64,000 nucleotides of DNA from NCBI GenBank assembly GCA_015039365.1, contig WION01000282.1, forward strand, positions 1-64,000, read 5' to 3'. Under the pieces are notes generated by a model that was not told where the DNA came from, searched no databases, and was given only the letters and a program-made list of their open reading frames with translations. The translations under genes and the position numbers were made by a program. The DNA comes from Amanita rubescens. Lineage: Eukaryota > Basidiomycota > Agaricomycetes > Agaricales > Amanitaceae. The stretch's first letter is position 1; every line of letters starts with the position of its first letter. Of this stretch, positions 1 to 64,000 are shown piece by piece.

Positions 1-32
1 TTTTGACAGAACGCGGTGGGGCCGACGCGTTT
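1..32. repeat. 32-bp direct repeat, left copy
   Basis: Bases 1-32 recur exactly at 2133-2164 in the same orientation; the next bases differ. The unit contains a short inverted motif, AACGCG with CGCGTT, around a GC-rich core. The window edge cuts any continuation to the left. It could be the edge of a mobile element or part of a dispersed repeat; no coding region lies between the copies. Confidence 0.8.
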
Positions 33-2132
33 GATGTCCTATGCTGCGTCATGCTTGTATTGAATCGTTCATCGGTTCTTGAGAACAGCCACGGTGTCAT
101 GTTGAGATAATCTATGTACACAGGCTGTGCAAAGTCTATGTAAATAATTTTGAATTATCATTTACATAATATTTTTTCGTAACTTCTACCGCCAAGATCG
201 CAGCGAGTAAGATCCTATGAAGAAATATCTATGATTCACCCAATCGACTTCGATTAGGTCGGGCCTATTGGAGAAGCCAAGTACCCGGTTGATATCAACA
301 AGATAACTCGGGCTCATCACCAAACAGCATGGCATCTTCGTTTCTGTTCACGTAACGTTTCTTTCTTTTTCACCATCAACCTTTGAAGAACTCGAACTCC
401 CATAGATAGTCAAATCTAATCATCTCTCACCTCACTTGTTGCAAGCGATCGACTCGGGCCTAATAAGCTCGCAGCTGCTTCACGACTTTGCAGGCGTTGC
501 CTGCGTCAGGACCGCATTGATGCCCATCTTGTTAATGTCATTAGAAGCAGAATTGGTGAGTTGAAGGGGTCGTCATCCATTTAGGCTCGGTCCACGCGCT
601 CGGAACGTCGTATTGTTGTTCACAGGGAACGTCCTTGTTTCATGCCACCTCCTCGCTTCATTTCGACACTCTGTCCAAAGCGTTTGCAACCGTCGGATTA
701 TATTGATATTTCGGGGTTATGGTCGCCCACAATAGCGCTACCATATAGGACAGCGAGAGCCTACCACCAAAAACACCCTTTTCCTCCGAACACACGCGGC
801 TTCCTTTACTACCACACCCCTCCCAAAGCTCCGCCCTTTGTCGGTAGAATCTGCTTCCGTTGCGCAAATAGTCTGCAAGATTTTTCCAACGGCAAGGATC
901 TGTTATCGACCGACAAGTTTAACCCCTGTCGATCCCCCTACCCTACCAAGCCACCTACCTCAACTTTCGGGGGCAGTTGATACTCGATGGTCTTACCTCG
1001 CAGACGACACTGGGTACCTGGGTCACGACGAAAGCACGGTATGGGTCATACCGTATGGGACCAACTTGTCGTCCTATCCTATATGAAGTCCTGATTTCCG
1101 AATGGACCTTCAAAATCTCAAGTGAAATCAAAAGTCGCGTTCGCATTAGATTTCAAGCGAGTTTTTCTAATAGCAAGACTCTGTCACCCGCTCGAGCGCC
1201 TCTTCCCTCTTCCCTCTTTCCTCCGCTGTTCCGCGCCCAGTCCTTCCAACCCTTCAAACACCCAACACCCATCCCGGCGAGTCTTCCCCCTTCCCTGGGA
1301 AGTATCGTAAGACGAGACCAAAGAAAATGGCCAACCACCAAATCCCATTCGCACTTCCTTCTCCCCTCCGCTACTCCGGTCAATCCATCTCATCCATCAA
1401 CTTGACACTGAAAAAGGACACCACTAGGAAGAAAAAAAGAAGCAAATAAAAACTCACCTTATCGCCTCGTGGATTCTTGCGTCTTCATTCTTGGGCGTCG
1501 GCCAGTCCGGTCCAGGGCGGGGAGAGGGATGGAATAAAGAAAGGAAAAGTCGCACATTGGCGACGACCGGTAGGACACAGCTTCTAAATGCAAGAGGGGT
1601 GTATTTGAAAGATGTCACGCGCCAAGGCGTGCTCCCAAGGGACACTATTCCTCTGCGGCCAGCCAGACTAGCGAGAGACCGGATGTGAGCATATCGCCCA
1701 AGCGGTTGTATCACATCCATCCTATGAGGGGTGTATTTGAAAGATGTCACGAGTGCAATTGCGCGGGTGCTCCCAAGGGACACTATTCCTCAAGGATCGC
1801 CCGACACTCATTGGTGTGGGCAGCCGTCATCAACTTTGGGGGATACCATCAGCGTGTTTGGCAAAACTGCAAAAGTAAACGATACGTACAAGTCATTTGG
1901 GGCTGGCGGCTCTTGCATGTGTCCTTGATTGGTGGATGATGGACCCGGCTGTCCGAAAAGAAGAAAAAACGAAATGGGAGGTGGTCGAGGCGAGCAGCGA
2001 GCTCGAAGTCTTAAGGGCGTCGTCGTAGTCGAGTGGGCGAGTGAGAGAAGAGAGGTACGAAGTATGGTGAGTGAAAAGTGAGCTGGTTATATAGACTTTT
2101 AGAACTGAGACAGACGCGTTCGTCTGCACTTG
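33..2132. other. No supported gene; possible repeat-derived DNA
   Basis: This stretch lies between the two 32-bp direct repeats. The open frames present are short, overlap on both strands, and show neither recognisable domains nor a joinable exon series. C-rich runs near 1190-1290 and an internal duplication at 1594-1791 are the only structure seen. No terminal inverted repeat or reverse-transcriptase motif was found. Confidence 0.5.
1594..1791. repeat. Imperfect tandem duplication, ~132-bp spacing
   Basis: Two blocks occur twice in the same order. Block one is at 1594-1619 and 1726-1751, identical over 26 bases and containing GTATTTGAAAGATGTCACG. Block two is at 1629-1653 and 1767-1791, containing GCTCCCAAGGGACACTATTC. 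The spacers between the blocks have diverged. This is a local duplication with no coding meaning that I can support. Confidence 0.75.
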
Positions 2133-2164
2133 TTTTGACAGAACGCGGTGGGGCCGACGCGTTT
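2133..2164. repeat. 32-bp direct repeat, right copy
   Basis: Identical to bases 1-32. Immediately upstream, near 2112-2125, is a small palindrome-like motif (AGACGCG and CGTCT). The 2.1-kb spacing would suit a small element or a solo repeat with matching ends, but no target-site duplication is visible because the left flank lies outside the window. Confidence 0.8.
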
Positions 2165-2558
2165 ATCTCCTCAGTTCAGCGCGTCATAGCATGATGCGGA
2201 TGGTTTCAGATCCTTTGGCGATCGTCCAACGTAGATTGTTGCCCCATTCCGCCGACAGAAGGCTATGGCTGGGCAAGCCTGTCTCTTTTCATGTCAGGAG
2301 GTGCGAGTCGGCCTCGCTCGAATCCCCAAAGACTATGTAGGTCAGTCATCTGAACTCTCCGCTAGCCACGGTTGACGAATGTCATCTTCAGGCCGCTCGC
2401 CGCCTTGTCCTACAGCCTCGCACTCAAGCAAAGTTGACGCTCCTCTATCTTTATCTTGTCATGCTTCTCAGAAGGTTATAGCGTTCCTGCTATACGAGTC
2501 ATTATAGTTTCCAAATGGAATGTACTCTAGGTGCAAATGGTTGGTTGGTAAGTCCTAG

Positions 2559-3150
2559 CTACTCGTTGGTGATATAAACTTGAGCAAACGATGGCCAGCC
2601 ATGCATCACTTCCAAAACCTCGTCAGAGCACTTTTCTCCCAAGAACAACCGGATCACAAATCGAGTGGCACAATGTCGTGGCTCGCAAGGGACAATCCCT
2701 TCCCCCGCGCTTCCAAAAGACGAGAAAATTCTATCACTGCGTTCTCTATACGATTCCCAGAGGCAACGCACACCATCTGCAATACTTGCAGGTAGATGCG
2801 GCCTCAAATCTCGTAATGTCCTTGATTACCGCGAGGGAATTTTGGTAATAAATGGAGAGCTCTTGGACGCTAGCCAGTGCTTTCATTACCATACGCATCT
2901 CCTTCGTTCTACAGTCTTCGAGTGCCAATCGGCGAATGTGACAGGATCAGCGTTGAATTTTGAAAGACGTTAGTTCTCTCCCGTAGAGCTGATGATCGTA
3001 GGCAGGATCGATTTGAAACCCATGTAAGCAGAGATGTTCCAGTAAAGGCGCGGTGAACCAGGGGAACATAATGGCAAAGGATAAAAAGATTTCGAGAAGC
3101 TGAAGTGCAGGATCGTTCCCGGGCACGTCCTTCCCCGGACACGCCAATGA
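2559..3150 (-). pseudogene. Inverted F-box/LRR gene fragment (relic)
   Basis: Translated on the minus strand in several frames, this stretch matches the C-terminal third of the intact F-box gene at 3414-4766. Shared pieces, in order, are WFTAPLLEHL (near 3060), EMRxVMKALxSVxELSI (near 2900) and GWPSxAQVYI (near 2590). The pieces lie in different frames and are interrupted by stops, so this is a decayed copy of the 3' end. It lies head to head with the intact gene, about 270 bp from its start codon. No F-box is present, so it cannot act as a substrate adaptor. Confidence 0.75.
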
Positions 3151-3413
3151 CAGTTCGTTACGTCTACAATTACATTGTCGTCTATTTGAAACAAGTAGTG
3201 GGTGAATCGGCAGCTCTCTAAGGTTAAGCGCTGTGACAGAGTGCCAATGACCCTACTTACATATACTATGTTCACGACGCGGACCGTTGCGCACGTGACA
3301 TCGTTTAGGCCGGGCGTTACCAGGCACATATTTTCGGACTCTCAGTTCAACTTGCCATACCTGTCCGCGAACGCCAGATTTGCTCCTCGGATATCCTCCT
3401 TGTCGCTACCAAA

Positions 3414-4766
3414 ATGAGTTCCGACATAACAATACCAACCGAAGTTTTATGCGATATCTTTCATCTTCTTTGCGATGCACCTATCGCTCTCCATGATTTG
3501 AAGAACGAATCACACTTTCACGAGTTCCCGTGGGCCGTTGGACAGGTTTGCAGGCACTGGAGAGGCGCATTTCTGTCCTACACGCATTTGTGGACCTCTT
3601 TTGCCCTAAAGCCCGGCACTTTCAACAACCCCGCTTACTTTGTTGAAATGAACCGGCGCGCGACCATATACCTCGAACGATCTGGAGAGCAGCCTCTCAC
3701 GATAGTCGTGTCCATGCTGTGTTCAGACACCAAAAAATTTCCTAAAACGGTTTGGGGAATGTTATTATCGTGCTTGAAGCGATGGAAAAAGGCCGATTTG
3801 GTGCTGGGGTATGGATCTGCGCTAGACGAACTCCTCAGATGCAGAGGGTACATGTCGAGCCTCGAGTCCCTCAAGATGTCAATTCCCGACGAGGATTTTA
3901 TAGTCCTGAAGCACTATAACGCATTCCAAGTCACACCCCATTTAACTGAACTCGATCTAGTCTGCCCCGAATACGCGGCAACATGGCAATTCCCTTGGGC
4001 ACAATTGACGAAGCTCAAACTAGCAGCATACTGCGAAGAGTTCAACGAGGACCTGGACAACAATATTCTGTGGGGAGTTCTGTTCCAGTTAAAAAATATC
4101 GAAGAGTTAACCATCATCACACCCTTCAACTACGACCGATGGTACCCTCCCTCACTTCCCATTATACTCCTACCTTGCCTTCGGCTTCTTGAGACCACCT
4201 TAGCCTTTGCCCCGATCTTCTCTTGGTTCACTGCGCCTTTACTGGAACATCTCCACATACACGGGCACATCGAAGTCGGCATCCCTCAGCATATTGAGCC
4301 CTACGAGAGAGAAATAGTGTCTTTAATCCAACGTTCATCTTGCCACATTCGCCGATTGGCATTTGAGAGCTACTGTTCAACGGAGGAGATGCGCGTAGTA
4401 ATGAAAGCACTGGATAGCGTTGAAGAGCTCTCCATTGATGCATGTCCCCTCATTCCTATAATACAGGAGATTACAGGACTTGATGACTACATCTACTTGC
4501 CTAAACTGCAGGTACTGCAGGTGACGCGTAATGTTTGGAGTCATGTAGAGAAAATAGTGGCATCATTTTCTCAACTTTTGGAGGCGCGGGGGATGGGATT
4601 GCCCCTTGCGAGCCAGGATATCGTGCCTCTCGAGAAGTTGGTGCTCCGGTTGACCATCATGGAAGGAAAGTGGCCCGAGCTCTTGGAAGCGATGCGCGGT
4701 TGGCCATCCTGTGCTCAAGTTTACATCAACGGCTCGGTGCTCGAGAAATTGACTCCATCCCATTGA
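3414..4766 (+). CDS. F-box protein with LRR-like C-terminal region
   Basis: An uninterrupted 450-residue protein. The F-box-like motif occupies about residues 7-65: IPTEVLCDIFHLLCD, a short insert, then VGQVCRHWRGAFLSYTHLW, with the Trp/Leu pattern that binds Skp1. The rest is a series of Leu-rich segments with PxLTELDL- and LEELSI-like spacing that would form an open solenoid for substrate binding. Such proteins are expanded in agaricomycetes and act as SCF ubiquitin-ligase adaptors; the substrate is unknown. The start is the first in-frame ATG, just before the F-box, and no intron is needed. An inverted, decayed copy of its 3' end lies just upstream. Family assignment is firm; function is inferred from the family. 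Confidence 0.8.
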   Translation: MSSDITIPTEVLCDIFHLLCDAPIALHDLKNESHFHEFPWAVGQVCRHWRGAFLSYTHLWTSFALKPGTFNNPAYFVEMNRRATIYLERSGEQPLTIVVSMLCSDTKKFPKTVWGMLLSCLKRWKKADLVLGYGSALDELLRCRGYMSSLESLKMSIPDEDFIVLKHYNAFQVTPHLTELDLVCPEYAATWQFPWAQLTKLKLAAYCEEFNEDLDNNILWGVLFQLKNIEELTIITPFNYDRWYPPSLPIILLPCLRLLETTLAFAPIFSWFTAPLLEHLHIHGHIEVGIPQHIEPYEREIVSLIQRSSCHIRRLAFESYCSTEEMRVVMKALDSVEELSIDACPLIPIIQEITGLDDYIYLPKLQVLQVTRNVWSHVEKIVASFSQLLEARGMGLPLASQDIVPLEKLVLRLTIMEGKWPELLEAMRGWPSCAQVYINGSVLEKLTPSH

Positions 4767-6098
4767 TAGGAGTACCAAGAAGTATTGAATCGAGAGGCTT
4801 GGGGAAACACGGAACTGTGTTTCATCGACCCAAGACGGCAGCGTCCTTAAAAGCGCACGCGGCTCGGGTTTTGGGGAGGTCAAGGGGCTTGTGGAAAATC
4901 AAGTTTGAAGGTGGGATTGGGGGTGGGCCGGGAGCGAGAGGGAGGAAGGGGAGGAAGTTGGCTGAGTGAATATGAGTTATGGCGGAACTTGTTGGACGAG
5001 TACCGTTATCAGTGTAATTATTGTTAATTTTTCGAAATAAGGAAGAAAGAGTCAAGTACCCGTTATACATAATACCAGTGCGAACACATTCACCAAGCAT
5101 AGCAAAGGGAGCATTCAAGCGAAATAACTCAACCTTTCGCGCTATGGTTATATCACACCAAGCGTTTGAATTTCCTCAATCAGTCGCGAGAACGCTACGT
5201 ACCATCTGTTTGCGTATCGTCCAGACGTACGAACTACAAATAGCTAGGATGGATTTTTTTAATAACTTAGGGTGGCCAATGACCGATTAAGCGAAGGCGC
5301 GCCGGGGAACTAAATCGGTTCCTGGCATCGAGAAGAACAAGAAACAACTTAAAGGTAATTACAACATGGGTATATAGGATTTCTAGAATATAACCATATA
5401 TCCACGGCCATAGGACTCTGAAAGCACCGCATCCCGTCCGATCTGCGCAGTCAACCAGAGTGCCGCCTAGTTAGTACCACGGTGGGGGACCACGCGGGAA
5501 TCCTGGGTGCTGTGGTTTTTTGTACCGACTCATACATTTTACATCGCTCTGTTATTCTACATTCCTAAACATCAAGCCAAACATCCACCCCGATGGTCTA
5601 CCGGTTTGTAGAAGAATTGTCGACCTTAGCATGGGGTATAAAATCGTCAGTGGATTTGGTAAACTTCGGATACGAAGGGTAGACTGCGGACCAATTGCTA
5701 GATAATTGATATCATAGAAGTGAAGCACAAATTCATGAAAGATCGACATTAATAAACCCTACAAAATGATAGGACCAACAGAATCCTGCCAAAATGTCGT
5801 GGTATTGTACCTCGAAGAAACCTTTTTTTTTGTGATCTTGGAAGCCGGTCAGATGCATCGCTCTGAGTCAGGGAGATATTCGAGATGCGCATGAGAATCG
5901 GTACCTCGGTATCCTTACAGTCATACGAAGCATCCCTATCTATATTTAGCATCACCGTCGTGAGCGAGGCGTGCGAATAAACCCATTCAGTAGTTTCTTC
6001 CCAATAGGGACTCTGACGATCTCAATCCTTGCATGCGATTGTGAGTTACTACCACTTACGTTGTTGTATGACTTTTGTTGACATGTCCCGGGTCCTTA
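4767..6098. other. Intergenic, no supported gene
   Basis: The region between the intact F-box gene and the F-box relic. A G-rich run lies at about 4912-4950 and AT-rich DNA near 5000-5050. Short open frames on both strands show no domain and no splice-consistent exon chain. Nothing else was recognised. Confidence 0.5.
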
Positions 6099-7495
6099 CA
6101 GATAGCATCGCTGCCATTGATCTTCGCGATACTTAGTAATATCCGCGATGCCCGACATCCCTGTAGAGATATTGCACGAGATTTTCAAGCAAAGTTTGTC
6201 CTCGCCCTTGCGAGTTCACCAACCATGCGAATTTCCATGGTACCTCGGCCATGTCTGTTCCCGGTGGCGAGCCTTGTTCTTCTCGATGCGGTCTACGTTC
6301 TGGAGTAACGTCGAGATCGAAATGCGGATCGGGGATTCCTGGGGTTCATTCGACCGTATGTATGAAATCGTAAATTTCTTTTTCGATTGCACTCGTGGGG
6401 CACCATTCTCTTTTACGTTTAGCATGGATATCCTTGGCGACGTCCGCTCAATGCTTAGGCATTTTATCGAACATTCGGCGCAGTGGGAAGAAGTGTCCGT
6501 TCAACTGAAGACACTTGTTGTATTCCTCCAGGGTACCAAGGGTCGTCTTCCGCTGTTGAAAAAACTGGAGATAATTGAAGATAGGTATCATCAGCCGATG
6601 CACAGCGAAAGTATGCAAAGTATCGACGCGCCTCGTTTAACGCACGTCGTACTACGGGATAACTCTCCATTGTTGCAAGTTCAATTGGTCGTCACTGACC
6701 GTTATTCACTTTCACCACACAATGCATCCTGAAAGAATCCTCGCTGCTCTTCGAGAGGCCAATAACTTGGTGGAGCTTACTGCTGAACGCTACAAGGATA
6801 CCAGTGGAGACATATCGGTTCATCTTCCGCATTTGAAATGCTTGTCAGTCTCTGGGGTGGAACTCCTGACCATCTTAGAAACACCTGCTTTGCGACGATT
6901 GAGGATTGGGTTCCGATCAGGACAATAATGGCCTTGACGAGGCTGGCATTACAGTATCCTTCCTCCGCAGATCAGAGATCAAACTCAGCACGCTTGTTCT
7001 AAAGTGCGCCAGGGCAACGATTATCGAAGAGATCCTTCCATTCGCGCCCGAAGTTAACAATTTGGCTTTGCTCCAGGTCCGACGTGTTGCCGGTGTATTC
7101 AAATGGCTTGCTGAACGAGAACTTCAAATCAACAATTTAAGCGTAACATGGCAATTTACCATAGATTCAATACTTGCCGAAGAAGGCTTGTCAGCACTGC
7201 ACGACATGATAACTAGTCAGCACCCTTTAGGTGATTCGAGGAATCCGAGTCCCAAAGAAGTAATTATCCAAACTATTAGTGGGGGTCAAAGGTGCCGCGG
7301 CGAGTTTGAAATCAGCGTGCAGGAGTAGGGGAATTCGATTTGGGTTCGCAGAAGAAATGCCAACATTAAATTGGGGTATCGAGACGTAAGCTCACAGCCT
7401 TAGATTTTGATACGTGGCCGGGTCCATAACGTTACTATACAAGTTATTGTGTTGTTATAAAGGCGAAGTATGAATTTCAGAGTTTATAGACAATT
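6099..7495 (+). repeat. Inverted segmental duplication, copy 1
   Basis: This segment matches the reverse complement of about 15925-17338. Homology begins upstream of the F-box relic start, at ACAGATAGCATCGCTGCCAT (near 6099), and continues past its stop through GGCCGGGTCCATAAC (near 7413) to about 7495. It therefore includes flanking DNA as well as the gene, and shows DNA-level duplication, not convergence of protein sequence. Confidence 0.75.
6148..7389 (+). pseudogene. F-box gene relic with several frameshifts
   Basis: Starts with an F-box-like N-terminus (IPVEILHEIFKQ ... YLGHVCSRWRALFFSMRSTFW). It aligns along its whole length with the copy at 16043-17270, but the frame breaks at least three times: near 6685, near 6925 and near 7280, the last just before the conserved tail RFGFAEEMPT. 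No short-intron solution joins these frames. Whichever copy is the parent, this one can give at most a truncated 194-residue product that keeps the F-box but loses the substrate-binding half. It was probably an SCF adaptor before decay. Confidence 0.75.
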
Positions 7496-7833
7496 GAGGG
7501 TGAGTGAAGCAGTCTCTTATTATTTTGCAAAACATTGCAGCCAGTGCTAGTTAGTCGTCATATTTCAAAGTCGTAGCACATGTTCGTTCTCATATGTTCA
7601 CACTGCCAAATTTGTCTTGAAGTTACGTCGTATAGTTGGTCAAATGAGCCGAGAGTTACATCGTCAACTGTGCCATGCGCCGGATGCAATATTCAGACCT
7701 CTGAAACATAGAGGACAGGAACATACGAGGACTTGCAGTAAATGGCCTGGTGAGAGAAAGGAAAACTCGCGATTGGACTATGATATTTTACACTACTGTA
7801 TCCAAGACCTAGACTATCCCTGCCGAGTTAATA

Positions 7834-9411
7834 TCATGCCGACCCACGTTCAGTCAGTCCCACCATAACACACTTGCCCCACTCGGTCTCAGAGAGTTTC
7901 TCGAGCTGGCTCACAGCCGCTGACTCCACGTCCTTCCGAAGTAGGACTCTAACCTGTTTGAGAGGGGATATAGCCCCTGCACTCGTGGGTTCGCGTGAGA
8001 TTCGAATACGAGAGATGATGGCGTCCGCGAGGCCGTTAAGATCAGGTGTCAAACTATTGTCCGATAAGAGTAGAGATTCCAGTTTGGGTACGAGATAGGG
8101 TGGCAGGGGGACTGATGATGGAGGCGAAGAGGTGTCGGAGGACGATAACGATTGAGATGGCGTACTACCGATACTTTCATCGTCCAAGCCTGGTGGTGCC
8201 GACTCGGGATCTAAATCCAAGTTATGTGGACCCGATGGGGATATGGTTTCCGTCTGCGTTTGTGTCCTCGGGTGTCGATATATGTTCAGTCGCTCGATGA
8301 GTGATGGCCCGATGGGCGATCCGCGTAAATCCACGTGAGTGAGATGGGGCATTTTCTCGAGTAGCTGGACCAGCTGGGCGTCATCTAAATCTCTGGATGT
8401 AAAATGGGTGATGGACGAGCCCGAGCGATCCAATAATTGGACTGCGGCTTCCATGACGTCTACCGGAGGTTTCCAAAACCTGACGTTGAGATGAGTCAGG
8501 TTGGGGAGGACGAGCGAGGTGAGCAAGACGTTGACACATCCTGAGGTTGTATTGGTCAGAACGGTGAGCGATTTAATGCTGGTGCAGACGATGGGGGTGG
8601 GATGTGGGGGAACAATTTCATTGTTCTCAATCAGGAGCGATTCAAGGTTGGTGGCTTGTTGGAGTATAGTGGCGTAGTCGTCCCCGCAGATGAGGTTTCC
8701 CTTTAAATGGAGCTGTCTGATTTGCGACCAGGGAAAGGAAAATGAAGACGTTGGTGACAGGCAATTCTGTAGCGACAGACGCGTGAGACGGGGAGCAAGA
8801 CTGAATGTCCTTCGAGGCTCTGCACCAACTGTCGCAGGAATACTATGGCCCTCAAGAATGAGGTATTCCAGGTCTGGGAGGGACAACGGCTCCGGGTGAG
8901 CTAAATGCGACAGACAGAGCCGGACATTCTTCCATCTATGAGAAAGCTCGACCAACCGGGAGAAGATAGGGTGGGTATGGGTGTCGAATGCTGAAGAGAA
9001 TCGGAACGACAAGGGAAGCTGGCCTGAACGATCAATCAAAATGTTCAACCAACGTTCTGCGCGATAGGTGTAGCTGCCGGGAACCTGAGTCCAACCGCGC
9101 TCGACGAAGGCAAATGTTGTCCAAAGTACGGGGGTGGAAAGTGCAACGGCGCGCCATTGTTTGGAGACGTGGCTGAGCACAAGGAGACATGCGGTAGGAT
9201 TAGGATTGTCGAGGTCACCGACAGAGACACATTCGAAGAATATTTGACCAAGTAGCTCAGGCGGTAAGCGATGAATGGGTGACGTGTTGCAGTAAGCGAT
9301 GTGCTTCCACTTCCGCTCGAGTCCATCGTCAATGGCACGCTCAATGACGGGTTCAACATGCTCGGCAGATTTGAGAACGCGGAACGTCGAAAAGATGGAG
9401 AATGAGAACAT
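7834..9411 (-). CDS. F-box/LRR protein
   Basis: One open frame of 525 codons from the ATG at 9411. The frame stays open to 9441 but begins there with GTG, so 9411 is the first ATG; a small upstream exon ending at an ATATCAG acceptor near 9442 cannot be excluded. The F-box-like region is at about residues 45-115: PIHRLPPELLGQIFFECVSV, an insert, then LVLSHVSKQWRAVALSTPVLWTTF. The remainder holds Leu-rich repeats (LTHLNVRF, LTHVDLRGSP) and a Ser/Pro-rich low-complexity segment near residues 395-440. By family it is a Skp1-binding SCF adaptor of unknown target. It lies 124 bp downstream of the Cue1-like gene on the same strand. Confidence 0.8.
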   Translation of the reverse strand: MFSFSIFSTFRVLKSAEHVEPVIERAIDDGLERKWKHIAYCNTSPIHRLPPELLGQIFFECVSVGDLDNPNPTACLLVLSHVSKQWRAVALSTPVLWTTFAFVERGWTQVPGSYTYRAERWLNILIDRSGQLPLSFRFSSAFDTHTHPIFSRLVELSHRWKNVRLCLSHLAHPEPLSLPDLEYLILEGHSIPATVGAEPRRTFSLAPRLTRLSLQNCLSPTSSFSFPWSQIRQLHLKGNLICGDDYATILQQATNLESLLIENNEIVPPHPTPIVCTSIKSLTVLTNTTSGCVNVLLTSLVLPNLTHLNVRFWKPPVDVMEAAVQLLDRSGSSITHFTSRDLDDAQLVQLLEKMPHLTHVDLRGSPIGPSLIERLNIYRHPRTQTQTETISPSGPHNLDLDPESAPPGLDDESIGSTPSQSLSSSDTSSPPSSVPLPPYLVPKLESLLLSDNSLTPDLNGLADAIISRIRISREPTSAGAISPLKQVRVLLRKDVESAAVSQLEKLSETEWGKCVMVGLTERGSA

Positions 9412-9564
9412 GGGGTTCACAAAGCTAGTACGTGAAGTCACTGATATTTATTGAACATTAGTAAGATAAATACGACTACGGACTTCCTTTGCTCTCCTTA
9501 TCTAGTAGACGTCTGTCAAGTGTCGTTAGTTTAGAACTGCAGACAGCTGTCAGATTGAGTGAGC

Positions 9565-10326
9565 TTACTGTCGTGCAGCCAAGATCATGTGAGCCTTGCG
9601 CTCACGCAAACTCGCTTCCCGTTTTGCTGCGCTGTCCTCCCATATCGCCTTGCCGCCTACCTCAGCAATTGCCTCAGGTTTGGAGACTCGCTCTTCCAAG
9701 TCAAACCGCGTAATAAGACTCTCCTTCGGTTTGGTCTGCACTGTGGTAGCCAAGCCGATGGTGGACAGAGGGCGCTGAGTCGGAGCATTGTTTTCCCTTG
9801 GAAATAATGTCCAGTAGGCCGGAGGTGGCTTTTAGTTCCGGTTTATTAACAACTCCCTGACCTGATGTATACCATTGGTCACTCACCGCATCTAGATACC
9901 CTCGCTCCAGGATCTTATTACTTGTCACCTCCACATTCCCCGTTCGCATTAGGTCATACCGTATATTGTCCCTGTGATATTACTTTCGTCAGCGTTGTTG
10001 CCGCGGCACGGCGAGAAACTCACACTGGGATGTGAGGAAACATATTTGAGATTGTTGTCACCTGTCAGAGTCGTCAGTCAGCATTCTGACCTGCACCAAA
10101 AAAGAGGGACAGCTCGCCATTTCTGGGGTGACATTTTTGGGTCTAAATCCTAGAGTGTCTGCGGCCGTCCGTTCTGCAGAATTGCTGCCTGGGCCAAGTG
10201 ATTAGCTTGTTGGATATACACACGGAGAGAGAGAGAGAGAGAGAGATAAATCGCACCAGACGTCGCCCAGCGGACAATGAAGATAATGACGGCAAAGGCG
10301 ACGACGACGTTGACGAGCTCACTCAT
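9565..10326 (-). CDS. Cue1-like ER membrane protein with CUE domain
   Basis: Five exons were joined (10326-10257, 10188-10118, 10061-10024, 9971-9887, 9828-9565), giving 175 residues in frame. The N-terminus is a membrane anchor of about 18 hydrophobic residues after MSEL. The CUE domain follows, split by introns: RPKNVTPEM, then SNMFPHIP and DNIRYDLMRTGNVEVTSNK. The tail, ending RERKAHMILAARQ, resembles the basic amphipathic Ubc7-binding region of yeast Cue1. Such proteins recruit the E2 Ubc7 to the ER membrane for ER-associated degradation. All introns but one are GT-AG. The second, 10117-10062, seems to begin with GC, and no GT donor restores the frame. The domain call is firm; orthology to Cue1 is likely because anchor, CUE domain, tail and length all fit. 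Confidence 0.75.
10225..10246. repeat. (GA)n microsatellite in an intron
   Basis: A run of GA dinucleotides in the first intron of the Cue1-like gene, seen as (TC)n on the transcribed strand just after the donor. It is probably neutral or may serve as a pyrimidine-rich intronic tract. Confidence 0.8.
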
Positions 10327-10489
10327 GCGATGAAGAGACTAGATGGAACGGAGACACGGAGTGCTGGCCTGTGCCAAATGCCAAATATGGCCATCAAAAC
10401 GTGCCACTCAGCACCTCCGCCCTCTAATTGTTCAATGTCAAATCATTGCGACCCTTACATTGCCCGTCGCTGACCCTGATGGACACACG

Positions 10490-12240
10490 ACCACCGACCA
10501 GAGGACACATGAAAGGGTCATGAAGGCAGAGGTATAATACGGGCCTACTACTGAGGGTACCAAACGCAAGTCGCAGATATTTCCCACCAACAAACGTCGG
10601 CGGCCAGTTCAGGTCACTACTAGCGCGCTATCGAGCCTGATGTTACATCAATCTCAAAACCGCATCCATCATTCAACCTGCCCGGACACGATAGCCATAC
10701 TTTTGTTCCCCATTACGATATATTATGACATATAGGTCCATGTTAAAGCTCTGGCCTGCCAGGAAAATAAGGTTGGCTCAGAGGCGATTCCGTGCTGCTT
10801 CGCGTGGGCAACAAATTCATTTGCGTAAGCTGGTCTCTAGTCGGCGGATAAGTAGTAGGGTCGTCAGGATTCTACAACACATATCAGAACCAAAGCAGAA
10901 CGGTGGAAACAGAAAACAATCCTCACGTAAAGTTTCTGTGCCTTAAATAGCTGCTGCGCGGAAGCTGGAGACCCACTCAGAGAAGGCGAAGCCAGTATCC
11001 CTCGCCCGCCCCATATTTGAACGTCATGTTGCGCTGCCTTGCGCTTCCGATGGATCCAGATCCAGAACAACAATCCCCCAATCAGTGCTCCTCCAAGGAC
11101 GCCTGCAACGGTACCACCTGCGATCGCACCAGTATCGTTTTTCACGGTTTTAGCCGAGCTTGATGATGATGATGACGACGACGACGACGACGAAGACCCT
11201 GATGGCGATGACGACGATGCGGACGAAGACAATGAAGAGGAAGACGATGTTGATGACGATGATGATTTTGGAGATGAGGTCACTTGCGATGCTGATGTTG
11301 ATGTCGTCGTCGGAAGGGCCGTCGAGGTAGATGCAGCTGGACAAGTGTCAATTAACCTGTCTGCACGCTTCAATTCCGACCATACACACCAGCGCTAGAA
11401 GCTGCAGCGATATCGAAAGTGCCGGCGCCCTGCGTTCAAGTTGGTTACAGGGAGAAATTTTAATTGCCACTCATACATACCGACAAAGGAAGGTAAGCCC
11501 AGCCTGGAACGTTGGTGTCACTCGGTACAGTTTCAGGATACCTACAAATTTCATTCAGTAGCGCTTTCTTAACGACAATTCAACTTACTGTTGCACAAAT
11601 CTGTAAGTGCAAGCTTGCGTGTAATTTGAGAATCTGATGAACTGGATAAGGTCAATATTCTTGGGAAGGGAAGTTGCAACATACGGGAGCCAAGAACCAT
11701 CCTGACAAGCAGCGCACACGGAGATTAGCGAGTAGCGGATCGTATTACACGTGCAATTGTTGGGTTGCGCTGGAGTGTACAATTGCCCAGGTGAGAGAGG
11801 GCCAAAAGTGTACCCTGGACAAAGGCCATTGACTCAACTAACGGATCGATACAGTTGTAAAGAAAGGGCGCTACCTGGCGGGCATGGCTGCGTTAAATCT
11901 ATCGCGACCTCACATGGGCCCTGACCCAGGGAGTTATATGCCTACAACCAATCAATGTTGAGCCAGGAGACGGATGATACGAAAAAAGGCATTCACCCAA
12001 CCGAAATTGTTATTCGTACAAGTTGCTGTCTGAGCAACGACGGCTGGAACCGCGGCTAACGCAAGCCAGAAGACGTAAAATATCATGGCTTGGGGCTCCA
12101 GGGAGTGAAGGATGTGAGTTGTTCCTCCTAAAGGAGCTATGCGCGCCGGCTTGATGGCAAAGTACGTAATTTCACCTGAGTTTGATGGTTTCGCACAGCA
12201 ACTACGCATGTGTGCTGATCGTGAGATATGTACGGTTGAC
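10490..12240. repeat. Tandem segmental duplication, unit 1
   Basis: Matches about 13795-15470 in the same orientation. Shared DNA extends beyond the gene on both sides. Downstream are ATAATACGGGCCTACTA and CATTACGA-ATATTATGACATA; upstream are GGAGCTATGCGCGCCGGC and GTGCTGATCGTGAGATATGT. The unit is about 1.7 kb, with about 1.5 kb of unrelated DNA between units. Confidence 0.8.
10743..12086 (-). CDS. Secreted/membrane Cys-rich protein with Ser-rich stalk (paralogue A)
   Basis: Eight exons were joined (12086-11997, 11941-11875, 11814-11685, 11633-11589, 11541-11481, 11429-11390, 11336-10927, 10871-10743), an exact 323-codon frame. Order: signal peptide of about 19 residues ending AVVAQ; a Cys-rich ectodomain with NSLGQGPCEVA, NCTCNTIRYSL, CAACQDGSWLP and VPGWAYL; a Ser/Thr-rich stalk that is almost pure Ser for about 50 residues; one transmembrane helix GVLGGALIGGLLFWIWI followed by basic HRKRK; and a cytoplasmic tail ending YFPGRPEL. 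This architecture is common in agaricomycete uncharacterised membrane proteins and recalls fungal surface sensors, but no ligand or pathway is known. A sister copy lies at 14029-15314. Confidence 0.8.
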
Positions 12241-13794
12241 TTAACCCATAGCCGTATTTGAATGACCAAAAGTACGACTGAAAGGCTGGAACACACGGGT
12301 CCCTGAGTAATAGAGTATCAAAGAATGTAGAGCATGTCGTTGATCCGATGGTGGCGTGTCATGAGAATTGTTTGGTTCGGCTTGGCAAGTCGTGCCTCGG
12401 CAATTCCCGGAGGTTAATTGAGCCGCTCACATACTTGGAATTGTGGGCCACCGCTTCACGTGGCAAGGTCCGAGGCCAGGGACTATAGGGCTTCATATAG
12501 CATAATCAACTCATTACTACGCTACGCTGTGACTACTTAATGATGGACCACCATATACGATCTTGTCAAAGAGAGTTTGAGCGTTTCCTTGTCGATATAA
12601 TTACCTACCGAGTGAACACATGCCCGATGCAGACATATCCGCCAACCGATCCAATAAAATCTCCCTCTGCCCTGCTGACACCCTTTCCTAACCGTGTCTT
12701 GATATCGCCTGAGGAAACGACACAGTAATGCTCGGGAAGGGAAACCAGACCCGAGACTCGTGCGGCTAGACCCGAAAAATGGCCCCAAAAGGGGGGCGGT
12801 GCTTGAGCAGCACTCATGAGTCATCGTTGATCCTCCTTGTTGCCCGGGAATCAACGACTTGAGCTGCGAGAATCCCAAACGAAGCGCCCATGATGCTCGA
12901 CAAGACTTTATCCGAAAAGGTGCAGCTCAGAAGAGATGGACGACGCTGAAACATAAGATTCCAGATGAGGTGATCCCGTCGTATGCGCCCTTCCCTGCTG
13001 GGAAAGATATCATGGGAAGGTTGGAGGATGTCGTGGTGCCCGACGTGGCATCGCATGTAGCTCGTTCTCCATCTCCTTGTTAGACGACTTGCAGCGTTAC
13101 CGCTTCTCTCTCCCTTTTATCTGAGAGCCTTTTCCGCCATTTGCCGCTCTTTCTGGGATTTCTCAATTGTCATCGCCGCAGAGCTGCGGGGTATAAGAGC
13201 AGGTTGCGAATGTGAAGAAGGCTGTACAGTTCTGGTAAGGGCTATCGGTGAAGCTGGCTGTGGCAACAGGCTTCTGTCGAGCCAGAGCTATAGCAATCAG
13301 GACTGGGACCCACTGAGATGAGATCTATGAGAAGAGTCAGAACTGGAGGAAAGCTCAGTGACGATGAGACTAAGAAGTAAAAACTTACTATCACCGCAAG
13401 CTCTGGCGAAAACACCAGTGTCCGCCTCCCTGGCTGGACTTACATCTATATCCAAATGCCACAGAGTCAGATCGAGCATGTTGAGCGTGCTAGGGAGCGT
13501 TTCGTCGTGAAGAAGCATCATCTGATGTAGGCCGCATGGACAATCGTTCGTAAGCCTGAGCCTGCTTCGCTTCGGCCTCAGAAAGAACTGCTGCAACACC
13601 CAAACGTGCTTCGAATATAATGCCTACTGCCATACTATACCCTGTTGCGAATATGTTCCCCCACCGCTGCTCTTTACAAACATAGAGCTGATTACAATAT
13701 TGTTGCAGCACATCCCCGCAGCGATGCCGCGCTTTACAAATATAGCCTCACTGTTGCAACTCGCAATTTGCCCATCGTAGATTACACCAAGGGC
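12241..13794. other. Spacer between duplicated units; no confident gene
   Basis: Unrelated to either duplicated unit. Some stretches look mildly protein-like: plus strand 12880-13083 (a short charged frame ending RSPSPC), minus strand near 13490-13711 (an Ala/Glu-rich piece containing LSEAEAKQAQAYERLSM) and minus strand 13140-13290. I could not join them into one frame with sound splice sites, and no known domain is visible. This may be a decayed gene. Confidence 0.4.
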
Positions 13795-15470
13795 CCGGCC
13801 GCCGGCCAGAGGACACACGAAATGGAGGCAGACTTCAGACGTATTTTTTCATTCTTCCATAATACGGGCCTACTAATGTGGCGCTATGGCGGCCAGTCCA
13901 GGTCACCAGCGCGCTATTGGGTCTGGCGCCGTATCAATCTCAAGACCGCATTCATCGCTCAACCTACTTGGATACGAATGCTTTTGTCCCCCATTACGAC
14001 ATATTATGACATACAAAATAGATCCTATTTAGAGCTCTGGCCTGCCGGTAAAATCATAAGGAGGCAATTCTGTGCTTTCAGTCGTTGGCGGGGGCAACAG
14101 ATTCATCTGCGTGAGCTGGTGCCTAGTCGGCGGATAGGTAGAAGGGTCATCAGGATTCTACAACACGTATCAGAACCAAAGTAGAACGGCAGAAGCAGAA
14201 GACATCCTCACGTAAAGTTTCTGAGCCTGATATACTACTAGCCGCTGCATAGAAGCCGGATAGCTACTCACAGAAGGCGAAGCCAGTATACCTCGCCCGC
14301 TCCATATTAGAACGTTGCGTCGCGCCGCCTTGCGCTTCCGATAGATCCAGATCCAGAACAACAATCCCCCGATCAGTGCTCCTCCAAGGACGCCTGCAAC
14401 GGTACCACCTGCGATCGCACTAATATCGGTTTTGGCGATTTTAGGTGTGCTTGATGGCGATGTTGATGAAGATAATGACGATGTTTTTGGAGATGATGTC
14501 GAGGCCACTTGCGATGCTGATGTTGATGTCGCCGTTGGAAGAGCCGTTGAGGTAGATTCAGCTGGACGGGTGTTAATTAGCCGTTTGCACGCTTCAATTC
14601 CAAACAGGCGCACCAGCCCTAGAAGCCGCATCAATATCAAATGTGCCGTTGGCCTGCGTTCAAGTTGATTACAGGGATAAAGTTTTATTGCCATTCATAC
14701 ATACATACCGACAAAGGAAGGTAAGCCCAGTTTGGAACGCTGGTGCCATTCGGTACGGGTTCAGGAAACCTACAGACTCCACTCAGTGGCGCTGCCTTAA
14801 CGAAAATTCAACTTACTGCTGCACAAATCTGTAAGTGCAATTCTGCGTGTACGTTGAGAATCTGATGGACTGGATAAGGTCAATATTCTTGGGGAAGGAA
14901 GCTACAACGTACGGGAGCCAAGAACCATCCTGACAAGCAGCGCACACGGAGACTAGCGAGTAGCGGATCGTATTGCACGTGCAATTGTTCGTTTCCTCTG
15001 GAGTGTACAATTGTCCAGGTGAGAGAGGGCCAAAAGGGTATCCTGGGCAAAGGCCATAGACTCAACCGACGGATCGAAACAGTTATGGGGAAAGGGGCTC
15101 TACCTGGTGGGCATGACACCGTTAAATCCGAAGCGACCTCACATGGGCCCTGACCTAGCGAGTTAAATGCCTACAACCGGTATTGTCAAGTCAGGAGACG
15201 GATGGTACGAGAAAAGGCAGTCACCCAGGTGAAGTTGCTACTCGTACAATTTGCAAATTGAGCAACGACGGCTGGAACTACGGCTAGCGCGAGCCAGAAG
15301 ACCTGAAGGATCATGGACAGAGCGAAGGATGCGAGCTGTTCCTCCTGAAGGAGCTATGCGCGCCGGCATTAGTATGGCAAAGTACGTAATTATCAAACTC
15401 CACCTAAGATTGATGGTTTCGCACAGCAAATTCTCAGTCTGCACAGATGTGCTGATCGTGAGATATGTAA
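13795..15470. repeat. Tandem segmental duplication, unit 2
   Basis: The second unit of the duplication described at 10490-12240. Coding exons and introns correspond one to one between the units. The Ser-rich stalk exon is 60 nt shorter here, as expected for slippage in a Ser-codon repeat. Confidence 0.8.
14029..15314 (-). CDS. Secreted/membrane Cys-rich protein with Ser-rich stalk (paralogue B)
   Basis: Eight exons match those of paralogue A one to one (15314-15225, 15170-15104, 15042-14913, 14861-14817, 14769-14709, 14653-14614, 14561-14212, 14157-14029) and give an exact 303-codon frame. It has a signal peptide ending AVVAQ, the same ectodomain cysteines (GPCEVA, NCTCNTIRYSL, CAACQDGSWLP, VPNWAYL), a shorter Ser/Thr stalk, the helix GVLGGALIGGLLFWIWI with YRKRK after it, and a tail ending DFTGRPEL. 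Both copies look intact, so this is a recent functional duplication. Role unknown; probably a cell-surface protein. Confidence 0.8.
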
Positions 15471-15924
15471 AATGGGTCGCAAGCTCCCAAATCGTGATGT
15501 CCTTGCAAGATCCCTTGACTCTGCTCCAGTCTTGGGCTGAAAACTATGTCTCTATGCAAAGCACGAGAATATGTCATAATTTGACACCTACCGGTGATCG
15601 CACAGTTTGATGTAAGCATCATAGGAAGGTTTTTATAAGTAGCACATATTTTTATCCATAAATGTGTTCCTTTAAATTACTCCGATTTTATAAAAGTTGG
15701 TAACTTAGGCAATGTGTTTCACGGACAAGCATCTTCCGACGCGCACACTCGCCAAAAATCGGAGTTACCTGATAGTGCGTGGTTTCGGAGATCTGAATAT
15801 CGCATCCGGCGCGTGGCATAGTTGACGAAGTAATTTTCGACTCGTTTGACCGATGTGAAGACCAGCTTCACGACGTATCCTATATGAGACTAACACTTGC
15901 TACAATATTTTGGAAAATAAGTCA
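15471..15924. other. Intergenic, nothing recognised
   Basis: Lies between the end of duplicated unit 2 and the start of the inverted F-box duplication. It is AT-rich near 15610-15700. No coding or structural signal was found. Confidence 0.5.
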
Positions 15925-17338
15925 ATTGTTTGTAAACTCTGGAATTTATACGTCGCTTTTATAACAACACAATGACTTGTACAGTAATGTTATGGACCCG
16001 GCCACATATCAAAATCTAAGGCTACCACATTCGCCCACGAGCTTACTCGATACCCCAAGTTAATGTTGGCATTTCTTCTGCGAACCCAAATCGAATCCCC
16101 CTGCTCCTGCACATCGATTTCAAATTCGCCGCTACACTTTGGCCCTTAAGAGGCTTTTGGATAATCACTTCTTTGGGGCTCGGATTCCTCGCATCATCCA
16201 AAGGGTTCTGACGAGCTATCATGTCGTGCAGTGCTGGCAAGCCTTCTGCGACAGGATTTGGTTTTATTATTATAAAGTCATGGCATATTACGCTCAAAGT
16301 GTTGATTTGAAAATCTCGTTCTCCTGTTTCCGCAAGCCATTTGAACACATTGGCAACATCTTGGACACAGAGCAAACCCAAATCATTAACCTCGGGTACG
16401 GATGGAAGGATCTCTTTGACAGTCGTTGCTCTGGCGTCCTTTACAACAAGCGTGCTAAGTTTGATCTTTGATCTGCGGAGGAAGGATAATGTTATGCCAG
16501 CATCGTCGAGGCCATTATACGCAACCTTCAATCGTCGCAAAGCTGGCGTTTCCAAGACGGTCAAGAGTCCCACCCCAGAGACTGACAAGCATTCCAAGTG
16601 CGGAAGATGAATCGATATGTCTCCACCGGTATCCTGGTAGCGTTCAGCAGTAAGCTCCACCAAGTTAATAGTCCCTCGGAGAGCAGCGAGGATTCTTTCG
16701 GGATGCATTGTGTGGTGGAAGTGAATAACGGTCACTGACGACCAATTGAACTGCAACAATGGAGAGTTATCCCGTAGTACGACGTAGGCGTTGATGCCCT
16801 GCATACTTTGGCTGCCCATGAACTGATAATATGTAGCTTCGGTTATCTCCAGTTTTTTCAACAGCGGAAGACGACCCTTGGTACTCTGGAGGAATACGAC
16901 AAGTGTCTTCAGTTGAACGGACACTTCTTCCCACTGTGCCGAATATTCGATGAGACGCATAAGTATTGAGTGGACGCCGTAAAAGCTTTTATAGGTAAAA
17001 TCTTCAAACGTGAAAGAGAATGGTGCCCCACGAGTGCAATCGAGAAAGAAACCTAATATTTCATACATACGGCCCCAGAAATCCTCGATCAATATTTCGA
17101 TCTTGATTTTACTCCAGAACGTCGACCGCATCGAGAAGAACAAGGCTCGCCACTGGGAAGCAGACATGGCCGAGGTACCATGGAAATTTCCATGGTTGGC
17201 TAGCTTGCAAGGGCGAGGACAAACTTTGCTTGAAAATCTTGTGCAATATCTCTACAGGGACGTCTGGCATCGCGGATATTACTAAGTATCGCGTGGGTGA
17301 TGAAGATGAAGATCAATGGCAGCGATGCTATCTGTAAG
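15925..17338 (-). repeat. Inverted segmental duplication, copy 2
   Basis: Reverse-complement partner of 6099-7495. It includes the F-box copy plus about 110 bp after its stop and about 70 bp before its start. The two copies lie about 8.4 kb apart, facing each other, and enclose the F-box/LRR, Cue1-like and membrane-protein genes. Confidence 0.75.
16043..17270 (-). pseudogene. F-box gene copy with a frameshift inside the F-box
   Basis: From the ATG at 17270 the protein begins MPDVPVEILHKIFKQ and runs to YLGHVC. One extra base relative to the 6-kb copy, near 17155-17165, then throws the F-box out of frame. The remaining 374 codons (16043-17167) are open and encode the whole Leu-rich substrate-binding part, ending EEMPTLTWGIE. 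Either the gene is disrupted, or translation starts at the later ATG at 17167 and gives a protein with only the second half of the F-box. No intron with proper ends repairs the frame at that point. It is better preserved than the plus-strand copy. Confidence 0.65.
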
Positions 17339-17760
17339 CGTGTACACAAAAGCTTGTGCCTAGCCCTGTTATCGCGGTGAGTGATTGGCGATGGTGAGAA
17401 TCGAGGATGCTCGTGACGATGAGCCTGTAGGTGGAGGAACTGGGAACAAGGGCTGGCTCTATTTGCCCAGGTCAAATGTGACGTAGCAGATTTGCTGTCA
17501 TATACTCTTCGTTGAGGTCAAATTCTTCGGTCATCAACTGGCAGCGCTCGTAACCTGTCATTCTCTAAGTCTTTCTTGACGAGAATATTTATCCCCGAAT
17601 AAAAGATCTGCATTGAAGATCGCTGGGCATCACTCCTGTCACGCACCGGCTAACTTGCCGCCCGATTATCCTGCGCATACCGTGTACCCTCCTATTTCCA
17701 AGTACCTATTTCTCCTGCGTAGCGGGACATGTATCAACGCGTCACGCGTCACGTACAGAT
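17339..17760. other. Intergenic, nothing recognised
   Basis: Between the inverted duplication and the next gene start. No exon chain, repeat or RNA gene was seen. It probably contains the promoter of the gene at 17761. Confidence 0.45.
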
Positions 17761-19112
17761 ATGTCAAACATCCGCCCCTCATCTATGACGACTAAGCGAA
17801 AACGCGAGGACAGCCTAGAAGTAAATTCTCCCTATGGTCACTATCGTCGGCTATCACAAGTGATGTATCTGCAGAAGTTGCTATCCTCCATATCATGAAG
17901 GAGCATAATTTCAGCCCGAGTCTGTTGCGACAGATCTTGACTGGTCCGTTCATTTTGTTTGGATTCAGAACTATTTGATCCTATCTATTTCTTAGACCAC
18001 CGCTTAGGCGGCAGCTTTTATAATGTACAATACCGGGACATGGCTGCTTTCGTTGGACTCGACCCTAATCGGAACATGAACGATGTCGCCACATTTGACC
18101 TGTACCGCTCGCGCATTCCTACATCGCTTTTCAAGTCCATTGTGGAGGATATGGACCTTTTACTGCTGCAGTATGGCCCCCCTGACGAGCATGAAACGGC
18201 AGAGGCGACATCCCGGTTCTTCGCCCCGGTGAGAAGATCAAGTTAACCCTCCTATTGCGATGACCGTTGTTCTCAGATCTTTAATCGCTTGATTGGTCTA
18301 TTTGATTTTGCCTTCAGAAACCTGCCAGAACCTATCCTTGATGGCCGTACGAGTGGCAAGATCAAATATTACTTCGAGGCATTTGGTTCTGTTGCGGCTC
18401 TTTTTATAGAAGCCAGGCTAAAGATTGGTAGTAGAAAGGAGCGAATGGACGCAATTGCTCAAGTGATAGCAGAATGTGATGGTCAGCGTCCTTTCGATAA
18501 TAATTTGCATCGATTTTGACCACATATTCATGTCGCAGCTTGCTGCTGGAACAACACGCGACAAGGGCTTCGTGTACCTGTATTCGGCATCCTTTGTGAC
18601 GGGGAGGCGTTCCAATTCTTCTTCTTGTTTGATGGCTGCACCAAGCCTTTCTCATTCAGTCGTGGGACCCTCCCAGGAGTTGGGCAAGGTTTTACACTGG
18701 ACGACTTTACACAGGCAAAAAGCTCTCAACCTTTCATGCGTGACCTGCGACAGATATGCGAGATCATGTTTGACCTGCTACTTCAAAGTTATATTTCGAG
18801 CTTGGATGCATACTACCAAAACTGCTTCGTTGGCAACGGTAAGGAGGAAGGGAGGCATGAATGGGAAGAGGCTCTCTGTCTTGCTAGTGATGCATTGGAA
18901 AAGTTTCGAGTTGCAGAAACAATGCGCCAAGACCCCGATAAAGCAAACGCAACTGTGCAAGACGCAATGGACATTCTCAAACGCAGGTATGACCCTTTGA
19001 TGTTAATCCACATTGCATCTATTGGCTTATAATTCAATCTAGCATAAATAAGGTTCCGATCATTGACAAAACAAAGCTCATCATGAGCGACTGGGATGAC
19101 GGGGAGGTATAA
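17761..19112 (+). CDS. Uncharacterised protein, six exons
   Basis: A joined frame of about 367 residues: 17761-17836, 17875-17919, 17969-18228, 18277-18481, 18539-18986, 19043-19112. The last four exons are well supported. The first intron is unsure: a 38-nt version, or a longer one with donor at 17821 and acceptor at 17900, both keep the frame. Visible features are a basic KRKRED near the N-terminus, DPIYFLDHRLGG, DGRTSGKIKYYFEAFG, and RVPVFGILCDGEAFQFFFLFDG followed by a helical C-terminus ending SDWDDGEV. The stretch from IAECDACCWNN to FGILCDG faintly recalls nuclease-type folds seen in fungal effector-like proteins, but I cannot name a family. Not recognised; coding status is fairly sure. 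Confidence 0.65.
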
Positions 19113-20168
19113 GTGTAATAGAATGTCTTATTCTAAGGGGCTTGAATAGGGTTAGGGAGCTTTTTTTTTTTTGTCTTATCACATAATATCGATCCCTAGT
19201 GATGTAACTGCAGTAACACGAGGGGTGCGGAGTGGTAGGTGTGTCTCTGAATCGTCACTGTTGCATCCACTGCTTCATAGCGCGACCCTCCATCCAAGCT
19301 GTCCAACCCAGCTATTACCTAACTCTGCGGATCAGGAAGATACGAAGAGATGAAGGAGGCAAGGTTTTGACTCGTGTGCGTCACTGCCACTACGTTCCCC
19401 GCTTTCCTGTTGCCCTGCGAGATTACTGTCATGCAAATGGTACTTTCATATCCTTATCTTTCGAATCTGACCATCCATCGTAACAGTGACATCCATAATC
19501 TCGAACCCTCCAACAGGATGGTCAAGTCGTCCACTAAGCTATACCACAATCCCTTAACCCTTCTCGCTCAACTTTGACAGTGCCGCGCGCCGCTCCCATT
19601 AGGTTTCAACGGATCCGGTTAAGCGCAAAATCGCCTCACGAGTATGACCTCTACCGTGACTGAGAGCGCCAGCCTCGTTGTGCTCGAAGAACGTATAGAA
19701 AAGGACCTAGCGCCTGCAGAGGAACAATGGTATATGCGGGTGTGGACGGCGACAGGATGGAGTGGGTTATGGGTTCTATGTGGTACGAAGGTACTGATTT
19801 ATGTCTATGCATGGACTGATCCACTTCTGCAGGCCTAACATTATCGAGTCCTTCCTTCAGCTTGGTCGTGACCAGTCTTGGACGTACTACTAGATCTGTC
19901 TCTCGACACATGGGAAGGCGTGGGCATCTTGTACATGATACATTGGAAAGGTCTCAAAGTACACGTTGCTTCAACGTTATATAGCCTTGTCTATCACGCG
20001 AGCTGTAAGTTCCTGTATTCAGCCATCCAAGTCTTTCGGACCACATCGCTAGGTCGGATGACATCCCCTCCGAGGCCAATTCATTTTCCCAGCTGGTGTC
20101 ATTTGCCGACCGGTCCGGAATTTTTCACACTCTCCTTACGGTACTACTGGTAATACAATTTGTGCAAC
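19113..20168 (+). other. Mostly intergenic; possible small gene from 19644
   Basis: A frame starts at the ATG at 19644 with an acidic, plausible N-terminus (VVLEERIEKDLAPAEEQWYM). It may splice at GTACGAAG near 19784 to an acceptor near 19833. Further possible exon text (SDDIPSEANSFSQLVSFADR, near 20060-20120) lies in the same direction, converging on the GCP2 gene. I could not make a single consistent frame and see no domain. Low-confidence hypothetical. Confidence 0.25.
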
Positions 20169-23100
20169 TTATGTACCCATTTTTACACTGTTCAACCGCA
20201 CCACCAGCGGCAGCAGCGAAACATTCTCGCTCGAGGCATAATACTGAACGCAGTTCAGGTGGACTTGGAACCTTCAATTGCAGATCAGGCCTGCTCTTTC
20301 AACCAGGTAAGGACGTGCAAACGCACCAGTGACTAAAATTCGTCTCAAATTTGTGCAAAAAGTCCCATCTCTTAGCCATCGCCCTGTCATCTTCGTTCAG
20401 AGCAGCCATGGCTTGGTGCGCTGATTTCGTAAACGAAGATGTATACAATGCAAACGTTGAACATGTCACTAATCAGCCTTGAATACGCCTAGAGGGATAT
20501 GATCAACCACGCAGTTTGCCGAAAGTTGACACAAGAGACATACTTTGAGCAGCCTTGAACTCGTCAGCATACACTCCTTCAAGCATGTATCCAGGAAATC
20601 TACATGATCGCGCAACAACTGGTCCACCGTCGTTACCTTTTCAAGTTTGCTCTCTAGTGCGCGCCAGTTGGGCTCGAGCACCTCGAACGTCGCAAAAGCT
20701 AGGATCTGCTGGACGAAAGAGAGCATCCTGGCTCTTAAGAGACACACTCGAAGTCGCCATCTCTCCAGTTCGTCGTTCTCTGGTACGCGCTTTCGCCATG
20801 GCCCTGTCTTTTGTTCGATCCACATGGTAGAGAGGGATTGCTCGACGTGCTTAAGGTGTAGCAGGAACCGGAAAAGGAGCTGGTACCGCAGAACCGTCTT
20901 TCGCGAAATGACGAGAGACAAGGGGAATCGGACGTTGTAATCAAAGGTTAGTGAATCAATCGCTGACGTCTGAGGTTAGCATATGTCTCGTTATCGTCGA
21001 CAGAGGAGTAAACACACCCGTTAGCGTTTTCTTGTCCTCTTTCTCCTTTTTGTGCTCGTCATGGCCGTGCCCATGCCCATGTCCATGGTGTCCCCGAGCC
21101 CCATTCACCTCTCCATCCCCTGCATCTTCTCCGCCCGGCGCGCCACCGGTGACGCTCACAACTTTCATCAAGAACTCGTATAGTCCGGTATCGGCCAGGG
21201 TGATCTTGATATCTTCGCGGAACAAAATGTCCTCCCCATGTGCGTCCGTGTTCAAGGCGAGTTCGAGGAGACTCTGCAGTTTAACCACGGACGCAGATTT
21301 GGACGGTTTCCTTAGCTCGGTATGTGACAAATCAAGGAAATGGGTTATGAAAAAGGACTGTGACAGGAAGAAGAATCGTGTGAGGGAGCGTAGTCGGGAG
21401 ACAAGCTGTTGGTTTTTGAGAAGAAGCTCAAGGAGGGTATGATTAGCATGTGAGTATGCGTCTTCAAGGAACTTGTGGAATCTGATAGAGGTTGTTTAAG
21501 CACAGCTCGAGTTTCGAGTTATATGCGTGTACCTTGGATCATCCATCGCCAACTCTTCGTCATCTGGATAGTTTTGGTTTTGACTAACTTCAATTCCGCA
21601 TTCCCGGATGACGTTGAGGTATTTCCCTGCCAGGAGTATCTTGTGCTTCCAACCTTCGAGGAGCGGCGGTACACAGGCTCCTCCGGGTAACCTGCCTCCT
21701 ACGCTCCTGGCTAGAGGGACACCTGTCTGTCGTTTTGACGATAATGTTGACCCGTCTCTTAGCTGCATGAAAATTAAGCACATACTGAAGAGTGCCTGAA
21801 GAACAACGCACCGTATACCGCCTTTCCCAATATTCATCCGTATAATCCACTTCCAATATCCCTCGATTGATAAATTTACTTTCCTTCACCAATAGCTCCT
21901 CGTATGAGTCCACCAGTTTCCCAGTCGTGATCCACTGCCGAAGCATGTTCGCGTAAGGCTTACCCGCCGCATTCAACAAGGCGCCGTACAACTTGCTTGC
22001 CGTCGGATCGCCCGACATGTTTTGCATTCTTTCATAGATGATGGTTAGCACCTCGCCTCCTTTTACGGCAATACCACTACCACCAGCAACGCCCAGATTG
22101 TTGCTGTTGATCTCCGACAAAACGGCCTTGAGTTTTTCCCCTCCGAGACCCAGCGCCTCATTCCTTGCCTCCTCTTCTGGGTCTATCTCAGAGGAGGATG
22201 AAGAGGCGAGGGAATTGGAAGGGTCATCATCAGCCGTTGCAAGTTCGAGGATGAGTTGATATATGAGGAAGAGGGTGTGGACGGTTGGGTGGACGTAGAA
22301 CCAGAGTTTTTGGAGAGAGAAGGTGGAAGAGGTGTTGAAAGCATGCTCTAGTTGACAAAGGAGGGTTTGGTAGTCCTGTGCGGTGTCAAGCAAAGTTTGG
22401 TGGTCAGAGAAGGGTAGGCACCTTGAGCATATCGCGGACCGCAGCGCATAGGGCATGATTGACGAGACCAAAGTCGAGATGACTTCGTTGCTCGACAAAG
22501 GCGGTGATTGCAGTGTAGTATGTGCCGAGTGGGAGAATGCGTTCCACCAGGTCGCACAGGGACGTATCTTGGGCGATTGAGCGATTATAGCAGAGTGTGT
22601 GAAGTAGAAACTGACCTAGTGAACTGGACTGTAGCGAATTGAATGCCCTGTAATGGATCGTCGTCCTCGGGTGAGTAATCAGGGTGGAAAGTGATATAAG
22701 TTCCTTCGATGCCCTGGCTTAGGTGGTTAGGAACCCTGAGTGAATGCGCTGATTGCGTCGAACATACGATCAAGACGGATAATAAGTCTTCGAGGATGAG
22801 GGCTTCCTGGATATCGAGTGGTATACGATCCAAGGGCTCTTGCTTCGCTTTCCCCTTGGATTTTGGGACGGCGTTGGAGGCGCCGACGCGTGAATTGAGG
22901 GGCGCGCGTACAAAAGAAGTTTCAGCGATAAAGGATGGCTCGTCGCGAGCTACACGAGTGTTAAGGTCAACTTGTGGGTTCTGTCAAGTGCTTGCCACAT
23001 ACCGTTGCCTCTAGAACCTCGAGAATGTACACCGTCATGCAAATCGTCGTCGGTACTATCGTGTGGGAGTCTACTCCGACGCACGGATGCGATAGTTCCA

Positions 23101-23234
23101 GTGATCTAGACAAGAGGTTGTTGAGTATTAACCATGTTCGAGAGTGTGTATTTGACCTTTGTGTACTCTTTCGCGGATAGAGTGAGGTTTTTTTTGCGAG
23201 ATGCTGCGCGAGATCGTGGTGTGTATGGATCCAT
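20169..23234 (-). CDS. Gamma-tubulin complex component 2 (GCP2/Spc97 family)
   Basis: Many exons encode a GRIP-type protein. The N-terminus is MDPYTPRSRAASRKKNLTLS (23234-23157). Then come LLSVLIGIEGTYITFHPDY (22780-22690), DLVERILPLGTYYTAITAF and FGLVNHALCAAVRDMLK (22545-22425), KPYANMLRQWITTGKLVDSY and EYWERRY (21960-21815), AGKYLNVIRECG, and a C-terminal half with TFDYNVRFPLSLVIS, YQLLFRFLLHLKHVEQ and VLEPNWRALESKL, ending ENVSLLPLVVRLN. Family: a core subunit of the gamma-tubulin small complex that nucleates microtubules at spindle pole bodies. Odd points: a His/Lys-rich insert (GHGHGHGH, near 21075), and two places, near 22570-22616 and near 20487, where canonical introns do not keep the conserved frame. 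Family is certain; integrity is not. Confidence 0.85.
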
Positions 23235-23430
23235 AATTACACTGTGGTATTCTCAAACATCAAGGGGTTTAGACTGTATGATCGGTAAGTAATAAGCGGC
23301 GGTGTCGCACGTGGGCGCGCTCGGCGAGCAACAAAACGCGCTACCTGGCACCGCCTTCTTATCTTACACTCATTTCAACCGAAAAAAAAACTTTTGTGTT
23401 TGTGTTTCCTTCGTTCTTTCAACTTTCATC

Positions 23431-25899
23431 ATGCAGCGGTGTGTCCGCAGCGCAGGTCATTTTATTTCGTCTGTTTCCTTGTTCGCTTGTTCTTAGTTCT
23501 GCAGTGTTCCTGTCGCGCTCATCCCGGTCTCTGTCCACCCGCACCTCACCGCTCCAGAGCCAGCTCCTCAGACGGGTGCCAGTGTCGACTCCATTATTCA
23601 AGGGACCCAAGCTCAGTGCACCGTCCAGCACCCTTGTTTGTCTCTCCCAATGCTGGTCTCGAACAGTGTCTAATTGTAAGTCCTAGGCCACCGCAACAAA
23701 ATCCAGATGGAGGGGATTCCTCCAATTTTTGGGTCGCGCGACGTTGATAACGATTTTGGGCAGCGCTGGAGCGTTCTATTACGTCACGTATCGCGAACGC
23801 CATCCTGGTCCACAATTACCTCCAGACCCTACAAAAAAGACTATTGTCGTCCTCGGTAGCGGATGGGGTGCAACAAGTCTTCTTAACACGATAGACACAG
23901 CCGAATACAATGTCGTAAGTATTCGGTATATGACCAGTTTTTGATGTCAATAACGCGTTGCAGGTTGTCATTAGTCCTAAAAATTTCTTCCTTTTCACAC
24001 CGCTATTGCCCAGCGTTGCAGTCGGCACTCTTAATCCCCGCTCTATCATCCAACCCATTCGGTACATCACCCGGCACAAGACGCGTGCCGTCACGGTGAT
24101 CGAAGCTGAGGCGCAGGAAGTCGACGTGAGTATCGGCCGTTTCGTTCACCCGTTCATCTAACTCGGCGCCACTGCTAGCCCTTGAATAAGACCGTTACAT
24201 TCATAGGTGCGCTAAAAATACGTCATTGAATCGATGACGCAAACATTCACGTGTTCACTGCTGAATAGACAACTCCGAAATCAGAGGCGAAGTGTCGCGC
24301 AAGACGATTTCTTATGATCATCTCGTCTTTGCTGTCGGCGCCGAAGTTCAGACTTTCAACATTCCCGGTGTCAAGGATCATGCTTGTTTCATGAAGGAAC
24401 TGGCTGACGCCGAAAAAGTGAGTATATGCGGCGTTTCGTAACCTCTTTACTCAATTTCTGTTTATAGATGCAAAGACAATTCCTGGACTGTGAGTTCTTT
24501 TACGCTTTACATTGATTCGCATAATCGGTATGCAGGCGTGGAAACGGCAACCTTCCCTGGTCAATCAGAGAAAGAAATCGATCGCTTACTTCACTTGGTG
24601 CGTCTGACGTGTTAGACATGGCTAGGTTTGTACTGAGGCGTGTTATAGGTTGTCGTAGGTGGTGGACCGACTGGTGTTGAAGTTAGGTGAGTCTCAAGAG
24701 TAATCCCGTTTCAATAGATTCCTGAACACAATCAGCGGCGAATTACACGATTTCTTAGAAGAAGATTTGAGGGCATGGTACCCCGAGCTTTCCGGCAGAG
24801 TTCGGATAACTTTAGTTGAAGCACTGCCATCTGTGTTACCTACGTTCAGCAAGCAGTTGATCGAATACACCGAATCCACCTTCAAAGAGAGTAAAATCAA
24901 TGTATTGACAAAGACGATGGTCAAGGAGGTATGTCGCGTCATGCTATTGTTGAATTGGTTGTTAAGATCTGCAGATAAAAGAAAATAGTGTCATCCTTCA
25001 AATGCCCGATGGCACTATCAAGGAAGTTCCTTGTGGATTGGTGGTTTGGGCAGCGGTATGCTAAATATATTCTCTTTGTCTGCATGGTTGGCTTGACGTC
25101 ATTTAGGGTAACAAGCCGAGAAAGCTCACACAAGAGCTTATGTCCAAAGTTTCTCATGCTCAGACCAACAGGCGTGGTATCGTTGTTGATGGTATGTTTC
25201 GATCCAAACTGCCTGCTTTTGATTATAACGTGTGATTTACAGACTTCCTCCGCATGAATGGAGCTGAAGATGGCGTGTTCGCTATCGGGGACTGCACAGC
25301 GACGTCCTATGCTCCCACAGCCCAGGTCGCCAGTCAGCAGGGAGCTTACCTTGCCCGACTGTTCAATCAGCTAGGAAAGCGGGACAATCTTCAGAACAGG
25401 TTGAATGAACTGGAAGTGGAAGAAGCTAGAGTTACGAACGAGGAAGACAAGGCAAGAGTGGCCGAAGAGGTTGCGTCGGTCAGGAAACACCTATCGAAAA
25501 TCAAGCTTAGGCCATTCCACTATTCGCACCAGGGATCGTTGGCGTAAGTGTCGTGCAGACGATGATGCTGCTCAGTCATGCTAATACCCTTCCGAACAGG
25601 TATATTGGTTCAGAAAAGGCTATCGCAGAGCTACCTTTCATGAATGGCACTGTGAGTCCCATAATGCGGATTATGAAAAACGCTGATCCAAGTGGCCAGA
25701 TTGCAAGTGGTGGTGTAGCCACTTACCTATTCTGGCGAAGCGCATATTTGAGTACCCTCTTCTCCCTCCGCAATCGAACCTTGGTTGCAACAGACTGGTT
25801 AAAAGTCAAACTTTTTGGACGGTACGTATTCTTGCTTGCCCTCGAAGTTGTCGGTATGTCTCATACGTCTTGTCAATTAGTGATGTCTCTAGGGAGTGA
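23431..25899 (+). CDS. Type II (alternative) NADH:ubiquinone oxidoreductase, mitochondrial
   Basis: Starts with a mitochondrial-type presequence, MQRCVRSA joined across a short intron to [16 protein letters not shown]. The body shows the FAD-binding motif [15 protein letters not shown] (23830-23900), [16 protein letters not shown], a second dinucleotide-binding motif [16 protein letters not shown] (24650-24745), [19 protein letters not shown] (25275) and QGSLAYIG near the end. The last exon gives a short tail, DVSRE. These single-subunit flavoenzymes oxidise NADH and reduce ubiquinone without proton pumping; external forms face the intermembrane space. A Lys/Glu-rich helical insert before the last conserved block (about 25390-25500) is common in fungal external forms. 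The intron around 23656-23712 is the least certain boundary. Confidence 0.88.
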
Positions 25900-26379
25900 A
25901 CGCATCAAAAATTGATTTATTTATTCCGTTATAGACCATACATAGATTAGTACTTTACTTGGAATCACCTATAGACATTCAGATACCATACTTAAGTAGC
26001 GTCCACTGCCCGAAGCATTTTGATTGCAGAGTTTATTGTTCGGATCAGCGACCAGCACGGACTTGAGCTGTCTTTGCTGTTGCCTTGTCCGTGGAGAGAA
26101 TAGAAGCGCTACCGCCGTATTACGTGTTGCCAGAGCGGAAGTGTTGCGCTAATGCGACATGTGCCATTGAAGCCAGCCTCCAGGCAACGGCCTAGCCATA
26201 CTGAAGGATGCACTAGACCCATCCAAACGCATATAAAAAGATGTTCTCCAGAGTCGCAGAGTTCTTCAGATCCTTGCTCAAGTGTTAAACGTAAGTTTGT
26301 GCATGTCCTAGGTGAACCGGTGACGGCCGCTGACTGTTGTTTCTTTCTCTCTTTTCAATTGGGTTAGACATATCGTAAC
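25900..26379. other. Intergenic with probable promoter of the small secreted gene
   Basis: No coding exon was recognised. The motif CATATAAAAAGATG at about 26229-26242 looks like a TATA element roughly 140 bp upstream of the ATG at 26380, consistent with a strongly transcribed short gene. Confidence 0.4.
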
Positions 26380-26664
26380 ATGAAGTTCTTGTCCATCGCT
26401 ATCATAGGATCACTGTACGCTGCGATGGTAATCGCGGTTGCTGTGCCGCTTACTGGAAATAACGTGGAAGAGACGGTGAGTAATGCATGACGGTTTTTTG
26501 GTATCACTGATGTATGTGTTACGCAGGAGTTGAAAAGCAATGAGCGTGTCATAGGCGCACCTGTCATTGACGTTGTCGTAGGAGCGCGCAATAAGGACGA
26601 CGTTATCGGCGGGGGCTCGCTCGGCTCTTTGGGTGGTATACTTGGTGGACTAGGCGGACTTTGA
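26380..26664 (+). CDS. Small secreted protein, 77 residues
   Basis: Two exons (26380-26475 and 26527-26664) with a clean 51-nt GT-AG intron. The first about 20 residues (MKFLSIAIIGSLYAAMVIAV) form a signal peptide. The mature part is short, has no Cys, and ends in a Gly/Leu-rich tail (GGGSLGSLGGILGGLGGL). A TATA-like motif lies upstream. Secretion is likely; function is unknown, and small secreted proteins of this kind are common in mushrooms. Confidence 0.7.
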
Positions 26665-27020
26665 GAGACCCTTCTATGTCCTAGTACTTGGGAGGAATAT
26701 GTGTAAAGAGAGGCGAATGACTTGAAACGAATGTTGAGACTGGCGGCGGACTCGGAAGTTTCCGAGATTTGCGGCTACTTCCAGGTGTTGGAATGATTGC
26801 CCCTGTCTTCTGCGCATTCATCGATATCTCTCAAGTCTAACGCACCATCCTCGCGCCTCGTGCCCTTAGCTCTCAAGTCAAAAGTCCCTTGCCTCACACG
26901 ATTCTTGGTTCACCGCCATCATTCGTGTTCTTATATCCTGACACCATCACTTCCAAGAGCCAGTGCACAACTTCTTAAAATTCTCCATCAAACATCTTCA
27001 TTTCCTCAGTAGACATAGTG
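26665..27020. other. Intergenic, nothing recognised
   Basis: Between the secreted-protein gene and the G-domain gene. It is pyrimidine-rich towards its 3' end, as often seen before fungal start sites. No other feature was found. Confidence 0.45.
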
Positions 27021-30000
27021 ATGACAGACACTGGTTCACCTGGATCTAGTGGGTCAAATATGATATATCTCGGCTTGATCAAAGTTTGAGTTGTACATGA
27101 CAGAAGCAGACATGGAAGAAGCTGTTGCTATGCGCAGGAAGCAATACAAATGCCCCTATTTTTGTATTCTTGTCATAGGAAGAGCTAATGCAGGCAAGAC
27201 TACAATCCTTGAGAAGGTTTGTGGTGTAGCAAAGGGAACAAAGCCAGTCTTTATATATGATGAAGAGGGTAAGTTTGACATCAAAACCTATGTAAATCTA
27301 CTTTTCTTCAGTGTCTTTCAGGTGATGAATTGGAACCTGATGAGACCCATGTAACACCATCAATTGAGGTGAGTTGATTGGCCAAATATCCTTGTGCTCA
27401 CTGAGGATCATTGAATGGTAAGAGAGGCATTCATGATATCGAACATCAGATTACATATGAAGGGAGCAACTTTATCTTCCATGACTCTCAAGGTTTTGAA
27501 TCTGGTGCAAGAGAGGAGCTAGAGGTTGTCTGGGACTTCATTGAGAAGAAGTCCAATGCACCTCATCTGAGAGATCAATTACATGCAATTTGGTATTTTG
27601 GCATTGGTACTTCAATGCACAATCAACTGATCTCAGGTTTCATAGGTACTGTCTACCCATGGATAGTGCCCGCCCAATTCTGCCTACAGAACTTGAGTTC
27701 TTTAATAAAGGAACAGGAAAAGGTAAGCCATGAAGCCAATCAATTCCTAGTGTAACAGTGAACAAATTATACCTTCTCCCCATAGCTCCTTTGGTGGTTG
27801 TCTTCACTAAATTTGATGGTCTAATAGTGCAAGAATCTGGAAAATTAAATGACATAGAGGATGATGAAGTTAAGTGGAACATAGCCAGAAAGAATGCTGA
27901 AATTACTCTTCAGAGGGTTTATCTGCCTAAAGTTTTTGAAACCAAATATCCTCCAAAAGCATATGTGTGTTTGGAAGGTGAGAACAATAAACTTCAAGAT
28001 AGAAATTATGTTTTTTTTTTGGAATAGATATGGACATGCCAGAAAATGATTGTCCTGAATTGACTAAGAAGACTGCTGATGTGATTGATGATGCTAGTCT
28101 GCGAGAACTTTTTGTTTCAACACAAAAGAACAACCTTGATCTTTGTGTTCAATATGCACTTGAGTGAGTATTATGTTAAATCTGACTTTCAGTTGTTGAG
28201 TCTTTAGACATGTCCTTCGCCGAGACAACACCACATGGGAAGATGCTTTTATCATAGCTCTCAGCAAGTTTCCTCATTACTGGGTATTTTCAAATAACAT
28301 GTCATGAATGTTGAAAAACTGAGTTGAAAATGATAGGCTGGCAGAGAAGTATGTTTAGTTTGTACAGAAGACATGCAGTTTGCAGATGACATTATTGAAG
28401 CAGGATGTGAGTACTACAGTGAATTGCTTTTCTTTAATGGTGTACTTTGCTAAACAGGCCCAGGATGAAGGGCATGATGTATGTTCCACTTTTTGTTACC
28501 CACACAGTTTTTGAATAACTGGAGACACAACATTGCATCAAGCAACATGATGAAATTGATGTGAGTAGTACCACAAAATTTCAACTGTAGGTCTGACACC
28601 TTTAAAAATATTAAGTGGGTAAGTGATATTGAAAAAATCATAAACTTCAATGTGCACTGATATTAAAACAAACAGTTTGTGAGTAATATATTCATTTGCA
28701 ACCAGGAAGTTTATCATGAGAAACAGGAAGTGAGTGATAATACTACATCTTCTGTGGCAAACTCTCATCAAGTATGACCTTAACAGATGGTAAGGAATAC
28801 CTCTTTGAGAAGCAGTTCAATTGGCATATCATATGGTCTCATGCCATGACCAATGGCAGGCAGTGAGTGGCAACACTGTGACTTTGGCCAGCCATTCACA
28901 TGTCATGCATTATGCCACACAGGATGTAAGTGCACCCACTTTTGATGGAAAGCAGTTTCATCATGTTCCCTATGACTTATAGGAGGTAGTGCTACACTGT
29001 ATTACTACTTTCTCCTGGCAGATGATCACATGCCAACAGATGGTGAGCTGCAATATATTGACTGCAAAACAGTCTGACAACATCCATGGCCACTTAGGCA
29101 GTAGGTGGCACTAAACACATATATATAAAGTAGTCTCATTTCATTCACAGGAAGTGAGTGACACCTGTCAGATGTCTATAGGGATGCTTCAGCATTATGC
29201 GTTGGCAGAATGTGAGTGAGTATGCATGATCCTTTACACAGTAATTTCATATGGGGAACAGGAAGTAAATGATATTACACTTCTTTTGCCAAGCTGACCA
29301 ACACATTTAATTCAACAGAGAGTGAGTACTAATTGCATTATGTTCCAACCATAACAAATCCCATTGTCTCAACAATAGAGAGTATGTAAACAATCAATGG
29401 TTTGATGGCTAGACAAATTCATTGTGTATATGCTCAACAGAATGTGAGGAATATCCACTTGGTGTAGCCCACAAGACTCATTTTATAATTAATAGTATGT
29501 AAGCAAGAGTTCTTTTTTTTGCTAGGAAGTCACAAAGTCCATGACCAACAGCTTGTGAGTTTCACTTTTTTTTTTCCTTTTTGACAGGCAATCTATGGTA
29601 TCACATCTTGTTCCATGACTCCAGGAAGTGAGCAGTATTTGCTTATCAGGCACCCTCATCATATCTACTTCCATGAAATCAGTATGTGAGTGACACCACA
29701 TTTTCATTTTTGACATGCAGTCCTGTCACATCTCATACATTGACCAATGACAGGATGTGAGCAATACTACATTTAGACAGTCTCTCAGTGCATCCCATCC
29801 CATGACCAACAGAATGTGAGTAACATGGTGTCATTCTTTTTCTTTGCCATGCAGCCTCACCACATTTTAAAACAGTTTGTAAGTGGTGCTGCAGTTTCTT
29901 CTTTGCCAGCCTGTCTAATTTATCTCACCCCATGACCAACAGGACTCAAATGTCAGTGACATTGCAATTTATCCTTTGCCAGACAGTCTTATCACATCTC

Positions 30001-32236
30001 ATCCCATGGCAAACAGCATGTGAGTGAAGATGCAGTTTTTTCCTTCAATCCCACCCCCATCTAATCCATTGACCAACAGGGAGTGAGTGATACCTTCATT
30101 TTTTTTTCATTTGCAGCCAGGCAGTCTCACCCCATGGCCAATAGCTTGTGAGTGATTGTCTTTGCCAGGCAGTCTCATCACATCTCATTCCATGATTAAC
30201 AGGGTGTGAGTTATACTGTGTCATTTTTCCTTTGCCAGTGTCCCATCACATGACCAATAGGTTGTGAGTGACATTGCATTTGTCTTTAACAGGAAATCCC
30301 ATCCCATCATCACATGACCAATAGCTTGTGAATTACTTTTTTATTTCTTCCTTTTCCATCTTATTTCATGACCAACTCAGGGTGTGAGTGATACTGCATT
30401 CCTCTTTTCCCTGGCACTCTCATCACATCTTAACCAATAATCAACAGCTTGTGAGTGCCAACACTGTATCCCTTTCTCTTTGCCAAGCAGTCTCATCACA
30501 CTACATCTCATAAGCTTGTGAGTGCTAGAACATTTTTTCTTTGTCAGATACTATTCAACACATCCCACAACACCACTTGACCAATAGAATGTGAGTGTTT
30601 TTCCTTTGTCAGGAAGTCTCATTACATCCCATTCAATGACCAACAGGATGTGAGCATCACTGCCTCTTTTCTTTTCCTGCAATTTCATCACACCCATGAC
30701 CAATAGCATGTGAGTGATACTAGTACCTTTCTTTTCTTTTCCAGGCAGTCTCATCACATCACATGATCAGCTTGTGAGTGATATTGCTTTCTTTAATCAC
30801 CAGGGAGCCTCATTACATCTTATTCCATAACCAACAGGCAGTGAGTGGATTTTCATTTTAATTTGCAAAGTGACAGTCATTACATCAAATCTTATGATCA
30901 ATAGAGAGTTAGTCATGTTTTCTGATATAATCTATTATCACCATTTCATATCACATTCAACAGAATGTAAGTGGTGTTACATTCCTTTCCATCAGACAAT
31001 TTTGGCCCACAAGTAACAGAAGGTGTGTCACATAGGGTTTTGCTTGGCCATGCTGATCATATTTGTCTATAACCAACAGAGAGTGAGTGCCACTACCAAA
31101 GTAGACTGACTCATCTCATCCCATCTGGCCCATGTCATGACCTATAGAGAGTAAGCCCAGTGTGTTCATCATGGCTGTTTCATCTTACCTCAAAGTTGCA
31201 TGACTAACAGCAAGTAAGTGATGCTGCCCTGGCAAGCAACCTGACACACCTCATACTATTTATTATCACTTGTGGTCAATAGTTTGTAAGTAACATTGCA
31301 CTTATTTCAAATCATCTCTCTCTAATATACATATACACCATACTTGATATTATTGTTAGTTTGTGAGTGCCAATGTGGTTCTTTGCATCATCTGACTCTC
31401 CAGATACATCCCTGTTTCTCAAACAGAAAGTGAGTGGTATTGCACTTCACTTCCTGTATGGTATTCCCATCCATAAATGCAGAGAGTGAGCAGAATTACA
31501 CTTCTCTCAAAGCATCATGATATGAGTTTGACAGAAAGTGAGTGAATCTCTACTTTTTATGTGCTGTCTTATGTATTTACAATCTTATCAATATTTACAG
31601 ATTGTAAGACATTAGTTCAATTTTCTCAAACTTTTCCTGATAACATTTCCAGGTAAGTAATCACAATGTTGAGATATCAATGGCCATACTAATATTACTC
31701 AGCTTGTATGTTCTCTCTACTAAGCTAAATTCCTACATAATTTCACACTTCCTGTTTTCAGCCCCAACTTCTCTCATCATTTGGAAATCATATAACACAA
31801 TTCTCAGAAACTGTAAATTTATTGCCTTTTTTGTGGTATTGCAACCTTAATTGATGCTGTAACTAGCCTACTGCATGTCAAATCTTAGCTGGTAGTAGTA
31901 GTGCATCTTATTTTACTTTCTTGGACTTACATTTTACAGCAATCACTATCATTGCAAAACTGTCATTTTGGGTAGCAAAGCCAGCTGAGGAATTAATCAT
32001 TGCTGAAGAAATGCCACTATTTGAACAATCAATCACGGAAGCTTCTTACCAGTTCAAAAGAGGAGGTTATGTGGAAAAACTGAAGAGTTGCATTACTTCT
32101 GACTCTTTACCTTCTGGTTATGATGATTTAGTTCCATTCATGTTTGCCCAAACTTGTAGTATGTGTTATTAACACTTTCAACTCCATGATATCTCAATGG
32201 CCCATCATTGCAGTTCAAACCCTTGCCATAGGATAA
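27021..32236 (+). CDS. P-loop G-domain protein encoded by ~65 exons, including 50 micro-exons
   Basis: Ordinary exons: 27021-27048, 27104-27268, 27322-27368, 27423-27592, 27646-27722, 27786-27977, 28028-28163, 28208-28283. Shrinking exons follow (28337-28348, about 28401-28406, 28458-28478, 28543-28560), then 50 micro-exons (28616-31705), then 31762-31812, 31867-32158 and 32214-32236. The lengths total 1470 nt, an exact 489-residue frame. Motifs: G1 GRANAGKT (near 27180), G3 DSQG (near 27480), G4 TKFD (near 27810). The N-terminal half is a TRAFAC-type GTPase domain of the MMR/AIG sort expanded in mushrooms. The C-terminal half has a hydrophobic segment (FTAITIIAKLSFWVAK) and a helical part ending DDLVPFMFAQT. 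Start: ATG 27021 with a 55-nt first intron; ATG 27097 is an alternative. The gene is visibly more AT-rich than its neighbours. Function beyond GTP binding is unknown. Confidence 0.75.
28616..29498 (+). other. Micro-exon array, block 1 (16 single-codon exons)
   Basis: Each exon is 3 nt, preceded by AG and followed by GT. Start positions and codons: TGG 28616; TTT 28676; GAA 28727; ATG 28787; GCA 28860; GAT 28923; GAG 28983; ATG 29040; GCA 29098; GAA 29151; AAT 29209; GAA 29262; AGA 29319; AGA 29379; AAT 29441; TAT 29496. Read together they give WFEMADEMAENERRNY, an acidic then basic helical-looking stretch. Intervening introns are 48-70 nt. In this block the introns share their ends (GTGAGT/GTAAGT ... 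CAACAG/CACAG) but little internal sequence, so they may be the older members of the array. Confidence 0.65.
29552..30517 (+). other. Micro-exon array, block 2 (15 single-codon exons plus one 9-nt exon)
   Basis: Start positions and codons: CTT 29552; GAA 29625; TAT 29683; GAT 29754; AAT 29813; TTT 29876; GAC-TCA-AAT 29943 (the only 9-nt member); CAT 30017; GGA 30080; CTT 30145; GGT 30203; GTT 30261; CTT 30325; GGT 30381; CTT 30448; CTT 30515. They read LEYDNFDSNHGLGVLGLL. Here the introns are plainly related: most contain TTTGCCAGGCAGTCTCATCA or a close variant and end CCATGACCAACAG. CTT and GGT recur in the same order, as expected if intron-plus-codon units were copied in tandem. Confidence 0.65.
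30588..31705 (+). other. Micro-exon array, block 3 (18 single-codon exons)
   Basis: Start positions and codons: AAT 30588; GAT 30647; CAT 30707; CTT 30771; GCA 30838; AGA 30905; AAT 30964; AAG 31020; AGA 31080; AGA 31148; CAA 31211; TTT 31283; TTT 31360; AAA 31427; AGA 31483; AAA 31535; ATT 31601; CTT 31703. They read NDHLARNKRRQFFKRKIL, a strongly basic stretch that runs on into the next normal exon (PQLLSSFGNHITQFSET, 31762). Introns are 49-74 nt, except the last step (31604-31702), which looks like two introns with no exon between them. Intron similarity fades towards the right edge. Confidence 0.65.
31604..31702 (+). other. Double intron with zero-length exon (AG|GT junction at 31652/31653)
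   Basis: This 99-nt interval is about twice the size of its neighbours. It divides into a 49-nt intron (GTAAGAC ... TTTCCAG) and a 50-nt intron (GTAAGTAAT ... ATTACTCAG with a TACTAAT branch motif) that touch directly. AG followed at once by GTAAGT is the layout of a recursive-splicing ratchet point. It may be a unit that lost its codon. A single 99-nt intron would keep the same frame. Confidence 0.6.
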
Positions 32237-33740
32237 ATCATGGATCACACCAGACCCCAGAAATTCATTGGCAGTGCCTTGGCACATTCAATTTAGCTAT
32301 GGTCTTTGTTGAATCTCCCTTTTTGACTCCTATGCAATACCTCAAATACCACGACCCTTTTGTTCAAATGAATCTCCAGTATTTCAGTTTTACATAAATT
32401 TCATCCAAGGCTACTATCCCCAGACCCCACAATTCTATGGCCTAGATTTTGCACAAGTAGGAGCTGAATTGAATGTACATTGTGCTTCTGTCCTGGGCCT
32501 AGCACACCATACATAGCATGCAGATAAATAGGTTTGTTGAAAAGGATAGCATGGCAGGCTGGGGTCACACTGCAGATATACTATACAGATGTGGATGCTA
32601 AATTTGTTGTCACTCGAGCCTTACTAGCACGGTTAGGGAATAAATAACACGGGCAGTGTTATATGATTCCCTGGGCTGCACTGCAGTGCCTAGCCAGGGC
32701 CTAGGTCCTATTGTACCTTTTGCCACCGCACGGATCCGTTGACATATCGAAGTGCAGAACTTACGGTCAAATCTGATTTGTAGATTGAACGTGATTCCTT
32801 GGGAAAAGAGCAATGCAGATCAATAATCAATTACACTAACAAGATTCCGAATCATCACGTTTCAACTTTCGGTTCCGGGCAATCTCGTGCCAACGCAACA
32901 TTTAAATAAAGAAGGCTCACATCAATCATATACTCACAAGGCGGCAGCGACCACATTTAGCCTGGAACACTGGCAGATTAGCTAGTCAAGCTAGTCAAAA
33001 ACGAACCTGCTAACTATAACATACTTCCTGCGGACTTCTGTCTATGTTATCCTGCCCGCGATTGGAGCTCGATGGCTGGCATATGGGCCATGTACCACCC
33101 GGTTGGGGGCGAGCAGAAATTTCTGCTTTGCCGAGGCTCAAGGAACGGAGGTTTGGTCGCTTAGCAGCAAGGTCGTGCTCGAAACATTTGAAGTCGGCTT
33201 CGATCCGTCTACGGAGGGGGAATTGTAATGGTGGAGTCGGTACTTGTTTTTCGTAAAGAAACACAACACATGCCAACAATCAATAGGAAGTACGGCCGGG
33301 TTGAAATTACTTCCGAATGGCATCACAGTGCATCAACATCCGATTATTATCTCTTGTAAGTATCTGCTTTCATTCAATGAGATCCAATTCAGTGACATGA
33401 AGGCATCGACATAAAAGTACGCGTGTGAGCTGCCGTAGGGAACGGCAGCGGAGTGACTGCGCGAGTGTCGCGGACGATGGATAACCTCCCAAGATTATGC
33501 GCACAAACCCGTTTGATAACCAGAAACCTCTGAAACGTACGGTGAGACTGCAGCGGAGTCTCTTCTTTTTGCGCAGCACTGTTTATATTGATCCCAGCAA
33601 TTCTGCTACATAGATACACACCACTTTTATATATTCAAACGTAAAGGGGCCTCGTTTTATCAGCTTAAAAGATCTCCATATGCCTGTTCTCAATCGCACA
33701 TCCCTAGGTCCTCCGAGGTCGTTCCACTGTGCCAGCGATA
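32237..33740. other. Intergenic, 1.5 kb without a supported gene
   Basis: The first ~400 bp stay AT-rich like the G-domain gene; composition then returns to the local norm near 32.6 kb. CTGCACTGCAGTGCCTAG near 32670-32690 is a small self-complementary patch. Open frames are short and without domains. The last ~100 bp before 33741 are likely promoter for the ferric reductase copy. Confidence 0.45.
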
Positions 33741-35984
33741 ATGTCCTTCGGCACAATTCCTCCCTTTCTCCTAGGCAAAGCAGCAGATACCCATAATCAG
33801 CCTCCTCCAGATAACGACCTCTTGCTGGTAGAGCGTGTCGATATCTTCATTGCTGCCCTGGTTGGCTTTCTTGCACTTCTCCGCATTCCTCGCTTGCTTG
33901 CTAGGCTCTGGAAATGGTCTGAATGGTCTGAAGGCCATTTTCTTCGTTTTAAAGTAGGAAACCGATGGGCACTATCAAGTCCTAGTGCTAATAATGCTAA
34001 CCCGATAAAAAAATCGCGGTCTGACAAGCCAGAATTCGCTATGACCTGCGAATCAGACTCATGTTGCAACCAAACTGACCAACAACATTTCCGAGTCAGC
34101 ACTCTAGAGCACCCACGAATCACGTATTCACCACATATACCAGCTTTTCCCGCCTTCTTACGACCTGTCGCCGAATATCTACGCTTGTCCATTATACCCG
34201 GATATTCTAATTCACAGGTCCTAGTCATGCTGGTGTATTTGGGGATTTTGTTATTTGCGCTCTTCTATCGTTCCGACTTCTTCAAGAACCCAAAGCGGCC
34301 AGGTTTAGTTGCTGCCTCTCAGTTACCGTTTGTGTTTGCATTCGCGGCAAAAAATAATGTACCTGGTTCCCTCCTTGGAATCGGATATCAACATGTGTGT
34401 TTTTTCGTTGCCTAGCATCAGCATTTGGTCACGTTCATTTCAGCTAAATTATTTCCACCGTTATGCCGGGCGTTTGGTTGTCCTTGCGGTCAACGTCCAC
34501 GCCGTCGGAAATGGCACGTACCAAATACTATCCATTTGCCTGCGTATTGATTTCGTGAAGTCTATCGATGGGCCACCTTAGGGACCAACATTTCTCTCTC
34601 GCTCCGCCGTCCGTCCAATATATGGGGCCTGGTGGCTCTGGCTTGCATGAATATTATCTTTGTGTTCTCTATCCCCGTCCTTAGAGCAAGGGCATACAAC
34701 TTATTCAGAATCACTCACCTCGTGGGTTATCTGCTCGTTGTTCCTGCCGTAAGTGGATTCTCCTATATGTACGTGTGTTTTAAACCCATAGGGCACTAGT
34801 TATACCTGCATCATCCGACCACTCTCCCATTTATTATCGCTATTTCAGCTGTCTATCTCCTGGACGTAGTGCTTTGCTTACTCAAGACGCGCATCGTCAC
34901 GGCAAAGATTCGTCCCTCTGTCGACCCTTTCTGCGACATGCGTTGAAATTTCATCACTCAATTATGGTTGGCGGGCCGGCCAACATGTTCGGATACGAGT
35001 TCTGTCCTTATCCCTTGGATGGTTCAGCTGGACTGAGCCTCATCCATTCACTATCGCGAGTGCTCCGGTCACATCAGAGGGAGGTCATGCAATGGAAGGG
35101 CTTGTTTTGATTTGCAAAAAGGCAGGTGGATGGACAGGGAGGCTATTCGACATGGCCAAGGCTTCCCAATCAACTGAATCTGGTGTCAGAGGTACCAGTC
35201 GGACTATCAGAATTTTAATTGAGGGCCCGTATGGTAATTCAATCGCTCGGAAATCTGTCAACGATTAACGTCATGCACGATAGGAGGACCCGGTCATGCG
35301 ATGTTCGATTCATACTCTGCTGTCGTCACGATTATAGGCGGTAGCGGCATTACATTCGCATTGCCGATTATTCAAGACCTGGTGCAAAAAGGTTTGCGTG
35401 GTGAAGGTCGTGCCAAGGTGATTAAACTCGTGTGGATAGTCCAGAATTCAGGTTCGCCCGCGTTTCATAGTCTAACGTCATACCCCTTACGATGCGGAAA
35501 TATTGTAGATGCCACGACACCTCTATTGCCTGTCCTCGCGTCACTGGTCAACTCGTGCCCCTACTTGACCATCTCTGTCCATTATACTCGCACTTCGTCT
35601 ATAGAGGTGAAGGACTGTGACTATAGTTCTACCTTTAGTCCTAGCAGGATCCCAGAACAAGTTTCGATAGGACATCAAATAACAATGTACCCAGGCCGTC
35701 CAGGACAACGATATCTTGTCAGCGTGATGGAAAATGCCATCGCACAGGCAACTAGAAATCTGAGGGACGCGAGTGGAACTTTATCAAATCGCAACCCTAG
35801 TGGAATGCTGGTCGGCGTTTGCGGTCCCCCAGGGATGAGCACGGACGTTGTTGCCGCGGTATCTGGCATCAGGTCGAAGATGAAAGCTCGGATTGGAGGT
35901 GTGGAAATGCATCAGGAGTGCGTTGATCTTGCTTCATGTTTTGGATGACAGCTGACTCGAGGCTCCAGGACATTCAAATTCTGA
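33741..35984 (+). pseudogene. Ferric-reductase-like protein, copy A (probably disrupted)
   Basis: FRE/NOX-type layout: N-terminal helices, PFVFAFAAKNNVPGSLLGIG, haem-binding helix NYFHRYAGRLVVLAVNVHAVG with spaced His residues, an FAD motif HPFTIAS (near 35040), NAD-site motif EGPYGGPGHA across an intron (35220-35300), and IIGGSGITFAL. The end (HQE plus TFKF) is reached through an intron at about 35916-35965. Ferric reductases reduce Fe3+/Cu2+ chelates at the plasma membrane using NADPH, FAD and haem. Compared with copy B there is one extra base near 34930-34945, just before the FAD-binding part, and the intron after the second haem His would start with GC. Either the gene is a recent pseudogene or the base is a sequence error. 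Confidence 0.7.
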
Positions 35985-37400
35985 GTTTTTCTGTCTGATA
36001 TGTCGGCCAATGTATATCAGAGATATAAACACCAGGTGACAAGTGTAGTAATAGAGTTAGTTATGTGCCGACATGTTCTGTAATTTGCCTTCCTGTAGAG
36101 TTACTGACCTTCTTCCTCCTTGTCTGTTATTTGCTTGCTGGCATAGCAGAATCAGACAGTTTGCCGTTTTTAGCCAATTGATATAAAGTCGTTGCCTGCC
36201 GCTGTCATGGGAGTATTAGTACAGAGTCCCATGGCCACTATTTTCGCCTTTTCAGTCACATTCGTAGTTCTCCTCTTGCGCATTTCTGGAAGAGGAGCCC
36301 AAAAGAAATTAGTCACAGTGTTTGAGAAAGTCGGTAGATACTAGACCCATCGTGTTTAAACTACGCAGCGAGCATTGGCACGCAAATGCGTATCGGTGAC
36401 GCATCACCTTGCTAAGGAGTAGTTCAGCAATCGGAGTTCTGCAAGTAATTCAATGCTGAGAGGGGCAGTGAGCCGTGGCTCGAGTGTGACGTCACTCAGC
36501 AGGCTATCCCTAACGACGCACCTTGCTTGAACTTTAACCACGCGCTGGAGTGCCAGTTGTTTCATAGCAGTTGGAGGGGTTCATGGGGCGATAACAGAAG
36601 GACGCCGTTGTAGTTGCATCGATATCGTACTCAAGTACTCAAGTCCTGAACCGCTCGTGAGTAGTTTCAGCTGCCAGCCTTCATTGATTATAAATATCAT
36701 CATCGAAGTTCGCATTCTCTCCCAAACCTCTGGCAAATCCACCTCGCTGCGATGGTCACCATTTGCGGCCCCCAGTTTCCTCCTGCACAACTGTTACATA
36801 TATCCACACTGTCAATTTGAGCGCACACGTTTGTCGCTTGGGGGTCGCCAAGGACTCAGTAATGAGATGCACAGCATATGCCACATGCGCAGTTGGAATC
36901 TGAAAGTGAAACAGGACTTGGCAAGGCTTGTCTAATCTCCGGACTTCTCAGTTGAATGAGCACCGAGAAAGGCTAAAGTTGGTTTTACTTAGTGCTGCAG
37001 CGCTGATGAGTGAGACTGTACGTGAATATTAACCCTTATCATATGCGCCCAACTGATTATAATCACGACTCAAAGTCGCTACGGCATCTGTGCGTCGATT
37101 ATAAATCGACCTCTGATCCTTATCGATATCTAAGACGGTACGTTTGATGTTTCTATGCCGTAATACTAGTAGTGATGACTGCGGTCACAGAACTTCTTTT
37201 TACCCCAGTTATCATCTCGAGAATCAGACTGCCAAGAAATGTGCACAAGGCAGGTTAGTGCGGTCCTCCATGCTCCAACCCAACACATGCCCGATGCGTC
37301 CAGTGTGGCTGCGGGTTTCCGTAACTAATTTTGCTGCATAATAAATGCATATCGAACCTATTTTGGCACCCTCGTTCTCCGCTCGAAGCTCTAATCGACC
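35985..37400. other. Intergenic between ferric-reductase copies A and B
   Basis: No supported gene. The sequence is not an obvious copy of the region upstream of copy A, so the duplicated unit seems limited to the gene. ATATAAATGC-like AT-rich motifs near 37335-37350 may belong to the promoter of copy B. Confidence 0.45.
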
Positions 37401-39566
37401 ATGTTGCTCGTGGATTATATCGATATCCTCATAGCTGCCCTCATTGGCTTCCTTGCATTGTTTCAGCTTCCCCGCGCGCTTGTTAGGCTCAGAAAAAGGT
37501 CGGAATGGTCCCAGGGCCATTTTTTTCAATACAAAGCAAGAAACAGTCAGGAGCTGTCGGGTTCGAGCCACGAGTCAGGCGCTATCCCCACCAAAGAACA
37601 TTTATCCAGTGATCCTGTTTCTGCTGCGACCAGTGAAGCACACGCGTTTAACAATCATGGTGACCGCAGACAACTGCTTAAAATGGCAGAGGCTACGCAA
37701 CCCTCGTATCCCCCACATATGCCAACTTACCCAGCATTCCTACGTCCTTTCGCGGAGTATCTCAGTCTTTCTATCGTACCCGGATATTCCAACTGGCAAG
37801 CCCTAGTCATGCTGGCATATTTAGGGATCTTGCTATATGTGTTTTCTTACCACTCGAATTTCTTAAAAAATCCCAGGCGGTCAGGCATGATTGCTGCTTC
37901 TCAGCTACCGTTCTTGTACGCGTTCGCATCAAAGAACAATGTGCCCGGCTCGCTTCTAGGAATTGGGTATCAAGGTGTACGTTGTTCTCTACATGTCTAG
38001 TATTGGTTTCGGCCTTAACTTTATTCCAGCTTAATTATTTTCACCGATACATCGGCTGCCTAGTTGTCCTTGCAGTCAACGTTCACGCTATTGGCTGGTG
38101 TACGTCCGGAATTGATTTCATCTACGCGTTTTGCATATTGATTATGGCAGTCTATCAGTTCACCACTCTCGGTACCATTGCTACCGAGTTTAAAGACCCA
38201 GCCAATAGGTGGGGTCTGGTCACTTTGATATGCATGGATATCATCTTTGCGTTCTCTACGCCCATCGTCAGAGCAAGGGCGTATAACTTATTCTCACTCA
38301 TGTCGTGGGCTACTTGCTCATTGTTCCTGCTGTGAGTGGATATACACATCCCATATCTTTCAATACTTATACGACGTCAGTTGCACGCGCATTATCCACA
38401 AACTCTCCCATTTATTATCGCCGTTTCGGTTGTATACCTTCTGGATCGCGTACTTTGCTTGCTCAAGACACGCCTCGTTACTGCTACAATCAGTCCGTTA
38501 TCGGCCTTTTCTGCGACGCGCGTTGAGATTCCCTCCCTCAATCATGGTTGGCGGGCTGGTCAACACGTTCGAATACGCGTCCTGTCCTCATCGCTTGGTT
38601 GGTTCGGTTGGATGGAGCCACATCCATTTACCATTGCCAGCGCACCGGTCGACTCAAACATCGATCTCATCGAGGAACAAGGGCTTGTTTTGATATGCAA
38701 GAAGGCTGGTGGATGGACGAGCAAACTATTTGATATGGCTAAGGCCCCTCCTGTCGATTCCGGTGCTACCCTTACCAACAGAACTGTCAAGATTTTAATT
38801 GAAGGCCCATATGGTAGGTCATTTTTAGCAATATATCGACGACTAACATCATGCGCAAATAGGGGGACCCGGTCACGCGATATTCGCCTCATATTCTGCT
38901 GTCGTCATGATCATAGGCGGTAGTGGCATCACATTCGCCCTGTCGACTATCCAAGACTTAGTGCAGAAGGGCCTAAGGGGTGACAGTCGCGTCAAAGTAA
39001 TTGAACTCGTGTGGATGGTCCAAAGTCCAGGTTCCTGTCTTTCTTCCCTCGTGAAGTCGTGTCCCTTACGGAGTGGTGTTATTGCAGATACCATAGCGCC
39101 ACTGTTACCGCTTCTCACATCGCTCATGAACTCATGCTCATACTTGAACATCTCCATCCACTATACTCGCCCTTATACCCCCCAGATGGAACAGAAAAGC
39201 GGTAGCTCTGGTTCAACCAGTGGTCCAGATCGATCACAAGCGGATCCGTCAGAGCATCGCATAGTGAAGTACGCGGGCCGCCCAGGGCAACGACATCTCG
39301 TTAGCATGATGGAACAAGCTATCTCTCGTGTAACTACTGGTGTCAGCGATGCGACACGGAGTTCAGCTCAAGATATTCCTAGCGGGATGCTTGTTGGTGT
39401 TTGTGGCCCCCAGGGAATAAGCAAAGACGTTGTTTCTGCGGTTTCTAGCGTCAATTCGAAAATGAAGGCTCAGATTGGAGGCGTTGAAGTACATCTAGAG
39501 TATGTCAGTCGTATTTGTTTTGAGGGACGATGGCTGATTCTCGATTCCAGGACTTTTGGATTCTGA
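37401..39566 (+). CDS. Ferric-reductase-like protein, copy B (best preserved; one suspected indel)
   Basis: Exons: 37401-37976, 38030-38099, 38151 to about 38331, then from the acceptor near 38388 to 38813, and three more to 39566. Landmarks: LLVDYIDILIAALIGFLAL; haem helix NYFHRYIGCLVVLAVNVHAIGW; GWRAGQHVRIRVLS; FAD motif EPHPFTIASAP; NAD-site EGPYGGPGHAIF and IIGGSGITFAL; a C-terminal GMLVGVCGPQG; end ETFGF. By family a plasma-membrane metalloreductase feeding high-affinity iron or copper uptake, though no Fet3/Ftr1-type genes are near. After NLF (near 38292) this copy lacks 4 nt present in copy A, so the conserved text that follows (VVGYLLIVPA) is out of frame. If real, it removes the FAD/NAD half. 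Confidence 0.65.
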
Positions 39567-39811
39567 AGTTGCAATTTATTATCTCAGACAAAACATACCA
39601 TAATAGAGCCATTGTACTTTTACAACTGACTTCCGTGATTGACTATATACACATCCCCCATGTACACGTACTGAACCTTTCTCAATTGTCAAATATAGAC
39701 TGCGCACTTGAACACCTCCGTGTTTTATCATTTTATGCCGATTAGACTTTTAGCCGTATATATGTTGGGGGCCGCTGGCAGTATTTTCACTCTTTCACAA
39801 TGCTATTAACT

Positions 39812-42666
39812 CTATGTGCTTAAAATGTTCTTCCACACTGTCCCTCCCATCTCACTCAATACCCTTTCCACCTCTGACTGTTCAAGGTTCAACAAGACCT
39901 TTCTTTCCCCATCAGGCTTCCCAGAAGTCCCTTCGATCAGCATGGCGCGAGTTGCAACAAGGGAATCTAGCACCATGGCTAACTCGCTCATTGTGGGCTT
40001 TCGGGAAGAATCCGCATCTGACGGGAGCACATTCATATAGATCAGATGCTGGTTTTGCACCTAACAGGAGGAATGAGACAATGTGTTGGAGCTGGACCTA
40101 TGATAGTACAAACCTCATTCCACTTGATTTCCTCAACGCCTTCACGCTTCATGCATTTTATCATAGACGCGAGCATCAACCGCTCATGGAAGCTGCACTC
40201 GCGCAGATACGCAGCCGTCGGGCTATTCTGCATCGTCTGAATAACTTCTTTCACATCTCCCGTGCGTGCTGTCTTGCGGTTAGGTGCAACCAGCTCAACT
40301 GTTCGTCTAGATACACAATATTAAACCAAGTAACGGTCGGGGATCAAACGAAACAGACCTGCAGATGTCCAATACGCGTCTAGCATCTCCCGTGATACTG
40401 CTCACCTTCATAGCGGCAAACTTGATGCCATCCGGAGCGATGACATCCTTGTCAATGCCGCTTTTCAAGCCCTCCTTGGCATTGGCTAATCGTGATTTGA
40501 CGATTTGCTCTAGTTGCGCTGAGCTGTAAGGCTTGAAATTGATGCGAATCATTCCTAAAGTATTGCAATCAGCCTGTCTTCCGGAACGCAGAGAAAGTTT
40601 CACACCTAATCGGCTTCGTACGCGTCCTGTCATAACTCTTTCCGGAAGATCCATTGTATTCGCGACAGCAATGACGATAAGTTTGCTACCGACGAGGGTT
40701 GGCCAGTTGAAAAAGTTATATACGACATCTTGCTTCGTGGTCACAAGTTGGTCGAGTTCATCCATAAGGACGACGCTTCAATGATCGAGAAATTCAGAGG
40801 AGGTCTGGCCTCGAAACGATTTGCCACTTACCATGCATGACCACCGGGACCCCTCACTCCACCATTGAAATGTCGTGTCAAAGCCTTCAGACTATCTTTT
40901 GCAGTTATATGAAGATGTCCATCTTTGGCTATATCATGCCCTGATACACCTTCCCAGAGCAAGTTGTATGCTGCGGACGGCTCTGGTATCTTCAATCCAT
41001 TGATCTCAACGTACGTAAATGGATTGGTTTCCTACCCAACATGAGCGAAACACGCGAATTTGGTTATGTATGCTTACGTTGTCTTGTGCCATCCTTTTGA
41101 GTTCTCGGATGACAGCATGGACCGTGGCGGTTTTCCCTGTACCCGGAACTCCAGAGATATCTGTTCATATAGTTTTGTCAGTGACAAGAGGGCCAATGAA
41201 TGCGTTGCACGTACAGATACAACCACCACTTCCTTCCTCCAGTAGTTCACCTACGCATCGCAGAACATGCTGAAACTCTTCATCTCTACAGGGAAGTGCA
41301 TCTGGCCGACTGCCAACATGAAGAACATGCATAGCTCGAAGCCATGGATCCTGGGGTAGATGTGATAGGTCGAAAGACACGTATGGCAATGGCTGCGCGC
41401 GCAATTTGGGTTTTCCCTTGGATGGCGTCCCTCGAGCTTTCAGTGCTCTCCTAGAATGAGGCGTAGGATGTACGATTGTCTTCCTGGCCTTCCTAGGTGT
41501 CGTCGTCGTACGCGCACGCCTGCGTTTCCTGCTAGGTGTACGGGGTTCTGCATCTGAATCCTGCAAATCCTCGACCCTCTCTTCAGATAGATCATCCTCA
41601 TGTGGTTCATCGGCAAGGAGCAGCTCGTCGTCCTCAGCAGCAGAGGCATTATCTGCATCAGACGCTCGATACTCGTCTTCCGTGCCGCCATTCTCCGATT
41701 CGGAAACCAGATTCATGTCACGATCCTCTACTTTCGTTTTTCTACGGGACTTTTGCGAGGATGGTTTACTTGGAGTATCATTCATGGGCGTTTGGGGAAC
41801 AACGTCCCATTCAGACCCTAAACCCCAGTCAGGATCGTCATTTGCAGGAATGGCATAACTAGCCTCCAGTGCCTGCTTGTAATGGCGATCCCAGTTGAGG
41901 TCATAGAACGCGGCGCGCATGGAGCTGGTGGCAAAGCGACAGAAGAAACTGTTTTCTAGTTCCACGCTGCCAACAGGTTTCACAATGCCCCTTCGGGGTT
42001 GGGCAGACTTTCGCCCCGAGGTTGGGGTGCTAGTAACGTTGCAATGACCCAATATTACTTCAGGGAACAAGACTTCTGTAGATGATAAAGAATAATATAT
42101 CTCGTTCTACATGTATAATGAGCGTGGTTTACCCCCTTGACAAATCATCTCACCTGTAAATGCTCGCGGTTTGCACGTACGCGTGCCAGCTCGGAGGGAC
42201 GCAAAAACCAGTGTACGCGTATCTTCATCTCGCCGTGGTCAGAATCATCGTCTGTATCTCCATGTATTTTGTGGACATCCCACATGGAAACAATGATTGC
42301 TATACTTGGTGGCTTCTTCATGGTATCCAGAGTGTTCGTCTCTATTAAGACTATGTCTCCAACGCGGTAAATTCGTTCGTTTGTAGTTGCACCCTTTGAA
42401 GCCTTGCGCACGCCTGTTCTGCGTTCCGTGGTGGAAGAATGTTGCGCCATTTTGAACGACTCATAAAACAGAGTTTCGTATTCATCGTTGCAGTCATACT
42501 GTTCTCTATCATCTTGTGATACGTCATACTCCGTGTTGGTTGGTCGTACGTAAATAGGTTCTCCTGTCCATTCACATTTGAGATTTTCTCTTTGCTGTTT
42601 TGAGGGCGTTGCGAGAGGCAAGAATCTTTTCGATCGGCGAGTGGGGGTTTGCGCGATTATGGTCAT
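39812..42666 (-). CDS. ORC1: Origin recognition complex subunit 1
   Basis: Eight exons (42666-42154, 42106-41215, 41160-41078, 41031-40832, 40775-40606, 40554-40359, 40306-40114, 40060-39812) join to exactly 831 codons. Residues ~60-290 form a BAH domain (YRVGDIVLIETNT, VHWFLRPSELARV, YYSLSSTEVLFPEVILGHC). An acidic then basic disordered linker follows (TPSRKRRRARTTTTPRKARK). The AAA+ core has Walker A GVPGTGKT (41120-41145), Walker B VVLMDELDQL (near 40750), sensor 1 VIAVANT and Arg motifs, and ends in a winged-helix part. Orc1 is the ATP-binding subunit that marks replication origins and loads MCM with Cdc6; its BAH domain reads nucleosomes. The start region is divergent from the PLP-homeostasis gene. 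Confidence 0.93.
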
Positions 42667-42896
42667 GGTAATAATGGTGTGACCAGTCGCGTCGTCGATG
42701 TGACGCTACGCGATTCTGACACAACAAAACTCCATCCGCATTCGACAGTGCTCCCAAAAAGATGTGGGACGGAAGATATCCAGACCTGGAAAAAAGTTCT
42801 AAGATGGCCTTTGCGTTATCGACATGAAGCTTTGCCAACTGAGCTAAGTACCAGCCGTGGGTATTTCTAAAATCGGGCCGACAAGTTCCGGTAAAC
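42667..42896. promoter_or_regulatory. Shared bidirectional promoter region
   Basis: ORC1 (minus) and the PLP-homeostasis gene (plus) start 230 bp apart and face away from each other, so this interval must hold both promoters. No clear TATA box was seen. Two CGCGAT-like motifs and ACGCG near 42690-42710 might suit MBF-type cell-cycle control of ORC1; that is inference only. Confidence 0.5.
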
Positions 42897-43894
42897 ATGC
42901 GAGCCGCCGTGATATCGACAATTTTATCTCGCAGACACAATCATACATCCATTCAGAGGATGTCGGCGATCGCAGAGATACCAAGAGCAACACAAGCGCG
43001 CATCGCTGAACTACTCGATTGTCTTTCAGACGTCCGGGAGCGCGTTCGCACTGCCTCTTCCCGACAGCCAATATTGGTGGCTGTCTCAAAGTACAAGCCC
43101 GCGTCCGATGTGCTCGCTTGCTTTGAATCTGGGAATCAGCTTGACTTTGGAGAAAACTACGTCCAAGAATTGGTAGATAAGGCCGCAATAGTATGTTCGA
43201 GCGACCATTCACTGTTGACTTGACAACTCATCAGAAATTGTGTACAGCTTCCTCAAGACATTAGGTGGCACTTTATTGGTACACTTCAATCGAACAAGGC
43301 CAAGACACTTGCTTGTACGTCTCTCCATCACTCACTCAACCCACTAACTCAGAGTACTTAGCAATTCCCAACCTGCATACCATACAAACGTTGACTTCTA
43401 TCAAGGCTGCGACAGCACTCGACAAATATGTCCCGCCTGAGCGTGGCAGCCCTCTCCGTGTCCTAATTCAAATCAACACCTCTGGAGAGGAGTCCAAATC
43501 GGGACTGTCTCCCCTCTCAGAGTCAACAGAAGATACCAATCTCGACACGGAACTTGTGCAGCTAGCTAGACACGTTGTGGCGGAATGTCCCCATCTACAT
43601 CTAGAAGGCCTTATGACCATCGGAGCCATAGAACGCTCGCAGCAAACTACTGACTCTGGAGAAAATGAAGATTTCGAGCGCCTGAAGGAGACTAGAGATG
43701 TCCTTCAACGATGGTTGACCAAAGAATTTGCACAATCGCCAGAATCCAAACGGTGGGGCAGGGAGGATAACCATCAGCTGGTTCTGAGCATGGGGATGTC
43801 CAGCGATTTTGAGGCGGCAATCAAGGCGGGAAGCGATATTGTACGCGTTGGCACTGGGATCTTTGGAAGCCGACCTCCCAAATCAAGTGTTTAA
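42897..43894 (+). CDS. PLP homeostasis protein (YggS/PROSC/YBL036C family)
   Basis: Three exons (42897-43190, 43248-43314, 43362-43894) give 297 residues. Family signatures: LVAVSKYKPASDV with the Lys that carries pyridoxal phosphate, FGENYVQEL, IRWHFIGTLQSNK, LEGLMTIGA, LSMGMSSDFEAAI and VRVGTGIFG. It is an alanine-racemase-like TIM barrel that binds PLP and buffers vitamin B6 and amino-acid pools, without known catalysis. Two starts are possible. The ATG at 42897 adds 21 residues (MRAAVISTILSRRHNHTSIQR) that look like a mitochondrial presequence. The ATG at 42960 gives a cytosolic form of normal length. Confidence 0.9.
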
Positions 43895-44361
43895 TCTTAT
43901 ACTTGTTTTTTAGATATCATGTTACCCTATCGAATTACAAACAAATGCAACTTCGATGCAAGCATCTTTCGACGTGCGACTGTGACTGGGGAAAAAGACA
44001 CCGATCTGGAGACTAGAGAGCGACTGCACGGCAACAGAACACCCGGCGTCGACAGGAATGACGTATTACTCGACGCAACACCCGTTTTCTTAATATTGCC
44101 TGGATCAACCGCCCATTTGCTGAAGTTCACGGAAAATGGTCGCATTCTCGACCACAACGAGCGAAAAGTTTTTTTTAGCCAAAAACCATTGACATTGACT
44201 ACTTGGGTGCCTCTATCGTTTCGGTTTCCTTTAACTTGCGGACCTCAGCAAGACAGTCCACCCTAAGCGACGGCTGCTTGTATACTGTGGTCTTGACGTG
44301 CGTGAATCGAACGGTACAGGAGTTTTATATGGCGCACACATCCAGCCCCCTTTGCCCGACT
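43895..44361 (+). other. Region between PLP gene and ferric-reductase relic; unclear
   Basis: An open frame from 43919 to 44266 on the plus strand (starting MLPYRITNKCNFD) has no domain that I recognise and overlaps an equally open minus frame. In another frame, near 44195-44240, IDYLGASIVSVSFNL slightly resembles the N-terminal helix of the ferric reductases, so this may be the decayed 5' part of copy C. Confidence 0.3.
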
Positions 44362-46141
44362 ACCCAAGATGCCCATCTTTGCTGGTTACTCAAAATTACA
44401 GGTGCTGCTCGTGCTCGGATACTTCTCCATCTGGTTATACACGTTCTCTTGCGTCGCGAATCCCTTTACGGATCCGAGACGGATCAGGATGGATAGTTAT
44501 CTTTCAGTTGCCCTTTCCTTTTTATGTTTTCGGCCAAGAACAACATTCTTGGATGGCTTGTTGGTTTCGGTTATCAGAGTGTACGTGTAACTCCCAGGAA
44601 ACAGCGTCATATGGAGCTAATTTGCATCGTCGGAAAGTTAAACTATCTTCACCGATACGTAGGCCAATTGGTCATTCTAGCAGCCAACGTACATGCCATT
44701 GGATATGGTAAGTGACAATGCGGGATCATCCTTCCCAATGACTAATGTCCAATATTCAATAGTCTATGATTACTTCTCAAGAAGGAATAGTCTTTGCAAG
44801 GCTTCAGAGGGCATCGAATATCTTCGGCTTGACAGCCCTAGGTTGCTTTAATATTATCTTTATCTTTTCGACATCTTTTTGGAGAAAGAAAGCTTACAAT
44901 GTCTTTGCAAAAATACATATCCTCGGTTTTGTAACCGCTGTCCCTGCAGTAAGCGCTTCTTTTAGAGGATGTACCTATTTGAATGATCATGCAACCAGAT
45001 ATATTTTCACCGTCCATCAACGCTACCCTTCATCATTGCTGTTTGCGCAGTGTATTATCTCAATCTCGTTCCTTCGTCTTGCGAAAACGCGTATCGTCAC
45101 TGCAACTATACGTCCCTTGTCTTCATTTTCTGCAACACGCATTGAAATCCCGAGGTTGAACTCGGGGTGGCACGCCGGGCAACACGTTCGCGTACGCATC
45201 CTTTCCATGCAGTTTGGGCGCCTTGGTTGGTCCGAATCACACCCGTTTACAATTGCCTAGTGCTCCCGTGGCAGCGGGGTCCGCTGTAGGCGACGAGACC
45301 TTGACTTTAATCTGTAAGAAGACAGGTACATGGACAGCAAAGTTATTTGAGCTAGCCAAGGAAGGCTCCGATCTGGAGTCTGGCGGTGCTGACATTGGGA
45401 AAACAATCAAAATCATGATAGAGGGTCCTTATGGCAAGTGGGATTACCTTCTCATTCATCGTTTCTCACTGTATCATCCTAGGTGGACCAGAGCAAACCA
45501 TGTTTTCGTCGTTCTCGGCCATAGTCATAGTCGCAGGGGGAAGCGGTGTCACGTTTGCTTTATCCGCTGCGCAGTCCCTGGTACACGAGTTTAGACATCA
45601 AAGTTGCTCCAAAATTATCGAGCTTGTCTGGATGGTTCAAGACCGAGGTCAGTGACATTAGCCCGTTTGGAACCTATGCCTTAACTTATTCTTGTTAAAG
45701 ATGCGGCATCATCGCTCGTGCCGCTGTTCGCAGCGCTAACCGAATCATGTCCTTATCTTACCGTATCGATCTATTGTACCCGCGAGCAACCAAATGCCAT
45801 CATGCCTGAAAAACTGGAATGGAAGCAAATAACATTTTATGCTGGCCGACCTGGACGAGTAGGCCTGACACGAACATTGGATAACGTGATTACACGTTTG
45901 TTGTGTGTTAATGGTGATGCACGCGAGTCCACTGGGGATGAGCGAACTGGTGGTATGTTGGTTGGAATTTGCGGACCCGTTGGACTTGGTGAAGAAGTGA
46001 GAAGTGTGGTGGATGGCATCCCGATCGAAAGACAGAAGCGGGTCGGAGGTGTGCAGATACATGAAGAGTACGTTTCTATTTTAATACAATCACGTTGAAA
46101 TTGGACTGATCCGTCTATGACGCAGGGTTTTTAACTGGTAA
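44362..46141 (+). pseudogene. Ferric-reductase-like relic, copy C
   Basis: Conserved pieces appear in order but in shifting frames: GYSKLQVLLVLGY (44385), FQLPFPFYVF then FSAKNNILGWLVGFGYQ (44505-44575), haem helix NYLHRYVGQLVILAANVHAIGYG (44640-44710), AGQHVRVRIL (45170-45200), HPFTIA followed by a one-base insertion at about 45260 that creates TAG, then EGPYG, VAGGSGVTFAL (45525-45555) and a C-terminal exon ending EVFNW. The N-terminal region is truncated or unrecognisable. At least three frame breaks make this a pseudogene. It ends 40 bp before the left terminal repeat of the TIR-bounded element. Confidence 0.75.
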
Positions 46142-46181
46142 ACTACATATAGATCACCACGATCAGTGCCGCCTTCAAGTT

Positions 46182-46234
46182 CACAGCTGGGGAGGCCGGA
46201 TTTTGCCGCTTGCAAAATCCAGTGAAAACACATT
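46182..46234 (+). repeat. Left terminal inverted repeat
   Basis: Inverted partner of 49985-50036, with one small indel near position 39 of the repeat. An inner palindrome, GATTTTG ... CAAAATC around CCGCTTG, could form a small hairpin. Confidence 0.85.
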
Positions 46235-46566
46235 GCTCGATGTTTAAATTTAGCCACGCGTTTCACAAGCAGGAAAACTTTAATTTTCAATAAGGGTTTT
46301 GCTGGCACTAATATACATTGGAATCTTTACATTCTTTTCATTGCAATACATTATGTTTTGCATTGCATTTTACCATATGCAGAACACATCCAACATCTGA
46401 AGTCTGGCCATAGGCAAAATTTTTGACTCGGGAAGCGCCGCCTGCGTCGGCACCAACCTTGCTTCAGATCCGTGCATAGTCCAACAGCAAACCAAAACAT
46501 TGCACATCTTATAAAAAACTGTGATTCTTATTTACTCATGCCATATTTACAGCTCCTTCCCACTTT

Positions 46567-47602
46567 CTACCTAGGTCCTATTAAATGAAATGCGGTGTCA
46601 ACTTGCACTGGGCGTTCAGGTATTTCGCCTTCGGGAGGGTTACGCGTAGGGACGACCCCAGAGTCTGAACTAAAGAAAAAATTTGTAAGGGATTTTGTCC
46701 GGAAAGAGAATACACGTACTTCTTCGTGGTCTTTCTACGAGTGGTCGGCTTTGCTCCTTTCGTCTTCGTCCTCGACATCCGGGTGGCCTTGGAACGAGGC
46801 TTGACGGCAGGACTCGCAACCACGTTCGAGTCCTTCATTCCACGCAACTGAGGTGAGCTGGATGGGACATCTGACAAATTACCACTAAACGGACGAAGGC
46901 GACCAGAAACAATGGTGACAGCTTGAACCGAATTGATCGAATCTTCATCAGATGGAGGGGTGAAGGTGGGTTGAGATTCTGGGTATGAACGCAGATGCTC
47001 TTCAAGAGGGCGTCCGGTGAACGGGTGGAGGCGGCCGGAGATAGGAGACGCAGGGTGTACAAGAGCACTTCCTGTTGCAACCGATGCCACACTGGGCTGT
47101 TCAGCAGACGGCGATGGTACTAACGGCTGAGATGACATCGACAATCCACTCGGGATTAAATGAGGCATCTTTAGAAAGTTGTTGGCAGCATTCCTTTGTT
47201 CGGACTGAGACGGAACGAAAGGCCCTAAACAGTTTTCAAGGCTCAGTCCAATAGCAGTATAGAAGCTTGTCGACGGCGATGGAGAAGTCATGCGAGATCT
47301 GCATCGGCAGGAGAGCCCAGCAACAGCTGGAATTTGGACGCCGTAACGTCGGTGGTATACTGAGGGTTAAAGTTGCCACGGGGTGAAATGTTGAGACGGT
47401 TGGGGAGGGCCTCTCCCACGACAACCATTACGGCGTCCTCACGTACGTCGTTGGGCGTGGATATCGCTGCTGAGACCTGTTGAACACTGACAAGGACGTG
47501 AGATGAACCGTTGGACTTCCACGCCACAGTTGAATCGAATTCGGGACAGGCCAAATAATTTGGCTGAGAAAAGAGACGAGTGCGTTCCCAGACAGCGCTA
47601 AA
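46567..47602 (-). CDS. Uncharacterised protein with HVLV motif and Pro/Ser-rich basic C-terminus (possible Crinkler-like body)
   Basis: Three exons join cleanly: 47602-47361, 47298-46720 and 46669-46567. The first carries VWERTRLFSQPNY, WKSNGSSHVLVSVQQ and MVVVGEALPNRLN. The second is Ser/Pro-rich with a duplicated motif, SGRLHPFTGRP and SGRLRPFSGNL (~35 residues apart), and a basic cluster (KATRMSRTKTKGAKPTTRRK) like a nuclear signal. The third ends VDTAFHLIGPR. Without the 60-nt intron at 47299-47360 the frame would stop at an ATGA overlap. The HVLV motif recalls that closing the DWL region of Crinkler effectors, and a header-like exon lies upstream at 48142-48294 on the same strand. The 5' end is not resolved. 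Function unknown. Confidence 0.5.
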
Positions 47603-48141
47603 CTGCAGTAAACGTCAGGTGGGCCATGACAGGAAAGAGAAGTAAGAGGCGCACGGCCGACATTGAGACAAGCAGGGAAGATCGCCAAAAATGGCGGTCT
47701 GGAGGCTTTATAACAGGGAAGCGACGAGGAATATAATTGCGGAAGGATCGACACTTTGAATAGAGCCTATTTTTTTCATTATAAAGATCAGAAAGCAACG
47801 GTCGTGCGTCTGCTGCTTTGATGGGCCTGGCTGATTGGTGGTTGGGAGGCCATAACAAAAAGACAAAAAACATGGAATCTCAGAGGGTACAGGGAGAGAC
47901 GTGGAGGGCCACAGGAGGTCAATGTCGGGCGGCGCGCTGGCTGGAATAGGAAAAATTTTCTGCATGATGTCATTGTTTACAGGTATGTACTGTTGGACAC
48001 CGATCTGGCTACGGAATACGTACCCACTAAACCTTGCTTCAGCAAGGTAATTTTATTTTGAATTGTGCATTAACACGCAGCCTGCCAGGTTGTGCTTATA
48101 AGACCGAGAACTTCGGCCTCGGAATGACACGGCGTGCTCAC

Positions 48142-48294
48142 CTTCCACAATTCTAAAGTGTGAGGATCAACGTTCTTTAAAATGCTCAGTGCTCGCGCTC
48201 TTTGTACAACTTCCTTTAGGTCGCCAACCACAGGACAATCGCGCTCGACCATAACTAGAAAGACGATAAATTCGCCTTCAATAAGACAATTAAG
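48142..48294 (-). CDS. Crinkler-header-like exon
   Basis: A 51-codon exon preceded by a CCCAG acceptor and followed by a GTGAGC donor. It reads LNCLIEGEFIVFLVM, then VVGDLKEVVQRA, then HTLELWK. The pattern LxCL ... VxDLKxxI ... LxLWKV matches the ubiquitin-like N-terminal header of Crinkler (CRN) proteins found in oomycetes and fungi. A degenerate second copy of the exon start (LNCLTESES) lies about 92 bp upstream, at 48386, so the 5' exon was tandemly duplicated. I could not place the start codon or join it surely to the exons at 47602. It may be the first part of that gene or a leftover fragment. Confidence 0.4.
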
Positions 48295-48610
48295 CTGGGA
48301 GGGCCATACTGGTCCGAGATTTCAACCATAGCTGCACTGAAGGCAAGGAGGATTAGGGTCGATTCGCTTTCGGTAAGACAATTGAGCTGGCGAGAGCCCG
48401 CGATATGAAGCACCCTGCGGAAAGGAGACCTGATGCGTGGCGTGAGCAGTGACTAGTGACTAGTCACGCAGGCAACGGCATCGCGTCGACATTGCTCATA
48501 CTCTGTGTAGACGAGCTTTGGGGTATTGGATAGCGTATTGTGCAGAATCATGCTATGTAATAGATTAATTAACACCTGACATTGTAATACCTTCTAATGA
48601 GATCTTTGTT

Positions 48611-49927
48611 TCATGCCCCGATGAAGATAGGGCTTGACGTCGATCTCAAGAGAGCATGGGTCAAGATATCGAATGAACTGCCATCAGTTGCCAACACGTC
48701 CAAATCATCCGTGTTGCGATCAAACTCATCAATGCATTCCCCTGCGCCTGAAAGATGGGCAACCTTGGCACAAGCTGCATGTAAGGCAAGGAGTTGTGGA
48801 GAAGGATAGGGAAGAATAGAGGGGTCCGGGGAAGTAAATGTGACCTCGTCTGGTACTTCCTCGGTGGAATCGAAGGTCGTTCTTACACGGTAGCGGTTCT
48901 CGACTTCCTGAGGTTTGCGATGGTATTAGGTACGCAAGCCCAATAATTGCAATACCCACTGTGCCTTCAAGCCACAACTCCAGGCGATCGAAATAATCAT
49001 GAGCGTCTTTTTGCATTGTCATGACGTTAAAGAGGGAGTGAACTTTGGGGCCATTGATTTTTTCAACATCGTAACCGAAACGCGACAAAACGGCCAAAAC
49101 AGAGGCCGCGTACTCCTTCTGTGAAGGGTGAGCTTCATAGAAAATTTAACGAAACACCTTTACTGGAGAGCTCGTGCGTGTGTCAGATACATCGAAATAA
49201 GTAGAATCCGGCAAAATATGAGCCAGCTCGGTGTGTACCGGGTTGCCCGCAGCGCGAATCACCCCGCGATCAACGAGAGATCCTTTATATGCTTCCATAT
49301 CGTATTTTCCAGTCACCACACATTTGTAGCCATCTCGAATGAGAGCCTGCGGGAAAACATGGAGCATTACGCAATTGATACCGGGATATACGCCACTGAC
49401 CTGCTTCTTCGCCTCAGTATGAGTCTTCGGTGCCTCTTTAATCAATGCCTTTAGGTCTAACTTAGTCTTGTCAAACGAAGGGCGACTCGGGTGATCAGAT
49501 GGAACTGGTGTCCGCCCCTTGAACTTCCTGACTGAGCGTGAAGTCAACGATTATGTAGAGTGAAGCCGACCCTGAACTTACATGGACGAATGTAGCAATT
49601 GAAAAAGCATTTTCCAAGATTTGATAGATTGTTTTCATCTTGTCCGCAGGAATGAATTACCCTGATGACCTCTGCAAGCGCAAGTGGGGTGGGAGCATGG
49701 AGAATTAAATAGCCAAGAATCCGCGCGTATATACGATCCTGATCACTTGTGGCATTGCTTTCAAGGGTACGACAAATACGATATGCACTGAGAGCGTTTG
49801 GCAGATGATCCAATTTGGCATCTTTTTCAGGAGGGAGAGGCTGCCCAGACTTGGGCTCAGGTTCGGGGTTGGGCATATCACCAACCACTTGGACGACGTG
49901 GGCCACCGCTGCGAGGTTGGCCGTCAT
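48611..49927 (-). CDS. HNH-nuclease-domain protein
   Basis: Five exons (49927-49582, 49531-49401, 49346-49158, 49118-48960, 48907-48611) give an exact 373-residue frame. The N-terminal helical region is followed by RPFRKFKGRTPVPSDHPSRP. The HNH_2-type core is ALIRDGYKCVVTG, TELAHILPDSTYF, NVMTMQKDAHDYFDRLELWLE, with the expected Cys, AHI and distal His spacing. The C-terminus, PSILPYPSPQLLALHAACA and AKVAHLSGAGE, is characteristic of a large agaricomycete family. A nuclease active site is predicted; the biological substrate is not known. The gene looks intact and lies just inside the right terminal inverted repeat. Confidence 0.85.
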
Positions 49928-49984
49928 GTGACGTATGGAACGGCTTGTTTGTGCAGGCTAAAATGGGAAGTTAAATAAGGCCTT

Positions 49985-50036
49985 AATGTGTTTTCACAGA
50001 TTTTGCAAGCGGCAAAATCCGGCCTCCCCAGCTGTG
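49985..50036 (-). repeat. Right terminal inverted repeat
   Basis: Reverse complement begins CACAGCTGGGGAGGCCGG and continues through the same inner hairpin as the left repeat to AAAACACATT. The element ends at 50036. Confidence 0.85.
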
Positions 50037-50690
50037 CTTAAGAACGACCGCACTGTTCCCATTCGGTTGGACAAGTTCACTCGTGTCACTCACACTTGAG
50101 TGCATCAGACACTTTTATATGTAGAGTCCCACGTGTGGCGTGTCAATTGGGTTAATCCAATACAATTGTGGAGATGATAAGGCAAGGGCAAGGGGTAAGC
50201 TAGGCTATTTTGAAAGTCTATCATATGGTATCCCGAATTAGATATCCCACACGATGGATGGTAAATGTCCAGAAGACCACCGTCACGAAGAAGGATGTAT
50301 GTAAATTATATTGATATACGAATTCCTTGCTGAGAAAGCGCGATATAAGCTATGGATCGGATGAGTATGTATCGTGTACAGTATGAATTGTGGTGAACTT
50401 GTGGACCGCATGTGACGATTCCTCCCAAAATGAAACGTCGTATGTTATAAACAATCCGCCACTGCCTGGGGCCTTTCTTCTCCGATGCAAGAAAATGGAT
50501 ACTGGTCGTGGTATAGTGGAGTTAAGGGTATGTTTAGTTGCACCGGGCGTCCAAGTATAAGAAATGATGTGCGGGCAGCACATCGTGTGTGGGATAAAAC
50601 GCTGCTCTAACAGAGCAACGTAAGAAAAAAAGAGAATTGACCGGCGTTGGAGAAAAAGGCCGAGTGGGAGCATGGGCGATGCCAAGCCAT
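50037..50690. other. Intergenic, nothing recognised
   Basis: Between the element end and the stop of the first serine-palmitoyltransferase small-subunit gene. No coding exon or repeat was found; it probably contains 3' untranslated sequence of the next gene. Confidence 0.45.
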
Positions 50691-51075
50691 CTACTCGTAA
50701 AGCAGGTGGGTTGAACAGTCTGGGAGTAAAGCGCTGTTGTTGCCCCACAAGTAGTACATTGTCCTCCTGTGTATGTGAACTACGTGTGTTGGAAGGTAAA
50801 TGATGATGCCGGCGAGCAGCAGGAGGTTGAAAGAGGCGAATAATACTACTGTGGAATAGTGAGGGGACGAATTGTCGGAGCGGTGGAGTATACGTACTCA
50901 GCATTATCTTCTCCCAAGGTTCTAGCATGGACAGGACGAAAGTCACTTCGATCCACATTCTCCAACGCCATAACATCTTGCGCCACCTTGATTTTGGAGG
51001 GCGCGTCCAGCTAAGGTCAGGCTTTGGAGGAATTAGGCAACGATTCAACGCGTCATTGTCAACGGAAGGGGGCAT
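50691..51075 (-). CDS. Serine palmitoyltransferase small-subunit-like protein (paralogue 1)
   Basis: Two exons (51075-50898 and 50848-50691) give exactly 111 residues. After a variable N-terminus the core is WRKMLWRWRMWIEVTFVLSM, LEPWEKIML, then across the intron a hydrophobic helix (FNLLLLAGIIIYLP) and THVVHIHRRTMYYLWG. The MLEPWE signature followed by one helix and a YxPxH-like motif matches the SPTSSA/ssSPT family, small activators that bind the Lcb1/Lcb2 heterodimer in the ER and raise sphingolipid base synthesis. The start is the first in-frame ATG. A second copy lies at 52908-53286. Confidence 0.8.
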
Positions 51076-52907
51076 GGCAGGGAAATCCAAGTCTAAACTT
51101 TGGGCTAGAAGTGGTTTGCGTTGATTAAGTAGTGTTGCCTCGGCTTGGCAGAACTAATTTCGGCTTTTGCCGGTTGCGGCGCACACGCAACAGCTGCAAG
51201 GCTGCAACCCTCTATCCAATGGAAACATGTTTCGCCATGTTTCGCCAATCTAACCGCCAAAGTAGGCCATAAGCCCTCGTAACCCGCCCAAAAATTTGCC
51301 ACTTTTTTTCTGCTGACGAGTCACGCTTGTTTCCGCAGACATACTCCATTTGGCATGTTACCGCAGAACCACTATATATAGAACCGCCGCTTTCCTGCCA
51401 TTCTCTGCCGCTTTCCGCCCCCTTTATACCTCTTCACCCTACTCACTTCTGCGCATTTGATGCAATTTTAAACCATGTCAACTAGTAGAATGAAGTTCTT
51501 CGCATATATAGCATTAACTAATGGGCCAAAAAGACGAACCCTAATGGTTGGACAGTGTTTGTATGAGGAAATAAGATGGCGGTCAAGGATCATGATACAG
51601 ATTTCATCATGGGAGTAGGCCGACAATAGCGGCATGTTAGATGAGTGATTACGAGGCTGATATCGATTGGCAAGAACTATTAGTATATAGCTGTTGTCCT
51701 AACGCTAAGCGTACCTATGTGTAAAAGGGAAATGAAACTGAGAGCAGAATGTATCACCTTCACAGTATCGCATAGTCTTCATCTTGCTCGTTCTACTAAT
51801 CGCGGCAACTTCAACCGGTAAACCGCGTAGACACAAAGTGAGAGGACATGCCTGCTGCGTGCACCATTAATCCGTTTCGCTCGCTTAGAAGTTGCGGTTA
51901 GGTAAGAACAGCTTTTAAGCTGTTACTACTATCCAGCAAAAGAGAATAGAGCACTCCCGAGCGGCCCTAACGCGATCTGTGGGACAGTGAATGTGAATTG
52001 TTACCGTTCCGTGAGCGGCGATAGCGCAGGGGCTTCTATCCCCGAGTCAGTCAGCGTTAGTGGGATGGAGTGCTTGAATCTTACCTCGGATCTGCGAATA
52101 GTGCCTGGTAGTACATGGGTATGATGAACTGAGATCTGTCATCCGAGGGTGACCCGATGCGACCGGCGTTTTCTTTCATGGGGTAAAATTGACATGAGGG
52201 AGACGTTGGCAACATCCAACCTGGGTCCTTCGTTGCTCAAGTTTGCATCGCCTGCGGATTGGAAACGATACCGCTGTGCATGGTCGAGATTTTGCGTCCA
52301 TCTTCCGTTAGAAACGCAGAGGAGAAAGTATAAATAGGGGGGATGTTTCTTGAGTGGTTTCTCTGCGGCACTAGCAAGCGTGCTGCGCGCACTTATTATA
52401 GCGGAATCGGAAACTGAGTGTCGTAGTGCCAGGTCCAATTGTGGCTATGTTCGGCTCCGGCTCAGCTTAGTTGCCGGAGCTGTCTGGGAGGCTTGGGTAT
52501 GTATTGTAACGCTCTCAGAGTTTGACATCTCTGAGAGTTGTTTTCATCTTTTTGAGTAGTTCACAACTTATCATATATCATACATCATAATTATCATCGT
52601 TCTCCGTGTCGCCAATGACCCTGCCGGTATCTTTAGATTATGCTGCTGATATCATACAGTACATCCTCCAAAAGAAAGCGGGTGCGCCTAGAGCAGAAAC
52701 GTAGACTACCGGTATGGTGAAATATATGTTTAAGTAGTGGTCAAGTTGTCAAGATATCACCTCGTCGTGCGCAGAGAGAGAGAGAGAGTGACGTGACGTA
52801 GAAGTGTGTGCGTAAAGGATATCGTGGTATGAAGGCCGAATTAATTGATGGTCCCTGCGCATATTCCATGGAGCAGATAAGGCAACTGACGGACCGGGGC
52901 AACAATT
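51076..52907. other. 1.8 kb between the two small-subunit genes; no supported gene
   Basis: Contains the upstream region of paralogue 1, with GC-rich text near 51130-51300 and a TATATATAG motif near 51371. Elsewhere there are only scattered short frames on both strands. A GA run lies at 52771-52790, just after the stop of paralogue 2. No duplicated flank of the paralogues was recognised, which suggests an old duplication. Confidence 0.45.
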
Positions 52908-53286
52908 TCACGTGCGGGCGAATATCTCTGCGTCGCTCCCCTCGTGGCCCCAAAGGTAGTAAATCGCCCGCTGGTGCATTAAAGCGAGGTTGTGAGGCAG
53001 GTATTTGACGAATCCGGTCATTATAAGGACGAACAAGATGGCGAAAATAGTGACTGAATGTCGGGTCAAGTGAGACGCACAGTGGTGGACGTGCTTGGGT
53101 CGATGACTTACGCATTACGACTTTCTCCCAAGGCTCCATGACGGTTAACGCAAAGGTAGACTCGAACCACATCCTCCGTCGCCATAGAAAATACCCCAGC
53201 TTTGATTTAGGTGGGTTGGAGGCGTAGCTCCTGTCCGGCCTCGGGCGGGGCAGGACTGCTGGAGGCTTTGTGATGATGGAAGTCAT
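52908..53286 (-). CDS. Serine palmitoyltransferase small-subunit-like protein (paralogue 2)
   Basis: Two exons (53286-53112 and 53053-52908) give exactly 106 residues. The core SKLGYFLWRRRMWFESTFAL, MEPWEKVVM is followed, after a 58-nt intron at the same place as in paralogue 1, by IFAILFVLIMTGFVKYLPHN and LMHQRAIYYLWGHEG. Same family and inferred role as paralogue 1: ER-membrane activator of serine palmitoyltransferase. The shared intron position shows common descent, but the N- and C-termini differ, so the two may have distinct substrate preference or regulation. It lies 79 bp downstream of uS4m on the same strand. Confidence 0.85.
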
Positions 53287-53364
53287 TGTAAAAGCAGTTC
53301 GCACGGTTACTCTGAGCCGGTTCTCAACACCGCCTAAAATAAAAATCTAATATTAATAGTGCTA

Positions 53365-54397
53365 TTACTTCTGAACCAGCAACGCTCGATCCTCTGGCAT
53401 ACGCGCCAGCTGAGTTTTCGACCGCAAACGCGGCCGTCGTTGAGCATACCACTCCCACGCAAATCGTACCACTTCTCCATCAGCATCGTATGGGGTTGGG
53501 ACTTCAGAATACCCTGGACGCGCCGTAGGATGTCTGACATAGATGGCAGAACACGTTTTGAATGAGGGTTCGATGTAGGAAGGAATGAACAGCCACGGGG
53601 AGGCATATTGAGGGAGGTAGAATGGCGTCAGCTTCAACTCCTCCCCGGACTCCTCCGCTTCCTTTTTCTTCGCGTCGTAGTCATTCACGTCGTCGTGTCC
53701 GGGCAATTTAGGTTTAAAGAACCTAATAGCATCCGGGTTAACAGAGACCATATCCCCGGGTGCCAAACGAGTGTTGGCATTTTGGTGCTAAGCCGCGCGA
53801 ATCAGTCAGTCACGTACAAGGACAGTCTGCCAACCAAAACCTACCTTTTTTCCATTCAACAAGACATCCCCATGAACGACCAGCCTCCGCGCCTCATACA
53901 CGCTATGAGCGAAACAACATCGAAAAATGAAGACATCAATCCTTCTCTCGATCTCGGAAAACATCAAGCTGCCCACAGGCGCATTCCCTCTTTCTTCTTC
54001 CCCCTGCTCGAAATCTTTCTCTCTCTGTTTCCGCTTTGCAAATTCCTCAAGGGCAGCCTGGTCTCCGTCTCCCTTTCCAAACTGTTTTCGCGGACGCACG
54101 TCTGGAAGTGTTTCAGGGAGGTACCACTTCTTGAAGATCTTTTCGTTGACGTAGTCTCCGTGGTAGGCACGCATGGCTGCTTTGGACCGCCACCGTTGCT
54201 GGAAGAGAGTTTTGTTCGTCCGTTTAAAGGCGATTTCTTGGGCTTTCGGACCAACGGTGCGGTGCCAGAGGTTGTATAGGTTGCGCGGAGACCAGCTCTA
54301 AACTGGTCCTTTAGTACGCTAGTGTAAGAGACCCGCAGAGAGTACGTACCATGCGCGGGAGAGCCCGCTCAAAGTTGAAGACATTTAGGTCGCGCAT
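53365..54397 (-). CDS. NAM9: Mitochondrial small ribosomal subunit protein uS4m
   Basis: Three exons (54397-54350, 54297-53845, 53787-53365) give exactly 307 residues. It starts MRDLNVFNFERALPRM, then SWSPRNLYNLWHRT. The S4 RNA-binding domain is at about residues 130-175 (RRIDVFIFRCCFAHSVYEAR, VVHGDVLLNGKK), followed by LAPGDMVSVNPD. The C-terminal extension with YASPWLFIPSYIEP is typical of fungal mitochondrial S4 (yeast Nam9/Mrps4). It binds 16S-like rRNA early in mitoribosomal small-subunit assembly. Confidence 0.88.
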
Positions 54398-54455
54398 GGT
54401 AGAGTGTTCGTGACAGCAAAGTTTCAGCGCGTGTGAATTCGCAGTCTCAACTTAA

Positions 54456-56245
54456 CTACACTAAAGTCCCAATTGTTATTGACCTTTCGCTAGCCTTTCT
54501 CTTTATCCGCTCAATTAATCCTTCACCATACTTCCCGGCTCTCTGCTTTCCAATTATTCCATCGTGCTCAGTCTTGATTCTCCGTATCTTCCACATTAAA
54601 TAGTACAGCGTTAGCACGCCGCATATGAATGTCGTAGAAGCCGTAACAATGAGTGTGACTTCACTCGATGTGGAATACTGTCCATGCTGTGCACCATAAA
54701 CACTAGAGAAAGTCGAGAGCAATCCGGCGAGGGAATGGAGCAGACCTGGACTGCAAACAATGTTGAGTTTTGCCAGGCGGTAAAAAAACACGGAGCGACT
54801 TACAGAAAGACCCTGTTCACCAACCACACATAATTATTCATCCACCTCCACCACAAGTATCCCATTCCAGCTGCGCCAATTCCACAACAGAGAAACGCGA
54901 TAACGAAGAGTGATACATTATTTACGACGTTTAGCACGCCCTGGGCAATAACGTTGCTTCCCTCCTGGTTGCGCAGGCTGGTAAATGTTCCCGGAAAGAG
55001 GACAAATCCTGCCAGTAGAATCCAGGTAAAGAACGATGCAGCTAGGTTGTAGATTTGGGGTATCTTGTCCATTGCGAGTAGCATCTTCATATATTGCGTC
55101 ACTGTAGATGGATCCTCATCCTCTGGCCCAAGGCCAAGGTTGGCAGGGGTACCATTTTTGTTCTCAGTTATTGGAGGGGTGTTTGGGTGATCGTCCACTC
55201 TAAGTGTCTCGCCTCTGACTTGCGGGACTTGTGGCCTCCGTTCTGGTCTGGGAGGTGTCGGTGGGTCAGGATTTACAACTCGATATCCGCTAGTATTATA
55301 GGGCGCTTTTTCTGGTAATTCAGGAAGCGGTGGTGAAGGCGGCAGATCCCAATACCGATATTCGGCGAGGGGTTCGTCTTGATCAGGTTTATCATCGCTC
55401 CTCGTGTTAGCCTGACCTACAGCCAACGCTGTTTGCGGTCCTTTGATAGTTCCGGAATGACGGAGTGTTCTTCGTTCGGAAATAGTCCTTCTCTGCCCCT
55501 GAATATGAACACGAGAACTAAACGAGTCCGTGGTGGGTGAAGACGCATGGTTACTGGGGTCGGTCGAATCGCGGAACTGTCGGTGGTCTATGCTGCGCCT
55601 CGCGGGTGAACGTACTGGCGTCGATAATGATCTTGTAGGGGTAGGTTGAGTGTCTGTCGTATCCTCCCGATTCCGTGGGGGAGGAGACGGCGGCTGGGAA
55701 TCGATTGCACCTTGAGAAGAGGCGGAAGAGCCAGGGATTGTGGGTAATGTTTCTGGTATCTTATCCGTGGGTGTTGAGGAGTCGATGTGGGTAACTGTCA
55801 GAGGTGTATCGTCGCTTCCATGCTGCTGTTGAGATCCGTCACTCCAAAGCTCCTTGTCCTCAACGCGCGGGCGTGCATGGTCGCCGACCGAGTGTGATCT
55901 GGACCTTGATTCATGCTGAACCGGCAAGTCACGGACAGGGACGTGGGGAAGGGTGCTGGACCTGCGGTGCCCGCGCAGATGGAGGAAAGGTGTTTCTGTG
56001 TTTGGATCTGTATAGACAAAGTAATCTCTGTGCGGGGAACGTTGGGAAGAGGTCGTGCGCGGGCGTGGTTGAAGAGGGCTGGGAGGCCCCTCGTCTGGTG
56101 GCGTCACCAACTTACTCACCGTGTGACTGTCGCCGCGGGAGGAGACCGTCGGTGCGCGAGCAGAAGTGCCGCTACGCTCCTCTGGCGGAATGGCTGGGAG
56201 AATCTTTGACCTCCTATAGGACTTTGACTGGTGCGGACTTGGCAT
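54456..56245 (-). CDS. Fungal four-helix membrane protein with long Pro/Ser-rich N-terminus
   Basis: Two exons (56245-54804, 54750-54456), 578 residues. Residues 1-~380 are disordered, rich in Pro, Ser and Arg, with poly-Pro patches (PPSPPPRN, PPSPPLPELP) that could bind SH3 or WW domains. Four hydrophobic helices follow: FFTWILLAGFVLFPGTF, NVSLFVIAFLCCGIGAAGMG, SLAGLLSTF and TLIVTASTTFICGVLTLYYL, ending in a basic cytoplasmic tail. This layout is common to uncharacterised ascomycete and basidiomycete membrane proteins. No enzymatic motif is seen. The start is the first ATG; the coding frame is strong. Confidence 0.75.
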
Positions 56246-58833
56246 TATGGCAACCGCACAAGCATGCTGCGACGTTCCCCATATGATGCTAAATGGGGAT
56301 TCGGGGGCTCACGTGGGGATGGCGTTTCTCGCGCGTTGGACGGCGGCGTGTGTTGATGATCATCCCGAGTCTTTGCGCTGATTTCAAAAAACTTGTTCGT
56401 ATTTCCACTCGAGTTCGTTGGTGGCTCACTTCACGTCTCTTAGTTCTCTTCTTCATGCCGAAAACTTGTTTGATTCTATTTGTGCATGTGTACGCGTCGC
56501 GAATATAAACAACCTCGACGCGCTGTTGCGATTTTCCACGCCATCTCTGCCTCGTTCGTCTTTCTAGGCCTTCATCGCTCCAGGCCCCTGTTCTCATCCT
56601 CGCCACGTCTTCCTGGAGCTCTCGCTGCCTCAGCCAAAAGATTCCCAGCTAACCCTAAATACATCAAGGCTACTGTGCATCCATTTATACTTGGTGATGC
56701 CGTTCTATATTGCCTCCTCCCGAAAGTAGCACCGGGGAGTACATCCGAGGTCATTTTTGGCTGAATCTATGCGCACATGTATACAGTTCTGTCTGCCGGC
56801 AGCTTTAGTGTTTCGCCCACGGTGATTTCTACGTGCACGCCCATATCGCACTTCCAGAAAGTGTTACCCTCCGGCCAACCATCTCTCTATTGTTCAATCA
56901 CGTACAGGTGCTCGTTTGTGTTGCCTCGTGACCCTGGATCACCAACTGTCACGGGTTCTGCCGTTCCGCGCAGAGAGTTGTACTGGTCAATATCACTGCC
57001 CTGCAAGGTAGCGTGAGACCTGACGCATATTCTCCCAACGGTTCCCTCCTGGCAGCTTGATTTGGGAAGGCGATGCCGGAACACGTAGCTCCATGTTTTG
57101 GACGTCGGGACGATGGCGAAGGAGCACCAGAAGCGCGTCGCGGCATCAATAGGGCATTGACGCTGAATGAGTGGCTCACACACAACTAATGATCGGCGGA
57201 CAGGCTAGTATGCTAATCGGGTTTCGCACCGACCTTATTAGGTTCATTTTGCCCGACCGCTACTCGTGCCTCTGATTCTTCCACGCGTCATAAGATGCGA
57301 TGTGATCTCTTATGTCACATGGACGTGATAGACGGTTTCTGCCACTTTCGGCAACAAGTTTTACGAACGGGATGCCTTTGGTTCGGGTCTCTGACTCTTT
57401 ACCCTGGGTTGCCTTCATGTCGGTCGCAGGGCTGGCATGAATGTGCACTCAAACCCCGGCGATTTTTCGTGGCTTCATGTCGCCGTGGATTACTGGTTTG
57501 TCTCTTGCTTGCTCTCGAAGAGCGAAGCGAGCGTTCCAGGAGTAGTCCAGAAGCGTTGGCAAGCGCAAAAAAGCTGCATGGCTACGCGGTATTTGCTTCA
57601 GGGTCGGGGGACGTAGTTGAGTGGTGATTCAGAACTTCAAAGGATACGAACAAGAAAGCGAACTGTCATTGAATGGCTCAAGAACAACATAGTGATACGC
57701 TTTGGCATGGCGTGACAGGTCTGTTAATTCAGTTTCGATGCTGCCCCACACTACTCTTTCATGGCTCCTTCTCTTGCCAGGAACCCTCAACTTCAGCTCT
57801 ACTGAACAAGAAGACTGATCACGAAAACTTGCCATGCGTTAGTAATTCAACTCGCGTCCACCCCCTGCCCCTGAGCTTGAATGCGGTTTCAATGGTTTCT
57901 ATGCCAGTCAAGCTCCCTGATGGTGCCTGACGTCGTGCAAAAAAGTGTCGTTATTCAGCAGGATGCAAAGATACAATTTTTCGCAGGTTGTTCATCGTGT
58001 CTGGCTAAACTCTCATGCCCATACCCGTTTCATCGGTTCCCTGAGCCCGAGTTTGTTTACCGTGATCCTGACCCTTGCGAATATCTGGAGCGCCACCGAT
58101 GAGAATTACCGTTCACGTTGGCTTGACGTCTTGCTTGCGGAGGTTACGGCTCCTTCGGGAAAAGGACTTGTGGTCTGCTGTAACAGAGATTCGTTCTCGA
58201 GATCTGGAGCATGTGCAGATAGCTGACTGAACATGACATTCATATGCTCTGGTGTGACTGATTTGTAATTGTGGCAGGTCATTGGGCAGGCTTGGTCAGT
58301 GCAACTGGCCGTATGGGTCCGAACAGAGAGGACGGCTTTTCGCGGCGATAGTCTGCGGATATTGTGAGCAGAATGCAGAGCGCCCAGCGAGACGCTGGAC
58401 GGCAGTGACGTAACTTGTTAAAGCTTGGCCGAGACCGTCGAACCCATTAATCCCGCTCTTACAAGGCAGTGCGAGGTATGGATGGTAGGAGCACGGGTTG
58501 GACCAACACATATGGCGGGTCTCGTGACGAGGGAAGGTTTACTTCGAGAGATCCTGGGTACGGGAAGAATGCCCTCTGTGGGGGTGGTAGCTGCAAAGGG
58601 CTACTTGACGACCTGCAATTTTTTGACGTTCATCACCTTTGGGTGATATTATTTAATGGAAACATGTATCATTCACAGCAATTGCTATGCATTCATAAAT
58701 GTAGTAAGATCAGTAGAGGTTAGGTAGATTACTCTGATCCCGAGTAGTATGACCATATCAAGAATAGCAATGCTTTCCCGTGAGGTTATCTGGGGGAGGG
58801 TCAAACTTCCTCCGGGCATCTAGTGAGCAATTC
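56246..58833. other. 2.6-kb gene-poor region
   Basis: No gene can be supported with confidence. On the minus strand 56765-57183, a frame of ~135 codons reads protein-like text (AEPVTVGDPGSRGNTNEHLY; WKCDMGVHVEITVGETLKLP) but has an in-frame TAG near 56888, so it may be a decayed gene. Elsewhere open frames are short and overlap on both strands. The last ~300 bp probably hold the promoter of the Zn2Cys6 gene. Confidence 0.4.
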
Positions 58834-61800
58834 ATGGATCCGCCCCACTCTCTGCCCGACAAACCTCACAAGAAGGTATCTCGAGGTTTGTTTTTACATT
58901 CTTCCGCATGCCAACTGGCTGAGCCGGACATCTGTAGCATGTAACACCTGCCGTCTGAAAAGGAAAAAGGTCCGTGAGATCATCGTCGTCTGACCCTTTT
59001 GCTTTCTCTAACTCGTATACTTCAAGTGTAATGGCCTTGACCCATGCGTGTTTTGCACTGAGAACAGAGTCGAATGCTCCTACTCGAGAGAACCCCGCCG
59101 ACGTGGACCACCTTCGGGTTACCTGCGGTACACCGAGACACGGGTGACGCTTTTCGAAATCCTCCTAGGCCTCTTCCTCACCCGGACGTATCCAAACACC
59201 TCAGACCGACCCAGTACTGCCACAGATCCATTCTACGAAAGCGTCAAGACGTTGCTAGCAGAATCGGCGATGTGTACACAGGATGTGTGGGATGAACATC
59301 GGCGAGCATGGACGGTCTGTCGGTCGGCCAAGTTGATTGACGATCTGGCTATGACGCTGTCGCCGTATAGCCAGCGGCCCGACCAAGAAGTTGCATCGAA
59401 GCCGTTGTTGCCTCCCGTTCATCCAAGCGGGAGCGGGAGTGCTGGTGCTGCCACCAACGCCATCACCGAAAACCGTGCAACCGTGAAAACGCCATCTGAT
59501 TCCCCGAGGTCTCCACTCGCTCCGATTACTCCTCCTCCGCATAGAGGACGTCCTGCTTCGTCTGGCGCTCATGCAGGACCCTCCTCTTCTCCCGCAACGC
59601 GGTCGGCGCTGATCGGTGATTCTGGATCCGATCACGGCGCTATGGAATTTGCGCAATCAGCTATGCGTACGTTATCCAGAGAATCCTTTGAACGAAACAT
59701 TCCTCTCCAGCCATCCGCGCAGCCTTCGGCGTCGAATGGGCCGTCATCGCCTTGGCAGTTTTCACAGTCGGGATTGGACGTGTCCGCTGCTGCTTCCGAG
59801 TATTCCCTCTCCCCTGCCTGCAGGCCAGACAGAAAGATGACTGCAAGCGTTGGCTTCCCGTTGGACTCTGCGATAAATCCCGATCGGACCGGTGTTGGGC
59901 GGGAGAACCGCATGATAATGACGGGTGTTGGTTTTGAACTTCAAGACACAAACTATGAGGGGAGCTATTGGTATGTACAGTCTTCTGTTGTTGAGCCGCA
60001 TTTCTAACTTCTTCAAACAGGCGTAGTGTCGACTTGGCGATACCTGATTCACCTGCCTATGCGTTCACGGCTCATACCCCCTCGCCACCTTCATCCATGT
60101 CCTTGGAATTACCGCCACTTCATATATTGTCGAAAATGGTCGACGTGTATTATAACAATGTTTGGCCCACGTTTCCATTTTTACCTACGCGTCCTACATT
60201 TGAAAGTCTTCTACTGTCGGCACCCATCCAGTCAGAGGCGTTCTCGACCGTTCTTCTTGCTCTCTGTGCTTACTGTGGCCGCCTTTCGCCGTCTTCAGAA
60301 GACGGTCTGGTCGGTGGTGAAGCGGGTAATGTTGCAGCAGATCTATGGTACGAACAAGCGAGATCGGCCGCGTATATGTGTTTAAGGAAGGGGAGTTCGG
60401 TGGAAGTTGCGCAAGCGTTGCTTCTGTTGGCTCTGAGTGATCATGGCAAAGGGAACGAAACGCAGGCGTGGATTATTGTTGGTAATGACTTTTCACTGAA
60501 TTTCGAACAATTCAATATTGATCCTTTTGAATTCAGGTATGGCCGTGCGTGTAGGACAAGATATGGACTTGAATGGCGACTTGCCGACAACGTACGAAAA
60601 GAGCTTCCCAATGGAAGAAATACGGTTGCGGAGATGCATATGGAATGCATCTCTTATGCTGGATTTGTTCTTGTCGCTTCAACTTGGCCGACCACCTGCT
60701 TCGTTTGACTGCCTCCGTTCAACTGTGACATACGAGCCTTCAAAGAACGAATATGCAAATCATCCAGTTCCCATTTTCCTCCACGCTGCAGCGCTCTGTC
60801 GAACCATTGCACGAATAAATTTGCACCTTTACTTAGGCTACGACGCTCCGGCGATGCAGTCACAGACAGAAAAACTGAACGCTCTCAAAGATGAATTAGA
60901 AAAGTGGTACCAAATGCTTCCAGGTCAGTATCGCGTTGTTATTGGTCACCAACCAGACCGGTCTGTGTTGGAGCTTAATATGCTCTACAACGTCGCTGTC
61001 ATTCTGCTGTACCGCCCATTGTAAGATACAAAACACTGTCTTAATCCGTATCCCGGCATACTGAGTCATCTTTTAACAGTTGTCGGGGAAATGCAGTACA
61101 GCATGCCACAGATACACTGGCGGAAGCGGCGTCCGCATTTAACGCGTTACTAGAAAAGTACCGGAATATCCATAACGAAACACTAGTTCCTTCGAATCCG
61201 TCTCTATCGCTCTCAAATCCGAACATGATTTACATCATTTTCACCGTGGCGATCGCCCATCTATCCGGATATAGGATGCGTCATCCACAATTAGGCGTAC
61301 AGAAGACGCGGACGGCGATGGCGCTTCAAACACAGCTGCATTTGTTGAATTGCCTGGAGGCGCTTACTTCCATCGGGCTAACGTGGAGACTGGCTAGAAG
61401 ATGTTGGAAAACTCTGGATAGGCTAATGGAGGCCGAAGGTTTGAAGCCTCACCGGAACCCGACGCCGTCGGACGCCACGCAACCGAGCAGTGGCAAGCGA
61501 AAACGTGAAGATGAAGACGTCATTGGCAACGGGAGAAGACCATTCCTCGGCGGCGCAAGAGGGCTAATACCTGGTGTCCAAATCGGCTCCAACATAGACC
61601 AGTCTACGTTACGGACCTTCGCACCCACCCCGGTGACTGCTAAACCCATGGGTACCTCGGCCTCCATGCCGTACAACGCTGCCGGTTGGGAGCATAGTAC
61701 CCCTAGTACATCGCCATTTTCAATACCGACGCCGACACTGCATTCAGAGTTATTCGGTCCGACGGACTTTTCCTCGTCCAGGTGGCTATCCGAAACTCAG

Positions 61801-61899
61801 GAGAACGATTCTATTGGACTCGGGATAGTGTGGAACGGGGAATGGGATGACCAGCTGTGGGTACGCACGATGAATATAGGCTTAAACGCAAATAATTGA
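58834..61899 (+). CDS. Zn(II)2Cys6 transcription factor with Fungal_trans domain
   Basis: Six exons (58834-58885, 58938-58969, 59027-59970, 60021-60481, 60537-61020, 61080-61899) join to exactly 930 residues. The zinc cluster is split by two introns: SRACNTCRLKRKK, then CNGLDPCVFCTENRVECSY, giving the six-Cys pattern. A basic linker (REPRRRGPP) and a short coiled stretch follow, then a Ser/Pro-rich region, then the Fungal_trans middle homology region from about 60110 (LSKMVDVYYNNVWPTFPFL, AWIIVGMAVRVGQDM, LRRCIWNASLMLDLFLSLQLGRPP). The C-terminus carries KRKRED and acidic, Ser-rich text suited to activation. It is a nuclear DNA-binding regulator; its targets cannot be read from the neighbourhood, although the TIM-barrel gene at 63077 is a candidate. 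Confidence 0.88.
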
Positions 61900-63076
61900 T
61901 GGAGCATGGGACGGTCATATACTCAAGAAGACATGGGACTTGAGAAGGACGGATTACTATTCTCGCGGACATGGTGGTTTATGCTTAATAGGGTGTAGCT
62001 GTAATTTATTCTATGTAGCATAGAACAATATAATTGACCTAGGGATAATGATTTTCCATCAGGAAACGCAACGGTCGTCCGGGAGTTACGGCTTGACGCT
62101 CAATGACTTCGCTCCTTTCCCAAAGCACCGAGTACCATGTCATTTAGATGGAAATCACTTCGCTGACCGAAGCCTATTAAATGCCATTAGCACGGAACAT
62201 TCGTTATGGTAATTGATTGATCCGTGCAGCTGTTAATCAGCGGTAGACGGTGGCTTTGCCTGAATTGTCAAGTTGTCGAAGAGACGGGGACGGGAACGAG
62301 CTGGGACAGGGGTCGGGGACATGCGCCCAAAATTGATTCGCTATACGTAATACAACTCGTTGTAGCTTTTAAAGAGGACGTACTAAGACGAACTTGGATA
62401 AGGTATAGGGGGCAGCGACGGTATCATGCATCATGCTGTGAACAAAGGAGTCTGGAGACCTCTTCATTCCGGAACTTCTGTAGCCGAAAGAAATCAGAAG
62501 CAAATGCCAAAAAAAGAGCTGTGCGCCGCACAGACGGCGGGATTGAAGGCTATCGAAAAATGTATGCCGGAAGAAATGCTCGCCGTAAGTTTCAAGTCTT
62601 CTCGTGCCTTACCCTGTACTGTTGTGAAGCATTTTCCATCAATCTAGAAGTAGAACCAGAAACGATGACTTACAAATGGCTCAGATCGAGAATGGTGCTC
62701 TGCTGAGTAAGAAGGGTACGGCGAGTTGATAGCCAAATATAGAAAGTCAAACCTGTCACGGCGCGGAAGAACAATTTGTGGTGAGCTCTCGGCGGTTTAA
62801 CTGTGGAAATACCTACTTATCAGCCAATTGGAGGAAAGGGTGACTTCATTCATGTCAAGTGTAAAGCTCAATTTACGTGACGTCAAACTGGGGACTTTGT
62901 TGCATCACTTCTATTCGGTAGCAAGATTGACAAAGATGCGAATTGTAATTCAAGCACACCGCTATTCGCATCAACTTGTCATCAATCTATTCGCTTCCTT
63001 GGACCACCTGAGCCACTATATATGGAGCAGGGTTTGGTGCTGAATCGGCATTCCAACACCCACATTCAGTCTCCAG
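61900..63076. other. Intergenic, no supported gene
   Basis: Short plus-strand frames at 62224-62706 and 62426-62647 overlap in different registers and show no domain. CTATATATGGAGC near 63015-63027 is a TATA-like motif about 60 bp upstream of the next ATG. Confidence 0.45.
63015..63026 (+). promoter_or_regulatory. TATA-like motif upstream of the TIM-barrel gene
   Basis: CTATATATGGAG lies about 50-62 bp before the ATG at 63077, a plausible core promoter position for a short 5' leader. Confidence 0.4.
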
Positions 63077-64000
63077 ATGCAACAGCCTCGCTTCGCCATC
63101 GCGACTCTTTCTCTGGGCACAAACGTGCACCATAATCTCCCGACTAAAATTTGGGTCGCCAGCCAACTGGGATACAATGGTGTCGAGATGTTCATGCCCG
63201 ACTTTGAACAGTTCGTGCAACAAGTCAAGGATGGACAGCACCACGACCTCTTTGAAGATATCCCTTCATTCGCGCCAAAGAACCTTTCTCCCAGTGAACT
63301 AGAGCGTACATGTGCCATGGCCATATCGCTTTTATGCAAAAAGCTTCATCTGGATATTCCCCTCGTCCAGCCTCTTCGCAATTTCGAAAACTTTACGTCA
63401 GACGAGCAGATTGACGCAGCTGTCAGCGTAGCTGAGCGATGGTTCGATCTGATGCCACGTCTCGGCACGGACCTCATGCTCGTATGCTCAAACTTCATTG
63501 AGGGGGGTAGCCCCGTTGCGAAGGGTTTGACCACTATGGACGCGTATCTCGACATGCAAGTTCGGGCCTTCCGTCGCTTAGGCCAATGTGCTGCTAAATA
63601 TGGTGTCCGGGTCGGCTATGAACCTTTGGCCTGGGGAACCGTCGTAGACAACTGGATGCCTGTCTGGCAAGTCGTGTCACAAGTGGATATGCCCAACGTC
63701 GGTGTCATTCTTGATTCATTTAACACACTGTAAGTTGCCTTGAAACGAATGGTGTGGATCTGAGCTCACGTGTTCTAATTTGCAGCGGAAACCAATATGC
63801 CGACCCTTCGACTGAAAACTCCTTGAGGCCCCGTCCATTCTCTGTGTTGCTTGACAACCTTACCTTGATGTCCCGAACGATCCCTGGACACAAGATATTC
63901 TTCTATCAGATCGGCGACGCGCATCGTCCCGAGCAGCCAATCATGGATGCACCTGATGCGCCCGCTAGGATGACATGGTCCAGAGCGTCAAGGCTCTTCC
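63077..64000 (+). CDS. Sugar-phosphate isomerase/dehydroshikimate-dehydratase-like TIM barrel (partial)
   Basis: Exon 1 is 63077-63729 and exon 2 begins at 63786 and runs out of the window. It reads MQQPRFAIATLSLGTNVHHN, then KIWVASQLGYNGVEMFMPDF, VQPLRNFENF, GTDLMLVCSNF, KYGVRVGYEPLAWG, VGVILDSFNTLG and, after the intron, IFFYQIGDAH. This is the xylose-isomerase-like (AP-endonuclease 2) barrel with metal-ligand acids in GYEPLAW, ILDSFN and QIGDAH. Close fungal relatives are 3-dehydroshikimate dehydratases of quinate and protocatechuate breakdown; without the C-terminal half I cannot separate that from other sugar isomerases. It lies downstream of a Zn2Cys6 regulator in the same direction, as often seen for catabolic genes. 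Confidence 0.8.

What the first reader, a model, noticed from the sequence alone, without database searches (positions are those of the whole stretch)
28561..31761. Fifty consecutive micro-exons, nearly all a single codon, inside one gene
Between a normal exon ending at 28560 and one starting at 31762, AG-NNN-GT recurs 49 times, plus once with nine bases between AG and GT. Each interval between them is a complete GT...AG intron of 48-74 nt (one composite of 99). All micro-exons are in phase 0, none is a stop codon, and the joined 1470-nt CDS is an exact frame. No stop among 52 codons is only mildly telling (about 8% by chance). The stronger evidence is that splice signals are kept while the codons vary, and that the peptide reads smoothly into both neighbours. 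A 3-nt exon is too small for ordinary exon definition, so splicing would have to be intron-defined or stepwise. I know of micro-exon genes in other eukaryotes but of no fungal run of consecutive one-codon exons.
Basis: partly seen in the sequence, partly recalled or inferred. Interest (0 to 1): 0.96.

Follow-up and report, generated by a model that had tools for sequence, protein, structure and literature searches.

The report
Gene segments spelled one-codon-per-exon
In this genome (probably a mushroom-type fungus) a family of predicted GTPase genes carries runs of dozens of consecutive three-base stretches, each flanked by splice signals and each likely an exon of a single codon; several related copies keep a similar order of codons, and in one gene two copies, probably alleles, carry almost the same spacer DNA but quite different codons, which would let a protein segment change one amino acid at a time.

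Summary
Between 28561 and 31761 there are 49 AG-NNN-GT micro-exons and one of 9 nt, all phase 0, with 51 GT-AG introns of 48-99 nt. It is not chance: 39 strict sites with 3-nt spacing against at most 1 for other spacings from 0 to 12; 100 shuffles reach chain score 29 against 914. Nor is it one gene: the assembly holds 85 array starts and 3053 two-unit matches; 4-nt spacing gives 4. Coding is strongly supported: peptides read from splice signals alone align with 8 of 18 other arrays at z 6.4-9.2, five more at 3.0-3.7, five not; 989 one-codon exons hold 3 stops, about 65 expected. New: two presumed alleles (flanks about 98% identical) share introns but differ in codons and number. Introns at least 95% identical have the same neighbouring codon in only 18-19% of pairs (mostly one array). 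A zero-length exon recurs near array ends. I read this as a one-codon-per-exon, fast-evolving segment of a GTPase family. Splicing is inferred; no RNA was available.

The parts
27097..28283 (+). seven ordinary exons (27097-27268, 27322-27368, 27450-27592, 27637-27722, 27786-27977, 28028-28163, 28208-28283) encoding a predicted P-loop GTPase domain
   Evidence: gene model; regions supported by translated similarity to paralogues; Pfam MMR_HSR1 at E 0.0011, 19.5 bits, just under its 21.9 cut-off
28337..28560 (+). short leader exons of 12 nt (28337-28348), 3 nt (28404-28406), 21 nt (28458-28478, start provisional) and 18 nt (28543-28560, QHDEID)
   Evidence: DNA alignment of the window with six paralogues, of which L010 lacks most of the leader stretch; model
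28616..31705 (+). array of 49 one-codon exons and one 9-nt exon, introns 48-99 nt
29943..29951 (+). the single 9-nt exon of the array (GACTCAAAT, Asp-Ser-Asn)
31604..31702 (+). two abutting introns (49 and 50 nt) with a zero-length exon at 31652/31653 (TTTCCAG|GTAAGT), found at the corresponding place in several paralogues
31762..32236 (+). four C-terminal exons (31762-31812, 31867-31891, 31940-32158, 32214-32236) ending in a TAA stop

Best explanation
Dozens of consecutive codons of this predicted GTPase gene each lie alone between splice signals, and they are likely joined into mRNA by removing the roughly 57-nt introns one by one, so that this protein segment is predicted to be spelled one codon per exon. 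Shown by sequence: the arrays, codon order shared with many paralogues, the near-absence of stops, whole-unit gains and losses that keep the frame, and (in one array above all) introns that are alike while codons differ. Inferred: each intron is recognised across itself (intron definition), because a 3-nt exon has no room for exon definition; the GTGAGT-like donors and a TGAC-like branch site close to the AG would carry the recognition. Also inferred: the repeated introns act as homology for unequal exchange and short gene conversion, which add, remove or swap single codons without frameshift, while selection keeps or diversifies the codons. The segment would then be a fast-evolving recognition or contact surface of the GTPase; that function is a guess from its evolution.
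For: Spacing: 39 vs at most 1; genome-wide 3053 matches for 3-nt spacing (reversed-pattern control 2) vs 4 for 4-nt spacing. With all exon lengths 1-12 allowed without preference, 893 of 948 exons in 17 loci are 3 nt. Coding: window peptide vs L010, L012, L013, L016, L020, L022, L027, L028: z 6.4-9.2, 0 of 300 shuffles each; 3 stops in 989 codons, 65 expected from position-specific composition, 46 from uniform codons; 4 of 157 codons changed in three diverged pairs, 12.6 expected from intron divergence, binomial p 0.0038. Unit indels: +58 bp with one codon, 52 bp with one codon. Codon swap: TTT to GAA with a linked upstream change; the same 18-mer exists in other arrays. Introns vs codons: of 328 intron pairs at least 95% identical, 18-19% share the neighbouring codon; per-site diversity 0.05 (introns) vs 0.41-0.64 (codons) over 33 units of L023. 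Presumed alleles L023/L039: first 16 codons 16/16 the same, introns there 98.8%, downstream flank 97.7% over 2181 columns, but the arrays hold 76 and 43 exons with unlike codons in the variable part.
Against: No RNA. The per-site comparison exon vs intron is not significant (7/471 vs 226/8221, Fisher p 0.107), one whole-codon swap counting as three sites; the codon-level test assumes independent codons, and of the four changed codons one becomes TGA and one is synonymous. TGA occurs in L013 and L022 (same unit, beside an odd 1-nt exon), L035 and L038 (CAA to TGA against L037). Peptides of L023, L025, L026, L031 and L035 do not align significantly with the window's. The intron/codon contrast at 97% identity comes from one array (189 of 190 pairs in L023). 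The site model was trained on the window's own 49 sites. L023/L039 are called alleles from flank identity only, and tandem arrays can be mis-assembled. The GTPase call rests on a sub-threshold Pfam match.
Confidence: 0.82

Rival explanations
1. The whole 3.2-kb stretch is one intron removed in steps (recursive splicing), and the three-base pieces never reach the mRNA.
For: A zero-length AG|GT site exists at 31652/31653 and in relatives; recursive sites look like this (recalled).
Against: Codon order is shared with paralogues (8 of 18 at z 6.4-9.2), stops are depleted about 20-fold, and fewer codons change than intron divergence predicts. None of these is expected if the codons are discarded.
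Confidence: 0.05
2. The codons are real exons but many are alternatively skipped, so that one gene makes very many protein forms (combinatorial cassettes, as in micro-exon genes).
For: In the window every array exon is in phase 0 with a length divisible by three, so that skipping any subset keeps the frame; a stop codon in one unit (L038) could be tolerated if skipped.
Against: No sequence feature that separates regulated from constitutive units was found, though none was systematically sought; most donors fit GTRAGT. Not testable without RNA.
Confidence: 0.3
3. The arrays arose by mobile introns (introner-like elements) inserting between the codons of a formerly ordinary exon, rather than by multiplication of intron-plus-codon units.
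For: Introns are near-identical while codons differ in L023; introner-like elements are known in fungi (PMC4457414, passages read).
Against: Insertion at exactly every third base is unexplained; single-unit indels carry a codon with the intron; a three-unit block duplication with its codons is visible in L023 (units 27-32); no uninterrupted copy of the segment was found in the genome (limited sensitivity).
Confidence: 0.15
4. A decayed or artefactual repeat beside a GTPase gene, not expressed.
For: A few TGA codons and odd exon lengths.
Against: Open GTPase-like and C-terminal exons in the window gene, same architecture in many paralogues.
Confidence: 0.03

Closest known systems
Micro-exon genes (MEGs) of schistosomes
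   Same: runs of consecutive symmetric micro-exons in one gene family, giving variable proteins (recalled; PMC5825161, passages read, names MEGs and cites their differential splicing but gives no exon sizes)
   Different: here the exons are single codons, the protein begins with a GTPase-like domain, and introns are short and repeated; MEGs encode secreted proteins with larger micro-exons (recalled)
Bicycle genes of aphids
   Same: many unusually small internal exons of one phase in a fast-evolving family; a 'megacycle' gene has more than 100 micro-exons (PMC9168663, passages read)
   Different: internal exons are of phase 2 and longer than a codon (recalled); no CYC motif was sought here; no repeated introns are described in the passages read
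Single-codon exons in Phlebia radiata gene models
   Different: the passages do not describe consecutive runs or a gene family
HNWD (het-d, het-e, het-r) STAND genes of Podospora anserina
   Same: NTPase joined to a repeat array in concerted evolution that controls specificity (PMC2873952, abstract and outline read)
   Different: there the repeat is a WD repeat of the protein; here the repeated part is intron and only the variable codon would reach the protein
Introner-like elements
   Same: families of near-identical introns (PMC4457414, passages read)
   Different: introner-like elements are scattered in unrelated genes; these are head-to-tail with one codon between

Membership tests
Micro-exon genes (broad sense: several consecutive symmetric exons of about 30 nt or less) | many consecutive micro-exons, lengths multiples of three | tested here: met
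   49 of 50 exons in the array are 3 nt, one is 9 nt
Micro-exon genes (broad sense: several consecutive symmetric exons of about 30 nt or less) | inclusion in mRNA, often with alternative splicing | not testable with these tools
   no RNA data
Schistosome MEG family | secreted protein with signal peptide, sequence relation to MEGs (recalled) | not tested
   the gene begins with a GTPase-like domain; no MEG was compared
Bicycle genes | internal exons of phase 2 | tested here: not met
   all array introns are phase 0; phase 2 stated in PMC9168663
Introner-like elements | near-identical introns scattered in unrelated genes | tested here: inconclusive
   near-identical introns found within an array; solitary copies in other genes were not sought
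HNWD-like STAND receptors | NACHT NTPase and WD repeats | tested here: not met
   Pfam reports only MMR_HSR1 up to E 0.01, below its cut-off
HNWD-like STAND receptors | repeat array homogenised while specificity positions vary (way of working, not membership) | tested here: met
   for the L023/L039 array; that the codons set a specificity is untested

The most novel reading that the evidence does not exclude
These genes are a codon-by-codon diversification system: each amino acid of a hypervariable GTPase segment is its own exchangeable cassette, the repeated introns are the recombination substrate that is spliced away, and each array works as a recognition surface (self/non-self or defence) that can be rewritten one residue at a time, possibly also by splicing choice.
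Probability: 0.3. Interest if true: 0.97.

Novelty: new variant of a known kind. Interest (0 to 1): 0.94.

Why it matters
It sets a new limit for what a spliceosome would have to do: some 30 to 85 consecutive exons of one codon each, and even zero-length ones, which would require efficient intron-defined splicing. It also suggests a way for introns to serve protein evolution directly: repeated spacers would allow codons to be gained, lost and swapped without breaking the frame. Ordinary annotation would be likely to miss or misjoin such genes, so such families may be invisible in other genomes.

Tried and rejected
Linker encoded in one contiguous frame: two searches of the own genome; one search returned only the exon at 31756-31815 and its copy on C2 (E 0.121), nothing, and neither had a positive control. 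Array-less GTPase as a contrast: C67 turned out to carry an array (L034, L035); C439:966938 showed none in the 3.4 kb fetched (L036). Solved structures: only GTPase Der at E 0.0052. Link between intron variant and adjacent codon: none found (p 0.16 and 0.61 in L023, 0.26 and 0.78 in L039; few units, so weak). First flank comparison of L023 and L039 gave 44.7%; searches show that an insertion of about 1.3 kb in the C8 copy caused that. Per-site exon/intron test not significant. The 4-nt control pattern has 33 matches when reversed, more than its 4 forward ones, from unrelated sequence. Early gene models had wrong starts and frames or failed, corrected. Structure prediction was not attempted, because a spliced protein is not a direct translation of the window.

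Full report
What is there. In 28561-31761 the motif AG-NNN-GT recurs at intron-sized intervals. Strict sites ([CT]AG-N(k)-GT[AG]AG) number 39 for k=3 and at most 1 for any other k from 0 to 12. A chain of splice sites scored with matrices from 49 window sites reaches 914 on the window, against at most 29 in 100 dinucleotide shuffles of the interval. The interval holds 49 exons of 3 nt, one of 9 nt, and 51 introns of 48-99 nt, all GT-AG. The joined model (65 exons, 50 of them of 3 nt, counting 28404-28406) gives 459 codons and a stop. Of its 64 introns, 56 would break the frame or bring a stop if retained. The 5' exons encode a P-loop GTPase-like domain, with Pfam MMR_HSR1 at E 0.0011, just under the curated cut-off; the only solved relative is GTPase Der at E 0.0052.

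It is a family. A 301-base probe found 15 places in the own genome, the window and an identical copy on C2 among them. The loci fetched for the other 14 places (L009-L022) each hold 22 to 53 strict 3-nt sites on the strand of the match. The pattern of two units with GTGAGTG donors gives 1532 + 1521 matches in the assembly, and 0 + 2 for the reversed pattern. The same pattern with four bases between AG and GT gives 4, all one unrelated repeat (its reversed control gives 33). The conserved start of the array (Trp exon, then Phe exon) occurs 85 times, with 0 in the control. Several of these are haplotype copies, for the assembly looks haplotype-resolved (inference). With about 50 one-codon exons per array, this suggests some 4000 in the assembly (extrapolation).

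Is the reading an artefact of the method? The chain finder prefers 3-nt exons, so I repeated it without preference for lengths 1-12: 893 of 948 exons in 17 loci are 3 nt; the next commonest are 6 nt (13) and 4 nt (8). Exons are chosen from splice signals only, so translation is an independent test. In 20 arrays (one per haplotype group, from the loci fetched) there are 989 one-codon exons with 3 stops, all TGA; 65 are expected from the base composition at the three positions, 46 from uniform codons. Two of the three lie at the same unit in L013 and L022, beside a 1-nt exon, where either the model or the genes are faulty. A further TGA stands in L038 in place of CAA of L037.

Codon order is shared. 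Of 18 other arrays compared with the window's peptide by global alignment, L010, L012, L013, L016, L020, L022, L027 and L028 give z of 6.4 to 9.2 with 0 of 300 shuffles reaching the score; L018, L029, L030, L032 and L037 give z 3.0-3.7 (0 or 1 of 300); L023, L025, L026, L031 and L035 give no significant match. L018, L029, L032 and L037 align with L023 at z 5.2-8.0, and L030 at 3.6, a second group. The first group shares a start like WFE..AD..A..ER..Y and an end like KRQQFFKREI, with a variable middle.

How it changes. Three of nine pairs compared are diverged enough to be informative. L012/L017: 0 of 186 exon sites and 41 of 3007 intron-interior sites differ. L018/L021: 4 of 174 and 72 of 3047. 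L037/L038: 3 of 111 and 113 of 2167, with units that the finder read differently left out. By codon, 4 of 157 changed where 12.6 are expected (p 0.0038); by site the difference is not significant (p 0.107). The other six pairs are nearly identical and say little. Two indels remove or add one whole unit, 58 bp with TAT and 52 bp with GAT. One codon was exchanged whole, TTT to GAA, together with a base 7 nt upstream; the new 18-mer is found in other arrays (L022, L025, L029), as short gene conversion would leave it.

Introns alike, codons unlike. In L023 (C8) units 37-73 mostly have nearly the same 53-nt intron, while the codons are GAA, CGA, CAA, TAT, CTT, AAA, GAT and GGA. Over 17 loci and 830 units, compared within arrays, intron pairs at least 95% identical (328 pairs) share the upstream codon in 19% and the downstream codon in 18% of cases; 93% would be expected if units were copied and then mutated evenly. 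At 97% identity nearly all pairs (189 of 190) come from L023. Per-site diversity over 33 units there is 0.05 in introns and 0.41-0.64 in codons. The counterpart L039 (C332) agrees in 16 of 16 first codons and 98.8% of the introns there, and in 97.7% of 2181 downstream columns. Yet its array has 43 exons against 76, with different codons in the variable part. I take these two for alleles; that rests on flank identity.

Signals. Of 989 one-codon exons 1 ends in C, 8% in G, and the rest in A or T; in the window gene's ordinary exons 59 of 397 codons end in C. Codons ending in AG are rare (AAG 10, GAG 9, CAG 4, against AAA 82, GAA 126, CAA 79), as if a second AG next to the splice site were avoided; that explanation is my inference. 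Near the 3' end of the array an intron ends directly at the next donor (AG|GT): 10 of 40 sources scanned (WIN, L009, L012, L017, L018, L019, L020, L021, L027, L030) match one strict regular expression; not every source reaches an array end. In a looser scan limited to the neighbourhood of the last unit found, 7 of 21 arrays show such a site (WIN, L030, L032, L033, L037, L038, L039). A related pattern has 16 matches in the genome and none in the control.

How it would work. A 3-nt exon is too small for recognition across the exon (inference). PRP-40 has been proposed to help micro-exon inclusion by intron definition in animals, and intron definition is called the default for short introns there (PMC8378409, passages read). 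Short introns with mostly GTRAGT donors here fit that. Plants splice even 1-nt exons (PMC8831610, passages read). So constitutive inclusion is plausible; combinatorial skipping is possible and untested.

What it resembles. Micro-exon genes of schistosomes and aphids, one-codon exons in Phlebia radiata gene models, introner-like elements, and the concerted WD repeats of HNWD allorecognition genes. It meets the structural part of a broad definition of a micro-exon gene but fails specific features of bicycle genes (phase) and of HNWD (domains). Consecutive runs of one-codon exons did not turn up in the listings of ten literature searches of an open-licence library; four of these listings were capped, and papers outside the library were not seen.

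Limits. There is no RNA, no other species, and no named host. Function is inferred from evolution alone.

Noticed in passing
L023 end to L024 start (C8 about 80728-82079) against L039: The C8 copy has an insertion of about 1.3 kb between the array and the last exons, absent from the C332 copy; the matching ends overlap by 8 bases, as after a transposon insertion.
   Followed up: partly
window 31604-31702 and L012, L018, L020, L027, L030: Recurrent zero-length exon (AG|GT) between an Ile codon and a Leu, Ile or Phe codon near the array end.
   Followed up: partly
L013 5697-5866 (plus strand), L022 5505-5682 (reverse-complement coordinates): Both paralogues show an odd 1-nt exon and a TGA at the same unit of the array.
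   Followed up: partly
L025 and L026 (C3 about 126545-135773): Very long arrays (85 and 36 one-codon exons found), some 10 kb downstream of an array start at C3:115834; possibly one gene split by an insertion.
   Followed up: no
L010 19-736 (plus strand) and 4107-7135 (reverse-complement coordinates): Two array genes lie on opposite strands about 2 kb apart.
   Followed up: no
L018, L019 (minus strand) and L021 (plus strand): Counts for 7-base spacing are raised (17, 17 and 16), perhaps an out-of-register reading of the units; not resolved.
   Followed up: no
window 33708-38000: Two open frames with similar sequences (GYSNSQVLVMLVYLGILL and GYSNWQALVMLAYLGILL), apparently a tandemly duplicated membrane protein.
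   Followed up: no
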